DNA from: Chaenocephalus aceratus
Lineage: Eukaryota; Chordata; Actinopteri; Perciformes; Channichthyidae
Assembly: GCA_023974075.1 (NCBI GenBank)
Contig: CM043797.1
Location: 186,001 to 250,000, forward strand
DNA length: 64,000 nucleotides
Direction of reading: 5' to 3'
The translations under genes and the position numbers were made by a program. How positions within the stretch are numbered: the stretch's first letter is position 1; each line of letters starts with the position of its first letter. Below the pieces are notes generated by a model. It was not told where the DNA came from, made no database searches, and worked only from the letters and a program-made list of their open reading frames with translations. Of the stretch, positions 1 to 64,000 are shown in pieces.

Positions 1-104
1 CTCCTCTTGCCTATAAAAAAAGTTGTAACCAATGCTTATTAAATATAATTTATTTTTACAAGCAGTGTGTGTGCCAGGTTACTGACTGTTCATTAAAGCA
101 TTTA

Positions 105-612
105 TTTAACCTGTTAAGCCCTGGGCCTGTTTTTCAGGTCTCCGGCTCGAAAATGACATTCCCAGAACAAATGACCATATCTTCCCTTCTAAAAGGGTTA
201 AATTAATAATCTTTTTTCTCAAAGTAATGATAAACCTGTGAGTTGGATGTCAGAATCAATATAGATGTTTTTTTTATTTTAAAGAAAATTCAGATTGAAC
301 AGTAAACTGTAAATTATAGTGTCCGTCCAAAAATTATTTGTTTACTTATAGTGAAAACTTCCCTTGGATGATGGGTTAGTAGACTAAAAGCTTTAGGAAT
401 CCAAAGTACAACATATAATAATAATATGTATCAAGATTGATGCAAAACAAGTTACATTTGACCTTGTTATAGAGATTCAGCAAAAGAAAACCACTCCTGG
501 GGTCATTTGGGTGGATTTTCCATATCTCCGGCCCCCCTTGATCGATTTTGACAAATGACATCTCTTTATAACCGCTAGAGCCAATGGAATCTAAGGGGAA
601 TTTCCCCAGACA
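105..612. repeat. Interspersed repeat E, copy 1
   Basis: This roughly 500-bp segment is also present in inverted orientation at about 15290-15805. Shared landmarks are the terminal stretch reading cctgttaagcc, the poly-T/attttaaa tract near 265-290 and the block around tgatgcaaaacaagt near 440. No coding frame is conserved between the copies. The class is unknown; the inverted placement only shows two independent insertions or one later rearrangement. Confidence 0.7.
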
Positions 613-1468
613 CACATGGTCAAAAAAAGATGGGGGCTTTGAGCATGCAGGTTTGCATCAGAGTGAACCTATCTCTTGCTTTGATATCTGCAAACGGAAA
701 AGCAGGTTTATTGCTTATGGATGATCAGAAATCATTTCAAAGGGACACAGACACATTGGATTAACCTATGGATTAACTTCAGCAGCGTTTTTATCGTTTT
801 AATGCCATTGAAGACCACTTTTGACCAGACTACGACACAGGTAAGCCATATTAGTGTTTTTAGCTACCTAGTGCCACATGTTTTGATGTCTGTTTTTGTT
901 TATAAAGTCGCAAGTTCTAATCATGGAGTGATAATGTATGTACCCATCGATTCTGTGTCTTCTCACAATGTGAATCGATGGGTTGGATGTGCAGAAAGGA
1001 TAAATAATAAGGTTTTATGAGTGAGTTTCGGTGCAGTAATCTGTTAGCATTTTTCGTTCGTTGCTAATTCAGAGGCTCAGCGTTAGCATTGTAAATGATC
1101 AGTTAGATGAGTTCCTTCCCATTACATGGATATAAAACATTCATAGTTTATTAAATGTTAAGATGCCCTCAGACACTGTTTCCTGCAAGATGTTGCGGGA
1201 GGGCCCCGGTACCGGGGTCTCTCGGGCAGGTTAAGGTCAGCATCTATAGAATTTAGAGCTAAGATAAATGAAGATTGTGTTGTTTTGGATTTAAGTTAGT
1301 TTTTCAAGCAGTGTGGTTTTTATCTGCACATGTTTGTGTGGTCCCATTGTTCCCCTGCCCTATCCCCAGTCACCTGAGGTTAATGCTATACTGCTAAGCT
1401 AGTTAGCTAGCCGGTTAGCATTACTAGGTGGTGAAATAGTTTGAGTAAAGATACATACAACCGGTAAC
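613..1468. other. No gene recognised
   Basis: AT-rich sequence with no supportable gene. A short palindrome (ccccggtaccgggg) lies near 1204. Several gctagc/ttagc-rich stretches near 1400 are of a kind common in teleost non-coding DNA. The segment could hold the 5' LTR of the gag-bearing element that follows, but I could not pair it with the candidate 3' LTR after 4987. Confidence 0.3.
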
Positions 1469-2259
1469 CAGTGGCGACTGGTCATTAGGGGCAGGTGTCA
1501 GCAGAAAGTATTAAAAATAATGATTACAAAAAAAAATAAATATATATATAAAATATATTTTAAGATCAAGTTTAATCATCTGATTCGTCTATACATTGCT
1601 GTTTTAGTCTGTGTTCTTCTAATTAGTGTCTACAGTGTGTGCCTATTGAGCTGTTTAGAGCCATGTGGGACAAAACCCGATCATGCCCCTCCCTCTCACT
1701 GTCTAAGTCAATGGTGAGTGTAAAAACTACACTCCATTTAATGTGTGTGGCAAAAAAATAATGACCATAGGGGCATTGAGCTGCCATCCCCACCATACGT
1801 CATCTCACATAATTCAGAGCTGATTGGCTGTAAGTACGTGTGCCGCGAAAAGTGCAGTGTGTGAAGAGCAGGTGAAGAGGAGGAGAGAGACGCGTCTTAA
1901 AACCAGGAAGTAAGCTGCGCATGGCTTCCCTCGACAAAAAAGCGATGAGATTTCTCCATATGATTTTAGAAAATAGCTCCAAATAAGATCTGTGGGAAAC
2001 AAACCTGTTCAATATTTAAATGATAAAATTACATGTTTTGGGTATCCTTTTGTTGAACTGTCTGTTTAAAATTAATTGAAGCATCAGACAAAAAAAGCTT
2101 TTTAAAATAATATTTTATTTTGATTTAGGTCAAAATATAATATTTGTAAACCTGAAGAGTCAGTGCCAGTGCCTCACCAGCCATGAACCTCACTGCAGAA
2201 ACTTATAGACATCTACGGTTGTTGTGCCCCACCACTTTTGTACATATAAAAACGCCACT
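1469..2259. mobile_element. hAT-type MITE with perfect 8-bp target duplication
   Basis: The element starts cagtggcgactgg and ends with the imperfect inverse cgccactg. It is flanked on both sides by the identical octamer ccggtaac (1461-1468 and 2260-2267), the hallmark of hAT transposition. It is about 790 bp long with no transposase frame, so it is non-autonomous. Its termini resemble those of the larger hAT at 53191-54560, suggesting one family mobilised by one transposase. Confidence 0.85.
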
Positions 2260-2297
2260 GCCGGTAACTACTGATTAAATACACAGGGAGGGTGTAG

Positions 2298-3890
2298 ATG
2301 AACATTGAGAGTAGATTAAGTTGTTTTGTTGTTCATGCTTTTCAAAGAAAGTCATTAGAGAAACTGTTGAAGCAATGGCAAACGAGAGGATTGATTCCAG
2401 CAGATGATCAACCTGGACCAACGAAAGCCCATAGAAAAGCTATAAGTAAATATGAGAATGGAGAATACCTACAACAGCAAGAAGCATGGATCAACAGACC
2501 AACCAGACGACCCTCTTGGTATGGACCTGAACAAATCGCTATTGACAAAGCTAACAACATTACAATAACAGTTCTAAATCTGATACTCCATCTAAAATAT
2601 GCCAGCCAAGGATTGACAAACAGCTTACATGTGGTAGCAGCAGATGATCAGAGATCTGCCAGTAAAGGAAGACACAGCAGGAATAACAGAAGAGGCTCCA
2701 GTTATCCAAACTCCAAAGCAGTATCCAAGCCTGACCGACGTGTCTCCTCCCGACATATCAGAGAACAAACAATTTCACCAAGATTCAATTCAAGCCCCTA
2801 ATGTGAAAGTATTGGAGTATGAATGCTAACCAGTACATCTAACCAGCTGAAGGAGGAACTCAACACAATAATGGAAGAACTCAGCAGAAGAATGGAAGCA
2901 GAACTCATCAGAGGAATGGAAGAACTCAAAAGAAGAGAGGAAGAACTCATCAGAAGAATGGAAGAAAGACAAAGACAAGAACATGAAGAAAGAAAGAAGA
3001 AGAGAAAAATTACCGAACTGGTTACTCAACAACAACACATTCTGCAGAAGAAAGATCTCAAGAAACTGGCACAGGGCCCATAGCTGGAAGACTCAGGGGA
3101 ACCGTACATAGCGCCATGCCATTGATAGCGGCTGGAAAAGGAGGATTTCAATACCAATCATGTACTCACAGGGACATGGAAGCATTCGTGTCAAAGCTAC
3201 CTCCACTCACCAAAGGAGGTCAGAAGTGGGTAACTGATCTGGAGAAATACACTGTCCAAGACCACCTGTGCTTGGGAGAAATGAGGGCACTGCTTGGACG
3301 GATAGAAGGACGACTAGAGGCAAGACACATAGATTCCCAGGCCCTATGTACGAACGATCCAGATGACACTTCATTTAACTATATCAGGTCGAGTTATTGG
3401 GCTGCTATTTGTCACATTTACCCAACAACACACAGTTTACATGCCCTCACCAGCCTGATGAAAGGCACAGAGGAAGACATGCATGCCTTCTTGAAGAGAT
3501 GTGAAGGAGTGTGGGAGGACAGCACGGGAGAACGACATGATCTTTCTCCATCTGTTGAAATGTTGTGGAAGAACGCTGTCATTAATAAAGCCCTTCCCCC
3601 ATCAGTGCAGGCAGGCCTGGAAGACGTGGTGGGATTAGACACTAAACCCATTGAAGAATGAAGACAACATCTCATTTACCACAATATGAAATACCAGGGA
3701 ACAAAGATGGAAAATGATGAAGAAATGAAAACACTAAAACTAAGACTTTTGAAGATACAAGTAGCTGAGAAAGACAATGAAGCTACCGAAAACAAGACAC
3801 ACTCAACAGATGGGACAAATGTCAGCAGATCAAGTCAGATGGACACCTCCAACAGTTCAAACTCAGGAAGAACCAGATAATCAAATGCAG
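2298..3890 (+). pseudogene. Broken retroviral-type gag (ERV-like)
   Basis: Three consecutive plus-strand open segments (2298-2801, 2823-3083, 3116-3661) and a trailing piece (3686-3880) together look like a decayed retroviral gag. The second segment is a highly charged coiled coil of Glu/Arg/Lys. The third contains a capsid-like stretch beginning around its residue 20 (FVSKLPPLTKGGQKWV) and a later LGEMRALLG-like motif, which I associate with gag capsid regions of teleost endogenous retroviruses. Stops and frame changes separate the segments, so no intact Gag can be made. No protease, polymerase or envelope was recognised downstream; an L2 LINE lies there instead. The family assignment rests on motif resemblance only. 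Confidence 0.55.
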
Positions 3891-3904
3891 AACCAACAAA
3901 GCCA

Positions 3905-4690
3905 AAGCCATTATAGTTGGCACCCCACACCAGGGTTCAGCCATCCACCATCACCTTCTCCGGCCAGGACATTACCCTCTCCTCAATAGTCACCAACCTG
4001 GGTGTAAAAATGGACGCCCATCTGACTTTTGAGGCTCACATTAAACAGCTGTGCAAGAACTCCTTTTATCACCTCAGGAACATCGCCAAACTCCACCCCA
4101 CACTCACTCTGTCTGACGCCGAAAAGCTAGCCCACGCCTTTGTCTCCTCCAGGCTGGACTACTGCAATGCACTCCTCATCGGGATCCCTAACAAAAGCAT
4201 CCAGAAGCTTCAAAACATTTAGAACAGCGCTGCAAATATGATCACATCACCCCCATCCTTAAAACACTACACTGGCTCCCCGTGGAGCTGAGGATCGAAT
4301 TCAAGGTCTCCGTCCTCACCCACCAGTGTGTCCATGGAACTGCCCCCCCCTACCTCAAGAAACTCCTCACCCCCCTTACCTCCCTGCGGACCACCCGCTC
4401 CGGCAACTCCAACTTCCTCAAACCCCCCAGGACTAAGCCCCGTACTATGGGAGACCGGGTCTTCTCCTCAGCTGCCCCCAGTCTGTGGAATGCTCTCCCC
4501 GACCACATGAGAGCACCACAGACCGTGGAGGCTTTTAAGAAAAGGCCTCAAAACCCATCTATTGAATAGAGCCTTTCCCTAGACCTTTTATTTATTACCA
4601 CCCTTTTATTTTATTTGTATTGTTTGTTTTTATTACTTTTTATTAATTCTACCGTGTTGTGTAATGTTTTTATACTGTTCAATTCCACAA
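3905..4690 (+). pseudogene. L2/Maui-type LINE 3' fragment
   Basis: Frames from about 3917-4222 and 4282-4569 encode the C-terminal part of an L2-clade reverse transcriptase protein. Visible are NLGVKMDAHLTF, FYHLRNIAKLHP, HAFVSSRLDYCNALL, and then MGDRVFSSAAPSLWNALPDHMR. A stop and frame changes interrupt it. It is 5'-truncated, as usual for LINEs, and sits inside the gag-bearing element, so it inserted later. It ends in an AT-rich 3' tail near 4600-4690. Confidence 0.8.
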
Positions 4691-6808
4691 AATTGGAAAA
4701 CCGCATATCTGACCCGTTTCTAATCTACTTGATGATATTTTACTCCCACAGGAGGTGGCGGTTTGCAAAATGTGAAGCTCAAACTAAAATCTGAAGATTC
4801 TGTAGGACTGAAAGATGGAGAGAAACACTTCTTTTCACTGAAGTGTTTACTGTGGAAATAATAAGAATGGATGTAAAATTGTAAATAAAGTTCGCTATGT
4901 CCCTAACCAATATTTACCTGAACATTTTTTTCCCCTCCCCCTTACATGATTTTGTTACACATGAGTTCATGTGTAAAAAGGGGGGAGTGTGTATAATGTA
5001 TAATGTCAACATGGCTGTCAAACTCACGATTTACATTTTTCTTTTAAGGATTGAAAGAAACCTTCCGCCCCAACCCAGATGTTCAAACTGAGCATTGAAT
5101 GATAGTTTTAGAATTAACCTGCTCCATATCTGGGGATAAGATACTGTTTGATGAATGTTGACATGTTTCTAAATATTGATTGAATTATAACAGGTAACAC
5201 AGATGCAGTGGCCAAGGGGCTACTGTGAGAGCTGTAAGTCCAGAATGGGAATACCAAAGAAGTTGACCTGCGCTGATGAAGCCATTTTGTAATGTGGATA
5301 TTTTAACAGATATTAGAGTAAGTGGGGTTTGAAATGTAGAACGAACATATTACAGTTAAGTTAAGCTAAAACATAGTAATGTAATGAGACCGCATTTATC
5401 ATCATCCTTTCTCTAGCCTGGTGAATAATTAGAAGTAAAAGCCATAGACTTTATTGTTTAGGTCATTATAGGGATATAAATGAACACAAGACTAGTTTCA
5501 CAATGGCAATTTAAATTCATAATAGAAAGACATTTGATGACAGTATGTTGGAATTCTGTATTCATTTTTCAGCTTGATAATAGACAGGTAGAAGCAGTAT
5601 TGCCATGTGCAATCGATGGGATTTCTGCACACGATCCAAGCAGAGAATGACGTACCTTACAGGACAGATACACTCAGGAAATCATTCACTCTGACAGCAT
5701 CATGACTTTAGTTGTTTTTGAATCCATAATTAAATTGTATTACATAACGTTAGTGTGTGTCTTTACCACAAACAGGAATAGTTCATTGTTATATTTAGAT
5801 TTGAGAAAGATTACAAGGATTTTATTTAGGAATAACACAGATGCTCAACAGAAATGTCCGAGCTATTGAAATATGTTATTTAGTTCACCATGAAGATGTT
5901 TTATTTTGTTTGTAACATATGCCAAGTAGTAAGATTCAGATAGCAGCAGGTTCTGAATTATTATTCCTCTGTCCCACAACCAACAATAATGTGGATGGGA
6001 AGAACTATATCTGCTATAACCAGCAGAGATTCATAAATTACACCAGAGACACAGTAAAAGATGACACAAACAGTAAGATAAAAACAGACCGATAGAATGG
6101 CGCTAGACATTAGTTGAAAAAGGGGGTGTATGCAAAAGCTGAAGAGGATACAATTGTTTAAATAAAGAGTAATATTTTCAGATAGTTTAATCTTTCTTAT
6201 ATTTTGTGAAAGAACAAGTGCCTTTACACCAGATACAGTATGAAGATGATTTATGATGTGAAAGGAGGGAGTTAGACGTTTTCCATACCAAGCTAAATGC
6301 TGCTATTTTACGAAGTGACATTAAAGGTTTAAGCTAGAAGTTATGCACAATGAAAAACGTCATAGTTATGATGAATACGTATTGTTCCTATTTGTATTTT
6401 CTTTTTTTTATAAGTTATGTACCATGTAATGTTCAGAACTCATTGATTTCAGTATTATTGACATACCTTAAAAGGTATGTAAGGAGGGATTGTAAGAAAT
6501 TAAAATCAATGTTGATATGGCGTAATTTAAATTAAATATAGGATTTTAAATTAAAGCAGTTTTATTCTGAAAAAACCGGAAGTTCACACTAACTATTAAC
6601 TTAACACTTTTATTCTGAAAATTCTTCATTTCCGGTTAGCATTACCATGTGGCTAACGTTTTGAAACCGTTAATTGAAGGTGAAATGACATGTGATGTTG
6701 TACACTAAACACACTGGGATTAACACTCATTTATTGACGCTGAAATAACGTTTATCAGAGAATGTTTAAATAACCACAGACACCAGAATTATGTAGTTTA
6801 GCAACAGA
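4691..6808. other. Non-coding; candidate polypurine tract and 3' LTR start
   Basis: No gene is supported. At 4974-4986 there is a purine run (aaaaaggggggag) followed directly by tgtgtataatg, which looks like a retroviral polypurine tract followed by an LTR start. It would fit the gag remnant at 2298-3890. The matching 5' LTR and the LTR end were not found, so the call is tentative. The rest is AT-rich sequence with no recognised feature. Confidence 0.35.
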
Positions 6809-6858
6809 AAAAGGCAGGCATTGCATTGGACGCGGGTCCAATGCAATGCCTGCCTTTT
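6809..6858. repeat. Perfect 23-bp inverted repeat with 4-nt spacer
   Basis: Arms 6809-6831 and 6836-6858 are exact reverse complements separated only by gcgg. The arm core reads ggcaggcattgcattgg. The loop is too small for a microRNA precursor. The structure is compatible with a replication template-switch event or a foldback element remnant. Confidence 0.9.
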
Positions 6859-7640
6859 CCGTCGACGCCGGCCAATAGGAGAAGACCTCAGATGACAACA
6901 GGAAGAGTGAGCGAAGAATCGATCTCTTTTTCCTGACCTCAGCTGACCGAACACATGGGGAGAGAGCCTCCACTCGCACAATTCATTTGTACACCACCGC
7001 ATCTTTTGTGTAATTAAATGCTGTTAACTTTTATAAGCTTCCCTTGACTCTTTTCAGTCTGTCATGCTCTCAGGGTTCAATAATTACTAACACATTCTCC
7101 AGAAAAGGTGGAAGTACTGTCACTTACTTTTGCAGACACCAAAATACATGGTTGACCTAATACTCACATTCATTATATATGTTGAATAAATAGAGATTGT
7201 CTTTGCAATGGTAGCCTACTAAATAAAACAATAAAAAAAAATGTTATACATACATTGAAATGTATTTAAAATGCCAAGTTCAAGGAACTGCCTTGTCACT
7301 TTGATCATACATGGAAGTGGAGCCTATAGTTTATTTCAAAAAATAGTTTTTCAATAAATAAATCTCATTCATATTTACATAACATTACATACATTACATA
7401 TAACACTGAAATGGTAAAAAACGCAAATTATTATTAATAATATCCAATAAATGTTGGTCACCCAAAATTACGTCATTACTGCTACACAAAACGCTTTTAT
7501 TTTTGAAATAATGTACTGTCTCTGAAGTTTCTCCTGTAACAAGAGATCATTTGAGGCAGTGCAGTGGAACAAAGACATAAGGAAAGTCAGGTACTTCTGA
7601 CTTTGTTTGTTAAAGGTGTCATTTAAAATATATCGCTCAG
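6859..7640. other. No gene recognised
   Basis: AT-rich intergenic sequence. I see no coding frame, transposon termini or structured repeats that I can support. Confidence 0.5.
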
Positions 7641-7649
7641 AGTTCATGG

Positions 7650-9450
7650 AAGAAAAGGGAATCTAAAGAGAAACAAAATTACTTGAAAAATAAATACGTC
7701 AATTGGACAAACATTTGGCGGAAGGTTATGATGAGGAAAAATTTAGGAAAATGTGTCAACTAAAATGTTAATTACACGACCTATATATAATAAAAAAAGC
7801 AGCATATTCGTTATTTAGGCTCAAAACAAAGTTCTACGAGAGTGGTGAAAAGACAGGAAAATTACAAGCGAGACAACTACAACGTCAGGATGCAGATAAC
7901 ACTATAACATCTATCAGAAGTGATGGTGAAATAATTACACAACACATAACACAGTTTTTAAACTTTTAAGAAGAATTGTATACGTCCATGGGTTCAACTA
8001 GCTGTGAAGACTTAAATAACTTTTTCCAGAAGGTGAAGCTACCACAGCTCACTCAAAAAGACAAAAATTATTTGGATGTTTCTATAACGGAAGCTGAAGT
8101 CAGAACTTCTATAATGTGTATGAAAACTGGGAGGTCACCGGGAGTAGATGGCTTCCCAGCAGAATATTAGAAGAAATATGTAAACATTCTCTCCCCAATA
8201 CTAACTGAAGTTTTCCAAGAAGCATTCAAATACGGCTCACTCCTGGAAAGCCTTAAAGGAGACATGTCATGCTTTTCCGGTTATTACCCGTCCCCTTGTG
8301 TGTTATGAAGGTTTTTATGCATGTAAGCGGTGTGCAGAGTCAAAACCCTCAAAGTACACCCTGTAGCAAGTAAAAATCTAAAACAGAAAATACCTCCCCA
8401 AAACGCCTCGTTGGTGAAACGTCATTGTCCATTTTTTACTTCCTGGGTGCTGTGTCGTAGAAACACCCAGTAGCCACGCTCATAACTATGACGCGATACG
8501 GTCATGCGGTACCCGGAATCAAATGGGCCAATCCGTGGAGCCGTTACGTTACGTCCGCGGAGCCGTTACGTTAAGCCCCCGCTGATTGGTCCAAATTGAC
8601 CAATCCACGACTTCCTCACTCACTCAGTGCAGGCAGCTCTGCTGATTTCTCCTCCCTGGCTGCAGGCTGATAACAGACAGTTGGGATTGTGGCGAAATTC
8701 TCTCTGCAGACCCATTCTCACAACGTTTATCAACCTTTTTCTTACTCAATATCAAGCCACACTTATTGTTTTTACTTCGGCTGTGACTTTGTGTGTGTGC
8801 AGGTTGAGTTTGGCTGTGTTTCGCTGTGTATCGCTAAACAAGGAAATCACACCTCCACGGAGCTCAGCGCGAATCACAACGTCCCGACTGGTCCCGGCCA
8901 ATCGGAGCACACTGTGCTCACAGGGAGGGGGGGGGGGCAAGAGCTGCAGCGAGCCGTTTAGTGGAGAAAGTGAATACTGCTGAATACACATACTTTAAAG
9001 AGATGCTGTGTGCGAAACCACTGTGAGTTTGGAAAATTGCACAGTATTTTTCTATTTTAGTATACCTCAACAATGGAATTATGATCAGTGGAAATGGCCA
9101 TGACACCTCTCCTTTAATGAGGCCATTATATCACTAATACCGAAAAAGGATAAAAACGTAATGGACCCAGCAAATTACAGACCTTATTAGCCTTATACAT
9201 GTTGACTGCAAAATATTATTTAAGACACTAGCTCTGAGATTGGATCGGACAAAAATCATCCATAAAGACCAAGTGGGATTTTTAAAAAATAGATCCTCAA
9301 CTGATAACATGAGAAGACTATTACATTTAATCTGGAAGAATATAAATAATCCACAACCTGTATCAGCCATATCCCTAGACACACAAAAGGCTTATGACAG
9401 GGTTGAATGGGAATTTGTACTTTCAACCATGACATGTCATGACATGACAA
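7650..9450 (+). pseudogene. L1/Tx1-type LINE remnant split by a MITE
   Basis: Plus-strand fragments before 8252 (for example KTGRSPGVDGFPAEY near 8120-8166) and after 9118 (IISLIPKKDKN, DQVGFLKNRSSTDNMRRL, then SLDTQKAYDRVEW near 9380-9410) are consecutive pieces of an L1-Tx1-clade reverse transcriptase. A TTAA MITE (8257-9113) interrupts them between adjacent parts of the same domain, so the MITE is the younger insertion. Several in-frame stops are present, for instance after PAEY. It is a dead copy, truncated at both ends. Confidence 0.8.
8257..9113. mobile_element. TTAA-type MITE, copy A
   Basis: The element is bounded by TTAA on both sides (8253-8256, 9114-9117). Inverted termini read aggagacatgtcatgc at the left and the inverse of aggagaggtgtcatgg at the right. 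It interrupts an L1-Tx1 frame, which fixes its limits independently. It has no transposase. Related copies lie at 27770-29305 and, truncated, from 34604. TTAA targets are typical of piggyBac and Kolobok elements; I cannot choose between them. Confidence 0.8.
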
Positions 9451-9454
9451 AGTA

Positions 9455-10340
9455 GCGCCCCCTGTTGTGCGATAGTCACATATAGTTATATATATATATA
9501 TATATATATAGTATAATCTGTGCCACCCGAATCATGGCACAGATTTTCCTCATGGCATTGCGGACATTTTTAAAAATGGCTTCCATTAGCCCCACCCCCC
9601 ATTAAGTCGGCCATTTTGAAAACATTGCGTTTTCAGCACATTTTCGGCGACTCCTCCTAGGGAAAGGATCGGAAAAATTCCAATCCAGGACAGGTTCAGC
9701 CCATATCCAATGTGATGCTAAATTGCGAAGGAATAGTCGATCGCTAAAATGGGGTGCTCGTAAGCTAACGGTGAATTGACCATTTTTGACGATTTAAATG
9801 TAAAAAATGCACTAACATGAGCTTCGGACGCAAAACGTGGGACACACGTCACAGCCCACGACCTTTTCGGGAATGTAAAAAAAAAAACGTAATCTTTTGT
9901 TAAAACAGCTCAGTACCGCCCCCTATTGTGTGGAAGTTACATATAGTTTCTCCGAACTTCATGAATCGGAAAAATTCCACTCCAGGACAAATTCAGCCCA
10001 TATCCAATGCGATGCTAAATTGGGAATAAAATAGTTGCTAGCTCAATCGGGGAGGTCGTAAGCTAACAGAGAATATACCATTTTTTATGATTTACATGTC
10101 GCAAATTACTCCAAACTACTCGCATATGGTTGTTCCAATATGCACGAAACGTTGTATACACATTGCTCTTATGATTGCGGACATCTTTCAAATTGCCTTC
10201 CATTTGCCCCACCGAAATGACCGATACAATTCCATTCCAGGACAAGTTCAGCCCATTTCCAATGCGATGCTACATTGCGATGGAATAGTCAGTCGCTCGA
10301 ACGGGGAGCTCACAGGCTAGAATGTACCATTTCCCACCAT
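9455..10340. repeat. Degenerate repeat array, teleost non-coding element
   Basis: At least three imperfect units carry the same motifs in the same order: a gcgccccctgttgtg-like start, catatagtt, then ccaggacargttcagccca, ccaatgygatgcta, and gtaagctaac. The central motif occurs near 9690, 9985 and 10240. A (TA)n tract occupies about 9486-9511. No protein is encoded consistently. Similar paragraph-like repetition occurs at 20410-21790. Confidence 0.65.
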
Positions 10341-10372
10341 TTAGATGTCAGATAAGCTACTCTGCCTTCCAC

Positions 10373-10375
<3 letters not shown>

Positions 10376-10417
<42 letters not shown>

Positions 10418-10487
10418 CTCTCTCTCCTCTCTCTCCTCTCTCTCTCTCTCCTCCTTCTCCTCTCTCTCTCTCCTCTCTCTCTCTCTC

Positions 10488-10583
<96 letters not shown>

Positions 10584-10585
10584 AC
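10376..10585. repeat. (CT)n microsatellite
   Basis: Almost uninterrupted CT dinucleotides with a few CC phase shifts. The apparent Ser-Leu and Arg-Glu repeat proteins read from it on both strands are artefacts of the repeat. Confidence 0.97.
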
Positions 10586-10679
10586 ACAGGCAATGATGTT
10601 GAGTGTTAGTCAAGCAGCTCCCTCTGTGGCGCACATGCAATTACAACAGACACAATACACTCCAAAACAAACACTTCCA

Positions 10680-10930
10680 GCTCTTAAAGCATATCATCAG
10701 GCTACAGCCAATGTATATGTTATGATGTGAAGCACTATTTGGTTTCATGAAAAATATCATAACTGTTTATTTGTAGATATCTACTAAGTATACAAATAAA
10801 GTGTGTGATGTAGGCCTGTCACTTATATTATTGAGTGATATATATTATACACACTCTTCTGCTTTCTGCACTGGCCTCAGCAGCTGTTCTCACTGTAGAT
10901 GTCAGCTCACAGTTAACGCAGTTGTATTAA
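10680..10930 (+). repeat. Interspersed repeat F, copy 1
   Basis: Shares an ordered series of blocks with 61205-61420 in the same orientation: atcaggctacagcc, tgaagcacta, tagatatctactaa, tgagtgatatatattatacac, and tctgctttctgcac. Both copies lie just after a long microsatellite (CT here, CA there). Its class is unknown and it is non-coding. Confidence 0.75.
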
Positions 10931-11425
10931 CAAAATACATAGCCTAATATCCAGAGGAGATGCGTTTAGCAGTGGTGAACCGTGTCTATCACAACTGGAA
11001 CTTCTGTAGACACACCCCCCCCCCCTCCGCGGCATTATAATGTCTGTCTTTTCACTGAATTGTCGTCTTGAAAAGGGTACTCACAACAATTCCGCAACAA
11101 CTTCATCTTCACCTTAACCGGATCCGGACCCAGACGCCAAACCTATACGGACCCGGACCGATAATCAATAGATTGATAGGGGATTTCAATTTTGACATGG
11201 CGATTCTATTTTAACCGCCGCCGACAGGGGGCGAAAGACACGAGTGAGCGATACAGGGAGAGAAACACAGAAGAAGAGACCAGAGAGCGGCAGATAGAAG
11301 CAGGATAGAAGCGGAGAGGAAAGTGAGTGAAGAGAAAAATTAGCGATACAGGGAGAGAAGCGGAGAGGAGAGTGAACAGGCGTGTTAGCGGCAGACAGGG
11401 AGAGACAAATAATTACACACGGCGC

Positions 11426-11705
11426 TCTCCAAGAAGAGGAAAGTGGACAGTGAGAACAGAGCTTTTAACCCTGAGTGGACTCATTCATGTTCATCCTGCC
11501 CACTGGGAGCACAGAGCCAGTGTGTCTCATTTGTTCAGAGACCGTGGCGCTCATTAAAAGTGCCAAAACGCCACTGTGAGACAAAACACAAAGTGTTTGA
11601 CCAAACATTCCCTCTCAAGTCAGAACTGAGGTCACAAAAAGTAAGCAGTCTCAGAGCCCAATATGATCAGTCCACCAGGATCAACATTAAAACTAAATAT
11701 CGTTC
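11426..11705 (+). pseudogene. hAT transposase N-terminus, BED-like zinc finger remnant
   Basis: The frame at 11443-11718 encodes FNPEWTHSCSS followed by KRHCETKHKVFDQTFPLKSELRSQK. This resembles the BED-type zinc finger at the start of hAT/ZBED or GTF2IRD2-like transposases (an FxxEWT start and a K-R-H-x5-H metal-binding end). The expected upstream Cys pair is disturbed, and the frame ends without a catalytic core. Upstream, 11230-11420 is purine-rich with repeats of gatacagggagagaa. Likely a broken transposase exon; the assignment is by motif only. Confidence 0.5.
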
Positions 11706-12080
11706 CACGGCAGGCTAACCGAGGCTAACCAATGAGCTAACTGAGGCTAACCAATGAGCACCTGCATGTGTGTATGAGAATGACCCTGACACCATTTCAG
11801 CCCAGATTTACAAACTCCTGGCAGGACAAGCTCAAGCTCAATTCTCGCACTGAATTAAAAAAAAGTGAGTGAGGGAAAGAAAGAGAAACTTTAAAGCTGT
11901 TCAATGGTTATGATGTGTAAAGACTGATATTGTTCTATAATCGTCTGAAACTGTTAAGTCATGATGTGAAACGGTTAACAAAGAAAAAGGGAAACTCAAA
12001 CTGCTGCTACACTTTATTTTATTTATCTAAAATTAAGAACTTTTAAGATGCACATATTTTCAAAAGCTATTTTATTTATT

Positions 12081-12226
12081 TTCTCTATTTTATTTTTAAA
12101 TGCAGCCCGAGAGGAACATTACACATATTCACAGTAGGCCTATTTACTGTATTTTCTCTATTTTATTTTTAAATGCAGCCCGAGAGGAACATTACACATA
12201 TTCACAGTAGGCCTATTTACTGTATA
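12081..12226. repeat. 73-bp direct tandem duplication
   Basis: The stretch starting ttctctattttattt at 12081 recurs at 12154 with no difference that I can see, giving two units of 73 bp in tandem. The near identity indicates a recent duplication or an assembly duplication. Confidence 0.85.
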
Positions 12227-12239
12227 TCTGTAGAGTTCA

Positions 12240-13600
12240 ATGTTGATTGACAATAAATATTGTTGTTTTTGAATTGTACTTTCTTTATTTGGCAGTCAGT
12301 TGTTGATTTCATGCAGACTTTGATAAAGCTACTTCAATATATATCACACTAATTCATAAAACAAGTTAGATATTTTGATGTTCCGGACTATGGGGAGATT
12401 TTCTCGAACTGGACCTCGTTGAATTTTAGTTGAATACCCCTGATCTAGATCCTCTGTCTCAAGCAAGTTAACTAGCGGGCATTCAAGAGGACCCTGGAAC
12501 CGAGGGAAGCTCTGAAAGAATACGCCCATTGGCTACAAATCAATATATGATTGGTTGATCAAATTGTCAGTCCAAATGTACGCTCTCATTCAGTGCAACG
12601 GTCAGGGCATTCTATCAAGGATGTAGAATACCTTGGTTGAAGGATATTCTACCCAGAGACCCAGAACAAGATCTGATTGGTTGCTTTCTTTTCTAACACA
12701 AAACCACTGAAATGTGTAGTGCATGGTCCGAGAAGGACAAACAAATCAACGTAACACTGTAATATTACAGATCAACAACACAGATACCATTCTCATTATT
12801 CATTTTATATACATTTTATTACATTTTATTTATATAATTAAATCGATTTTTTGTTTGTTTTATCTGAGTGTTCCAGGGTATTCTCTGAATACCTTGAAGG
12901 CCCTGACGGTTCGCCACTGGCGTTTAGTGAGTAAACAAATGGTAATGGGCAGAAATTCTGATGCGCATTTGATCATCTTAAATGACTTATAATCACAACG
13001 AGAACAGTTTGCAGAGCTGTGCTTCCTTGACATTAGCTGCGTGCGGATAAGTTCAGCTTTGTTTGACAATGTTGCCAATCTAATGTTTAGATGACATATT
13101 AACATGTTATATTGTACGTTAAAGGAGCTATCTGTATATTACATGTATATGTTTGTAATGGTTTTTATTGCAACCTGCCTGTTGAACAGCCTTGGAGAAT
13201 ATGTTCCATTGAAGAGAAAGTTATGATTATTGTTTGCTGTATAATATATGTAAGTAACTGATTCTCATTGTACTTGTAATGTTGTATTTCTCTGTTATAG
13301 ACCACACATACATATAGTCCATGGGCTGGCCACTTTGGAGTTCAGCTTGGAGTGAGATGACAATATTAGATTAATTTCCATGCTATTAATTGTGTACTGC
13401 ACCTCTTTCCATTAGTCTTTAGACTTTTCAGTGAAAATATTATATTTTTCTACTGTTGATATGTGTCTATTAACTGTTAATGCTTGTCTTTACAGTTTAA
13501 TGTATTTTAATTACACTTAGACTTATACCTGTTTATATCCTACAATCTCGCAACTATAGCCTGTTGTGAATAAAGTTTAATTTCATTTACACCCGGTCTC
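12240..13600. other. No gene recognised; possible foldback element
   Basis: Mostly AT-rich. Around 12601-12640 and 12871-12912 the sequences cggtcagggc...gaatacc and its inverse ggtattc...ggccctgacgg face each other. This may mark a small inverted-repeat element of about 310 bp. I saw no coding potential and could not define a target duplication. Confidence 0.3.
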
Positions 13601-13619
13601 TGTGGCCTAAAATCGACTC

Positions 13620-14815
13620 CGGAGGATACATTAGTGTACCCTCGGTTAAAGCTCCTCCAGAGAGCCTCCTCCCTCCTCTCTCTTCCCTCTCTCTCATCTC
13701 TCCAATATGTCCTCTACATCAGTGCAGAGTCCTGCACGGGTCTGATTTTCAAGACCCGCTCCCGCCCCGCACCCACAACGTGCAATACCGAACCCGCCCC
13801 GCAACCCGCACATATTGCCAATTAGTTCCGCAACCCGACCCGTCGGCACAAGATTCGCAACCCGACCCGAAACCCGTATATATATGAGCAGTGAGAACGT
13901 GCAATTATTAACACACGCAGTTGCATATTTGTCTCAAAAAAGTGTGGGATGTTGGTTATTTTCTCATCTAGGATGACACCAAAAGCCTCCCAGACGTTGG
14001 ATTTTGCTCTTGAGGAAGTGTTATTGAAAATGCTGTATTCTCCGCTAGAGAGCTTCACTCAGCCATTTCGAATGTGGTGTGCTCAGCAGCAGATTGATGC
14101 TGCAGAGGTTATGATTATGCGCGGTTCCCCAGGGGAGAGGTCTGAGGATTTAACATTAAACTAAATTATTATAATTTTAATATATTTATTATGTAACACC
14201 CGCGACCCGACCCGCATCATCTTTGTTTTACCCAGAACCGAACCCGGAAAAAAGCGTTTGAAAAAAGACCACCCGCAAATCACTTTTTTTGCGGGTTACC
14301 CGTACCCGACCCGATGCAGGACTCTGTATCAGTGGACCCTCGGTTGTAGCTCCTCCAGAGAGATTCCTCTCTCCTCTAAATCAGTGTATCCTTGGTTACA
14401 TTACATTACATGTCAAAAAGCGACTTACATACTCAATACTGTGGGCAATCTCCACAGGAGCCATTTGGGTTGAAGTGTCTTGTCCAGGGACACAACGACA
14501 TGCTGACTGCAGTGGGGTTTGAACCTGTGACCCCCTGATCCGAACACCAACGCACAATCCACTGCACCACACGCCACGGTTACTGCTCCTCCAGACAGCC
14601 TCCGCGATAATCGATCCTCGACCAGCCTTTAGAGACATTTGTTGTCCTTTGAGGCGGTGCGCCCACATCTGTTTCCGGCTCGCTGCCGGATGACCGAGGA
14701 GTCCAGGACGTGAACATTTGAGAAATGACAAACGGCTAATTTCCGAGGACTCGCACGCGTCTTCTTGATGCCGGGACGACCGGTGACCCTCCCCTCCAAT
14801 AAAGATTGACAAGAT
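13620..14815. repeat. Interspersed repeat G, interrupted copy
   Basis: The blocks ccctcggttaaagctcctccagag (13640) and ccctcggttgtagctcctccagag (14338) and the later tgaccgaggagtcc segment (14691) recur at 61555-61735 and partly at 57585-57775. A hAT MITE (13725-14326) sits inside. Around 14400-14570 is another short repeat-like stretch containing gggtttgaacctgtgacc, vaguely like a tRNA B-box, which could be SINE-derived; I cannot confirm this. Confidence 0.5.
13725..14326. mobile_element. hAT MITE with 8-bp target duplication
   Basis: The inverted termini are cagagtcctgca at the left and tgcaggactctg at the right. The flanking octamers are catcagtg (13717-13724) and tatcagtg (14327-14334), matching at 7 of 8 positions. 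The subterminal regions are crowded with acccg/cgggt motifs on both sides, which may be transposase-binding repeats. Only short non-conserved frames lie inside, so it is non-autonomous. Confidence 0.85.
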
Positions 14816-14823
14816 GCACAGGG

Positions 14824-15050
14824 CTCTGGACCGCCGAAGGAAAATTACCAAAGACCCGTTATCATTAAACTGCACAACTTCGGTGACAAACAACGGATCC
14901 TTGCAGCGGCTAAGAAGAAAGGCGACCTCCACTATCAAGGAAACAAGGTCTACATTTGCCAGGATCTATCGCCACATGTGAGGGAGGCCAGACGGCAGTT
15001 TAACGGGGCGTTTGGGGATGGACCTTCACAGACAGCTGCACTTGCCATTT
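14824..15050 (+). pseudogene. L1/Tx1 ORF1 fragment
   Basis: A continuous frame reads RPVIIKLHNFGDKQRILAAA, then KKGDLHYQGNKVYICQDLSP, then VREARRQFN. This is the C-terminal RNA-binding region of L1-Tx1-type ORF1 proteins (transposase_22-like fold). The start is missing and the end runs into unrelated hydrophobic sequence, so only a fragment survives. The ORF2 C-terminus of the same LINE class lies at 15812-16105, separated by repeat E. Confidence 0.7.
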
Positions 15051-15289
15051 TATTTCTCGTTTCGACATGTTTACGTTATGCTTTGGTCCTTAAGTATTTG
15101 ATTACTAAATGTTTAGCTATCCTTTCATTTTTCTGTGTTATGCCAAAAACCACCTGTCATTTACATATTACTGATAATCCATCATAACATTTATGTCAAT
15201 AAACGTAGTTTTCATATAGTGTAACCCAGCTTCCGGTTTTGGGCATGCTGGCTGCGCATCACTCTCATTCACCAATGGTAATGTTTAGA

Positions 15290-15805
15290 TGGATTTAGGA
15301 ACCCCCCTTCGATTATATTGTCTCTAACGGTTCAAAAGAGTTGTCAATCACCAAAATCGACCAATGGGTTCCAGAGATATGGCAAATACACCCAAATGAC
15401 CCCAGAGGTGGGTTTTTTTTTCTAAATCTCTCTAAAAAAGGTCAAATGTCACTTGTTTTGCATCAATCATGATACAGGGTACTTATGATATGGATTCCTA
15501 AGCTTGTTGTCTACTATCCTATCATTCAAGGGTGGTTTTCACTATAAAGTAATGGGTTTTATTTTGGAAGGAAACTATATATATATATTTTTTTACTATG
15601 TTCAATCTGAATTTACTTTAAAATAAAACATCTATATTGATTCTGACTTTTCTACATCCAACTCACAGGTGTATCACTGCTTTGAGAAAAAAGATTATTA
15701 ATTTCCCCCTTTTAGCAATGAAGAAATAGTAATTTGTTCTGGGCATGTCATTTTCGAGCCTGAGACCTGAACAACAGGCTTGGGGTTTAACAGGTTAACC
15801 TCCCT
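15290..15805. repeat. Interspersed repeat E, copy 2 (inverted)
   Basis: Reverse-orientation counterpart of 105-612. It ends with ggtttaacaggttaacc, matching the start of copy 1. It lies between the ORF1 and ORF2 remnants of Tx1-type LINEs. Confidence 0.7.
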
Positions 15806-15811
15806 TGCAAT

Positions 15812-16230
15812 GACGCAGAGAAGTTAATCTTGGAGCACCAACATTCTAAGCATTTTATCTCTTCATTTTATTCACTCCTTGGTTCTACTGGCACATACAA
15901 CCTGCTGAGTATTTCCCGTAAATGGGAGAAAGATTTGGGTACTGAATATATTGCAGATCATTGGCAGGCATCTATAAACTTAATCAGAACCACGTTTATA
16001 TGTAACAGACATTGGGAAACCCAGTATAAGATTCTTCACAGGCTGCATACTCCTCTCACATTGCATAACATATTTATCCTTTGTGGTCCATCTATATTAT
16101 TGTGATTAGGTAAATGAGGATTATTATTATTATTAAATTGTTGTCAAATTTTGGGGGGGGGGGGGGGTGTTATGCATTGTTGTGTATGTTGTGTGTGTGT
16201 GAAGCTCAATAGAGAGTATTTTTTTTAAAA
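15812..16230 (+). pseudogene. L1/Tx1 ORF2 C-terminal fragment with 3' tail
   Basis: The frame around 15830-16105 encodes SSFYSLL, then RKWEKDLG, then WETQYKILHRLHTPLTLHNI. This resembles the C-terminal end of L1-Tx1 ORF2 proteins. It is followed by an (att)n stretch, a poly-G run at 16152-16168 and GT-rich sequence, consistent with a degenerate LINE 3' tail. Confidence 0.6.
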
Positions 16231-16652
16231 GAAGAAGAAAAGTCAACTGTTTAATGGTGTGTTCACACTGCAAGAAAAAAAAGTTTCTTCTTGTTCAAAG
16301 TCCTTTCGAAGAGTTGAATAAACAGCTTTGACAGGGACACGTGAATTCCACATCATTTTTAAACTCTCTGCCAACTTCACATTACAAATGACAAAAAATA
16401 ATTGATCCAAATTGAATTTATAATACAAGCATTCAAGCATTATTACAGTTATTTGACAAAGAATTAGTTCAGACTTTTTACAAACTGGCTTCACAGCTAC
16501 TTACCAATGACAGGAGCTGCTCCTCAGCGTGAAGTAGAGTAGATTTCAGGCACCAATAACAGATAGTTTAAAAAAGGGAGGGAGATGGAGTTGGAGTATT
16601 GGTTTGGGCTTAATGATTGGTGAGTTGAAGGTTTGATTAACAATTTCATATG

Positions 16653-16777
16653 TTATTGAGAGATGGTGTCTTCGTCACGGGTGGGATTTAAGTCCACTAC
16701 AGTCGTCCCTCGAATGGATACTCCTCCCATCCCTTCAGTTGATGATGAAGGTTGGGAGTTTTTACCATCACCTCTAC
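16653..16777 (-). CDS. LRFN-family gene, last coding exon (cytoplasmic C-terminus)
   Basis: On the minus strand a pyrimidine-rich acceptor (tgtctcctag) precedes 16777. The exon begins with two bases that complete the codon left open by the previous exon (phase 1). It then reads RGDGKNSQPSSSTEGMGG, continues SIRGTTVVDLNP, and ends EDTISQ followed by TAA at 16655-16653. The phase match and the clean frame up to a stop support this being the terminal exon, although I do not recognise the tail sequence itself. The ending is not a class I PDZ ligand (no x-S/T-x-V). In mammals LRFN1, 2 and 4 end in such a motif and LRFN3 and LRFN5 do not. The cytoplasmic tail, about 85 residues in all, is short for the family. 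No clear poly(A) signal was pinned down downstream. Confidence 0.7.
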
Positions 16778-16873
16778 CTAGGAGACAACCAGGTGGAGGA
16801 AAATTATTATATTATTAGAAACAGATGAAAGAAAAATAAATCACATCTATGTCCCTCCTTTCCCACCGCTTAC

Positions 16874-17084
16874 CCTGCCCTGCAGAGGAGAAGAATGGAG
16901 GAACAGTGAGTGTGTTAGCTCCCCCTCCGTTGGTCTGGGAGCAGACGTTGGCATGTCGTGCTGTTGCTTTCTGTTTGTAGTGGTTACTGTGCAGCTTGTA
17001 CTTCATTAGGAGGATGAAGATGAAGACAAGGACAGAGGCCACGATGATGCCTCCAATGATTATAATCATGGTACCGCCAAGGAA
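16874..17084 (-). CDS. LRFN-family gene, transmembrane exon
   Basis: The exon is bounded by a tttcttcag acceptor before 17084 and a gtaagc donor after 16874. It starts [18 protein letters not shown], the strongly conserved LRFN/SALM transmembrane segment, continues with a basic stop-transfer ([12 protein letters not shown]) and a VCSQTNGGG motif typical of the membrane-proximal tail in this family. It ends in phase 1. LRFN proteins are single-pass synaptic adhesion molecules that organise excitatory synapses. The sequence is closest in my recollection to LRFN5 and LRFN2; the exact paralogue is not settled. Confidence 0.93.
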
Positions 17085-17949
17085 CTGAAGAAAGATAAAG
17101 ACATAAGGACAGTAAGCCTGGTTTGCATTTATGATTTTTAAAGCGCTACTTTTTGCTTTGTGGTTCACTGAGTCCGACCAAGTGAGATGATTCATCAACA
17201 TCACAATGAAAACTGTTCAATAAACTGTGTGATATATAACATAACAGCAAGGGGACTAGTTTGCAGGCATGGATATAAGTAGTAGCTCGATACTTAATGG
17301 AACTTGAATTGAAATTGTTTTGTCAACCAGCTGATTACAAACATTTGTTTTTATATAGCAATTATTGAATAATTGAGAATAACATCAAATAGGCTTGCAA
17401 TCTATAAGTTCACAACCCTTCAACAGCGCTGTTAACTTGTCCCATAACATTATGGTTTGAATAATGTTGACCATCCACAATAAGGTGTAAGGATTTTATT
17501 CAAAATAAATGATGTCATGATACAGCGAAGGTTAAATTCATATTAACCGATGGATGCAATAAAATGCATTAACTATAAAAATACGGACTTGTACATGCTA
17601 TTATTTTTCAACATAATACTGTATCTTCTTCTTCTCCTATGGTCTGCAATTTCATAATTATTTGGAAAATATTTGGGAGACACTAGAAAGAAATGCAACA
17701 TCATAATGTCCCACAAGCCATCAAACTCCTTAATCAATGATGGCTAGGACGCACTGTTTACCCAGTGGGACTGGCATATAAACATATTCTAGTACAACCA
17801 AAATATACCTACATATTATCCTAAATATTACTTTCCTCGTTGTTAAAGCGTATAGTAAGTCTGTTTGCATTTATGTCCTCTCTTTCTGTGTGCATTTTGA
17901 CCTTTAACTGCATGCATTCATCTCCCAATAACTAACTCGCCATTCTAAT

Positions 17950-20405
17950 AATACCGGAAGTGAGGGACCGCTGGCAAGTTGCTGCCGCACCTCCTCTGTT
18001 GTCTGTCGATTGTTTCGTGTTGTTTTATCTCGATCTGTTGAATGGTGTCTTGTGCAACTGGACTCCAAACCTGTCTGTTACAAACTCGTCTGTCCCATCT
18101 AACACTGTGACGATTAATTTAGCGGTTTAACAGTCTGTAAACACGCTAGTGCTACTGTGCTGTCACTCGGTAGCTTGAAGCTAGCTGTGCCGGTACACGG
18201 CTCACCGTACTGGACTACTTGGGCCCCTTTGTGCTGTGCTCTCTTTGACCGGATAGCCTGATCTGGTGTGCCCTGCAAAGCACCTGTTCAGATCTGTCCG
18301 CTGCCATTCTGCCAGCTCTCCTGGGTGCACATCTCCGCCTGTGGATTGCTGCCAACACGGAGGCCGCCCCACAGCCACTACCGGCTAACCTGTCACTCGT
18401 CCCCAGCGCCGTACGTCTGGTTGCTCCGCCTTCGAGAGAAAACCTCCGGCTACAACCAACACGACTACTCCTCCGCCTCAGCAGTGCAGGTTTTGTCGCT
18501 TCACTTTATCCATTTGGATCATCAAACCGCTGGATTACATTGTTTTTGTTTTTTAACTCTCATCATGTGGATTTTTAAACTGCTCATATGGTGCGCTCTG
18601 TGTCTCACGGTCACAACATGCATCTCTACCGCTGCGTTATTCTGCAACGGAGCTGCTACGTCTCCGGTCTTACTCCAGGACCCATCCAGCTCTGCTTGTC
18701 CAACACTCTAACGACCACGATACACTCACTGTGGATCTGGACGAAACTTTGAGTACACAAAACACAACAATAAACAAAACAATCCGCTCTTTGGTCCACT
18801 GAGCCACGCCCCCCTCGCACTACCCGTGCTGTCAATCACAGTGTGTTATCCCCCCTGTCTAAAGCATCCACATACGCACAACTTACCTATCTGAAACTAT
18901 GTCTGTTTAACATAAGATCCCTCACCAATGAGGCCCTGCTGGTTTCTGACTTCATTATGGACAAAAAGCTTGATTTGTTAATGCCTCACTGAGACCTGAC
19001 AACAGTCTGATGACTCCGGGTTACGCTTTTATTAGTAAACCCTGTGCCGTTGGGAGGGGGGGGGGGTCTTGCTGTGTTGCACCGTGAAAACATTAAAGTC
19101 ATTGCTGTCACTATCCCCCCATCACTCCTCTTTTGAATGCTTAGCTGTAAAACTCACTGGCCCCAAACCCATCATCATTATTTCCATCTACAGACCACCA
19201 AAGCCCTCTGCTGTTTTTCTCACTGAATTTTCATCACTACTAACATGTGTATGTGCAATGTCCTCTACTGTTAATTAAGTTTACTGGCATCTTTAACATC
19301 CACATTGACGACCCATCCAATGTTTTTGCACATGATTTCATCTCACTCCTGGACTGCCTCGATATCACACAACATGTCAGCCTCTCAACACATAACAAGG
19401 GTCACATACTGGACTTACTCTGCTGCACTGGCATCATTCCCATTAACCTTGCTGTCATTGAATTCCCAATTTCTGACCAAAAAGCTATCATTTTGTATAT
19501 CCATGCCCCCCTTTCCAAAGCCAAAGAACAAGGGTCCATCACCTTCTGAAACATTAAACATATTAACCCCACATATTTCACCACCCTGATGTATTCAAGG
19601 CTTGCCTACCAGCCATATCACCCATGATCACTGACATAATTAACTCCTCCCTCACCTCTGGAATTGTATCCCCCACCCTCAAACTGGCTGCAATCACTCC
19701 CATCCTCAAAAAACCCGGTGCTGATCCAGAACTAAAACTAAAGGCCCATCTCCAACCTACCTTCATTTCCAAGAGCCTTGAGAGGTTTGTTGCCGCACAG
19801 CTTCAGTCCCATCTTGACATAAACAACCTCCATGAACCCTTTCAATCTGGTTTCCGCCAAAAACACAGTACTGAATGAGCCCTGGTTCAAATCACCAATG
19901 ACCTCCTCCGTGCAGTTGACTCCGGACTTCTCACCATCGTCATCGTCATCCTCACTGACCTCAGCACTACATTCAATACCATTTCTCACCCATTACTCCT
20001 GGACCGCCTGGCTGGCATTGGGATCACTGGTGTTGCACTCTCCTGGTTCACGTCATACCTCACTGACAGACAACAGTTTGAACAACTCGGTAATCACAAG
20101 TCAGGGTGTTCTATTTCACTGAGTGTCCCCCAGGTGTCAGTACTGGGTCCACTCCTATTCATAATATATATCTTCCCCCTGGGCACAATCCTCCGTCACC
20201 ATGAGGTTAATTTGCACTGCTACGCCGACAACACACAGGTCTACATTTCCAGAACTCTGCTGCCCGGATCATCACCCGCACCAACTCATCCGACCACATC
20301 ACCCCCATTCTCACTCAACTACACTGGCTTCCCATATTACGGCTTCACCGTATTGGATACAAAAACCTTCTACTCACATATAAAGCTCTCCACAACCTAG
20401 CCCCT
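17950..20405 (+). pseudogene. L2/Maui-type LINE, rearranged copy in LRFN intron
   Basis: About 17950-18720 has the GC-rich character of a LINE 5' region. From 18890 on, pieces of endonuclease (IISIYRPPKPS near 19180; FNIHIDDPSN near 19290) and reverse transcriptase follow: [32 protein letters not shown] near 19700-19860, TFNTISHPLLLDRL near 19970, and VLGPLLFIIYIF near 20140. The expected Y-A-D-D active site reads CYADNTQVY. It then jumps directly to the distal NSAARIITRTNSSDHITP part near 20255-20310, showing an internal deletion. Multiple stops make it dead. It is antisense to LRFN. Confidence 0.8.
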
Positions 20406-20409
20406 AGCT

Positions 20410-21795
20410 CCTACAGGAGTACACCCCCTCCCGCATAAAATAACGTACAGGAAGTCGGCCATTTTCAATTTGGCGTCGAATTTATCGCGCTTTTCGTCCT
20501 CGAGACATGGGCAATTAAAAGTTATCACGGAAAGTTTTCTTTCGCACGGCGTAGCCGTGATTTGGCGCCAAAGTTCGCGTTCGCTCGATGCTAGGCGATC
20601 CCTCGCCATGGAACACGGTGATATCATAACTGAAACTGACATGCTCAGAACACCACCGAACCTCACATGATGGTCAACACTGTGGCCCTGAACAGGTCTA
20701 GGTGAAATCTGATGTTACTTAATGTGGCGTTACCATGGCAACGGATCCTTCGCCATTAAACACGATGTTGCTGTAACTCCAATGGACCCCATGGTCCCCC
20801 AATCTTCACTTTTATATCACCGGTCCATGCCTCAACAGCTCTACGTGAAATCTGAGATCTCACCATCTGCCGTTTCCGTGGCAATGCATCCCTCGCCAAA
20901 AAACCTGGTGTTGTCGTAATTCAATGGAAAATCGTCCAAACGGCACCAGACTTCCGATGATGGCTAATAGTCCGGCCAGGAACAGCTCTACGCCAATTAT
21001 GGGACGTCATCATATGCCGTCTCCATGGCAATGCATCCCTCGCCATGAAACACAGTGTTGTCATAACTCAATGGAAAATCGTCTAAACGGCACCAGACTT
21101 CATATGATGGCTAATTGTCCGGCCCTCAACAGCTCTACGCTAATTATGGGATGTCATCATATGCCGTTTCCATGGCAACGCATCCCTCGCCATAAAACAC
21201 AATGTTGTCTTAAGTCAATGGAAAATGGTCCAAACTGCACCAGACTTCAGATGACAGTTAATGGTCTGGCCCTCAACACCTCAATATGACAATAGTGAGT
21301 TTTCCTCAAAAGCTGTTGCTAGGCAACGCATCCCTCGCCGTTAAGCACAATATTGCTATAACTCCTGTGTAAATGGTAAAAAAGGGTTCAAATTTCACAT
21401 GTGTGCTAACCGTCAAGCCCTCGAGACATATATGAGTCAGTTTTGAGATTTTGTCAAATGTCGTTGCTATGGTAACAAAATGGTCGCCGTGAAACACGGT
21501 TTTCTCATAACTCCAGTTAACATGCTCCAACGGCCCAAAACTTCACAGGTTTGATAACGATTTAGCCCTCAACACATCTAGGCGTATTATGGGATGTCAT
21601 CAAATTCCGTTGCCATGGCGACAGATCACTCGCCATCAAACACAATGTTTATGATACTGCTGTAACTCCCATGTACGTTGTCCGATCGACCTGAAACTTC
21701 CCACGTTTGCCAACGGCCGAGTCCTCGAGACACCTAGACACACACGTCGACGTGCGTCGAAGACCCGCTCAATGCTGCTTGCAGCTTTAATTATT
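20410..21795. repeat. Array of ~145-bp imperfect repeats
   Basis: Repeated blocks in order are ccatggcaacgcatccctcgcc, aaacacrrtgttg, taactccaatgg, an acttcacatgatgg-like segment, and cggccctcaacagctctacg. They recur near 20740, 20880, 21020, 21165, 21320, 21475 and 21615. The array ends with aatgctgcttgcagctttaattatt, a terminus I associate with an abundant teleost non-coding element. Coding frames across it are not conserved. Confidence 0.7.
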
Positions 21796-21928
21796 ATTAT
21801 TATTTTATATATTATTATAATAATGTTTAATAATGTATTTTTCTTTGCAAGTTGTCATGTTTAATAATTGAATCTGGATCACGATTTTCATTTTGTTATG
21901 TTGTTTATTCTGTACACAACCACTATGG

Positions 21929-22316
21929 CAGTGGTTGTCAAACTGTGGGGACCCTGGTGGGTCGTGGAGGTATTGCAGGGGGGGGCGCAGGAAGAAATTG
22001 TAAACAAACACTGCTCAAAAATATCTCATTGGTCAGAGAGCTGTGGGCATACTGCTACCATTTGCAACATCCTACATGTGTGAGATAAGCTTTTCTGCTG
22101 TTTCTGCCATCAAAACGAAATACAGATCAAAGTTGAACATTGAGAATGAACTGAGAGTGGCAGTCTCAAAACAATAGCCCGGTTTGAGAAGATCTGCAAG
22201 GGAAAGCAAGCACAAACAAGTCATTGATAGGCTATGTGTGGAATAGGAATGGTATAGTGATGTGATATTTCCAATTACCCAAGGGGGGCCCGACTGAAAA
22301 AGTTTGGGAACCACTG
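21929..22316 (+). mobile_element. Internally deleted hAT with transposase C-terminal remnant
   Basis: The termini are cagtggttgtcaaactgtgg and the inverse of cagtggttcccaaacttttt. The flanks cactatgg (21921-21928) and cactatga (22317-22324) match at 7 of 8. Inside, the frame near 22075-22180 reads FSAVSAIKTKYRSKLNIENEL, resembling the C-terminal dimerisation region of ZBED/Charlie-type hAT transposases. It is broken by a stop soon after (SKQ then stop). This is a deletion derivative that kept both ends and a piece of the coding region. Confidence 0.85.
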
Positions 22317-22522
22317 CACTATGACATTGCATACATATTGTCTGTCACTGGAAAATATTCCTAAAGTAACTTCCATTTATTTCCTCCTGTAATAACAACT
22401 GTTTCTTCTGAGGAGTCTTTCCTTGTCTGCAGCAATGGTCTTAGGGCATTAGGGTGTTGAATGCTGTTCTGGCTAAATAACATTTGTTTTATTAGATGAT
22501 GATGCAGGTATAACACACTTAC

Positions 22523-22706
22523 CTGGTCTCTTATTGAGTGACAGCGTCCATACTCCGTCTCCGTAGTGAAAGACACGCAGCCCACCAGCTTTGTTCCTGT
22601 CAGGGCGGTGATGCCATCATCGTAGACGGCCAAAACACATAGCTCATAGTCTCGCGATGACGCCAGGTCGCTCAGCAGGAAGTACTTGTGGTTAGCCGGG
22701 ATCATC
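22523..22706 (-). CDS. LRFN-family gene, FN3 second-half exon
   Basis: A ctcattcag acceptor precedes 22706 and a gtaagtg donor follows 22523. One base completes the Arg codon begun in the upstream exon, then MIPANHKYFLLSDLASS, RDYELCVLAVYDDGIT and LVGCVSFTTE follow. These are the later strands of the LRFN fibronectin type III domain with its conserved LCVLAVYDD and VGC motifs. It ends HSIRDQ in phase 0, which joins cleanly to FLGGTM of the transmembrane exon. The 184-bp length gives no frame problem. The next exon upstream is about 34 kb away. Confidence 0.93.
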
Positions 22707-23250
22707 CTGAATGAGCCGGAGAAGGAGACAAACCAACATTTTAGTCTGTATGTTCTATATTTATCCTGATATCTAGATTGTTTGTAGATTATGGTTTTAC
22801 GTTTTGGAGAGACGATTATGGCGGCAGCACCTGCTCTAAGGGGCGTTCTCATGCGCATGCCGCAATTAGATGTTTCTGTTAAAGACGCTGTATGTGGTTT
22901 TGGGTGGATCTGCGGTAAAACCCGGACCGGACTTCTTTAGTTGCCTTTATTTGTTGGCCTATGAACTGGATTGAACCGTTGGGGTTATACCCAACTGGAC
23001 TTTTTGCTAAAGCGGATTGAACTCTATATATGACTCTTTTCACCACACATTGCACACACACTGATCTTATATGCAATTTTCCCCCCGATGACATATATCT
23101 GACCAAAATGAAAATCGTGTGATTTATTTTGTATTGCATTTCGGTGATGGATGAGATATCAAATAAGTAATTAATTTGTGTATGGTTTGACTGAACAATT
23201 TCTGTTGGATATTTTAGATCTGGTTCTGACTGGCACCCCACTTTATTAAA
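22707..23250. other. LRFN intron, no other feature
   Basis: Intronic sequence between the FN3 exon and the first TA-flanked element. I see no coding frame or transposon boundary here. Confidence 0.5.
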
Positions 23251-23252
23251 TA

Positions 23253-26200
23253 CAGATGTAGCACTCCAGATCAGACTCAAATGGGTGTGTCCCAGTCAAA
23301 AACCCAGCGGATGCCAGTGGCTGGGGGTGTTGCCAAATTGCTAGAGGGCGTTGCCCAATTTCCCCATTTGTTCAATTACAGGATTTAACCATGAGATGGC
23401 GCTTCATTCACAAAATACACAATGGGCGTTGTAGAAACATCATATTTTAGATCAAATAAAGTATATAGTTTGCTTTATGAAGTATATTTCTTGTAATATT
23501 GTACAGTAGATTGAAGTAAATCAACTTATACATTAAGATAAGATACGATGGACCTTTATTAATCCCGTGGGGAAATTCAGTAGTTCAAACAGCAACAGGG
23601 TGAGAGTGAAAAACAGGACAGCACAGATTCACACAGATTAATAAAATCAAAAATAAAATGAGCGATACAAATAATAATGAGAAACTATGAAATAAGAAAT
23701 GAATAAAACTAAAATGTAATTATCATATCATATATTATAATGTATTGTATTATTAAGTAATATCATACATTAACCCCATTATAGCAGATGCCACATTAAA
23801 TGGATGAACACATGTATGCATCAATAATTACAACAGAGTATTTCTAAATACAAGTTGTAAAAATACTTATATGTATTTAATATTAACCCTTTGGAGTCGA
23901 CCGTCACGCCGGCGTGATCAGATCACATGACCTGTTCAAGCCGGTGCCGCAATAAAAACAACAGTCCGGACAACATTGCCGTGTATTTCTGTCGAAAGTA
24001 CTGGCTTGAGACTATATACCAGTCTTTGTTTCATGCAAAAAGACCCAGTAAACACGGAGATACGATGATATAAAGTTAATACATTTCAAAAGTATGAAAT
24101 ATGGAAGCACATATTTGAATATCTTCGCCATATTTGATCATTTTACGAAACGGGAAAATACTGGAAACTGTAGATCCTGCTCAACAGGATGTATATGTGT
24201 ATTTCTGTCGAAAGTACTGGCTTGAAACAACTATATGCCAGTCTTTGTTTCATGCAAAAATACCCAATAAACACGGACATACGATGATATAAAGTTAATA
24301 CAGATATATTTCAGAAGTATGAATAATGGAAGCACATGTTTTAATATCTTCGCCGTATTTTATCATTTTACGAAACGGAAAATACTGGAAACTGTAGATC
24401 CTGCTCAACAGGATGTATATGTGTATTTCTGTCGAAAGTACTGGCTTGAAACTATATGCCAGTCTTTGTTTCATGCAAAAATACCCAATAAACACGGACA
24501 TACGATGATATAAAGTTAATACAGATATATTTCAGAAGTATGAATAATAGAAGCACATATTTTAATATCTTCGCCGAATTTTATCATTTTACGAAACGGA
24601 AAATATTGGAAACTGTAGATTCTGCTCAACAGGATGTATTTACCAGGGAGGGGGTGAGGTAATCAGTTAAACAGAGTGATACGAAACGAGACGAAAAGAG
24701 ACGAAGAGGGACGGCGGGAACCGAAGAGAGACGGCGGGAGAAGGAGAGACGAAGATATACGAAGACAGGCGGCGGGAGACGAAGAGAGACGAAGGAAAAT
24801 GGAGAGCGACGAAGATATACGAAGACAGGCGGCGGGAGACGAAGAGAGGCTGCGGGAGACTGCGATTGAAGTAAAGTGACAGACAAACATTGAGAATTTA
24901 GATATAGTTAGATATATTTAGAGTTTTGAAGACTCAACTATGATGAAGAGAACTCTGAACGTGAGTCAAGCTTTAAGCTTGTTTTTTGACATGGAGGAGG
25001 AGGAATCTGTGATGTTGTCCTCTGTGTCGTAGTTGACAGAAACCGCTTTGAAGCGTGGCACAGATAAAGACAGATTGTTGTACATAATGTGTATATATAT
25101 ATTTGTATTATATTATAATAGCACTTTTGCCTTATCAGAATGAAATCCCATGCTACCTCAATTAAACTTTCACATTATCATAGTCACATCCCATGTATAT
25201 ATTTCCAGCTTTTAAATGGTTTCGTTGTGTATGTTTGTGTTATGAAAAATAAAATCATTTTCAAAATCTGTTTTTACGTTTTTTTTTGTGATTTTGGGTC
25301 CAAAATGTTCATAGTAGAAGATCACTGCTCTAAAAAAGTCAAAAATCCTACATCCAAACGAAATAAATATAATTAATTATGATGAATATGTTACATACAT
25401 TTTCACTCTTACACACGGATATTCTCCTTTTGCTCTCATGAGAAATCTACTAAAACAAAGTATGTCATGTATATTTAGTTTTCGTTGATGAGACGAGACG
25501 GACTAAGGTGTTAATGATGGACTATCGGACATTCAAAATGCAGCATATTTCCCCAAGTGTCTGTCAAAATGCATTTTACGTTCTAACTTGCAATATCATT
25601 ATTTCCGCTCTCTTCAGAAAGAGCGATCCCCATGTGTGCGGGGATCACAGGGGGGGGGAGGAGAGCTTGTGGAATGTGACACACAGTCCGATGGTCAATT
25701 AGTTTTAAACAAAGGTCCCCAACATACATAGGCCATATGGGGGGGGTTGGGGGCTGGTGAACGGGCAGCACATCACAGAGGCATTTAAAAAAGTGAAGAC
25801 AATACATTCTGGAAATGTTCACATCAGGCACCTTCAAGTTAAACAATACTACTGTACAGTACAACAATTAACACAGTCAATTATGTGGATTAAATCACAT
25901 TTATTTCGTTAAAAATAAACGAAATGACTCGGTTGCATTCATAAAGAATGCACAGACGTGTTTAATCGTTAATGTCAGATATGTACTAAGTAAATAGCCT
26001 ACATTAGTTCCTGCTCAAGATTAGATTCAACTTTATTGTTATTGCACAGATTACAGGTACTGAGACAACGAAATGCAGTTTAGCTTCTAACCAGGTGCAA
26101 CAAGCAGTAAGTGAAAAGTAATGTTCACAATCTACAGAATAAAATATATAATGAATTGGATGATGAATAAACAGTGAGGGGTATGAATACACTAGATATC

Positions 26201-27613
26201 AGCCTGTGAGCAGTATGAACAGTGTGTTATCGTTAATGTCAGATATGTACTAAGTAAATAGCCTATATTAATTTCATGATGGATTAAACCACATTTATTT
26301 CGTTAAAAATAAACAAATGATTAAATGTAGGGTGAATTGCCCTAATGTGGAAACATTTTGCATTTCAGACTTCGGGAATATATTGTGACATGAAGCCGAT
26401 ACAATAAATCAAAATCCAGTAACATTCTGAAATCCCCAGGATGTGTCCTAATCAAACCAAAAGAGAACATGCAGATTATTAAACTCATAAAAGAAATGGT
26501 AGACATATTAGTACTCTTAGTGCCAAGTTGTCTCAGACAATCTGTTTTCCTAATGTGGGACAGTTCTGTGCAAAATGTGGGACACTGAAAAGTCTATATT
26601 AAAAAGCCTCAGTCACCTTCATTCATGTAATAAAAAAATCTCAGGCCAGTAACACTCAAAGCTACAGTAAATGTGCAATACCATGCTATATTTCTATTTA
26701 TAATGTTTACATATGTTGTTAATGTAAGTTAAATGCATCAATCTGGTGCACTGAGGGCAAAATTAGTAGATTTGTGGATACATCTCTCAACACTCATATG
26801 AAACAGAACTGTTCTTACAATGTGTGTTGGAAGGTATTAAATTACTATGCATATTTTATTGTGTAAACACACAGCTGAGAGCTTGCCGTTTCATTCAGAG
26901 CGTTTAAAAAAAACGACGGTCTGATTTCAACAACTCAATGTGTGATTATTATAGCAGTAATATTAACACTAATAATACAGTACACTATTAACACTGTACA
27001 TATTATTGTTTGCCCGTGGATAGGGTGATCGGTAGTGAGAGCCGCTGCATTTTCCTCCGTCGGATGTGATATAAAAACAAAGCGATTATTGTTGTTGTTG
27101 TAAACTCACGTGGATTAAATGTAGTGCATTCATTTCAACTCGCGAACATATGATACATTAAATGAATGCGAGGATGACGATCGAAAATCGTTTGTTTGAC
27201 CTGGATGCATTTCCTGATCTAAAAACATAGCGATGGTTTTGTACTTACGCCAACGTAAATTAAACATTATTTTTGTTAAATAAAAACATGGTGATGTTTA
27301 GTAAATGATTACATGTCTCTTACTTAAGCACAGAATATGATCCTATCCGTGACATATATGGATTTTAACAATATCCGCTATATCAGAAACCTGTAGATCA
27401 GCTGTTTATTTCACATGAGTTTCAGTGTGGCAGCTTTTCACGGCTCCCCCTGGTGGATCCATGATCCATTGCAGCTGGTTTCATTATAATTAAATGTATT
27501 TATCAAGGGGGCGTTTCAAATCCTGCGGGGGGGTTTTCCTTATCAGCAGGGGCCCACCCCGTGCCGATCACGGACCCGCACGGGTAGGCGTCTGAAACGA
27601 AGCGCTACATCTG
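23253..27613 (+). mobile_element. 4.4-kb TA-flanked inverted-repeat element, copy 1
   Basis: It begins cagatgtagc and ends gctacatctg (a perfect 10-bp inverted terminus) with TA directly outside both ends (23251-23252, 27614-27615). The whole element recurs inverted at 48407-52414. No frame over about 95 residues is shared, so it looks non-coding. It contains a purine-rich minisatellite of gagacgaag-type units (24676-24870) and teleost repeat-tail motifs such as cctttattaatcccgtgggg (23562) and aactttattgttattgcac (26030). TA targets occur in Tc1/mariner and several other superfamilies, which I cannot distinguish. Confidence 0.85.
23981..24640 (+). repeat. ~220-bp tandem repeat, three units
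   Basis: Units start with gtgtatttctgtcgaaagta at 23981, 24197 and 24421. The inverted sister element has only one unit (about 51493-51700 on the opposite strand). The expansion therefore happened after the two elements separated, or was lost from the other copy, and it accounts for most of the length difference. Confidence 0.9.
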
Positions 27614-28619
27614 TAATAGGTCAAACCTGTTACAAAGTTAGGGTATTCCATATAATCTGTTCAATGTTATCTGACTGAATGAAAGGAACTTTTTTTTAAA
27701 TTATACTGCCTTTTGAAAATAAAGATAATTGTGACAATGACATTTGTTATTTGTGTATTTTTATGTTAAAGGGCCCATGTCATGCTTTTCCGGTTATTAC
27801 CCGTCCCCTTGTGTGTTTATGAAGGTGTTTATGCATGTAAACGGTCTGCATAGTCAAAAACCTAGCGAGTAAAACTCTAACACAGAAAATACCTGTCTAT
27901 GCTGCCCCAGAACGCCTCGTTGGAGATTTCTCTTTTTCCATTTGTTACTTCCAGGAACCAAAATGGACCAATCCGCGGAGCTCCTCACACACCAGGAGGG
28001 GTGGGGACCTTTAGCGTACATTTTCAACTAATCAGCGACACACCTGCCGAGAAGCCAACTCTGGTTATTGGTAGCTCTATCCTAGCATTCCGGGGGTCAG
28101 AGCAGGCCACATTAACCCCTTTCCTACCAAAAACAGTTCCAGTTCTAGCTCCGGGCTAGTGCTCTTCTGGTTATTCTTTTAGCCCCAGTTGTATTTCAAC
28201 TGCCCTATGCCTGCTCTTCACAATGGCCAATAATAGTGAATGGGTGTCTTTAAAACTAAGGTCAAAATAATCAGCATCACCTATAGGCGCATTCACACTG
28301 CGGTACTTTTCCCACAAAGGTTCATGCGATCTTAGTTCATGATCGCGTTCATGATCGCGTTCACACCAAAAAGAGCCGGTAATAAAATTAGTTCATGCGA
28401 ACCTTTTTACCCCCTCGAAGTCCCTGCTAGAGAGCAGGGACTTTCAAGCGGCTCTTTTGTGAGAAAAGAGCTATATGTCTGATTGGCTGGGCGGATTGCA
28501 AACCACGCCCCGTAAAACACCCAAAAAGTTTTGTGAAGCCGCCATTTTATTATCCTCGCATTAGCATTATTAGCATTAGCATTAGCCCAGCGCAGAAACG
28601 CAGAGAGACTTATGGCAAC

Positions 28620-28677
28620 ACAAAATAAAACATGGGAGCGGTGGAGTCATCTCCACCGCTCCCATGTTTTATTTTGT
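28620..28677. repeat. Perfect 27-bp inverted repeat with 4-nt spacer
   Basis: Arms 28620-28646 and 28651-28677 are exact reverse complements around the spacer tcat. The arm contains catgggagcggtggag. It has the same architecture as the hairpin at 6809-6858 but an unrelated sequence. Confidence 0.92.
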
Positions 28678-29134
28678 CGGCGTTCTGGCGATTTACTCGG
28701 AAGCCAGTCCCCAACTCCGGGGACTTCCGGCCGGGGACTTTGGGCTTCAGTATACGCCGTGAAGTGGTTTGCGGCCTGCCAGTAAGCCCAAAGCAGAAGA
28801 AGAAGAAGTGACGTCAGCAGCTTCATTTGCCTATACTACTGTATAGTATGTGTATTCACTCTGTTCTACACGCCTTGTTGGACCCCCCCTCCCTATGAGC
28901 CCACTGTGCTCTGATGTGTTACAATGGCATTTGTTAGCAACCAGAAAAGGACACCAGTAATGACAAACAGATGAGAATGCTGCATGGGGTCTGGGTGCCG
29001 TGTTGGCGGGACGTTGCGGGGCTCGCTGCTCCGCTCGAGGAGCGGACAGTGCGAGCTGGGTTACTGGTGTCGTTTCCTGGTTGCTGCGTGGGGTCTGTGA
29101 GACAGCGAGGAACTCAGCCTGAGCACACAAACGT

Positions 29135-29136
<2 letters not shown>

Positions 29137-29171
<35 letters not shown>
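29137..29171. repeat. (GT)n microsatellite
   Basis: Uninterrupted GT dinucleotides inside TTAA MITE copy B. Confidence 0.95.
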
Positions 29172-29172
<1 letters not shown>

Positions 29173-29574
29173 ACCTGGTCACGTCACTATACTCAGGAAG
29201 AGGGTACTTTGAGGGTGTGTGACTTTGCAGTCCGTTTACATGCAGAAAAAGCTACATAACACACAAGGGGATGGGTAATAACTGGAAAAGCATGACATGG
29301 GACCTTTAACACAAAAAGTAAGGACATTTGTTTCTGGTAGACAATGTAATGTAATAATGCTTCTTGGCAATACATCTTATACCGTTGGAAAGCCTGTTTA
29401 TTTACCTTTCAAATGGTACCACATTTGTGAGGAACATGCATTAGGATGAGCAGGAGAGCTGAGTATGTGGGTCGCGCCCATACAGAATTTGACAAATATC
29501 CTCTGCCAATGCCAAACAGCTTTTTTTGTGCTGTTGACTCTGGTTAGTTGCACTCTTTGTTAACAATGTATTCA

Positions 29575-30190
29575 TTTAACAAGCAGCCTCAGTAGCGTGT
29601 CGGAAGAACCTGGCATCTCCTCCTCATGCTGTTCACCAGCCTGGTCACACACTGCTGTGGCATCCCATTCTTCAACCAGTTTTTCTCCCAAGGTGATCCC
29701 ACACCTGTTCAATGGGGTTGAGGTCAGAACTACATGCAGGCCATTCCATCCTCTCCACTCCCACACTCTGGAGGAAGTCTGATAGTCCTCGCTCTGTGGG
29801 GGGGAGCGTTGTCATCTTGCAGGATGGAGTTTGGTCCCAGACTGTTGAGATATGGGATTGCCACTGGTTGCATAATTTCATCTCGATATCCCTCTGCATT
29901 GAGATTGCCTCCAATTATTAGAAGCCTGTTTTTTTCAGTGAGGGAGATGCCACCCCACACCATCACACTGCCTCCACCAAAACATGTTACTCTATCAGTC
30001 TCTGCGTCGTCTCCACACTGTGACCCTACATTCCAAGTGCTGTCGGCAGAATCTGGACTCATCGCTGAACATAATGTTCCTCCACATGTTGAGGTTCCAG
30101 TGCAAGTGTACCTGAAGGTGAAGGGCAGTCATGGAAGGCCTCCTGGCAGCCATACGAGACTGGAGATTGGCTGCTGTATGGCAGAGAAGA
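29575..30190 (-). pseudogene. Tc1-like transposase, catalytic part only, frameshifted
   Basis: In three frames on the minus strand, in order: MFSDESRF (first catalytic Asp, near 30060-30085), GGSVMVWGGIS then GPNSILQDDNAPPHRA (second Asp, about 29800-29970), and VERMEWPACSSDLNPIEQVWDHLG (third acidic residue, about 29675-29760). The tail LVEEWDA follows. These are the DDE-type core motifs of Tc1 transposases. At least two frameshifts separate them, and the N-terminal helix-turn-helix half is absent. It cannot encode an active enzyme. Confidence 0.9.
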
Positions 30191-30194
30191 TTTG

Positions 30195-30520
30195 TGTGAC
30201 GACTCCTAGGCCTTAGACTCAGGTCCCTGGTTAGCCACTCCCCAAATCAGGAGAGATTGCTGACACCTGATTTGGGTTGACTGCTCAGCTACAAGTATGG
30301 GTGCCTGAGCAGTCAGTCGATCTCTCCTCTTGGGTTGCTTGGCTCTACTGGACCTTGGTTTGTTTTGTTCTTTCTTTATATACTGATGCATGTTCACACT
30401 ACACACATTACTGATTAACTGACTTCATAGTTAATTTAGTTTCTTTAAATAAATGCACTTCAATTGGATGAATCATGTGTGGTCTCCTTCCTTTGTCCGT
30501 CCTTGAGCCAGGGCGTGACA
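30195..30520 (+). repeat. 5' LTR
   Basis: Starts tgtgacgac and ends gggcgtgaca, the canonical TG...CA. It contains an aataaa polyadenylation signal at 30448-30453 and a possible tata box (tttatatactg near 30375). An internal hairpin-like pair, ccaaatcaggagaga / acacctgatttggg, lies near 30242-30276. It pairs with 33221-33545. Confidence 0.95.
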
Positions 30521-30538
30521 TGGGGGCTCGCCTAAAGT
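30521..30538 (+). promoter_or_regulatory. Primer binding site, tRNA-Pro-like
   Basis: tgggggctcg directly abuts the 5' LTR end, matching the first ten bases of the well-known proline-tRNA primer site used by many retroelements. The remaining bases diverge. Confidence 0.75.
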
Positions 30539-31054
30539 CAAAAGTCAAATTTTGACATACATTTTGTTGGTATGAATTTTCTGTACTAATTTAGGTTAGG
30601 GTATAACACATGGATGTAGTTGTTTTGGAGAGCTTTATTATAATCTAGTTTGGGACAGTTTTCTTTGAGGTAAATATGCTAAATGTTTGGTGTGGCATGT
30701 GACTGGTGTTCTCCTCTGTGAGGCCAAGCAGCAGGTTCTAATAGAGAGTCTGTTGTCGGGGGTTGGGTTTAGTGTGACAGAGAAAGTGGCTAGAGCAGTT
30801 GTCTCGGGATCACGTCCATGGTTTCTTGTGGGGTCGCTTTGTATACAGTTGCTTTCCAGTGCCACTGGGTTTCAGTGAATAAATACCCGCCACAAGTATC
30901 TGTACGAAGACTAGGTACGAGTCTAGTCAGATAAGGGACATACTCTAATGAGTTAGTTGAGCATGGGGAGTCACCAGTTGTTGTTGCCACTAGTTGCATA
31001 GTGTAAAGGTTCGGTGTATGTTACCTCAATGTGGTTATCTAGGTTGCTAGATTT

Positions 31055-32890
31055 TTGTGGTTTGATATGGCTAACATTGTGGAAGATTTTGTTCAGTGTC
31101 CCTCGGCTGAGTTGTGGGAGCAATGTACAAAGGAGCAGTTGGTGAAGATTGCTCATTATTACTCTGTTGATTTTGTTTCCAAGCAAACAAAGGAAACCCT
31201 GAAAAGTGTTATAAAGTCTCATTTGCTAGACTGTGCGGTACTGATGGACAGGGGAGGTAAGAGCATGGTCACTAATTATGTGTCTGGCTTGACATTTGAA
31301 CAACAGGAAAAATTGTTGATTTTGAGGTTAGAACAAATGAAACTGGATTTGGAACTGCACAAATTGGCTTTGATTAGGGCAGGTAAAATGTCTGCATCGG
31401 CAGTGAATGAGGAACTTGTGAGTTCACGCTTTGATGTTGCAAGTAATTTACTGTTGTTGCCAAAGTTTAATGAAAATTATATAGATACTTTTTTTTGTCT
31501 GTTTGAGCGTGTTGCTGATTCAAGGGGCTGGCCTGATGAGGACAGAACTTTAATGTTGCAGTGTGTGTTTACAGGTAAAGCACAAGAAGCCTACTCCGCT
31601 TTATCTTCTGATGCCTGTAAAGATTATGATACGGTGAAATCGTCTGTTTTGAAGGCTTATGAGTTGGTGCCTGAAGCGTACCGCCAACGTTTTAGAGACT
31701 GGCGAAAGAGTGGTAACAAAACACATGTGGAATTTACACGGGATTTGATCTTGCATTTCAAGCGCTGGTACTCTTCTTCTGGTGTAAACACATTGGATCA
31801 GTTATGTGATTTAATCATTCTGGAGCATTTGAAACAGTCGGTCCCTGAGAACATTGTAACCTATATTAATGAACATAAAGTCACATGTCCTAGGGAGGCA
31901 GCAGTACTGGCTGATGATTATGTGTTGATGCACAGGCGCATCTTTGGTGAGCGTTATGAAAGGAATGAATCTCAGAAAGCAGGATCTTTGTCCCCAAAGT
32001 TTGCACAGCATCCTAATGGCACAAGCAATGCAAATGTGTGTAATTATTGCCATCAACAGGGTCATTGGAAAAAAGAATGTCCTTTGCTAGAGGGGAAAAG
32101 CAACAATTTTCGTGTGAAGTCAGTTGGTTTGGCTACAACTGTTCATAATCCCAGAGTTGGTGAAACAGAAGTCTTGGCTCCATTGCAAATGCAGGGTAAG
32201 GCAATTGATATCTCAGAGGTTGAGTCGGGTTATGCTTCGTTTATGTCTGACGGTTTTGTAACCCTAGTTGGGAGTGACAAGAAAGTTCAAGTCAGGATTT
32301 TGAGGGACTCAGGCGCTTTGAATACTTTGGTGAGGGAGGCCATCTTGCCTTTTTCTCCAGATTCAGACATGGGGCGCTGTGTTCGAGGGATTGGTCTGCA
32401 ATCCATTTCTGTGCCTGAGCATAAACTGTTTCTGTCCTGTGATTTGGTCGAGAGAGAAGTGGAGGTTGGTGTTCGTCCAGAGTTGCCCGTGACTGGAGTG
32501 AACATCATTTTGGGAAATGACCTGGCAGGTGGTCGTGTTTGGTCAGATCATGCAAAGCCATTCAGGGGTAAAAAAATAAACATTGCAGGAAAGAGTTTTC
32601 ATGTTAGAGGCGAGGACTGGTTTTGTCCGGATAAGTGTGGAATGATGAACTTTGCTAGAAGAAGCAGTTGTTACAGATATGGCAGGAAGAAACCCATGAG
32701 GGCACAGATGATGAAAGCTGGAGGAACAGAGAGTTGGAAAACTCTGGCTGGGAAGAGCAGGGGTCTCTTCAGTGTATATGATTGGAAGTACAAAACATGT
32801 GGCAATGTCAATTGGGCTAGAAGGTCAGAGTGCAACATTTGTAACACACAGAAGTATGTGAAAGAGAGCTACAGTAACCTCTTTGGGTAA
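31055..32890 (+). CDS. Gag-protease polyprotein fused to ZRANB2-like RanBP2 zinc fingers
   Basis: One uninterrupted frame of 611 codons. Met5 (31067, MANIVEDF) may be the true start. Residues about 200-295 form a SCAN-like helical gag region (YRQRFRDWRK, LCDLIILEHLKQSVPENI, REAAVLADDYV). Residues 329-342 are a CCHC knuckle (C-x2-C-x4-H-x4-C). Asp418-Ser-Gly starts a retropepsin-like domain that ends with ILGNDLAGG at 485-493. From residue 512 (GKSFHVRGEDWFCPDK) to about 602 the protein closely resembles the two RanBP2-type zinc fingers of ZRANB2, including the linker AQMMKAGGTE and WARRSECNICNT. ZRANB2 is a nuclear splicing factor whose fingers bind GGU-containing RNA. Here finger 1 has one residue fewer between its first two Cys and Tyr in place of its last Cys (CYRYGR). 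Finger 2 has Tyr in place of its first Cys (WKYKTC). Binding may therefore be lost. There are no introns in the captured part, consistent with capture through spliced mRNA. The gag and protease calls are firm. The ZRANB2 origin rests on remembered similarity and is very likely. Confidence 0.93.
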   Translation: MWFDMANIVEDFVQCPSAELWEQCTKEQLVKIAHYYSVDFVSKQTKETLKSVIKSHLLDCAVLMDRGGKSMVTNYVSGLTFEQQEKLLILRLEQMKLDLELHKLALIRAGKMSASAVNEELVSSRFDVASNLLLLPKFNENYIDTFFCLFERVADSRGWPDEDRTLMLQCVFTGKAQEAYSALSSDACKDYDTVKSSVLKAYELVPEAYRQRFRDWRKSGNKTHVEFTRDLILHFKRWYSSSGVNTLDQLCDLIILEHLKQSVPENIVTYINEHKVTCPREAAVLADDYVLMHRRIFGERYERNESQKAGSLSPKFAQHPNGTSNANVCNYCHQQGHWKKECPLLEGKSNNFRVKSVGLATTVHNPRVGETEVLAPLQMQGKAIDISEVESGYASFMSDGFVTLVGSDKKVQVRILRDSGALNTLVREAILPFSPDSDMGRCVRGIGLQSISVPEHKLFLSCDLVEREVEVGVRPELPVTGVNIILGNDLAGGRVWSDHAKPFRGKKINIAGKSFHVRGEDWFCPDKCGMMNFARRSSCYRYGRKKPMRAQMMKAGGTESWKTLAGKSRGLFSVYDWKYKTCGNVNWARRSECNICNTQKYVKESYSNLFG

Positions 32891-33209
32891 GATGGGGCAG
32901 GCAAGGGGAGCTTCGTCCCATTCTTCTTGAAGTGTTGGCCGTACAGGCATTCCCCGTTTCGTCCACTAAGCAGCAGTAGTTGCTTTTCCTGGGGTTAGGC
33001 TATAATGATTGCAGGTTTTGTGCACATTTCGGTAGTCACCTCATGTACTTTTTGTCATAGTTCCTTCTTTGCCTAGTATCACTTTTGATAGGCTTATAAT
33101 GCAGTTTGTGTGTGCTCTGAGACGTGTTACTCAGATTTATGAATTGGAAGAAAATGTTGTGTCTAATATTCTTGTTTTGTTTCAGGATCTGAGGTGCTAC
33201 CTCATTCTT
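32891..33209 (+). other. Retrotransposon 3' untranslated segment
   Basis: Between the ORF stop and the polypurine tract. I see no further pol or env coding frame and no obvious continuation of ZRANB2 coding sequence. Confidence 0.6.
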
Positions 33210-33220
33210 AAGGGGGGAGG
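33210..33220 (+). promoter_or_regulatory. Polypurine tract
   Basis: aaggggggagg lies immediately before the 3' LTR start, the expected primer for plus-strand DNA synthesis. Confidence 0.9.
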
Positions 33221-33545
33221 TGTGACGACCCCTAGGCCTTAGACTCAGGTCCCTGGTTAGCCACTCCCCAAATCAGGAGAGATTGCTGACACCTGATTTG
33301 GGTTGACTGCTCAGCTACAAGTATGGGTGCCTGAGCAGTCAGTCTTTCTCTCCTCTTGGGTTGCTTGGCTCTACTGGACCTTGGTTTGTTTGTTCTTTCT
33401 TTATATACTGATGCATGTTCACACTACACACATTACTGATTAACTGACTTCATAGTTAATTTAGTTTCTTTAAATAAATGCACTTCAATTGGATGAATCA
33501 TGTGTGGTCTCCTTCCTTTGTCCGTCCTTGAGCCAGGGCGTGACA
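33221..33545 (+). repeat. 3' LTR
   Basis: Same sequence as 30195-30520 apart from three substitutions (one near position 12, two adjacent near the cagtcagtc segment) and one T indel in the ttgtttt stretch. The aataaa signal lies at 33473-33478. Confidence 0.95.
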
Positions 33546-33744
33546 TTTGTCACATTTTTCATGGGCCCAACCCACATACTTAGCTCTGCTGGTCATCCTA
33601 CAAATGCATGTTCCTCACAAATGTTGAACCATTTGAAAGGTAATTAAACAGGCTTTCCAACAAGATAAGATGTATTGCCAAGAAGCATTGTTACAACAGA
33701 GAAATAATCTACCAAACACACATTTCCTTACTTTTTGTGTTAAC

Positions 33745-34599
33745 TTTATGTACAATGAATGGCAAATAACCAGGCTTGCTGAATGGTAATTCTTCAATTA
33801 CTTCAATACAACCACCTCAACCAAGTCGATCCAACCTACACCATCAATACCGAACCACCCAATGACACAAAGAGCAGCCTTTTATAGGCTCATCATTTAG
33901 GCTGTACCATTCACAGGGGTGGTACAGCTAGATATATTTTTAAATAGAGCAGGGATAGATAAGTTCAATAATAAACATACAATCAATAACATAGTAATTG
34001 AAATTACTAGATGAATGAGAACCTAATATGAATCAACAAAACATAACTGTAACCGGGTTCCCTTGCCCCCTGCGTCCTCCTGCCATGTTAACCCCACCTG
34101 GAACAATAAAATAGTATCTCTGACTACATTGCAACAATTCATATTTGCTGTGAACATGGTTTGGGTCAGAGATTATATTGTTGGAGAGCCTCACTAGGTT
34201 ATTATGGTATGCTGAGTCATAAAGTCCCTGACAGGTTTGACCAACAATCTTTGAGCAGATTTCCAGCTGGTGGAGCAGTTTTTGATTTTAAAGCAGTCGA
34301 CAAACATTTGTAGCAATATTATAGAATAGTCAAAATTACAGACGTGAAGAACAAAAGAGGAAATTGTCTACTCGCTCGAAAAAACCTAAGGAAGCGGTGA
34401 AAATAAATGATGTATTTTGTTCTTTTGCAGAGATAATCAATATGGTCTTTCCATGACAGCAGGTGGTCAATCATTACACCCTAGTATTTGTATGAAACTC
34501 CCTGCTTGATTTCTTTCAGTATGGATTACAATGGGGACTATATGGGAGTCAGATGGTGAGCCAAAAACAATCTGTTGGGAAACCTTTCTTTTCCTGGTG
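33745..34599 (-). pseudogene. CR1/Rex1-type LINE 3' fragment
   Basis: On the minus strand near 34410-34590 the sequence reads QIVFGSPSDSH, then KQGVSYKY (stop) GVMIDHLLSWKDHIDYLC, the post-catalytic region of a CR1/Rex1-type reverse transcriptase. Stops and frame changes follow. 33745-34150 holds only degenerate sequence. It is strongly decayed and truncated on the left by the Tc1 element or by deletion. Confidence 0.55.
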
Positions 34600-34603
34600 T
34601 TAA

Positions 34604-35190
34604 AGGTCCCATGTCATGCTTTTTCCGGTTATTACCCGTCCCCTTGTGTGTTATGAAGGTTTTCATGCATGTGAACGGTCTGCAGAGTAAACAACCCTCA
34701 AAGTACACCCTGTAGGGAGTAACACTCTAACACAGACCTCCCCAAAACGCCTCGTTGGAGATTTCTCATTTACTTCCTGGGTATCGCTACATAGGGATAC
34801 CCAGTAGCCACGCCCAGAGCTATGGCCGCACCCTCTGCCAGCCTTTCACGAAACAAAGCTTCCCAAACATTGCAGCGATTCATGCCGGATATGCACAGCG
34901 TAGGGCACTGAAGAACGATGCTGTTCCTACTTTGTTTGGACCAGCGGGAGATTCGGGTACACAACCTGTAAGTATTCATTGTTGTTTGTGTATTTATGAT
35001 GTTTAAAACAAACAAGGTATCTACCACGACTGTTTAAATGGGTAAACGTTTTTTTGGACTGCTAAGTTGGGATCAAGGAGAAATGCTCTCAGCAGACCCA
35101 TGCTCACAGCGTTATAAATCTTTTTCTTACTCAATATCAAGCCACACTTATTGTTTTTACTTCGGCTGTGAGTGTTTGTGTGTGCTCAGG
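34604..35190. mobile_element. TTAA-type MITE, copy C, truncated
   Basis: Follows TTAA at 34600-34603 and starts aggtcccatgtcatgc. It parallels copy A through caaaacgcctcgttgg, gatacccagtagccacgc, and ttattgtttttacttcggctgtg. It stops at about 35190, where repeat D begins. No right terminus was found, so it was interrupted or deleted. Confidence 0.75.
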
Positions 35191-35194
35191 CAAC

Positions 35195-35646
35195 ACACTC
35201 TCACTCCCTAAGCGTCCAGGAGCGACGCTTGGTCAGGGTCCCGTGGCGTCCAGTTGTGACGCACCGAGGCTCCTTCAGCTTCATAAAGGGACGCAAAGAG
35301 CTTTCAACTGATTGCAATGTATTCCCATCGGCGGTGGTATTTGACGCTCAGGGAAGCACCGCAATCCATTTATGTCGGCGGCTCTTAAAGGCAATGTGAG
35401 CGTCCATTCCCATTGGATAATGGATAATTGTACACCCGGAAGTAAGTATTTGACAGTGATATCTCCACAACTCATCAACTCAAAAACACCGGATTACCTT
35501 TGTTAATTAAACAACATTGATAGGTTTAAATTGATAGGTTTTAAGTGTACTATGCTTTTGTGTTTTTCCCCTTCAATTCTGAGAAACAACTTGTTTTCTC
35601 TGAAATGTGGTGCGCCAAAGAGACTCCACTACCCACAATCCCCAGT
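35195..35646 (+). repeat. Interspersed repeat D, left half (split by transposon)
   Basis: Matches the reverse complement of about 56335-56725: gaggctccttcagcttcata, gcggctcttaaaggcaatgtgag, ccattggataatggataattgtac, and ctgagaaacaacttgttttctctg. The right half resumes at about 39538. In the 56-kb copy the two halves are contiguous. Confidence 0.85.
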
Positions 35647-36090
35647 AGGGTGCATCAAAAAACACAATTCTTGAATTTTGATATGGCTGGGTGTTAAAAG
35701 TGTTCCAATATATGTAGAAACAACACATGCAAAATATTTTTCCAATACATGATGATTTAGGGGTGCCACCGCACATCTGTTTTTGTTGGATAAAGTGGTA
35801 AACAGTGCTCAATGGGTGCCATGGAGATCTGAGGTAAACAAGACTGCAGTTCACGAAAACTGAGGTGATCTTTCTGTTTTTGTGTTGGGTATGTATTATT
35901 ACATATTACTGTCATATCTGTAGTTGTGTCTTTGTATACTTAAGTCATATTTATGGTATTTGGTGCTCATTACATCTAGCTAACGTTAGCTAGCAATAGT
36001 TTGCTAACCACAGTTAGCTATCTATGTTAGCTAAGCTAGAGTATTGATGTTTCATGTTTATTGAGAGTAGCATTGTAGTTGTTACAGTAA

Positions 36091-36450
36091 ATTAACATTT
36101 TAAATATAAGTATATTTGCGAGCACAGCTAGCTACTCTGGTAGTAACGGTAAGTTATGTTGAAGTTCGACTATGTACAGCTAAAATGTGAGGCTTATGCA
36201 AGCATGGTTTATCATAATTGAGTGATATTAAGTATGCCAATATATGATTTTTAACTCTATCCTTGTCCTTGTATTACATTAACATTTTAAACATAGGTAT
36301 ATTTGCAAGCACAGCTAGCTACTCTGGTAGTGATGCAAGAGTAAGTTATCATTGTAATGATGAAGTTGGACGATGTACAGCTAAAATACAGCATGGTTTA
36401 TCATAATTGAGTGATATTAAGTATGCTAAGATATTATTTTAAACACTATC
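36091..36450 (+). repeat. 187-bp tandem duplication upstream of transposase
   Basis: attaacattttaaa at 36091 recurs at 36278 with the following 170 bp (gcacagctagctactctggtag, acagctaaaat, tttatcataattgagtgatatt). It lies in a non-coding leader or intron just before a good splice acceptor (cattcccag, ending near 36479). Confidence 0.85.
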
Positions 36451-36459
36451 CTTGAGCTT

Positions 36460-38882
36460 GTGTCCTTTTCATTCCCAGGCACAACAACAACAACAACAAC
36501 AACAACAACACAACCCACCCCAGGATCCAGCTCTCCTAAGATGCTGCCCTCACCAACTGGTCCCTGCCAGACTAGCAGTCGCAGCCTGGTCTTTGGTCTG
36601 GGCCCCAGCATCACCAGTGAGGATGGCATCATCACCGGCGCCAAACTGCCAACTGGTCGTCAGATCTTACGCTGCATGCTTGCCAAGAAACCTGGTGGAA
36701 ACGGAGCGTTGTCGCAGTTCGAGGCAACCAAGGGTGTCCTGGAGCAGGTGCAGCCATTTTACAAGAAAGCCAACATCCCAATGGTGAGCGACAAGCGTGC
36801 CTGCCACAAGATGGTAGACTTAGTCAATGCTAACAACAAGCTGCGGAAAATCTCCCAGGCCAAGCGCTCCAGTGAGACTACAGCGAAACAATTGTAGAAA
36901 ATGGAGTGCAGACTTGATGCCACATTTCCGCTGTGGCCTCCAAATGTTGAACAGCTGATTGATAACCCAGAAGACCTAGCTTTCTTGGCCAGCATGAAGA
37001 CCGACAGAGTGGCCACATTTGGTGTATTGGACAAAAAGCTGCAGCTCAAGGGGAAGCAGCGAGATGAGCGTCAAGCTGCTGCAGCAGCCAGGCAGTCCCG
37101 CTGTGAAAAGGAGCTGGAGGAGATTACGGCAATGTCCAGCTTGGTGTCGGAGAGTGATGAGGAGCCAGAGGAGGATACTAACATAGTCTGTCCAACATCT
37201 GAGGGCGAACCATCCCACAAGCGTAAGAAGACTGGAACAAACGTCTTCATTCCACATGACATCCTTAGCCGACCAAGTGTTGCGTCACTGGCTACAAGGT
37301 TGAAGATGTCACCAACGCAATAGGCTGTCTTCACGCGTGGCCTGGTTGCAGAGTCAGGCGGTGGATGCACACATCTCTCTGCATCTTACGCAACAGCTGA
37401 CCGAGCAAGACGCCAAGTGCTGGAGACAATCAGTGAGGAACGGCACAAGCAGTGGACACCACCTCCATTGTGCACAAGTTAACACCGATGCTCAGCAATG
37501 TGCACCAGTTGGAGGAGCGTCTTACAGTGGTGGTTGGAGATGCAGAGCGGCTGAAACTGCTTTGTGTTCCGGCGTATAAGAAGCAGACCAATGAGGCATG
37601 TGGAGTGATCATTGCCCGGTTGACATGCAAGTTGCTGCAGGACTGGTGCTGCACTGACCAGGGTGTCAACATGGCATTTTACACCACTGCGTCAAACACC
37701 GGCCATCTCACAGCAGCCTGCATTGCCATACAGCTCTCACTGGACCGACCACTGCTTTGGTCTGGGTGCCGGCACCACATTGGTGAGGTCCTCCTGAACC
37801 AGGTTTTTACAGACCTGAAGGTGGAGATATCACACTCGCCAGAGGTTACCTTGTTCACACGTCTGAGAGAGAAATGGAACCTGTTACCACAATAATCCAG
37901 CAGCCAATGGTCTCGTTACATTCCTGGCAACACCGAGCAACCACTCCTGGGCAAGTTACGTGCTGAACTTGTCAGGTGCGCAAAAGAAGTGACTGACCAC
38001 AAGCGAGGTGACTACCGTGAGTTTGTGCAGCTGTGTCTTGTGTTTCTGGATGCAGGTGGTGAAGAGCAGACTGCAGTGACCTTCCAACGACCGGGAGCGC
38101 TCCACAAGGCACGATGGATGGCCAAGCTGCTCTATACTCTCAAACTGGCTTTGATGAAGCAGCACATCGCATTGCTTCCCCAGGGCACAATTACCACACG
38201 GCAGCAGGTGCCGAAGATTCAGGCATTTGCCATTTTCATTACACACATCTATGCAAAGTGGTAGTTGACCTGCGAGAAATCTGTAGATGCTGCCTGGAAT
38301 TACCTGACACTCTACCACCACCTGCAGGCATATCAAGCTGTAGATGAGGGCATTGCAGCATCAGCGATCAAGGCACTGGAGAGGCATCGCTGATACCTGA
38401 CAGGTGAGATGCTACCCCTGGCTCTCTTCAGCAGCAAGGTGCCCAATGAGGACAAGCGTGCACTTGCCAGTGCGATCTTGGAGCACAAGCCCGATGATCT
38501 CCCCATGCACATCCCTGAGCAGCGCTTTGGCACTGGCTTTGGCAAGCCAACATTCCCCACCCTCTTGCCAACCACCAGCTTGGCTGATCTCGCCAATAAG
38601 GATTGCTGGTTTGGGATACACCAGCTGCACATTGATCCAGAATGTATGTCTCTCGATGTGAAGGAATGGGCGACCAATGATGCGTTCAAAAAAAGTGAGG
38701 TCAATGTATGTGCAATGAATGTGGTTAATGACTGTGCCGAGCGTGGCGTCAAGCTCACGTCCGACTTCGTCACAGTAGCCAGGAAGGAGCAGCACCTGCA
38801 GAATGTGCTGCAGGCAGTTGAACATGACCGCAGCCAACAGCCAAACCTTCACCGCTGCAAACACAAGGTAATCGCAAGTTAA
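36460..38882 (+). pseudogene. Putative transposase, broken by stops and a frameshift
   Basis: A (CAA)n stretch follows the acceptor. Frame 1 then runs from about 36480 to 37450 with in-frame stops at 36895-36897 and 37321-37323. A frameshift near 37440-37455 moves to frame 3, which continues to 38882 with further stops at about 37893 and 38262 and a gap near 38390. Segments include MVSDKRACHKMVDLVNANN, a Glu/Asp-rich acidic region with a KRKK nuclear-localisation-like cluster (about 37160-37230), then TTASNTGHLTAACIAIQ, followed by WSGCRHHIGEVLLNQVF (about 37680-37810) and a long C-terminal region with NKDCWFGIHQL. The NTG...CRHHxxE pattern could be an RNase H-like DDE core with a zinc-binding CxHH; this is inference. 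All large open frames between the two terminal repeats are in one direction and read as one protein. Confidence 0.7.
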
Positions 38883-39537
38883 TCGAAAGCTTGCGATAGG
38901 ACGGTTACTCTTGGGTGGCGGCTGGGGAGACATATCTGGGGGGAGACGCACGGGCTAGGTTCAGAGTTCAGGTTCCATTTCCTCTCTTTCTCCCTGGTGA
39001 TGTTGCTCAGTGGAGCGGACTCTGGCACAGACTGAGCAATTAAGTTTGAAGTTTAGTTAGGGTTTGTTCTTTTAAGTGTGTCAGTATCGCCCCTTGTGTT
39101 TAACAATAAAATTAATTAAACTTTATATGTGTGTCCGACATCCATCACTGCTGCACAAAACGCAGGGTAATGTGAACATGTCCCATTGAGCTCCATTCAT
39201 TTTGTCTATAGGACAAATGTATTGAGAATCTTGAAAGTTGAATTCTGAGAAATGCCCAAGTTGCCCAAAGGGCAAACAAACAATTTTTCCTTTGATAATC
39301 CTATAGAACATGTTACTGTATAAAAGTTCACTGTACTCAACATTTCCAGTTCAACCTTTTGGCAATTAGACTAAAAATAGCAAATTTTTTGGAATTTCAC
39401 AAAAGTTCATGTCTTAGGTGGCACCCCTAAATCACAATGGAATTCCTCAAAACTTTGCAAAAGTCATTGTTATGTTAATTGGAACACAATGCAATGCCAG
39501 CCAAATTGATATTTTGAAATTAAAATGTCCCATTAAA

Positions 39538-39650
39538 ATGTGATGACGCCTGTCCGCTTTGACAAACCTCGTGATAAGTCAACAAGCTCTGTGATTGGAT
39601 GAAACATAAATTCATACAAAAAGTGACGTAGATTTTACTCTCATCTATTA
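39538..39650 (+). repeat. Interspersed repeat D, right half
   Basis: gacgcctgtccgctttgacaaac and gctctgtgattggatg match the reverse complement of about 56265-56320, directly next to the part that matches 35640 there. Confidence 0.75.
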
Positions 39651-39774
39651 TTCAAAACCATTCTATTTATTTTAAAGTAAATTACATGCCAGTGTTTTAT
39701 CTTTTTATTACTTGTATTTTTATACTTTATTTGTTATGAGTTATATCTGACGCAAATTATGTTTCTGAAGATGT

Positions 39775-41176
39775 GTGGTCAATTCCACCCTTCAATGTCA
39801 TCTAAATAAAATTCAAGACTGCCTTAAGGACTCAAATGTTTTGATGTTAAACACGACCAAAACTGAAGTTATTGTACTTGGCCCGAAGAATCTACGAAAC
39901 AAATTATCTAAAGATATACTAACTGTGGATGGCATTAATTTGGCTTCCAGTGAGACTGTAAGGAATCTTGGTGTTATATTTGATCAGGATTTATCCTTTT
40001 ACACCCACATAAAATCAATTTCAAGGACCGCCTACTTCTATCTACGTAATATTGCAAAAATCAGGCATATCTTGCCTCAAAACGATGCAGAGAAACTAGT
40101 CCATGCATTTGTTACTTCAAGGCTGGATTATTGTAACTCCTTATTATCAGGGTGTACCAAGAAGTCAATCAAGTCGCTTCAGCTGATTCAAAATGCTGCA
40201 GCTCGTGTACTAACCAGAGTTAGGAAAAGGGACCACATTACTCCTGTTCTGGCTGCCTTACACTGGCTCCCTATAGAACACAGGATATAATTTAAAATTC
40301 TTCTCCTCGCCTACAAAGCCCTTAATGGGCAGGCGCCATCTTACCTTAAATAACTCATTATACCCTACTGTCCTACTAGGGCATTGCGTTCCAAGAATGC
40401 AGGGTTGTTGGTTGTTCCTAGAGTCTCTAAAAGTACAATGGGAGCCAGAGTCTTTTCTTATCAAGCTCCACATTTGTGGAATCAGCTTCCAGTTTGTGTT
40501 CGGGCGGCAGACACCCTATCCGTTTTTAAGAGTGCGCTTAAGACCTTCCTTTTTGATAAAGCTTATAGTTAGGGCTGATTAGATTCAGCCCCTAGTTTTG
40601 CTGATATAGGCTTAGTCTGTCGGGGGACATCTTACTTCTTCCTTCTCTCTGTCTGTACCTGTGTACTCTCATGTTCCCATTAACCCAGCTTCCCCAAATT
40701 TCTTTCTTTTTGGTGTCTATATACGCCGGGATCCGGAGTCATGGATGATCCTGTTGCTGTGGTCCTGAGTCCTGGATCGCGAGCCCTGGATCGCGAGTCG
40801 TGGCTGTGGTCCTGGATCATCGGTCCTGGATGGATATCCTCGTGGATTCATCTTCCTATTATACACACATGCATTTGCAAACATTTGGACTACCTATGTT
40901 GCAAATGTATTATCTTTTCAATTTACACACGGCATCTATTGCACGTCTGTCCGTCCTGGGAGAGGGATCCCTCCTCTGTTGCTCTCCCTGAGGTTTTTCC
41001 CATGTTCCCTTTAAACTGTGGGTTTTCTCTGGAAGTTTTTCCTTGTACGATGTGAGGGTCTAAGGACAGAGGGTGTCGTATTGTCATACTGATATTCTGT
41101 ACACACTGTGAAGACCACTGAGACAAATGTAACATTTGTGATATTGGGCTATATAAATAAACATTGATTGATTGAA
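39775..41176 (+). pseudogene. L2-type LINE 3' end with intact tail
   Basis: The frame 39775-40290 encodes LNTTKTEVIVLGPKN, NLGVIFDQDLSFYTHIKSI, HAFVTSRLDYCNSLLSG, and IQNAAARVLTRVRKRDHITPV. A stop follows LPIEHRI, and the region continues in shifted frames through GARVFSYQAPHLWNQLPV to about 40572. The 3' untranslated part (cctgaggtttttccc near 40990, gatattgggctatataaataaa near 41140) and the terminal attgattgattga tail are hallmarks of the L2 clade. It is 5'-truncated. Confidence 0.92.
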
Positions 41177-41403
41177 TGTAGCATAAATGTGAACTCTCAT
41201 TACAGGAACAATACCGGAAACAGACGTAGGAAAGATCCTCAGCTCGCTGATTGGATGTTTTAGCCGCAATGCACTTTTTTAAAGATATTACTGATTTGTA
41301 AATACTGAGTTGAGAGAATAGTAAAGTAAACATATATTGTTCTTAACTGTATTAAAGTAAACATGTATTATTTTAATCTGTATTGATGTGAACATGTATT
41401 ATT
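41177..41403. other. No gene recognised
   Basis: Short AT-rich spacer between the L2 tail and the LTR. I see only imperfect repeats of agtaaacatgtatt near 41320-41400. Confidence 0.5.
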
Positions 41404-43187
41404 TGGGACTGTTTTCAAGTAATCCTATATATATAACCTTCTCACTTACACTCACTGACCCAGATACCAGCACACACACATATTCTTTTCAAGGTTCTTT
41501 CTGGGGCCAATATAATCTCAGGCACCAATATATCTGTGTACAATGTTTGATTGTCTGGGAAAGAATAGTTTGTGTGAAATATTCCTTGGGAAAGTAAAGG
41601 AGTGAATTCAGGTGCAAGATAAAGATTGACTCTGTCCTTGTTTACTTCCAGAGGTGGGACCAAGTCATTGTTTTGCAAGTCTCAAGTCTTTGCGCTCAAG
41701 TCCGAGTCAAGTCTCAAGTCTTTGCGCTCAAGTCCAAGTCGAGTCTCAAGTCAGGTTGGGCAAGTTCAAGTCAAGTCCAAGTCCTAAACGTTGACAAAAC
41801 GAGTCATAAACAAGTCATTATGTGTTTTTCACCAAATGTAATGACATCCATCAACAGAATAATACTTAATAATCAAATTGCTCTTTATTTGTCACATTAA
41901 TAATTTAATAATCAATTTTCTCTCTGCTGGTAACGTGTTTTTTTTCTATTTTAAGAGGGAACAATAAGGTAAGGCTACCGTAGCGGTTTGATTCAGAAGG
42001 AGTTTAATGTATAAGATCCCTGATGTTGAGGTGACAGAATGTTTATCACTGTGTACAACATGTTATAAGGGACCCACAATCTATCTTTATGCAAGGGATA
42101 ATGTGCAGCCATGCGGTGTCTATGGGGAAGAGAACACCCACATCTAGATCCCTCTGCAGGTGGTACTTTAACTATATTTGATGCTAATACTTTTGTACTT
42201 TTACTTGTAACATTTTGAATGCAGGACTTTTTATTGTAACCGAGTATTCCTACACTCTGGTACTTTTGTACTCAAGTACAAGATCTGAAATTCTCCCACC
42301 TCTGACAGTTACCAAAATAAAGGTAACCAAAAAAGGTTATTTTCATTTTACAAATCCTGCACTCAGCTTTGTTTCTCCAATATCATTGAAAAGCAGCCAG
42401 ATGCTGCTTCTTTTTTCGGTTTTTGCTCATTTCTTGACTTTTTCCGACGCACTTGCATTTAAATCCGTCTCCCCGTCGCTCTGTGCAGCTGGCCTGTACC
42501 ACTACACCTGCTGTGCCCCCCACCCTTCTTTCACATAATGGTATGATCCTAGTGTGTCCTCGCATATGATTGGCCGCATGGTGGCCCAGCTAAATAAAAT
42601 CCCGCCCCTGCCTGCAAGGATTCTCAGCAAGAGTAGGAGCGGCTGAAGATTCTGCTCTCCCCCACGGGAGTCTGCTCTTCTAACGGCAGCTCGCGATCGG
42701 CGTGTTGGAGACCTCTGAATTAAATGATCAAGTCACCTCAAGTCAGAAGGCTCAAGTCCAAGTCCAGTCCCGAGTCATTGGTGTTCAAGTCCAAGTAGAG
42801 TCGCAAGTGTTTTGTGATTTTGTCAAGTCGAGTCTCAAGTCATCAAATTGGTGACTCGAGTCTGATTCGAGTCCAAGTCATGTGACTCGAGTCCACACCT
42901 CTGTTTACTTCCGAAGCTCTCACGCTCTGTTCAGAAGTAAAATACTTTTCCCCAGAACTCTGATTCGCTGTATTGGGCCCGACCAGAAGTGAATCCAACC
43001 AGTAAGAACACCTACGGGAGTGAGCAACCGAAACAACTCCTCTCTGATTCGCTTAGGAGTGAAATTGACCAATTAGAGATTTGGGGGGGCAGAGAAACCT
43101 CCTTTTATTAATCTGACCAGGCTCATCTAACGGACGGCGCGGAGCGGAGGTGGGCTTTAAGCCACCACCACTGTGTTTGCTCCTACA
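41404..43187 (+). repeat. ERV-like LTR (5'), interrupted by a hAT element
   Basis: Shared with 44052-48127: gggactgttttcaagtaatcc, ataaccttctcacttacactc, caaggttctttctggggcc, ttgattgtctggga, and ttttattaatctgaccaggc. Its right end gtttgctcctacaa is followed by tggtgaccctgacgtgat, a primer-site-like sequence at 43192. Subtracting the hAT leaves an LTR of about 520 bp. No clear target duplication was found. Confidence 0.75.
41649..42903. mobile_element. hAT element with subterminal caagtc arrays
   Basis: The termini are cagaggtgggacc and the inverse of cagaggtgtggac. A perfect octamer duplication tttacttc lies at 41641-41648 and 42904-42911. Both subterminal zones (41663-41790, 42728-42890) are packed with caagtc/gagtc hexamers, more than 25 in total by eye. 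Such motif clusters are typical of hAT transposase-binding sites. A second, smaller element end (cccacctctg at 42296-42305 with tactcaagtacaag before it) lies inside. No transposase frame was recognised. Confidence 0.9.
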
Positions 43188-44051
43188 ATTCTGGTGACCC
43201 TGACGTGATGAGTGCTGGTCTCTAGAAGCCAGACAGCCAGCGGACGGAATTCAGTCCAGGGGAGGACACCTCGATACCACTGACAACTAAACCAGGGCGC
43301 CCTACATAATACAAAGGTAAGCATATACCTGTTGATTACCAAAATCTGTGATTGGCTATACTACAACATTTTAGAGTTGTCAGCGGCGTTCTCAGTGTTC
43401 TTAGTCATGGTAAAAAATACAATACGTATTTTAGTTAAGTAAGAAAGTGCTTAGAGTCAGGTAGAGCATTCCCGTACCTTAACTCACTAAAGAAAGTAAA
43501 GTGAACCAGCGAGGTCCCCGTGAGGTAGTCTAGTCCTGCACGGCTGACTCGCTGGGGAGATGCTGTAGACTACAGGCTAATAAAAAGCTGAAGTTGATTT
43601 ATATGTGGGTATTCCAAGAGGAGATACGCAACTTTCAAAATCAATTTGAAATGACCAGATCTCGCAAACTCTTGCTGTGGGGTTAATCTGGACGGCTAAA
43701 CGTGATGATAAAGGATTTTTGTGGCTTGGGTTAAACTCCATGTGAGGGTCGCATCTCTAAAGAGGGGTGTAGAAGCGCCCTCAGAAGCCGCACTTGTCTG
43801 TTGAAATATACATCGCACAAAAAAAAGAAGCCGGACAGAATGTATAAGGGAATAAACTGTGTGATTTTTTACGTCGAATCTGTGTAATAATTGAGAGGAA
43901 AGAGCAGAAGTATAGTTTAGTGTCGACAGGAGACAAAGTTTGCAGAGCTGAGAGACAGAGGAAGCTCATTCGTGGTCAGCTGCTGCCCTCTGGTGGCGAA
44001 CATGGTGTGTAACAATATTCTGCGTTGTTTCACGCTGGAAACTTTGAATAT
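43188..44051 (+). other. ERV-like leader, no gag recognised
   Basis: Follows the 5' LTR. It starts with the primer-site-like tggtgaccctgacgtgat (43192-43209). A consensus splice donor (caaaggtaagc near 43318) could be the retroviral donor. No Gag, Pol or Env frame survives; the internal region is almost wholly deleted, and no polypurine tract is seen before the 3' LTR. Confidence 0.5.
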
Positions 44052-44076
44052 TGGACTGTTTTCAAGTAATCCTATA

Positions 44077-46522
44077 TTCATTTAATTTCAAACCTTTATT
44101 TAGACAGATAGGTCTCTTGAGATCATGGATCTCTTTTACAAGGGAGACCTGCATCAATTTAGTTCCACATGAAACATAAAAACAACATAAAAACAAACAA
44201 TAGAGGACATCATATTTACATATTCACCGACACTTACAAACACCCATAGTGTCCGAAAGCATCTCGTGCAGACGTGCCTTAAAAACATTCAGATAAATAA
44301 AATTGCTCAATTTTAAATTTGGACTGTAGGCTGTTCCAAGCAAGTGGAGCTGCGCACATAAAAGCCGTCTCACTCTTGGCACATCTAAGAAGACCACATC
44401 CTGCGATCTCAGACAATAGCTGCCCGCAACTTTCTGCTTTACCAGAGAACAGATGTAATACGGGAGTTTTCCCAACATAGCTTTATAAATAAAAGTGTAC
44501 CAGTGACTGAGCCTCCGTACAGAGAGTGATGGTAAACCTGCCTTGGTATACAGTGTACAGTGATGTGTAAGCACTTTACAATTTGTGACAAATCTCAGTG
44601 CACTGTGATACGCAGCATCTAACTTGACCAGGCAATGGGCAGGTGCATTCATATAGACCAGATCACCATAGTCCAGCACAGGTCAAAAGGTCACAGTGTC
44701 CATCAAAATGAACACATTGGGACCTTTCAGAGAGGTAGTTCACAAACCACCCCACTGCAAGGCCGGATATGCCAATACTGAGTAGCCTCTGCTTTAAAAT
44801 GCGATGATCAATGGTGTCAAACGCTTTGGAAAGGTCAATAAACAGATCTGCTTGTCGCAGTGATGGTGCTGTGTTTCTTTCTGAATCCTGACTGATGTTT
44901 AGACAGGATATCATTTATACATAAAAAACTCCTTTACTTGTTCACTCACAAGTCGTTCAAGCACCTTAGCCAGAACTGACAATTTAGAGATTGGCCTATA
45001 GTTATTTAAAATAGTTGCCTCCCCTCCTTTCAGTAAAGGCAAGACATAAGCAGACTTCCATACTTTTGGAATTGCATTTGTGCTGAGGGAGAGGTTAAAA
45101 AGAGAAGTAAGAGGTGGAGCAATAAAATCTGCAGCTATCTTTAAAAAGAAAGGTTCTAAGTTGTCCGGGCCAGCCGGTTTCCTAGGATCTAACTTGGATA
45201 ATGCTTCATGAACAATACCAATAGTTAAAGGAGTAAAACTGAAAGGGTTTTCCAGACCACATTGTTCAGAGTCAAGGATTGGAGCATTCACAGAAGCAGA
45301 AGTACAGTCAGTGACAGAATCAAACAGAGAGCCACAAGACACAAAATGCTTATTAAAGCAATTTAGCATAGTAGCCCTGTCTGATATAATGCCTATGCTG
45401 TGGTAAGGCACGGAGGTAGCTCATTTGGGATATCACCAGTTGAAATCGATTTTATGGCTTTCCAAAATGTCCTATGATTATTCAGGTTTTCTGTGGTAAC
45501 CGACAAATAGTACTTTGATTTAGCACTTTTTATTTGAGATGTGAAGCTATTTCTTAGCTGCCTAAAACGCAGCCATTCTACCTCTGAGCCTGATTTCCTA
45601 GCCTTAGCCCAGGCCTTGTTTCTCTCATGAAGTAGACTGGACAGCTTAGCAGAAAACCAGGGATTGTTTCAGTCCCTTCACTCTAAATGTACGCAGAGGT
45701 GCATGTCTATCTATAATTTTCATAAAACCAAGATAAAAAATAAGACCATGCAGTTTCTAAATCAGCACACAGATTGATTTTACCGCTATCAAAATCAAAC
45801 AAATCATGTAAAAAACCCTGCTCCACAAAGTGTTTTTTGTCTCTCTTTGTGATGATACGTGGTTTAACCTTTTGGACCTTAGTGTCCCTAATTGTGGCTA
45901 CAACACAGTGGTCACTCACATCATTAGCAAATACTCCCACAGATGAGTATTTATGTGGAACATTTGTTAAAATTAGATCAATTAAGGAGGATTTATTTGG
46001 GGACTTCATATTTGGGCGAGTAGGACTGTCTATAATCTGGGTAAAATTCAAAGAGGTACACAGGTTTTTAAAATCCTCTGACACAGAAGTTAACCAGTCC
46101 CAATTAAAATCACCAAGCAGCACTATTTCCTTGTAGGAAAGTTGTGATAACAGTTTTGCCAATGACGATAAAGAGTCCTTGACAGCCGAGGGGGCCCTGT
46201 AGCAGCCCACCACCATGACCTGTTGACCCTTTGTTACCTCAATATTCACGGCTAAACATTCTAGCTGTTTACTAACAGATTTGGAAACCATATTAGTTAC
46301 ACAAAACTTATTTTTCACATAAATGGCAACGCCACCACCTTTTTTAGGCCGGTCAGTACGATATACACTGTAACCATTTATGTAAATGTCAGAGGCCAAA
46401 ATGGATTTATCTAGCCACGTTTCTGATAAGACAATGACATCAGCATCAGTCGAACTCGCCCAAATACGGACAAAATCTAATTTAGGTAACATACTACGCA
46501 CATTTAAATGAATTAAACCTAG
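44077..46522 (-). pseudogene. CR1/L2-group LINE, near-complete endonuclease and RT
   Basis: On the minus strand, 46576-45707 encodes an APE-type endonuclease of about 260 residues: LIHLNVRSMLPK, then SETWLD (catalytic Glu region), RTDRPKKGGGVAIYV, VVGCYRAP, LLGDFNWDW, and NDVSDHCVV (catalytic Asp-His). Its apparent Met lies in the flanking LTR. Then 45411-44911 gives LDPRKPAGPDNLEP and NNYRPISKLSVLAKVLERL, and 44914-44663 gives FIDLSKAFDTIDHRIL. The frame 44679-44224 is the C-terminus ending LNVFKARLHEML. Stops and frameshifts lie between the frames and part of the RT core is missing. The 3' end (ataaaggtttgaaattaaatgaa) abuts the duplicated cctata. The same family's 3' end recurs at 54740-55895. 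Confidence 0.9.
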
Positions 46523-47034
46523 CCTATATATAACCTTCTCACTTACACTCACTGACCCAGATACCAGCACACACACATATTCTTTTCAAGGTTCCTTCTG
46601 GGGCCAATATAATATCTGTGTACAATGTTTGATTGTCTGGGAGAGAATAGTTTGTGTCAAATATTCTTGGGAAAGTAAAGGAGTGAATTCAGGTGCAAGA
46701 TAAAGATTGACTCTGTCCTTGTTTACTTCCGAAGCTCTCAGGCTGTGTTCAGAAGTAAATTACTTTTTCCCAGAACTCTGATTCGCTGTATTGGGCCCGA
46801 CCCGAAGTGAATCCAACCAGTGAGAACACCTAGGGGAGTGAGCAACCGCACAACTCCTCCCCACGGACTCTCTGATTTGCTTAGGAGTGAAATCGACCAA
46901 TTAGAGATTTGGGGGGGGCAGAGTTGTTGTTGGTTGCTCCCAAGCGGCAAACTCTGGGGAACAGCCGGGAAACCAATACGGAAGTGCCACACACTGCAGT
47001 TCATACATGGGCCGCTAGGGACTGGCTGCAGAAA

Positions 47035-47846
47035 GGAGCAATTTCCATAGACCATACATGTTTCTACCCATGGATGCAATAAATATTATTATCGATATAG
47101 TTAGATTCCACCTTCATGATTATGAATCTGTGAGTGAATTGTTTTCTAACACGACCCTTTTATTTATATTAGGTCTTAAAGTGTTTGCATAAATTAGGGC
47201 GTGGTCACGTTGATGGACATGTACATGCCTCACTGTCAGCTAACAGCAACTTGTCCACTCTGCTAGGCTACAACCATAGAGGCTACAACGTTAGTTAGTC
47301 ATAGTACTGTACTTGACCCTTTAGCCGTGTTCGTGGTGATTGTGCCTTTTAGGGAATATTGTTACAAATACCAGACAATTAAAATGTCGTGCTGTGCGCT
47401 TCAATGTACTAACATAACTTCTAAGCCCACTGCGGCTCCGTTAGGTCCGGGCGGTAGAGTCCGTCTTTTCTCAACGTGTGAATGACAAGCATTAAGAATA
47501 ACAAAATATAGCTAATTCTCTTGCAGATTGTCTTATTTGATTATGAATGTAACGTTTATATAGGGGAACTACACTGTTAGCAGTAACTTGGTATGCATGT
47601 ATTTCATGTTAGCTTAGCTTCTTAGCCTGAGCTAGCTCTGTTTACTTCCAGTTCGGAGGCAGCAGGTCCCGCCTCGGCTCCGCCTCTTTGCCCTTATTTG
47701 GAGCAGGCGGGATTAGACTCTGACGACACAGTCGAGCCGTTAGTGGCCGACTCCGCCTACTAAGGGCTTCACGGCAACTCTGCAGAATCCTATGGGTGAC
47801 GTCACGGACACTACGTCCATGTATATATACAGTCTATGGTTGCTCC
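47035..47846 (+). mobile_element. Small inverted-repeat element with THAP-domain remnant
   Basis: Ends are ggagcaatttccatagacc and the inverse ggtctatgg-like gtctatggttgctcc. At 47384 a frame reads MSCCALQCTN then ITSKPTAAPLG, and stops after about 35 codons. The Cys spacing and position match the start of THAP zinc fingers, which occur in P-element-like and Kolobok transposases as well as host factors. A tgacgtca box lies near 47793 and tatatatacagtctatgg near 47823. Comparable motifs precede the THAP start at 63889. Confidence 0.5.
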
Positions 47847-48127
47847 GTATAAATATGTATAAATATGTCTATGTATACTGATGTTTATTCATGCAAAAGG
47901 CCCCCTGTTTCTGACTGGCTGGTCCCGATATCTCACGGCAGTAGAACTGGGAGTCCAGAGTACTCTGTAACTTGTATTGGTGTTTTTTACCATTAAAATC
48001 AGATTATTGTTATAACTTTTATTCCGGTGTTTTGAACTCCTTCTTTTATTAATCTGACCAGGCTCATCTAACGGACGGCACGGAGCGGAGGTGGGCATTA
48101 GGCCACCACCACGGTGTTTGCTCCTAC

Positions 48128-48406
48128 AATAGTCAGGGGATTTGGGTGAAGGAAGACACATCTATGGAATCACAATTTCAATAGCTTACCATTAAATGAC
48201 GGATATACCTTTCTGTATGTGATGTTTTACAAATCAGATATTAATGTGTAGAAGTAAAACAGGAGAAATAGTATAGCAATATCCTGTACAATTATGTAAA
48301 AACATGAATACAACTAAATATCTTCAGATGTTATACATACATAAGTGTCCTACACTAATAATACAAAGTTATTATTAGTATGCTGTGTGTACCTTGTGTG
48401 CACCTA
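48128..48406. other. No gene recognised
   Basis: AT-rich spacer between the ERV-like LTR and the second TA-flanked element. Confidence 0.5.
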
Positions 48407-51400
48407 CAGATGTAGCGCTTCGTTTCAGACGCCTACCCGTGCGGGTCCGTGATCGGCACGGGGTGGGCCCCTGCTGATAAGGAAAACCCCCCCGCAGGAC
48501 TTGAAACGCCCCCTTGATAAATACATTTAATTATAATGAAACCAGCAGCAATGGATCATGGATCCACCAGGGGGAGCCGTGAAAAGCTGCCACACTGGAA
48601 CTCATGTGAAATAAACAGCTGATCTACATGATCTGATATAGCGGATATTTGTTAAGATCCATATATGTCACGGATAGGATCATATTCTGTGCTTAAGTAA
48701 GAGACATGTAATCATTTACTAAACATCACCATGTTTTTATTTAACAAAATAATGTTTAATTTACGTTGGCGTAAGTACAAAACCATCGCTATGTTTTTAG
48801 ATCAGGAAATGCATCCAGGGTCAAACAAACGATGTTCGATCGTGATCCTCGCGATCATTTAATGTATCATATGTTCGCGAGTTGAAATGAATGCACTACA
48901 TTTAATCCACGTGAGTTTACAACGACAACAATAATCGCTTTGTTTTTATATCACATCCGACGGAGGAAAATGCAGCGGCTCTCTACCGATCATCCTAATC
49001 CCACGGGCAAACAATAATATGTACAGTGTTCATAGTTTACTGTATTATTAGTGTTTAATATTACTGCTATAATAATCACACATTGAGTTGTTGAAATCAG
49101 ACCGTCGTTTTTTTTAAACGCTCTGAATGAAACGGCAGCTCTCAGGTGATCAGCTGTGTGTTTACACAATAACATATGCATAGTAATTTAATACCTTCCA
49201 ACACACATTGTGAGAACAGTTCTGTTTCATATGAGTGTTGAGAGCCGTATCCACAAATCTACTAATTTTGCCCTCAGTGCACCAGATTGATGCATTTAAC
49301 TTCAATTTAAATAAAAACATCTTCTGTTGTAACAACAATAACATTATAAATAGTAACATAGCATGGTATTGCACATTTACTGTAGCTTTGAGTGTTACTG
49401 GCCTGAGATTTTTTTATTACATGAATGAAGGTGACTGAGGCTTTTTAATATAGACTTTTCAGTGTCCCACATTTTGCACAGAACTGTCCCACATTAGGAA
49501 AACAGATTGTCTGAGACAACTTGGCACTAAGAGTACTAATATGTCTACCATTTCTTGTATGAGTTTAATATCTGCATGTTCTCTTTTGGTTTGATTAGGA
49601 CACATCCTGGGGATTTCAGAATGTTACTGGATTTTGATTTATTGTATCGGCTTCATGTCACAATATATTCCCGAAGTCTGAAATGCAAAAATGTTCCACA
49701 TTAGGGCAATTCACCCTACATTTAATCATTTTGTTTATTTTTAACGAAATAAATGTGGTTTAATCCATCATGAAATTAATGTAGGCTATTTACTTAGTAC
49801 ATATCTGACATTAACGATTAACACACTGTTCATACTGCTCACAGCTGATATCTAGTGTATGCATACCCCTCACTGTTTATTCATCATTCAATTCATTATA
49901 TATTTTATTCTGTAGATTGTGAACATTACTTTTCACTTTTCTGCTTGTTGCACCTGGTTAGAAGCTAAACTGCATTTCGTTGTCTCAGTACCTGTAATCT
50001 GTGCAATAACAATAAAGTTGAATCTAATCTTGAGCAGGAACTAATGTAGGCTATTTACTTAGTACATATCTGACATTAACGATTAAACACGTTTGTGCAT
50101 TCTTTATGAATGCAAACCGAGTCATTTCGTTTATTTTTAATGAAATAAATGTGATTTAATCCACATAATTTACTGTGTTAATTGTTTACTGTACAGTAGT
50201 ATTGTTTAACTTGAAGGTGCCTGATGTGAACATTTCCAGAATGTATTGTCTTCACTTTTTAAATGCCTCTGTGATGTGCTGCAAACCATACCGTTCAGCA
50301 GCCCAACCCCCCATGTCTCCTATGTATGTTGGGGACCCTTTGTTTAAAACGAATTGGCCATCGGAATGTGTGTCACATTCCACAGCTCTCCCCCCCCCCC
50401 CTCCTGTGATCCCCCGCACACAGAGAGGGAGATCGCTTTTCTGAAGAGAGCGGAAATAATGATATTGCAAGTTAGAAACGTAAAATGCATTTTGACAGAC
50501 ACTTGAGGGAAATATGCTGCATTTTGAATGTCCGATAGTCCACCATTAACACCTTAGTCCGTCTCGTCTCATCAACGAAAACTAAATATACATGACATAC
50601 TTTGTTTTAGATTTCGCATGAGAGCAAAAGGAGAATATCCGTGTGTAAGAGTGAAAATGTATGTATGTAAAATGAGAATATATGTGTGTAAGAGTGAAAA
50701 TATGCTGCATTTTGAATGTCCGATAGTCCACTATTTCCACCGGAAATATCAAACATTTAATAAAAGTGAAAAACAATGAACAAGACTTAACGTATTCATC
50801 ATAATTAATTATATTTATTTCGTTTGGATGTAGGTGATCTTCTACTATATGAACATTTTGGACCCAAAATCACCAAAAAAACGTAAAAACAGATTTTGAA
50901 AATGATTTTATTTTTCATAACACAAACATACACAACGAACATTTAAAAGCTGGAAATATATATGGGATGTGACTATGATAATGTGAAAGTTTGATTGAGG
51001 TAGCATGGATTTCATTCTGATAAGGCAAAAGTGTTATTATAAATATAATACAAATATATATATATATACACATTATGTACAACAATCTGTTTTTTCTGTC
51101 TTTATCTGTGCCACGCTTCAAAGCGGTTTCTGTCAACAACGACACAGAGGACAACATCACAGATTCCTCCTCCTCCAGGTCAAAAAACAAGCTTAAAGCT
51201 TGACTCACGTTCAGAGTTCTCTTCATCATAGTTGAATCTTCAAAACTCTAAATCTATCTAACTATATCTAAATTCTCAATGTTTGTCCGTCACTTTACTT
51301 CAATCGCAGTCTCCCGCAGCCTCTCTTCGTCTCCGCCGCCTCTCTTCGTCTCCTGCCGCCTGTCTTCGTATATCTTCGTCTCTCTCCATTTCACGCCGTC

Positions 51401-52414
51401 TCTCTTCGGTTCCCGCCGTCCCTCTTCGTCTCTTTTCGTCTCGTTTCGTATCACTCCGTTTAACTGATTACCTCACCCCCTCCCTGGTAAATACATCCTG
51501 TTGAGCAGAATCTACAGTTTCCAGTATTTCCGTTTCGTAAAATGATCAAATATGGCGAAGATATTCAAATATGTGCTTCCGTATTTCATACTTTTGAAAT
51601 GTATTAACTTTATATCATCGTATCTCCGTGTTTACAGGGTCTTTTTGCATGAAACAAAGACTGGGATATAGTTTCAAGCCAGTACTTTCGACAGAAACAC
51701 ACGGCAATGTTGTCCGGACTGTTGTTTTTATGCGGCACCGGCTTGAACAGGTCATGTGATCTGATCACGCCGGCGTGACGGTCGACTCCAAAGGGTTAAT
51801 ATTAAATACATATAAGTATTTTTACAACTTGTATTTAGAAATACTCTGTTGTAATTATTGATGCATACATGTGTTCATCCATTTAATGTGGCATCTGCTA
51901 TAATGGGGTTAATATATGATATTACTTAATAATACAATACATTATAATATATGATATGATAATTACATTTTAGTTTTATTCATTTCTTATTTCATAGTTT
52001 CTCATTATTATTATTTTTATCGCTCATCTTATTTTTGATTTTATTAATCTGTGTGAATCTGTGCTGTCCTGTTTTTCACTCTCACCCTGTTGCTGTTTGA
52101 ACTACTGAATTTCCCCACGGGATTAATAAAGGTCCATCGTATCTTATCTTAATGTATAAGTTGATTTACTTCAATCTACTGTACAATTATTACAAGAAAT
52201 ATATTGCATAAAGCAAACTATATACTTTATTTGATCTAAAATATTGATGTTTCTACAACGCCCATTGTGTATTTGTGAATGAAGCGCCATCTCATGGTTA
52301 AATCCTGTAATTGAACAAATGGGGAAATTGGGGCAACGCCCTCTAGCAATTTGGCAACACCCCAGCCACTGGCATCCGCTGGGCTTTTGAGTCTGATCTG
52401 GAGTGCTACATCTG
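48407..52414 (-). mobile_element. 4.0-kb TA-flanked inverted-repeat element, copy 2
   Basis: Inverted relative to 23253-27613. It starts cagatgtagcgcttcg and ends ggagtgctacatctg, with TA at 48405-48406 and 52415-52416. It carries the same ordered internal blocks: cccgtgccgatcacgg side first, then the cactttattgttattg-type tail, the gacgaag minisatellite (51300-51460) and a single 220-bp unit. A short extra segment near 50650-50760 is absent from copy 1. No coding capacity was recognised. Confidence 0.85.
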
Positions 52415-52416
52415 TA

Positions 52417-53182
52417 GTGCCTAGTGGTTAAAGCACGTTATTGAATTATTTTTGTTGAATAATGTTATTTGATGAAAAAAATATTAAGAGTAATATTTTT
52501 TTACTTTCATAGGGGGAAAGTAGAAGGTCTGTGATAGAAGTATAGCATATAAAAAAATCAAGAAGATACTGTAAGTGATCTCTACAATAAAACAGTTTAG
52601 TGCTGGATGTCCAAAGTTATTAATAGAGGATGTGCAAAACAGACAACTAATTCACCTTTATTAACACATTAAAGAATACTTTAGGTTAAGGTCTTCTTTC
52701 AAATAAGAAAAAAGCTTTGGGGTATCTATCTACAGATAAATATTAAGCCTGACAAAGTACTTAACGTCTAATATATTGCTTTCCTGCAATGTTAACTATG
52801 TTGAAGCACTTATTTTAACTGATATTATACACATTAATTATACTCTTATGTATGTAGATAGTATAATAAATGTGCAGAATATGACAGTTTAATGGTGGAG
52901 GTACACACATATTGATAGATGTCTTGTAATGTACTATTGAGGAATCTGTGACCCAAGTTTTTCATTCATTGCATAACTACACCGTAGTCGTGTATATGAT
53001 ATGTCAATAAACCTTTGAAAATCTTGAAATCTTGAAAGGGATGTGCAAAATAGCAATTATATACAGTTTTTAATTAACTATTAGTAGAGAATAACGAGTA
53101 ATGAATATACTTTATAGAGATCTGCAGATAAATGTTTAGTCTTCTCCAGCACCAAATATCTCTCCTGATTGTTGGCACTTGA
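52417..53182. other. LRFN intron, no feature recognised
   Basis: AT-rich intronic sequence. I see no coding frame or repeat that I can support. Confidence 0.5.
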
Positions 53183-53190
53183 CAATCACC

Positions 53191-54560
53191 CAGTGGCGGC
53201 TGGTGGATAATATTTTGGTGTGGCTATTGATAGAGTGAGTAAAACATTTTTTTTTGGGAAAAATGACCCCTTAAATTAGGACTTCTGGTGATGTAATGGC
53301 GCGTTTCCAGTGCAGCGCGGAGCTCGCTATGCTGTGTTCAGACCGGACGCGATGCGAATATTCGCTTCGCTCTCAACGCTCCTATCGCATCGCTCTAGTC
53401 GCTCGAGTTTTACCGCAGCTGCCAGCTGTGTTTACTCGCATCATTCAAACAAGACGCGCTGGCTCGGGAGCTACAACAACATGAACATATTTTACCGTGA
53501 TTAAATTGTAATACACATTTCTAATGATACCGACGTAACAACATACTGATACCGGTTAGTAAAAACCATGAATGAATGCTTTGACAAGTCTGCAGACAGA
53601 CGGCAGGCGAAAAACCTCTTAGAATGCTTGTTTCCTGAATGGAGCTTGGCTAAGCTAACGCTATATATGCTCCGACCGTCCACACTCACAACAACGGCCC
53701 TACAGACATAAATAAACCAGCGACTGTATTCTCCATGACACAGACAGTCCTGTGGTTTGTACTTGTTTAACTTTGTCTAGTTTCTGAACAGATCGTATCT
53801 GTCCCCGGCTGTTTGAAGAGCAAGCATGTGAAACAAAAGATAGCATTTACCTGTTTGCACCCAGCTAGCCATGTGAGAAGCCTTGTTGATACGTTTTGTC
53901 TTTTTCATGAGCTTGCTGTGATATATATAAATCGGGTTGGTCCGGTCCAAGGTCTTTAAGTATCAATTTATCTCCCAAACTTCTCCTTTCAAAAGGATTG
54001 GAGAGTAGCTCTTGGGCGGACCGAGGTTCCGGCGACTCCACCTGCACACCATTCTCATCCAAATACTGCGTTACCTTGGTCACTCACGAGTCTAAAAAAC
54101 AACTCACGTCAACGCACGTAAGCAACATGGGCGCCAACGTGAGCGCCCACGTGACCAAAATATTTGACGGCGCTGATTGGCTGAAATTATGTTTCGGCGG
54201 CACAGTTTACTATTGAGACTTTTGCAACGTGCTGGTTGCTGCTGTTTGGCTCGGGGGCTCTGCCCCGTAATGATAAACTAATGCCATGGGCAAGGCCAGG
54301 CAGGAAACAGGTGACTTATCAGTAACTTTTAGACATCGTAACACAATTTTAAACGAGATTGTATTGTAGATTATACATGTTTGTGATACCAATTGTATGA
54401 TATTTACCTTGTTCATTAAAAATTAAAATATAAAATATATATTTTTTAAATATTTCTTTTAAATATATATTTTTTATTTAATTTTATTTTATTTTTTTTA
54501 TTTTGTATCTGGCAAGAGGTGGGGCGGCGCCCCTAGCGCCCCTATGGCCGGCCGCCACTG
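53191..54560 (-). mobile_element. hAT element with zf-TTF-type transposase first exon
   Basis: The termini are cagtggcggctggt and the inverse of cagtggcggccggcc. A perfect octamer duplication caatcacc lies at 53183-53190 and 54561-54568. On the minus strand 54083-53865 reads YLDENGVQVESPEPRSAQ, LLSNPFERRSLGDKL, then LKDLGPDQPDLYISQ, and ends KTYQQGFSHG followed by a stop. This is the N-terminal region of hAT transposases of the TTF-zinc-finger (ZNF862/ZMYM-like) type. Everything downstream, including the catalytic core, is missing, so it is a non-autonomous derivative. Confidence 0.88.
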
Positions 54561-54739
54561 CAATCACCTTTCCCTGAATTGTACCCAGGTGTAACTAAAG
54601 TCTGCTTTAAGGGTTGTTTATATGTCACATCATTAATCAGAATCTGCAGAGTAACTAAAGTAAATGTAGTGGAGTAAAATACCAGGTTAACCTCTGAATT
54701 GTAGTGGAGTAGAATTACAAAGTAACAATAAGTAAGTGG

Positions 54740-55895
54740 CTACTGCCTGAGATCGCATGCTGTAGTTTTATTAAATGTGCCAACTGCTAGGTCTTAGGGA
54801 AGATAGCTTTTTAGATGTGCAGCTCCTCTGTCCTTGGAACACTCTGCAATTGAAATGGGAACTGGGCAATCTGGTGCCACTAAATGTTTTTAAAGCTCGG
54901 TTGGATGCTACTCAATCGGAAGCTGTTGGTACCTGCATCAGAGTTTTCCGTTAGCCGGTAATTACCGGTTTTTAGCTGGTAACATTTATTAAAAACTGGT
55001 AAATTCAAAACCTGCCGGTCAAAATGTCTGGTAATCATTAGGGAGGCTCCGATCGATCGGCCGCCGGTCATTATCGGCCGATATTCACTCTTAATAGTTT
55101 GATCGGTGCTCTCTATAAAGGCCGATCAGGAGAGCTGGATCTGATCGATATGGACATAAACGCGAGTGAAGTGTAACCGGACGAGAGAGAAAGATCAGAT
55201 CAGCTGCTGAGTCTGACCGAGACAACGCAGCTCTGCATGATCACCTGAAGCCCCGCCCCTCTGTTTAGCGAGCTGCAGGAGCTGCATGAGAAACTGACGG
55301 GCTGTCAGGAGAGAGAGGGGGGAGAGGGGAAAAGAGAGGATCCGAGTCCCGTGTTATTATTCAAATGTAATGTAAACTTTTGAATAATGTACGTTATCTA
55401 CAAGTAGTTTTGTTTTGAATGTAATAATTATGTTGTTTGTTGTTTGTGGAATAATTTATTGAAAAATGAATCTGAATTTTTCGATCTGTTACGATTATAA
55501 ACTGAAGCAATATAAAAATGAGCCCGTGAACTGAGTTTTAAACTGAAGCATATCTGCTCATAGTCCGGTAATTACCTGCTAACGGAAACTCTGCTACACA
55601 ACTCTTATTATTATTATTGAAATATGACCGGTAAGTTTCAAATTTGTCCGGTAAAATAAATTCTGTCCGGACATTTGACCGGCGAGAAAAAATCGTAACG
55701 GAAACCCTGACCTGCACATGTTGGATAGTTATGTAAATTGTAAACCCTGTAATGATGCTGTAAGATGTCCTTTTTGTTGTTCTGTTTATGTTTTTATGTT
55801 TCATGTGGAACCTACTTGAGCAGGTCTCCCTTGAAAAAGAGATCAATGATCTCAATGGGATACACCTGGATAAATAAAGGTTTGAAATGAAATTA
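54740..55895 (+). pseudogene. LINE 3' end of the 44-kb family, split by a hAT MITE
   Basis: Before the insertion, about 54800-54925 reads CAAPLSWNTLQLKWELGN and LNVFKARLDAT, equivalent to the C-terminus of the LINE at 44224. After it, 55717-55895 is the 3' untranslated end (tttcatgtggaac, caggtctcccttgaaaaagaga, ataaaggtttgaaatgaaat). It is heavily 5'-truncated. Confidence 0.85.
54939..55709. mobile_element. hAT MITE inserted in LINE tail
   Basis: The termini are cagagttttccgtta and the inverse of cagggtttccgtta. The octamers acctgcat (54931-54938) and acctgcac (55710-55717) match at 7 of 8. The interrupted LINE independently fixes the boundaries. Inside, from about 55035, a second repeat (aggctccgatcgatcggcc) appears nested. 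It has no transposase. Confidence 0.88.
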
Positions 55896-56049
55896 AATGA
55901 AACAATGAGCTGTCATGTGGGTATATAGTAATGCTGCCCATTATGGATACAAGCGATTTTCACCCATTTAGTAATTACATGCTTTAAATGTGCACACACC
56001 AATGTGTTTCCTATCGCCTAAACCTCCAGGGCTGTACACAGTTTAATAC

Positions 56050-56730
56050 TGTCAACTTCTAATTTTGGGAAAAACGAAAACGTCTTTTAAAATTACAATT
56101 CCCAGTAGAGATGTGTCATGGAGAACATGTTGCGAAAACACAATAGCCATCATGTGTAGATCTGGGGGGCGTTCGAGTCCAGTTTTGAATAGTCTGCCGT
56201 GGTTTCGTTCCATTTCAAAGAGCTTGACGCTCGGCGTAACCTTAGCGCACTGCACTCCAACATCCAATCCCAGAGTCTGAAGATTAATCACAGGGTTTGT
56301 CGCAAAGCGGACAGGCGTCGTCACAACAATAGCTGGGGATTGTGGGTATTTGTCTCTTTGGCGCCCCACATTTCAGAGAAAACAAGTTGTTTCTCAGAAT
56401 TGAAGGGGAAAAACACAAAAGCATTGCACACAATTTAAACCTATCAATGTCGTTTAATTAACAAAGGTAATCTGGTGTTTTTGAGTTGATGAGTAGTGGA
56501 GATATCACTGTCAAATCAATGGACAGTAAGGAGAATACTTACTTCCGGGTGTACAATTCTCCATTATCCAATGGGAATGGACGCTCACATTGCCTTTAAG
56601 AGCTGCCGACATAAATGGATGCGGTGCTTCCATGAGCGTCAAATACCACCGCCGATGGGAAGACATTGCAATCAGTTGAGAGCTCTTTGTGTCAATTTAT
56701 GAAGCTGAAGGAGCCTCGGCGCATCAAACA
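56050..56730 (-). repeat. Interspersed repeat D, uninterrupted copy
   Basis: Reverse complement of 35195-35646 joined to 39538-39650. At the position where the 35-kb copy carries the 3.9-kb transposon, this copy reads ccccagctattgttgtgacgacg on the minus strand without interruption. It therefore documents the pre-insertion state. Confidence 0.82.
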
Positions 56731-56924
56731 AATTATCATATCTACGGCTGGTCTTCTGTAACTTGTCTCTTACTGTGGAGTATCTGAACATAAATTATCA
56801 TTAACCAAACAATTGATTTGAAGATGCAGAAGAAAGCTTGAGCGTGAACATCAGTTATGTCCTGTCACAGGACAAAAGTTAAATCAGACACATTATCGAT
56901 CCAACCCAAAGCAGCCACACTCAC

Positions 56925-57236
56925 CTATATATCAGGATATCATCAGTAGAGCTGTTGTACTGGATCTGGTACATGCGGACTCCGGGTATGTGGTTCTGCG
57001 GTGGCCATCTGATTGGTGGCAGAACTGGACGTAAGATCAGACACACTGACCCTCTGCAGGTCGGAACGCGCCTGACCCCCGCTTGCGTTGGACTTGATAG
57101 ATGTGGGGATGTCTGAAGGCCCTGGGTCAGGGTCCAATTTAGGGTCAAAGTGTGGTGAGGGGTTGACCACTAACTCAACAGGAGCAGTGGCTTCCCCTGC
57201 CGCATTGGATGCTATGCATGTGAACTTTCCAGAATC
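56925..57236 (-). CDS. LRFN-family gene, Ig end, linker and FN3 first-half exon, with frameshift
   Basis: An attgtag acceptor precedes 57236 and a gtgagt donor follows 56925. It reads [19 protein letters not shown] (last Ig strands with the conserved Cys), a Pro/Ser/Asp-rich linker ([15 protein letters not shown]) and the start of the FN3 domain up to SDLTSSSAT. The FN3 then continues in another frame as [19 protein letters not shown] and DDILIY. One extra T in the tt at 57013-57014 explains this: without it the exon is 311 nt, matching the splice phase of the next exon. As written, translation would stop near 56943, before the membrane span. Either a sequencing or assembly error or a real lesion. 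Confidence 0.9.
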
Positions 57237-57584
57237 CTACAATATTTGAAGAAAAGAAAAGGCCGGAAAGTTTATAAAGTATTTGCTTTTATGGGAATTC
57301 AGCCTCATGTAGCCAAATATTGTATTACTAAAACAAACATTTCCCTCCTTGCTTTTACAGATGAAATAAAGTGTCTTAGAAAAATTATCCTGGCAATTCT
57401 TTCTTCATTTTATTTGAGTTTCTTCCTAAATGCCAACACTAAGCTGCAGTTCTGGTTGTAGAGGTGTTATGTAATTATGGAGGATTTGAATCAAATCTAA
57501 TATTAATTTACGACATATAAAAAGCACTGCACAAAGTACAATTAAGACTCTGCATCTCACCCATCCTAGCATTAGAAGGCAGGA
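57237..57584. other. LRFN intron, no feature recognised
   Basis: AT-rich intronic sequence without recognisable repeat or coding signal. Confidence 0.5.
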
Positions 57585-57775
57585 GGCAAAATGGTTGGTC
57601 TCCAGAGAGGCTTCTCAATACTCTAATTTCCCCTCCTCGACTCCTATCCTCAAGACTTAGTCCCGCCCACAGGAGATGCGAGCGGAGGAGTCGAGGAGGG
57701 GAGCCGAGGAGAGAGGAGGGGAAGCAGCAGGCGGTTAGAGAAATGAGAACTCCTCTCCTCTGAGCGATCATTTTA
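57585..57775. repeat. Interspersed repeat G, partial copy
   Basis: ctctaatttcccctcctcgactcc and gaggagtcgaggagggg also occur, partly inverted, at 61690-61725. The stretch is a close pair of inverted gag-rich segments, possibly one end of a MITE. Confidence 0.5.
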
Positions 57776-57984
57776 AAGAGACGTCCATTAATGATGACAG
57801 GAGGCAGCAGCCTCTGTCTGATGGACAGATGTGTTCATGATGACTTCTATATCTACTTTGATTAATTCACAGAGCGGTGTCACGAGACAATATCAGGCTG
57901 CAGATGCGGACACGCACACACACACACACACAGCTTTCACCTGTTCAACCTGCTGCCCTCCGGCCCGGCAGGTGCTACAGGTGT

Positions 57985-59985
57985 ATACAGTAAAGTTAAA
58001 GCCTTTTATTGTCATTATACACAGAGTATAACGAGATTCAGAGTGCAACTCTGTCCCGGTGTGCAAAAAATACAAACAAAATACATAACACTAAAAAACA
58101 CGGCAATAGGACAGACAACATACAATCATACGGGGGAATAATAGTTAAAAATATTGATGTAAAAAATTGCTATAAAATTGCATTTAAAAGTGTGTGTCTG
58201 TGTGAGAATGGTTACAGTTATTGCATTATGTGTGGTGGTTGAGCAGCCTGACGGCCCAGGGGTAAAAACTGTTTTTGAGTCTGTTTGTCCGTGACTTGAA
58301 GCTCCTGTATCTCCTCCCAGAAGGCAGGAGAGAGAACAGTCTGTGACCTGGGTGAGATTGTGTTAGCTCTGCTGAGGCAGCGGGAGGTGGAGATGTGTTC
58401 CAGAGAGGGCAGCGGGAGGTGGAGATGTGTCCAGAGAGGGCAGCGGGAGGTGGAGATTGTGTTCCAGAGGCAGGGGAGGTGGAGATGGTTCCAGAGGGCA
58501 GGGGAGGTGGAGATGTGTTCCAGAGAGGGCAGCGGGAGGTGGAGATGTGTTCCAGAGAGGGCAGGGGGAGGTGGAGATGTGTTTCCAGAGAGGGCAGGGG
58601 GCAGCTGATGGTTTTCTCTGCCATCCTGATCACTCTCTGCAGGGCTTTCTTGTCCGCAGCTGAGCATCCTGCATACCACCCCCGAGATGGAGTATGACAG
58701 CACGCTCTCGATGGTCGCCCGGTAGAAGGACACCAGCAGCTTCTTGTTAAGTCGGTTTCTCTCCGAAGCACCCTCACGAAGTGAAGTCGCTGCTGGGCCT
58801 TCTTAACCTGCTGCAGTGGTGTGTGCTGTCCAGCTGAGGCTCTCCGAGATGTCAACCCCCAGGAACTTAAAGGTGGAGACCCTCTCCACTCTCTCTCCAT
58901 TGAGGTGAAGGGGGGCGGGTTCTGGACGGTGCTTTCTCAAGTCTATGATGATTTATTTTGTTTTGCTTGTGTTCAGATACAGATTGTTTGCTGAACACCA
59001 CACAGACAGCTTCAGGATCTCGTCTCTGTATGCCGACTCGTCGTCTCCCTTATATATTTGGCCGACCACAGTGGTGTCATCTGCAAATTTGATAATGGAG
59101 TTGGAGGGTGAATGGGAGAGCAGTCGTGTGTGTAGAGAGTGTAGAGTAGAGGGCTCAGCACGCAGCCCTGCGGGGAGCCAGTGCTGAGGGTGTGGGTGGA
59201 GGAGCAATAAGGGCCTATTTTCACTGTCTGAGGACGGTCTGCAAGGAAATTATAAATCCAGGCGCATAAGATGGAGGGGAAACCTAGGCTTAACAGTTTT
59301 TTCCACTAGTTTTTGTCAGGTATGATGGTAGTATGTCAGGTATGATGGTGTTAAAAGCTGAGCTAAAATCGACAAACAGCATCCTTATATAGTTGCCTGG
59401 GCCTTCTAGGCTCACAGCTGTGTGAAGGACCGTGGCGATGGCATCATCCGTGGATCTGTTGGCTCTATAGGCGAACTGATGAGGGTCGAGGGAGGGTGGG
59501 AGGCTGGCTTTGATGTAGTCGGCTATCAGTCTTTCGAAACATTTCATCACTGCCGATGTTAGGGCTATGGGCCTGTAATCGTGAGCTCTGGTGTCTTTTT
59601 GGGGACAGGAATGATGGTAGCCGTTTTCAGACAGGATGGAATGCAAGCTTGTGACGGGGACAGGTTGAATATCCTGGTCAGGACCCCTGAAAGCTGGTCA
59701 GCACAAGCTTCGAGTACTTTTCCGAGTACTCCATCGGGTCCTGCGGCTTTTCCAGGATTTACAGACCTCTGCTTCACCTGATGTTCTTTTGAGAGTGAGA
59801 GGTGGTATGGAGCTGGTAGTTTGCAGGGACAGAGGCAGAATAGAAAAGTGGGGGGGTCTGCTAGCCTCAAAGCGGGCAAAGAAGTGGTTTAGTTCCTCTG
59901 CAAGGTGGGCGTCAGCTCTAGTAGTGCCAGATGTTTTGCCCTTATAGTTGGTTAGCTGTTGGAAGGCCCTGCCAAAACACACCGT
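57985..59985 (-). pseudogene. CR1/Rex1-type LINE, 5'-truncated, frameshifted
   Basis: Minus-strand frames in order: an N-terminal segment (59982-59698, LAEELNHFFARFEA), then [20 protein letters not shown] (near 59750), then [34 protein letters not shown] and [14 protein letters not shown] (59565-59350). The active-site frame is [19 protein letters not shown] (59090-59010). The C-terminal part (58900-58220) begins GSPPLSSWGLT. Several frameshifts and stops make it inactive. The 3' end (tgacaataaaaggctttaac, near 57990) is intact. A minisatellite has expanded inside the C-terminal coding part. Confidence 0.88.
58375..58600 (+). repeat. ~32-bp minisatellite inside a LINE
   Basis: About seven imperfect tandem copies of gcgggaggtggagatgtgttccagagagg-type units. 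In LINE sense they translate as repeats of SLEHISTSRCPLW. Non-repetitive LINE sequence flanks the array on both sides, so the array grew from the LINE itself. Confidence 0.9.
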
Positions 59986-60539
59986 GTGTTGTTAAATCCA
60001 AAACAAACAGACTCAAAGACACTTTTCCTCCCAAGAGCCATCATTTCTCTTAACACCTGAAATCATCATAAATGTGACTCTGTACATACGATATATATGA
60101 TGACTATTTTTATTATAAATACATACTAGTATTATTATTTATTACATTACAGATTTTATGTGTATACTCCTGGAAATAATTACTGCACTGTATTCCTTTA
60201 TTCCTTATTCCTAAGTATGTATGATGCGTTTTTTTATATCAGTGTACATGTATGTAATGACATTAAACAATTATATTCTATTCTACATATTTTATATAAA
60301 TATACAATTTCAGAATCAAACAAGTATGAGAGCACTCTCATAACAACATAACACAATCAGAGACTGGATATATCCCTCCCCCCCTCCCCTCCCCCCCTCT
60401 CTCGGTCGCTGAAATGGGGAATTGAAATTACGGGCCAAAAGTTGTATTTACAAGTATTAAAAGTAAGCAAAGGACACCAAACCAACTGAGACCTGTCTGT
60501 CCGCTGCATCTACACACTGTACAACACACATACCTACAC
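59986..60539. other. LRFN intron, no feature recognised
   Basis: AT-rich sequence and a C-rich tract near 60373-60400. No gene or repeat boundary is supported. Confidence 0.5.
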
Positions 60540-61205
<666 letters not shown>

Positions 61206-61420
61206 CTACAGCTCCTAAAGCATAATCAGGCTACAGCCGTTGTGTATTTTATTATGTGAAGCACTAAATGGTCTTAGAAAAATATCGACTCTTTGTGTGT
61301 AGATATCTACTAAACTAAAGCAAATAAAGAGAGTAGGCCTGTTATACTGAGTGATATATATTATACACATGGCTCTGCTTTCTGCACGGACCTCACAGCT
61401 GTTCTCTCTGTAAACATCGC
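61206..61420 (+). repeat. Interspersed repeat F, copy 2
   Basis: Direct-orientation counterpart of 10680-10930; see the shared blocks listed there. It follows a long microsatellite as in copy 1. Confidence 0.75.
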
Positions 61421-61429
61421 GACGCGATA

Positions 61430-61735
61430 AAAGCAGTTTCTAAATAATATCCAGGGGTTGCATGCAGAGCTGTCATTGGCTGAGATAAGTCCGGCCGTGC
61501 GTCACGCCTCCACCGTTCCCGGAAATGCATCCGCGGAGGAGCCGTGGAGGAACTATCAGTGTATCCTCGGTTAGAGCTCCTCCAGAGAGCCTCCTCGACG
61601 CTCGATCCTCGGTGTGCATTTAGAGAAATTAGATGTCCTTCAAAATGGCACGCTGAAATCCATTTCCGGGTCACTACCGGAGGACCGAGGAGTCGAGGAG
61701 GGGAAATTAGAGTATTGAGAGCCTCTCAGGTACAG
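61430..61735. repeat. Interspersed repeat G, copy
   Basis: cctcggttagagctcctccagagagcctcc (61566) and accgaggagtcgaggaggg (61683) relate it to 13620-14815 and 57585-57775. It is non-coding. Confidence 0.55.
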
Positions 61736-62203
61736 TCTAACCTGTACTTGAACAGGCGAACCTCTTGAACCAAGCCAAATCCCTACATACAGGGCTACTC
61801 CCCTCCCAAATGATAAATAAAATTCCATGTCTGCTCTTTGAAGCTATTATGTATCTTAGTTCTTAATTTCATTAAGCATTAATAACTGTCAAAAACAATA
61901 ACAAAGTCAATAATTCCTTATTGATTGGAAACATGCGTATACTCACAAAACAATGTTTTTCTAAACTCTCAACAGCATTCAAGGCAACATTATTTGTTTT
62001 CAAATATTCTTCATAAAATGAATATAATAAGCTGACTAGTCTTTTACACACTAAACAGTACACAGTAAATGATTATGAGCTGCAACATATATTGGTATCT
62101 TTCAATTAAACAGCAATGCATAGAAAATAGGCTAACAAGTTTAGAATAAATCAGCATACCACACAAATATACTAATTCTATGAAAATTATAGCATGCATC
62201 TAC
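61736..62203. other. LRFN intron, no feature recognised
   Basis: AT-rich intronic sequence without recognisable features. Confidence 0.5.
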
Positions 62204-62416
62204 CTTCACTGAGGCTTTGAGGATGTCCAGCGAGCCATTCTCATAGCAGATGGTTCTGGACGTGTTGCCTATAAGCTTTCCATCAGGACTGACCCAGTGT
62301 GTTGAAGGCTCAGGATCGCCGATGGACTTACAGCGTAGGCTGACCTCCTGACCCTCCATCACAAACATCTTGGAGGTGTGACGAGTAATCATTGGTGGTT
62401 CACAAACAAACTCCTC
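62204..62416 (-). CDS. LRFN-family gene, immunoglobulin-domain exon
   Basis: A ccttaacag acceptor precedes 62416 and a gtagat donor follows 62204; the length of 213 nt is in phase. It reads [16 protein letters not shown], then [34 protein letters not shown], and [12 protein letters not shown]. EEFxCEPP is the end of the leucine-rich-repeat cap, and the rest is the LRFN Ig domain up to the residue before its second Cys. The leucine-rich repeats, signal peptide and start codon must lie to the right of the window. In mammals most of the LRFN ectodomain is encoded by one large exon; here the Ig-FN3 region is divided by several introns. Confidence 0.95.
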
Positions 62417-63888
62417 CTGTTAAGGGACATATGAAAAGACAAGCGTTAATTATTTGCTACACAAGATTCCAGCCTGTGGAACACATTAAGATAAGATAAA
62501 CCTTAATATATCCCCGTAGGGAAAGTCAGGTGTTTTAGAAGCAACAGGCACTAGATATAAACACAGCACGCAGTTACGGGGGTTGTTGTTAGCATCTGGT
62601 GCTAGCTCGGAGCTAACTGAGATTAGAAGCTGTTTCAACAATAAGGAGAGAGAGAGTCCTCTCCTGTCAGACTGAGAGGCTGAGATAACATCAGTTTAGG
62701 TGAGGTAAAGGACTCGCTGAATGATTAGATTGTAAACTTTAGTCTAAGTTATCTCAGTGGGTCTCAAACGGTTTTGGTCATCTTTGTAAACAAATATTTG
62801 CATCTATTTAATATAGTTGTAAAAAATAAGTTAAGAAATCATTCCATTGTGTACTATAGGTCAGTAAAAAATTCAAAACACAGTTTAAAAGGGGAGTGAT
62901 TAGTAAAATATGCATAAATAACAAGAAAGAATGCAGACTAGGTAAGATAGGAGAGAGGAGTTTAAATATTATAAACATTTGTTATTGGTTGTGAGTATAT
63001 TCTAATGTTTTTTTGATTAGTTTCTGTTTCATATGAGTGTTGAGAGTTGTATCCCAATGTTGCCCTCAAAGTGCACCAGATGCATTTAACTTCAATGTAA
63101 AGAAAAAAATCTTCTTAGTTACCATTAAAAAAAGGTCGGGAGCTACAGTGGTATTTTAACCAGGAAAGGAGAGTGGCTGAAAATGAAATGTGTCCTCTAA
63201 ACCAGGGGTTCCCAACCCCCGGGAGGTGTTACTGCTGGGCCGCGAAATAGCTGTGAATTTATCGTACTATTTGCAGAATTATTTTCGCAGTCATATTATT
63301 TCATCCAGTAGCCTAGTTAAACTTCCATCAGAAAACAGTTGAAAATGGCTGTAATGGTGTTCCGAGGGATTTGGCGGCTCAGCAGGTCTCAGCCTCTCGT
63401 TCGCAGGAGAAAGTTACCTACCGGTGCGCCAAGTAGGAGCACACAGGAGACAACCGTTTCATTGCAGACTGTTATGTTTATGTGGGGAAATGGCAGTGCA
63501 TACATTATTTGAGATATATTTCAAACTCAGACTTCATTTTAAGGACATATCGGCCAGGGGTGTAGAGCTACTTGTTTAAAGATCAAATGCAAAGCTTCCA
63601 AATATGCTACATTTTTATAGAAATGTTTGTTTTTAAGACTGCCTATATTTTTTATTTTATTTAAATCGAGATAATACACCCGAAAAAAAAGCTTTTTATT
63701 GATACAAAACTCGACCCAAAGCCGTCTGAATTTCTGACATGACATTCCCAGCAGCCTCCGCGCGCGTGACGTCACTGTTGCCAAACAGTCTCTGGACCTT
63801 ATACCTTTATATATACAGTATATGCTCTGGACCAAATATGACTCGGCAGTCTCGGTCACATGTTTTTCGAAAAGAAAACGGAATTAAC
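62417..63888. other. LRFN intron with repeat fragments
   Basis: Contains a degenerate teleost repeat tail (aagataagataaaccttaata near 62490). A solitary hAT-like terminus (caggggttcccaacccc near 63205) has no matching right end that I could find. No leucine-rich-repeat exon of LRFN was seen on the minus strand here. Confidence 0.5.
63767..63774. promoter_or_regulatory. CRE-like palindrome upstream of THAP start
   Basis: The perfect CREB/ATF palindrome tgacgtca lies 115 bp upstream of the THAP start codon, in a CG-rich patch (cgcgcgtgacgtcac). It could be a promoter element or part of a transposon end. Confidence 0.45.
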
Positions 63889-64000
63889 ATGGGTTATTGT
63901 TGTGCTTTTTGTTGTACGAACGGTGCGGGATCTGGGAGAGTTTTCCATGCATTTCCAAAAGACAAAATCATCCGCCAAAAATGGATTATTTTAGTGAATC
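63889..64000 (+). CDS. THAP-type zinc finger protein, 5' end only
   Basis: The frame starts ATG at 63889 and is open to the window edge. It reads MGYCCAFCCTNGAGSGRV then FHAFPKDKIIRQKWIILVN. Clustered N-terminal Cys, the FHxFPKD motif and the invariant-type Trp about 33 residues in are diagnostic of the first half of a THAP DNA-binding domain; the later C-x2-H pair would lie beyond the edge. THAP domains occur in cellular regulators and in P-element-like and Kolobok transposases. The tgacgtca and tatatatacagt motifs upstream resemble those in the element at 47035-47846, so a transposon origin is possible. Confidence 0.7.
   Translation, partial: MGYCCAFCCTNGAGSGRVFHAFPKDKIIRQKWIILVN

What the first reader, a model, noticed from the sequence alone, without database searches (positions are those of the whole stretch)
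32588..32862. Host ZRANB2-like zinc-finger cassette captured in-frame by an LTR retrotransposon
Seen: the gag-protease frame of a complete LTR element continues without interruption from ILGNDLAGG into GKSFHVRGEDWFCPDK and on through AQMMKAGGTE to WARRSECNICNT. Known: this order and wording match the N-terminal half of ZRANB2, a conserved nuclear splicing factor with two RanBP2-type zinc fingers, starting essentially at its second residue. Inference: the element took up a spliced zranb2 transcript by template switching during reverse transcription, replacing pol. The process is analogous to oncogene capture by acute retroviruses or to maize Bs1; I know of no described Gag-Pro-ZRANB2 fusion. 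An RNA-binding module on Gag could alter RNA packaging or bring splicing-factor targets to the particle.
Basis: partly seen in the sequence, partly recalled or inferred. Interest (0 to 1): 0.93.

Follow-up and report, generated by a model that had tools for sequence, protein, structure and literature searches.

The report
Jumping element carrying stolen splicing-factor fingers
A fish retrotransposon without a reverse transcriptase gene carries, fused to its coat protein, two RNA-binding zinc fingers copied from a spliced messenger RNA of the host splicing factor ZRANB2, and this hybrid has spread to dozens of places in the genome.

Summary
The finding holds. Window 30195-33545 is a 3.35-kb SCAN-Gag gypsy-type LTR element (LTRs 99% identical, TSD TTTG). 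Its Gag-protease frame runs into the two RanBP2 fingers of ZRANB2; pol is absent. Host zranb2 in the same genome has three introns in this stretch, the element none, and about 26 nt of zranb2 5'UTR are read in frame: a spliced mRNA was captured. Of 40 copies compared, 26 have paired LTRs, 0-6% diverged. Of 38 Gag matches above 55% identity, 36 have the cassette within 1 kb. Four autonomous relatives lack it. An older relic keeps a longer zranb2 piece: the capture is old and was trimmed.

New: (a) in 18 of 24 full-length open copies none of 22 zinc or RNA-contact residues changed, while about a third of the others did, so the fingers were probably used; (b) the window copy has lost two zinc ligands; (c) a related element of unnamed source fused an hnRNP-type RRM after its protease. 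Function, extra RNA binding by Gag, is inferred. Capture is a known kind of event; this is a new variant.

The parts
30191..30194 (.). target-site duplication TTTG, left
30195..30520 (+). 5' LTR (TGTGACGAC...GTGACA)
30521..30530 (+). primer binding site TGGGGGCTCG; that this is of tRNA-Pro type is recalled, not tested; same ten bases in relatives L068-L071
30531..31066 (+). leader; 63-66% identical over 177-204 nt to the leaders of four autonomous relatives
31067..32890 (+). Gag-protease-ZRANB2 fusion ORF (first ATG 31067; mechanical ORF 31055-32890, 611 codons)
31670..31933 (+). SCAN-type Gag domain (PF02023, 2.1e-12)
32036..32083 (+). CCHC zinc knuckle (below Pfam cut-off, motif intact)
32288..32524 (+). 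retroviral-type aspartic protease (weak RVP match below cut-off, DSG motif)
32556..32858 (+). segment derived from spliced zranb2 mRNA: about 26 nt of 5'UTR (19 of 26 bases match), former start codon at 32582-32584 (now ATT), then codons 2-95
32615..32680 (+). RanBP2-type finger 1; fourth Cys replaced by Tyr in this copy; one Lys codon fewer than host at the exon 1/2 junction
32780..32842 (+). RanBP2-type finger 2; first Cys replaced by Tyr in this copy
32891..33209 (+). 3' untranslated tail of the element
33210..33220 (+). polypurine tract
33221..33545 (+). 3' LTR
33546..33549 (.). target-site duplication TTTG, right

Best explanation
A gypsy-type SCAN-Gag element of a teleost took up part of a spliced zranb2 mRNA downstream of its protease region, in frame, and lost pol (shown for structure and intron loss; the route, template switching or read-through transduction, is inferred). 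The hybrid became a non-autonomous family that spread by ordinary LTR retrotransposition (shown), probably with reverse transcriptase and integrase supplied by an autonomous relative (inferred). After the capture the two fingers were kept under purifying selection for a time, most likely because they gave Gag a second, GGU-type RNA-binding module that helped it bind or package RNA (inferred; about 45% likely). Individual copies, the window's included, are now decaying.
For: Host zranb2 exons 1-4 with three introns against one uninterrupted frame. Host 5'UTR in the element. Paired LTRs in 26 of 40 copies, divergence 0-6%, median 0.9%, identical 4-bp flanks in 17 of 26 and 5-bp in one more. A finger motif in 38 of 39 fetched copies; these were chosen by the cassette, so the unbiased figure is the Gag search: 36 of 38 matches above 55% identity have the cassette within 1 kb, and no match running past the junction (residue 282 of P0011) exceeds 51%. 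Four autonomous relatives with 100% identical LTRs share the LTR start, primer site and a purine tract. Core finger residues in L020: 0 of 22 changed against 24 of 70 others (p=0.0004); against host codons 7 synonymous and 0 nonsynonymous in the core, 19.5 and 30.5 elsewhere (p about 0.003); no core change in 18 of 24 full-length open copies, median dN/dS to host zranb2 0.20. ZRANB2 fingers each bind GGU single-stranded RNA (PMC6384913, passages). A separate Gag-Pro-RRM fusion in a related element.
Against: Within the present family the captured part looks neutral: pooled pairwise pN/pS 1.13 over 24 copies; variants shared by at least 3 copies are 10 nonsynonymous to 1 synonymous, against 33:22 in Gag and protease (difference p=0.08 two-sided). 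Part of the dS between host and element belongs to the host branch, so 0.20 is not the element's own ratio. The core test is in effect one evolutionary path, the copies not being independent, and I chose the core residues after seeing the alignments. GGU is not enriched in the leader (18 seen, 18.5 expected). The predicted fold was of low confidence (mean pLDDT 50). LTR bodies and tails of the possible helpers show no significant similarity to ours (best E 0.06), and helper use was not tested.
Confidence: 0.78

Rival explanations
1. The capture is real, but the fingers are passengers: a chance insert that survived by hitch-hiking in a non-autonomous family, with no function in Gag.
For: Variation in the captured part within the present family looks neutral; the window copy and several others have lost ligand cysteines, and two open copies lack one through an in-frame deletion; no GGU enrichment in the leader; the insert sits at the end of the frame, where it does least harm.
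Against: No core residue changed in 18 of 24 full-length open copies, while about a third of the others did; the frame stayed open over a long time: host-element dS about 0.8, and the relic's tail and LTR are 19-22% diverged from the window's.
Confidence: 0.35
2. Same product, other route: a provirus just upstream of zranb2 produced a read-through transcript that was spliced and packaged, and only the 3' join came from template switching (the classical retroviral transduction model, recalled).
For: The 5' join lies in the host 5'UTR, where read-through from upstream would enter. Crocodilian ERVs are described with captured host mRNAs (PMC4299795, passages).
Against: No element next to zranb2 was looked for. 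A join within short homology fits template switching, and in P0069 the pol linker of a relative and fish hnRNP-like sequence share an acidic stretch at the join.
Confidence: 0.3
3. The fingers are an old part of the Gag of this clade, and ZRANB2-likeness is convergence or an ancient shared domain.
For: None found beyond their presence in nearly all copies of this family here.
Against: 78-80% DNA identity to host zranb2 over 94 codons across the exon joins, plus 5'UTR; no finger motif in four autonomous relatives, none in P0003, P0004 and P0011.
Confidence: 0.02
4. The locus is a host gene: a domesticated Gag-ZRANB2 fusion.
For: Open 611-codon frame in a young insertion.
Against: 40 scored places with the cassette and paired LTRs in 26 of 40; this copy lacks two zinc ligands; it sits between inverted arms with Tc1-like remains (by eye).
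Confidence: 0.03

Closest known systems
Crocodilian endogenous retroviruses with captured KIT-ligand and nectin3 mRNAs (PMC4299795; passages read)
   Same: Host mRNA inside a multicopy LTR element, with signs of purifying selection reported
   Different: There nectin3 replaced env and KIT-ligand came without loss of an ERV domain; here an RNA-binding module is fused in frame to Gag-protease and pol is gone
LTR-mediated retroposition, including maize Bs1 and retrocopies in zebrafish (Tan et al., as told in the review PMC5408686; passages read)
   Same: mRNA joined to an LTR element, with template switching at short similarity as the proposed mechanism
   Different: The passages read describe retrocopies; here the host part is a C-terminal extension of Gag-Pro in a family of about 40 copies
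ZRANB2 (ZNF265) N-terminal fingers, PDB 2k1p, 3g9y, 1n0z
   Same: Both fingers, the linker between them and the RNA-contact residues
   Different: Lacks the acidic and RS parts; one Lys fewer in finger 1; fused to Gag-Pro
P0069, Gag-Pro with an hnRNP A/B-D type RRM (ENA protein without a name)
   Same: Related SCAN-Gag element, same place of fusion (after the protease), also an RNA-binding domain of a nuclear RNA-processing factor
   Different: Different host gene, different Gag lineage (42% identity over 68%), not found in this genome
Autonomous SCAN-Gag gypsy elements of the same genome (L068-L071)
   Same: LTR start, primer site, purine tract, part of the leader, Gag order
   Different: Long frame with a reverse transcriptase motif, no fingers; LTR bodies and tails not significantly similar

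Membership tests
LTR retrotransposon | paired LTRs, primer site, polypurine tract, target-site duplication | tested here: met
Ty3/gypsy, SCAN-Gag lineage of fishes | Gag and protease related to gypsy elements with SCAN-type capsid | tested here: met
   best named hits are fish SCAN-box, gypsy or retrovirus-related proteins
Ty3/gypsy, SCAN-Gag lineage of fishes | pol with reverse transcriptase and integrase in gypsy order | tested here: not met
   only 330 nt lie between the stop codon and the 3' LTR, no reverse transcriptase or integrase domain in the frame; so not autonomous, a pol-less derivative
Host-gene-capturing retroelement (transduction or LTR-mediated retroposition) | host sequence without introns inside the LTR unit | tested here: met
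Host-gene-capturing retroelement (transduction or LTR-mediated retroposition) | chimera itself has moved (several insertions with own target duplications) | tested here: met
   26 of 40 with paired LTRs, 17 of 26 with identical 4-bp flanks
RanBP2-type RNA-binding zinc finger | four Cys ligands per finger | tested here: inconclusive
   met in most open copies (of 24 full-length open copies each ligand is Cys in 23 or 24); not met in either finger of the window copy, nor in finger 1 of two copies with an in-frame deletion
RanBP2-type RNA-binding zinc finger | binds GGU single-stranded RNA | not testable with these tools
   contact residues conserved; no binding data

The most novel reading that the evidence does not exclude
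In SCAN-Gag gypsy elements of fishes, the end of the protease region is a landing site at which RNA-binding modules of nuclear RNA-processing factors (ZRANB2 fingers here, an hnRNP A/B-D RRM in P0069) were captured independently from spliced mRNAs at the cost of pol and kept by selection, because they improve RNA capture by a pol-less Gag that parasitises autonomous relatives.
Probability: 0.35. Interest if true: 0.87.

Novelty: new variant of a known kind. Interest (0 to 1): 0.74.

Why it matters
Capture of host genes by retroelements is known. Here the captured piece is an RNA-binding module joined to Gag itself; it is found in nearly all copies of its family, its key residues were spared while the rest changed, and a related element did the same with another RNA-binding domain. 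That makes the question of whether Gag can acquire RNA-binding modules from host splicing factors directly testable, with a natural series: host gene, older relic with a longer insert, young copies. Searches for papers joining ZRANB2 with retrotransposons (7 papers, all listed) or with Gag and retroviruses (393 papers, 8 listed) and Gag with hnRNP or RRM capture (7 papers, all listed) showed no title or abstract describing either fusion; of these papers only passages of PMC3384923 were read.

Tried and rejected
Old Gag feature: rejected. Generic RanBP2 fingers: rejected. GGU enrichment in the leader as a packaging signal: not found; AGGTAA (3 seen, 0.35 expected, 2 of 300 shuffles as high) and GGTAA (5 of 300) are somewhat frequent in gag-pro, but these are 2 of 24 comparisons in that call. 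Fold prediction of the captured part: low confidence, not used. Relatives in viral contigs: none. A pol-linker piece of P0011 found nothing in the genome, an uninformative negative. Gag-RRM fusion in this genome: not found (34 matches, 150 of 245 candidates scored; Gag-side and RRM-side matches always apart). One search, a comparison of leader and tail with known proteins, was cut in print after the ZRANB2 hits and says nothing about pol. One search's inverted repeat I1 is taken as arms of a decayed Tc1-like element, not as part of the finding.

Full report
OBSERVATION. The window holds a complete LTR unit, 30195-33545. The LTRs differ by 3 substitutions and 1 indel and are flanked by TTTG on both sides. 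One frame, 31055-32890 (first ATG 31067), carries SCAN-type Gag (2.1e-12), a CCHC knuckle, a weak retroviral protease match with DSG, and then two RanBP2-type fingers. No pol follows: 330 bases of tail lead to the 3' LTR. The fingers match solved ZRANB2 fingers. In a search of 5.8 billion proteins with this part of P0001, 189 of 206 candidates passed; of the 120 listed, P0001 leads and most others are named ZRANB2.

CAPTURE OF A SPLICED mRNA. The host zranb2 gene lies on contig C4 of the same genome. Over the captured part it has four exons with introns of 673, 99 and 212 bases at codons 19, 37 and 73, each beginning GT and ending AG; the element runs through all three joins. Homology begins about 26 nt before the host start codon (19 of 26 bases match), so 5'UTR is read in frame with the protease, and the start codon is now ATT. 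It ends near codon 95. A lysine codon is missing at the exon 1/2 join in every open copy. Intron loss plus 5'UTR point to RNA as the source. The parental element's bases at the 5' join were not available, so the exact join is uncertain.

A FAMILY, NOT ONE LOCUS. DNA search with the cassette gave 40 scored matches at 93-100% (55 candidates), the window included. I fetched the other 39. Of the 40, 26 have measurable paired LTRs: divergence 0-6%, median 0.9%; 17 of 26 show identical 4-bp flanks and one more 5-bp. Two pairs share flanks and are probably the same insertion on two contigs, so at most 38 are distinct. In 26 of 40 the captured frame is open, in 24 of them at full length. Protein search with zebrafish ZRANB2 1-101 gave 64 matches (71 candidates, all scored): four are the host exons, one is the relic below, most of the rest coincide with known copies; several places, such as C7:8861206 and C76, were not examined.

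NO PARENT WITH POL FOUND HERE. With P0011, a related Gag-Pro-linker protein of unnamed source, matches to the fused family are at about 70% and end at or before residue 282, the junction; no match running beyond 282 exceeds 51% (108 matches, 107 of 1309 candidates scored, so copies were missed). Of the 38 matches above 55% identity, 36 have the cassette within 1 kb; C2076 has none detected, and one 70-residue piece (C17:8078278) belongs to a frame of a distant family. L060, a high match not's list, is fused too, and its fingers are cut off by other sequence. Of five further stretches fetched, four (L068-L071) hold elements with 100% identical LTRs starting TGTGACGAC, primer site TGGGGGCTCG, a purine tract before the 3' LTR, a long frame with YLDD, no finger motif, and another linker after the protease; the fifth (L072) gave no LTR pair. 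Their leaders are 63-66% identical to ours in part; their LTR bodies and tails are not significantly similar. They are possible helpers; help itself is inferred.

AGE AND TRIMMING. Contig C13:11310000-11311350 holds a relic: tail 81% and LTR 78% identical to the window's, with zranb2 sequence closer to the element (90% over 77 bases) than to the gene (79% over 85). Read by eye against zebrafish ZRANB2, it continues for about 16 further codons before it reaches the same 3' join. So the first capture was longer, and the main family arose after a deletion between two short AAGAGAG repeats (my reading of the two sequences). dS between host gene and element is about 0.83, with few sites (about 53) and near saturation. 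The capture is therefore much older than the present LTRs.

SELECTION. Against zebrafish ZRANB2, the copy L020 has 0 of 22 core residues (Cys ligands, D, W, F/W, A, RR, N) and 24 of 70 others changed, p=0.0004; over the 26 open copies the p-values run from 0.00009 to 0.039, the weakest being L054 and the window copy, with 2 core changes each (there the alignment hides a lost Cys of L027). Against the host gene, the core codons of L020 show 7 synonymous and 0 nonsynonymous changes, the rest 19.5 and 30.5 (p about 0.003); 18 of 24 full-length open copies have no core change. Median dN/dS over the 24 is 0.20, but it includes host-branch synonymous changes. I drew up the core set from the finger pattern and PMC6384913 after seeing the alignments, so the test is not blind. 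Against this: within the family pooled pN/pS is 1.13, and variants shared by three or more copies are 10 N:1 S in the captured part and 33 N:22 S in Gag-protease (p=0.08 two-sided, 0.046 one-sided; Gag-protease alone differs from neutral, p=0.003). Constraint on the fingers may have eased in the young family. The window copy itself has lost two ligands.

A SECOND CASE. The RRM matches hnRNP D-like (1.5e-42) and hnRNP A/B (9.7e-35) in the PDB, and is 75-78% identical to two unnamed fish gene models with hnRNP-like RRMs. That search could see only proteins of 459-1459 residues and found no other Gag-RRM fusion. In G000 the three best host RRM exons stop at query residues 151-153, while P0069 reads on to about 171, as expected of a spliced source; the donor was not seen. 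At its join, the pol linker of a relative (P0081, Merluccius) and the hnRNP-like sequence share a short acidic stretch, as template switching at short homology would leave. P0069 was found among 120 listed of 826 relatives; the other 706 were not seen.

HOW IT MOST LIKELY WORKS. Shown: fusion, intron loss, spread, lack of pol. Inferred: transcription from the LTR, a Gag-Pro-finger protein that co-assembles with or is served by an autonomous relative, and fingers adding GGU-type RNA binding to the CCHC knuckle. ZRANB2 fingers bind GGU with micromolar affinity (PMC6384913, passages). GGU enrichment of the leader was tested and not found, so a specific packaging signal is not supported; general RNA affinity remains possible.

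LITERATURE. Passages were read of PMC5408686, PMC4299795, PMC6384913 and PMC3384923. Other papers were seen only in search listings.

Noticed in passing
P0069: Related SCAN-Gag-protease protein with an hnRNP A/B-D type RRM fused after the protease: a second capture of an RNA-binding domain.
   Followed up: partly
L074 and L075 (G000 C13:11310000-11311350): Old relic of the same element with a longer zranb2 insert; tail and LTR about 20% diverged.
   Followed up: yes
window 29350-30194 and 33546-33695: The element seems nested in a decayed Tc1-like transposon (inverted arms 29350-29449 and 33596-33695; transposase-like remains on the minus strand, by eye).
   Followed up: partly
window 36201-36461: Two 72-nt direct repeats, 189 bases from start to start, 90% alike.
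   Followed up: no
window 45707-46576 (minus): 289-aa frame resembling an endonuclease of a LINE-type element (by eye).
   Followed up: no
P0042: SCAN-Gag joined to cep104 domains in a gene model of Pseudochaenichthys georgianus; may be a gene-model artefact.
   Followed up: no
G000:C7:8861206-8861454: ZRANB2-like fingers (67%, codons 3-91) in a 281-codon frame, not among the copies fetched.
   Followed up: no
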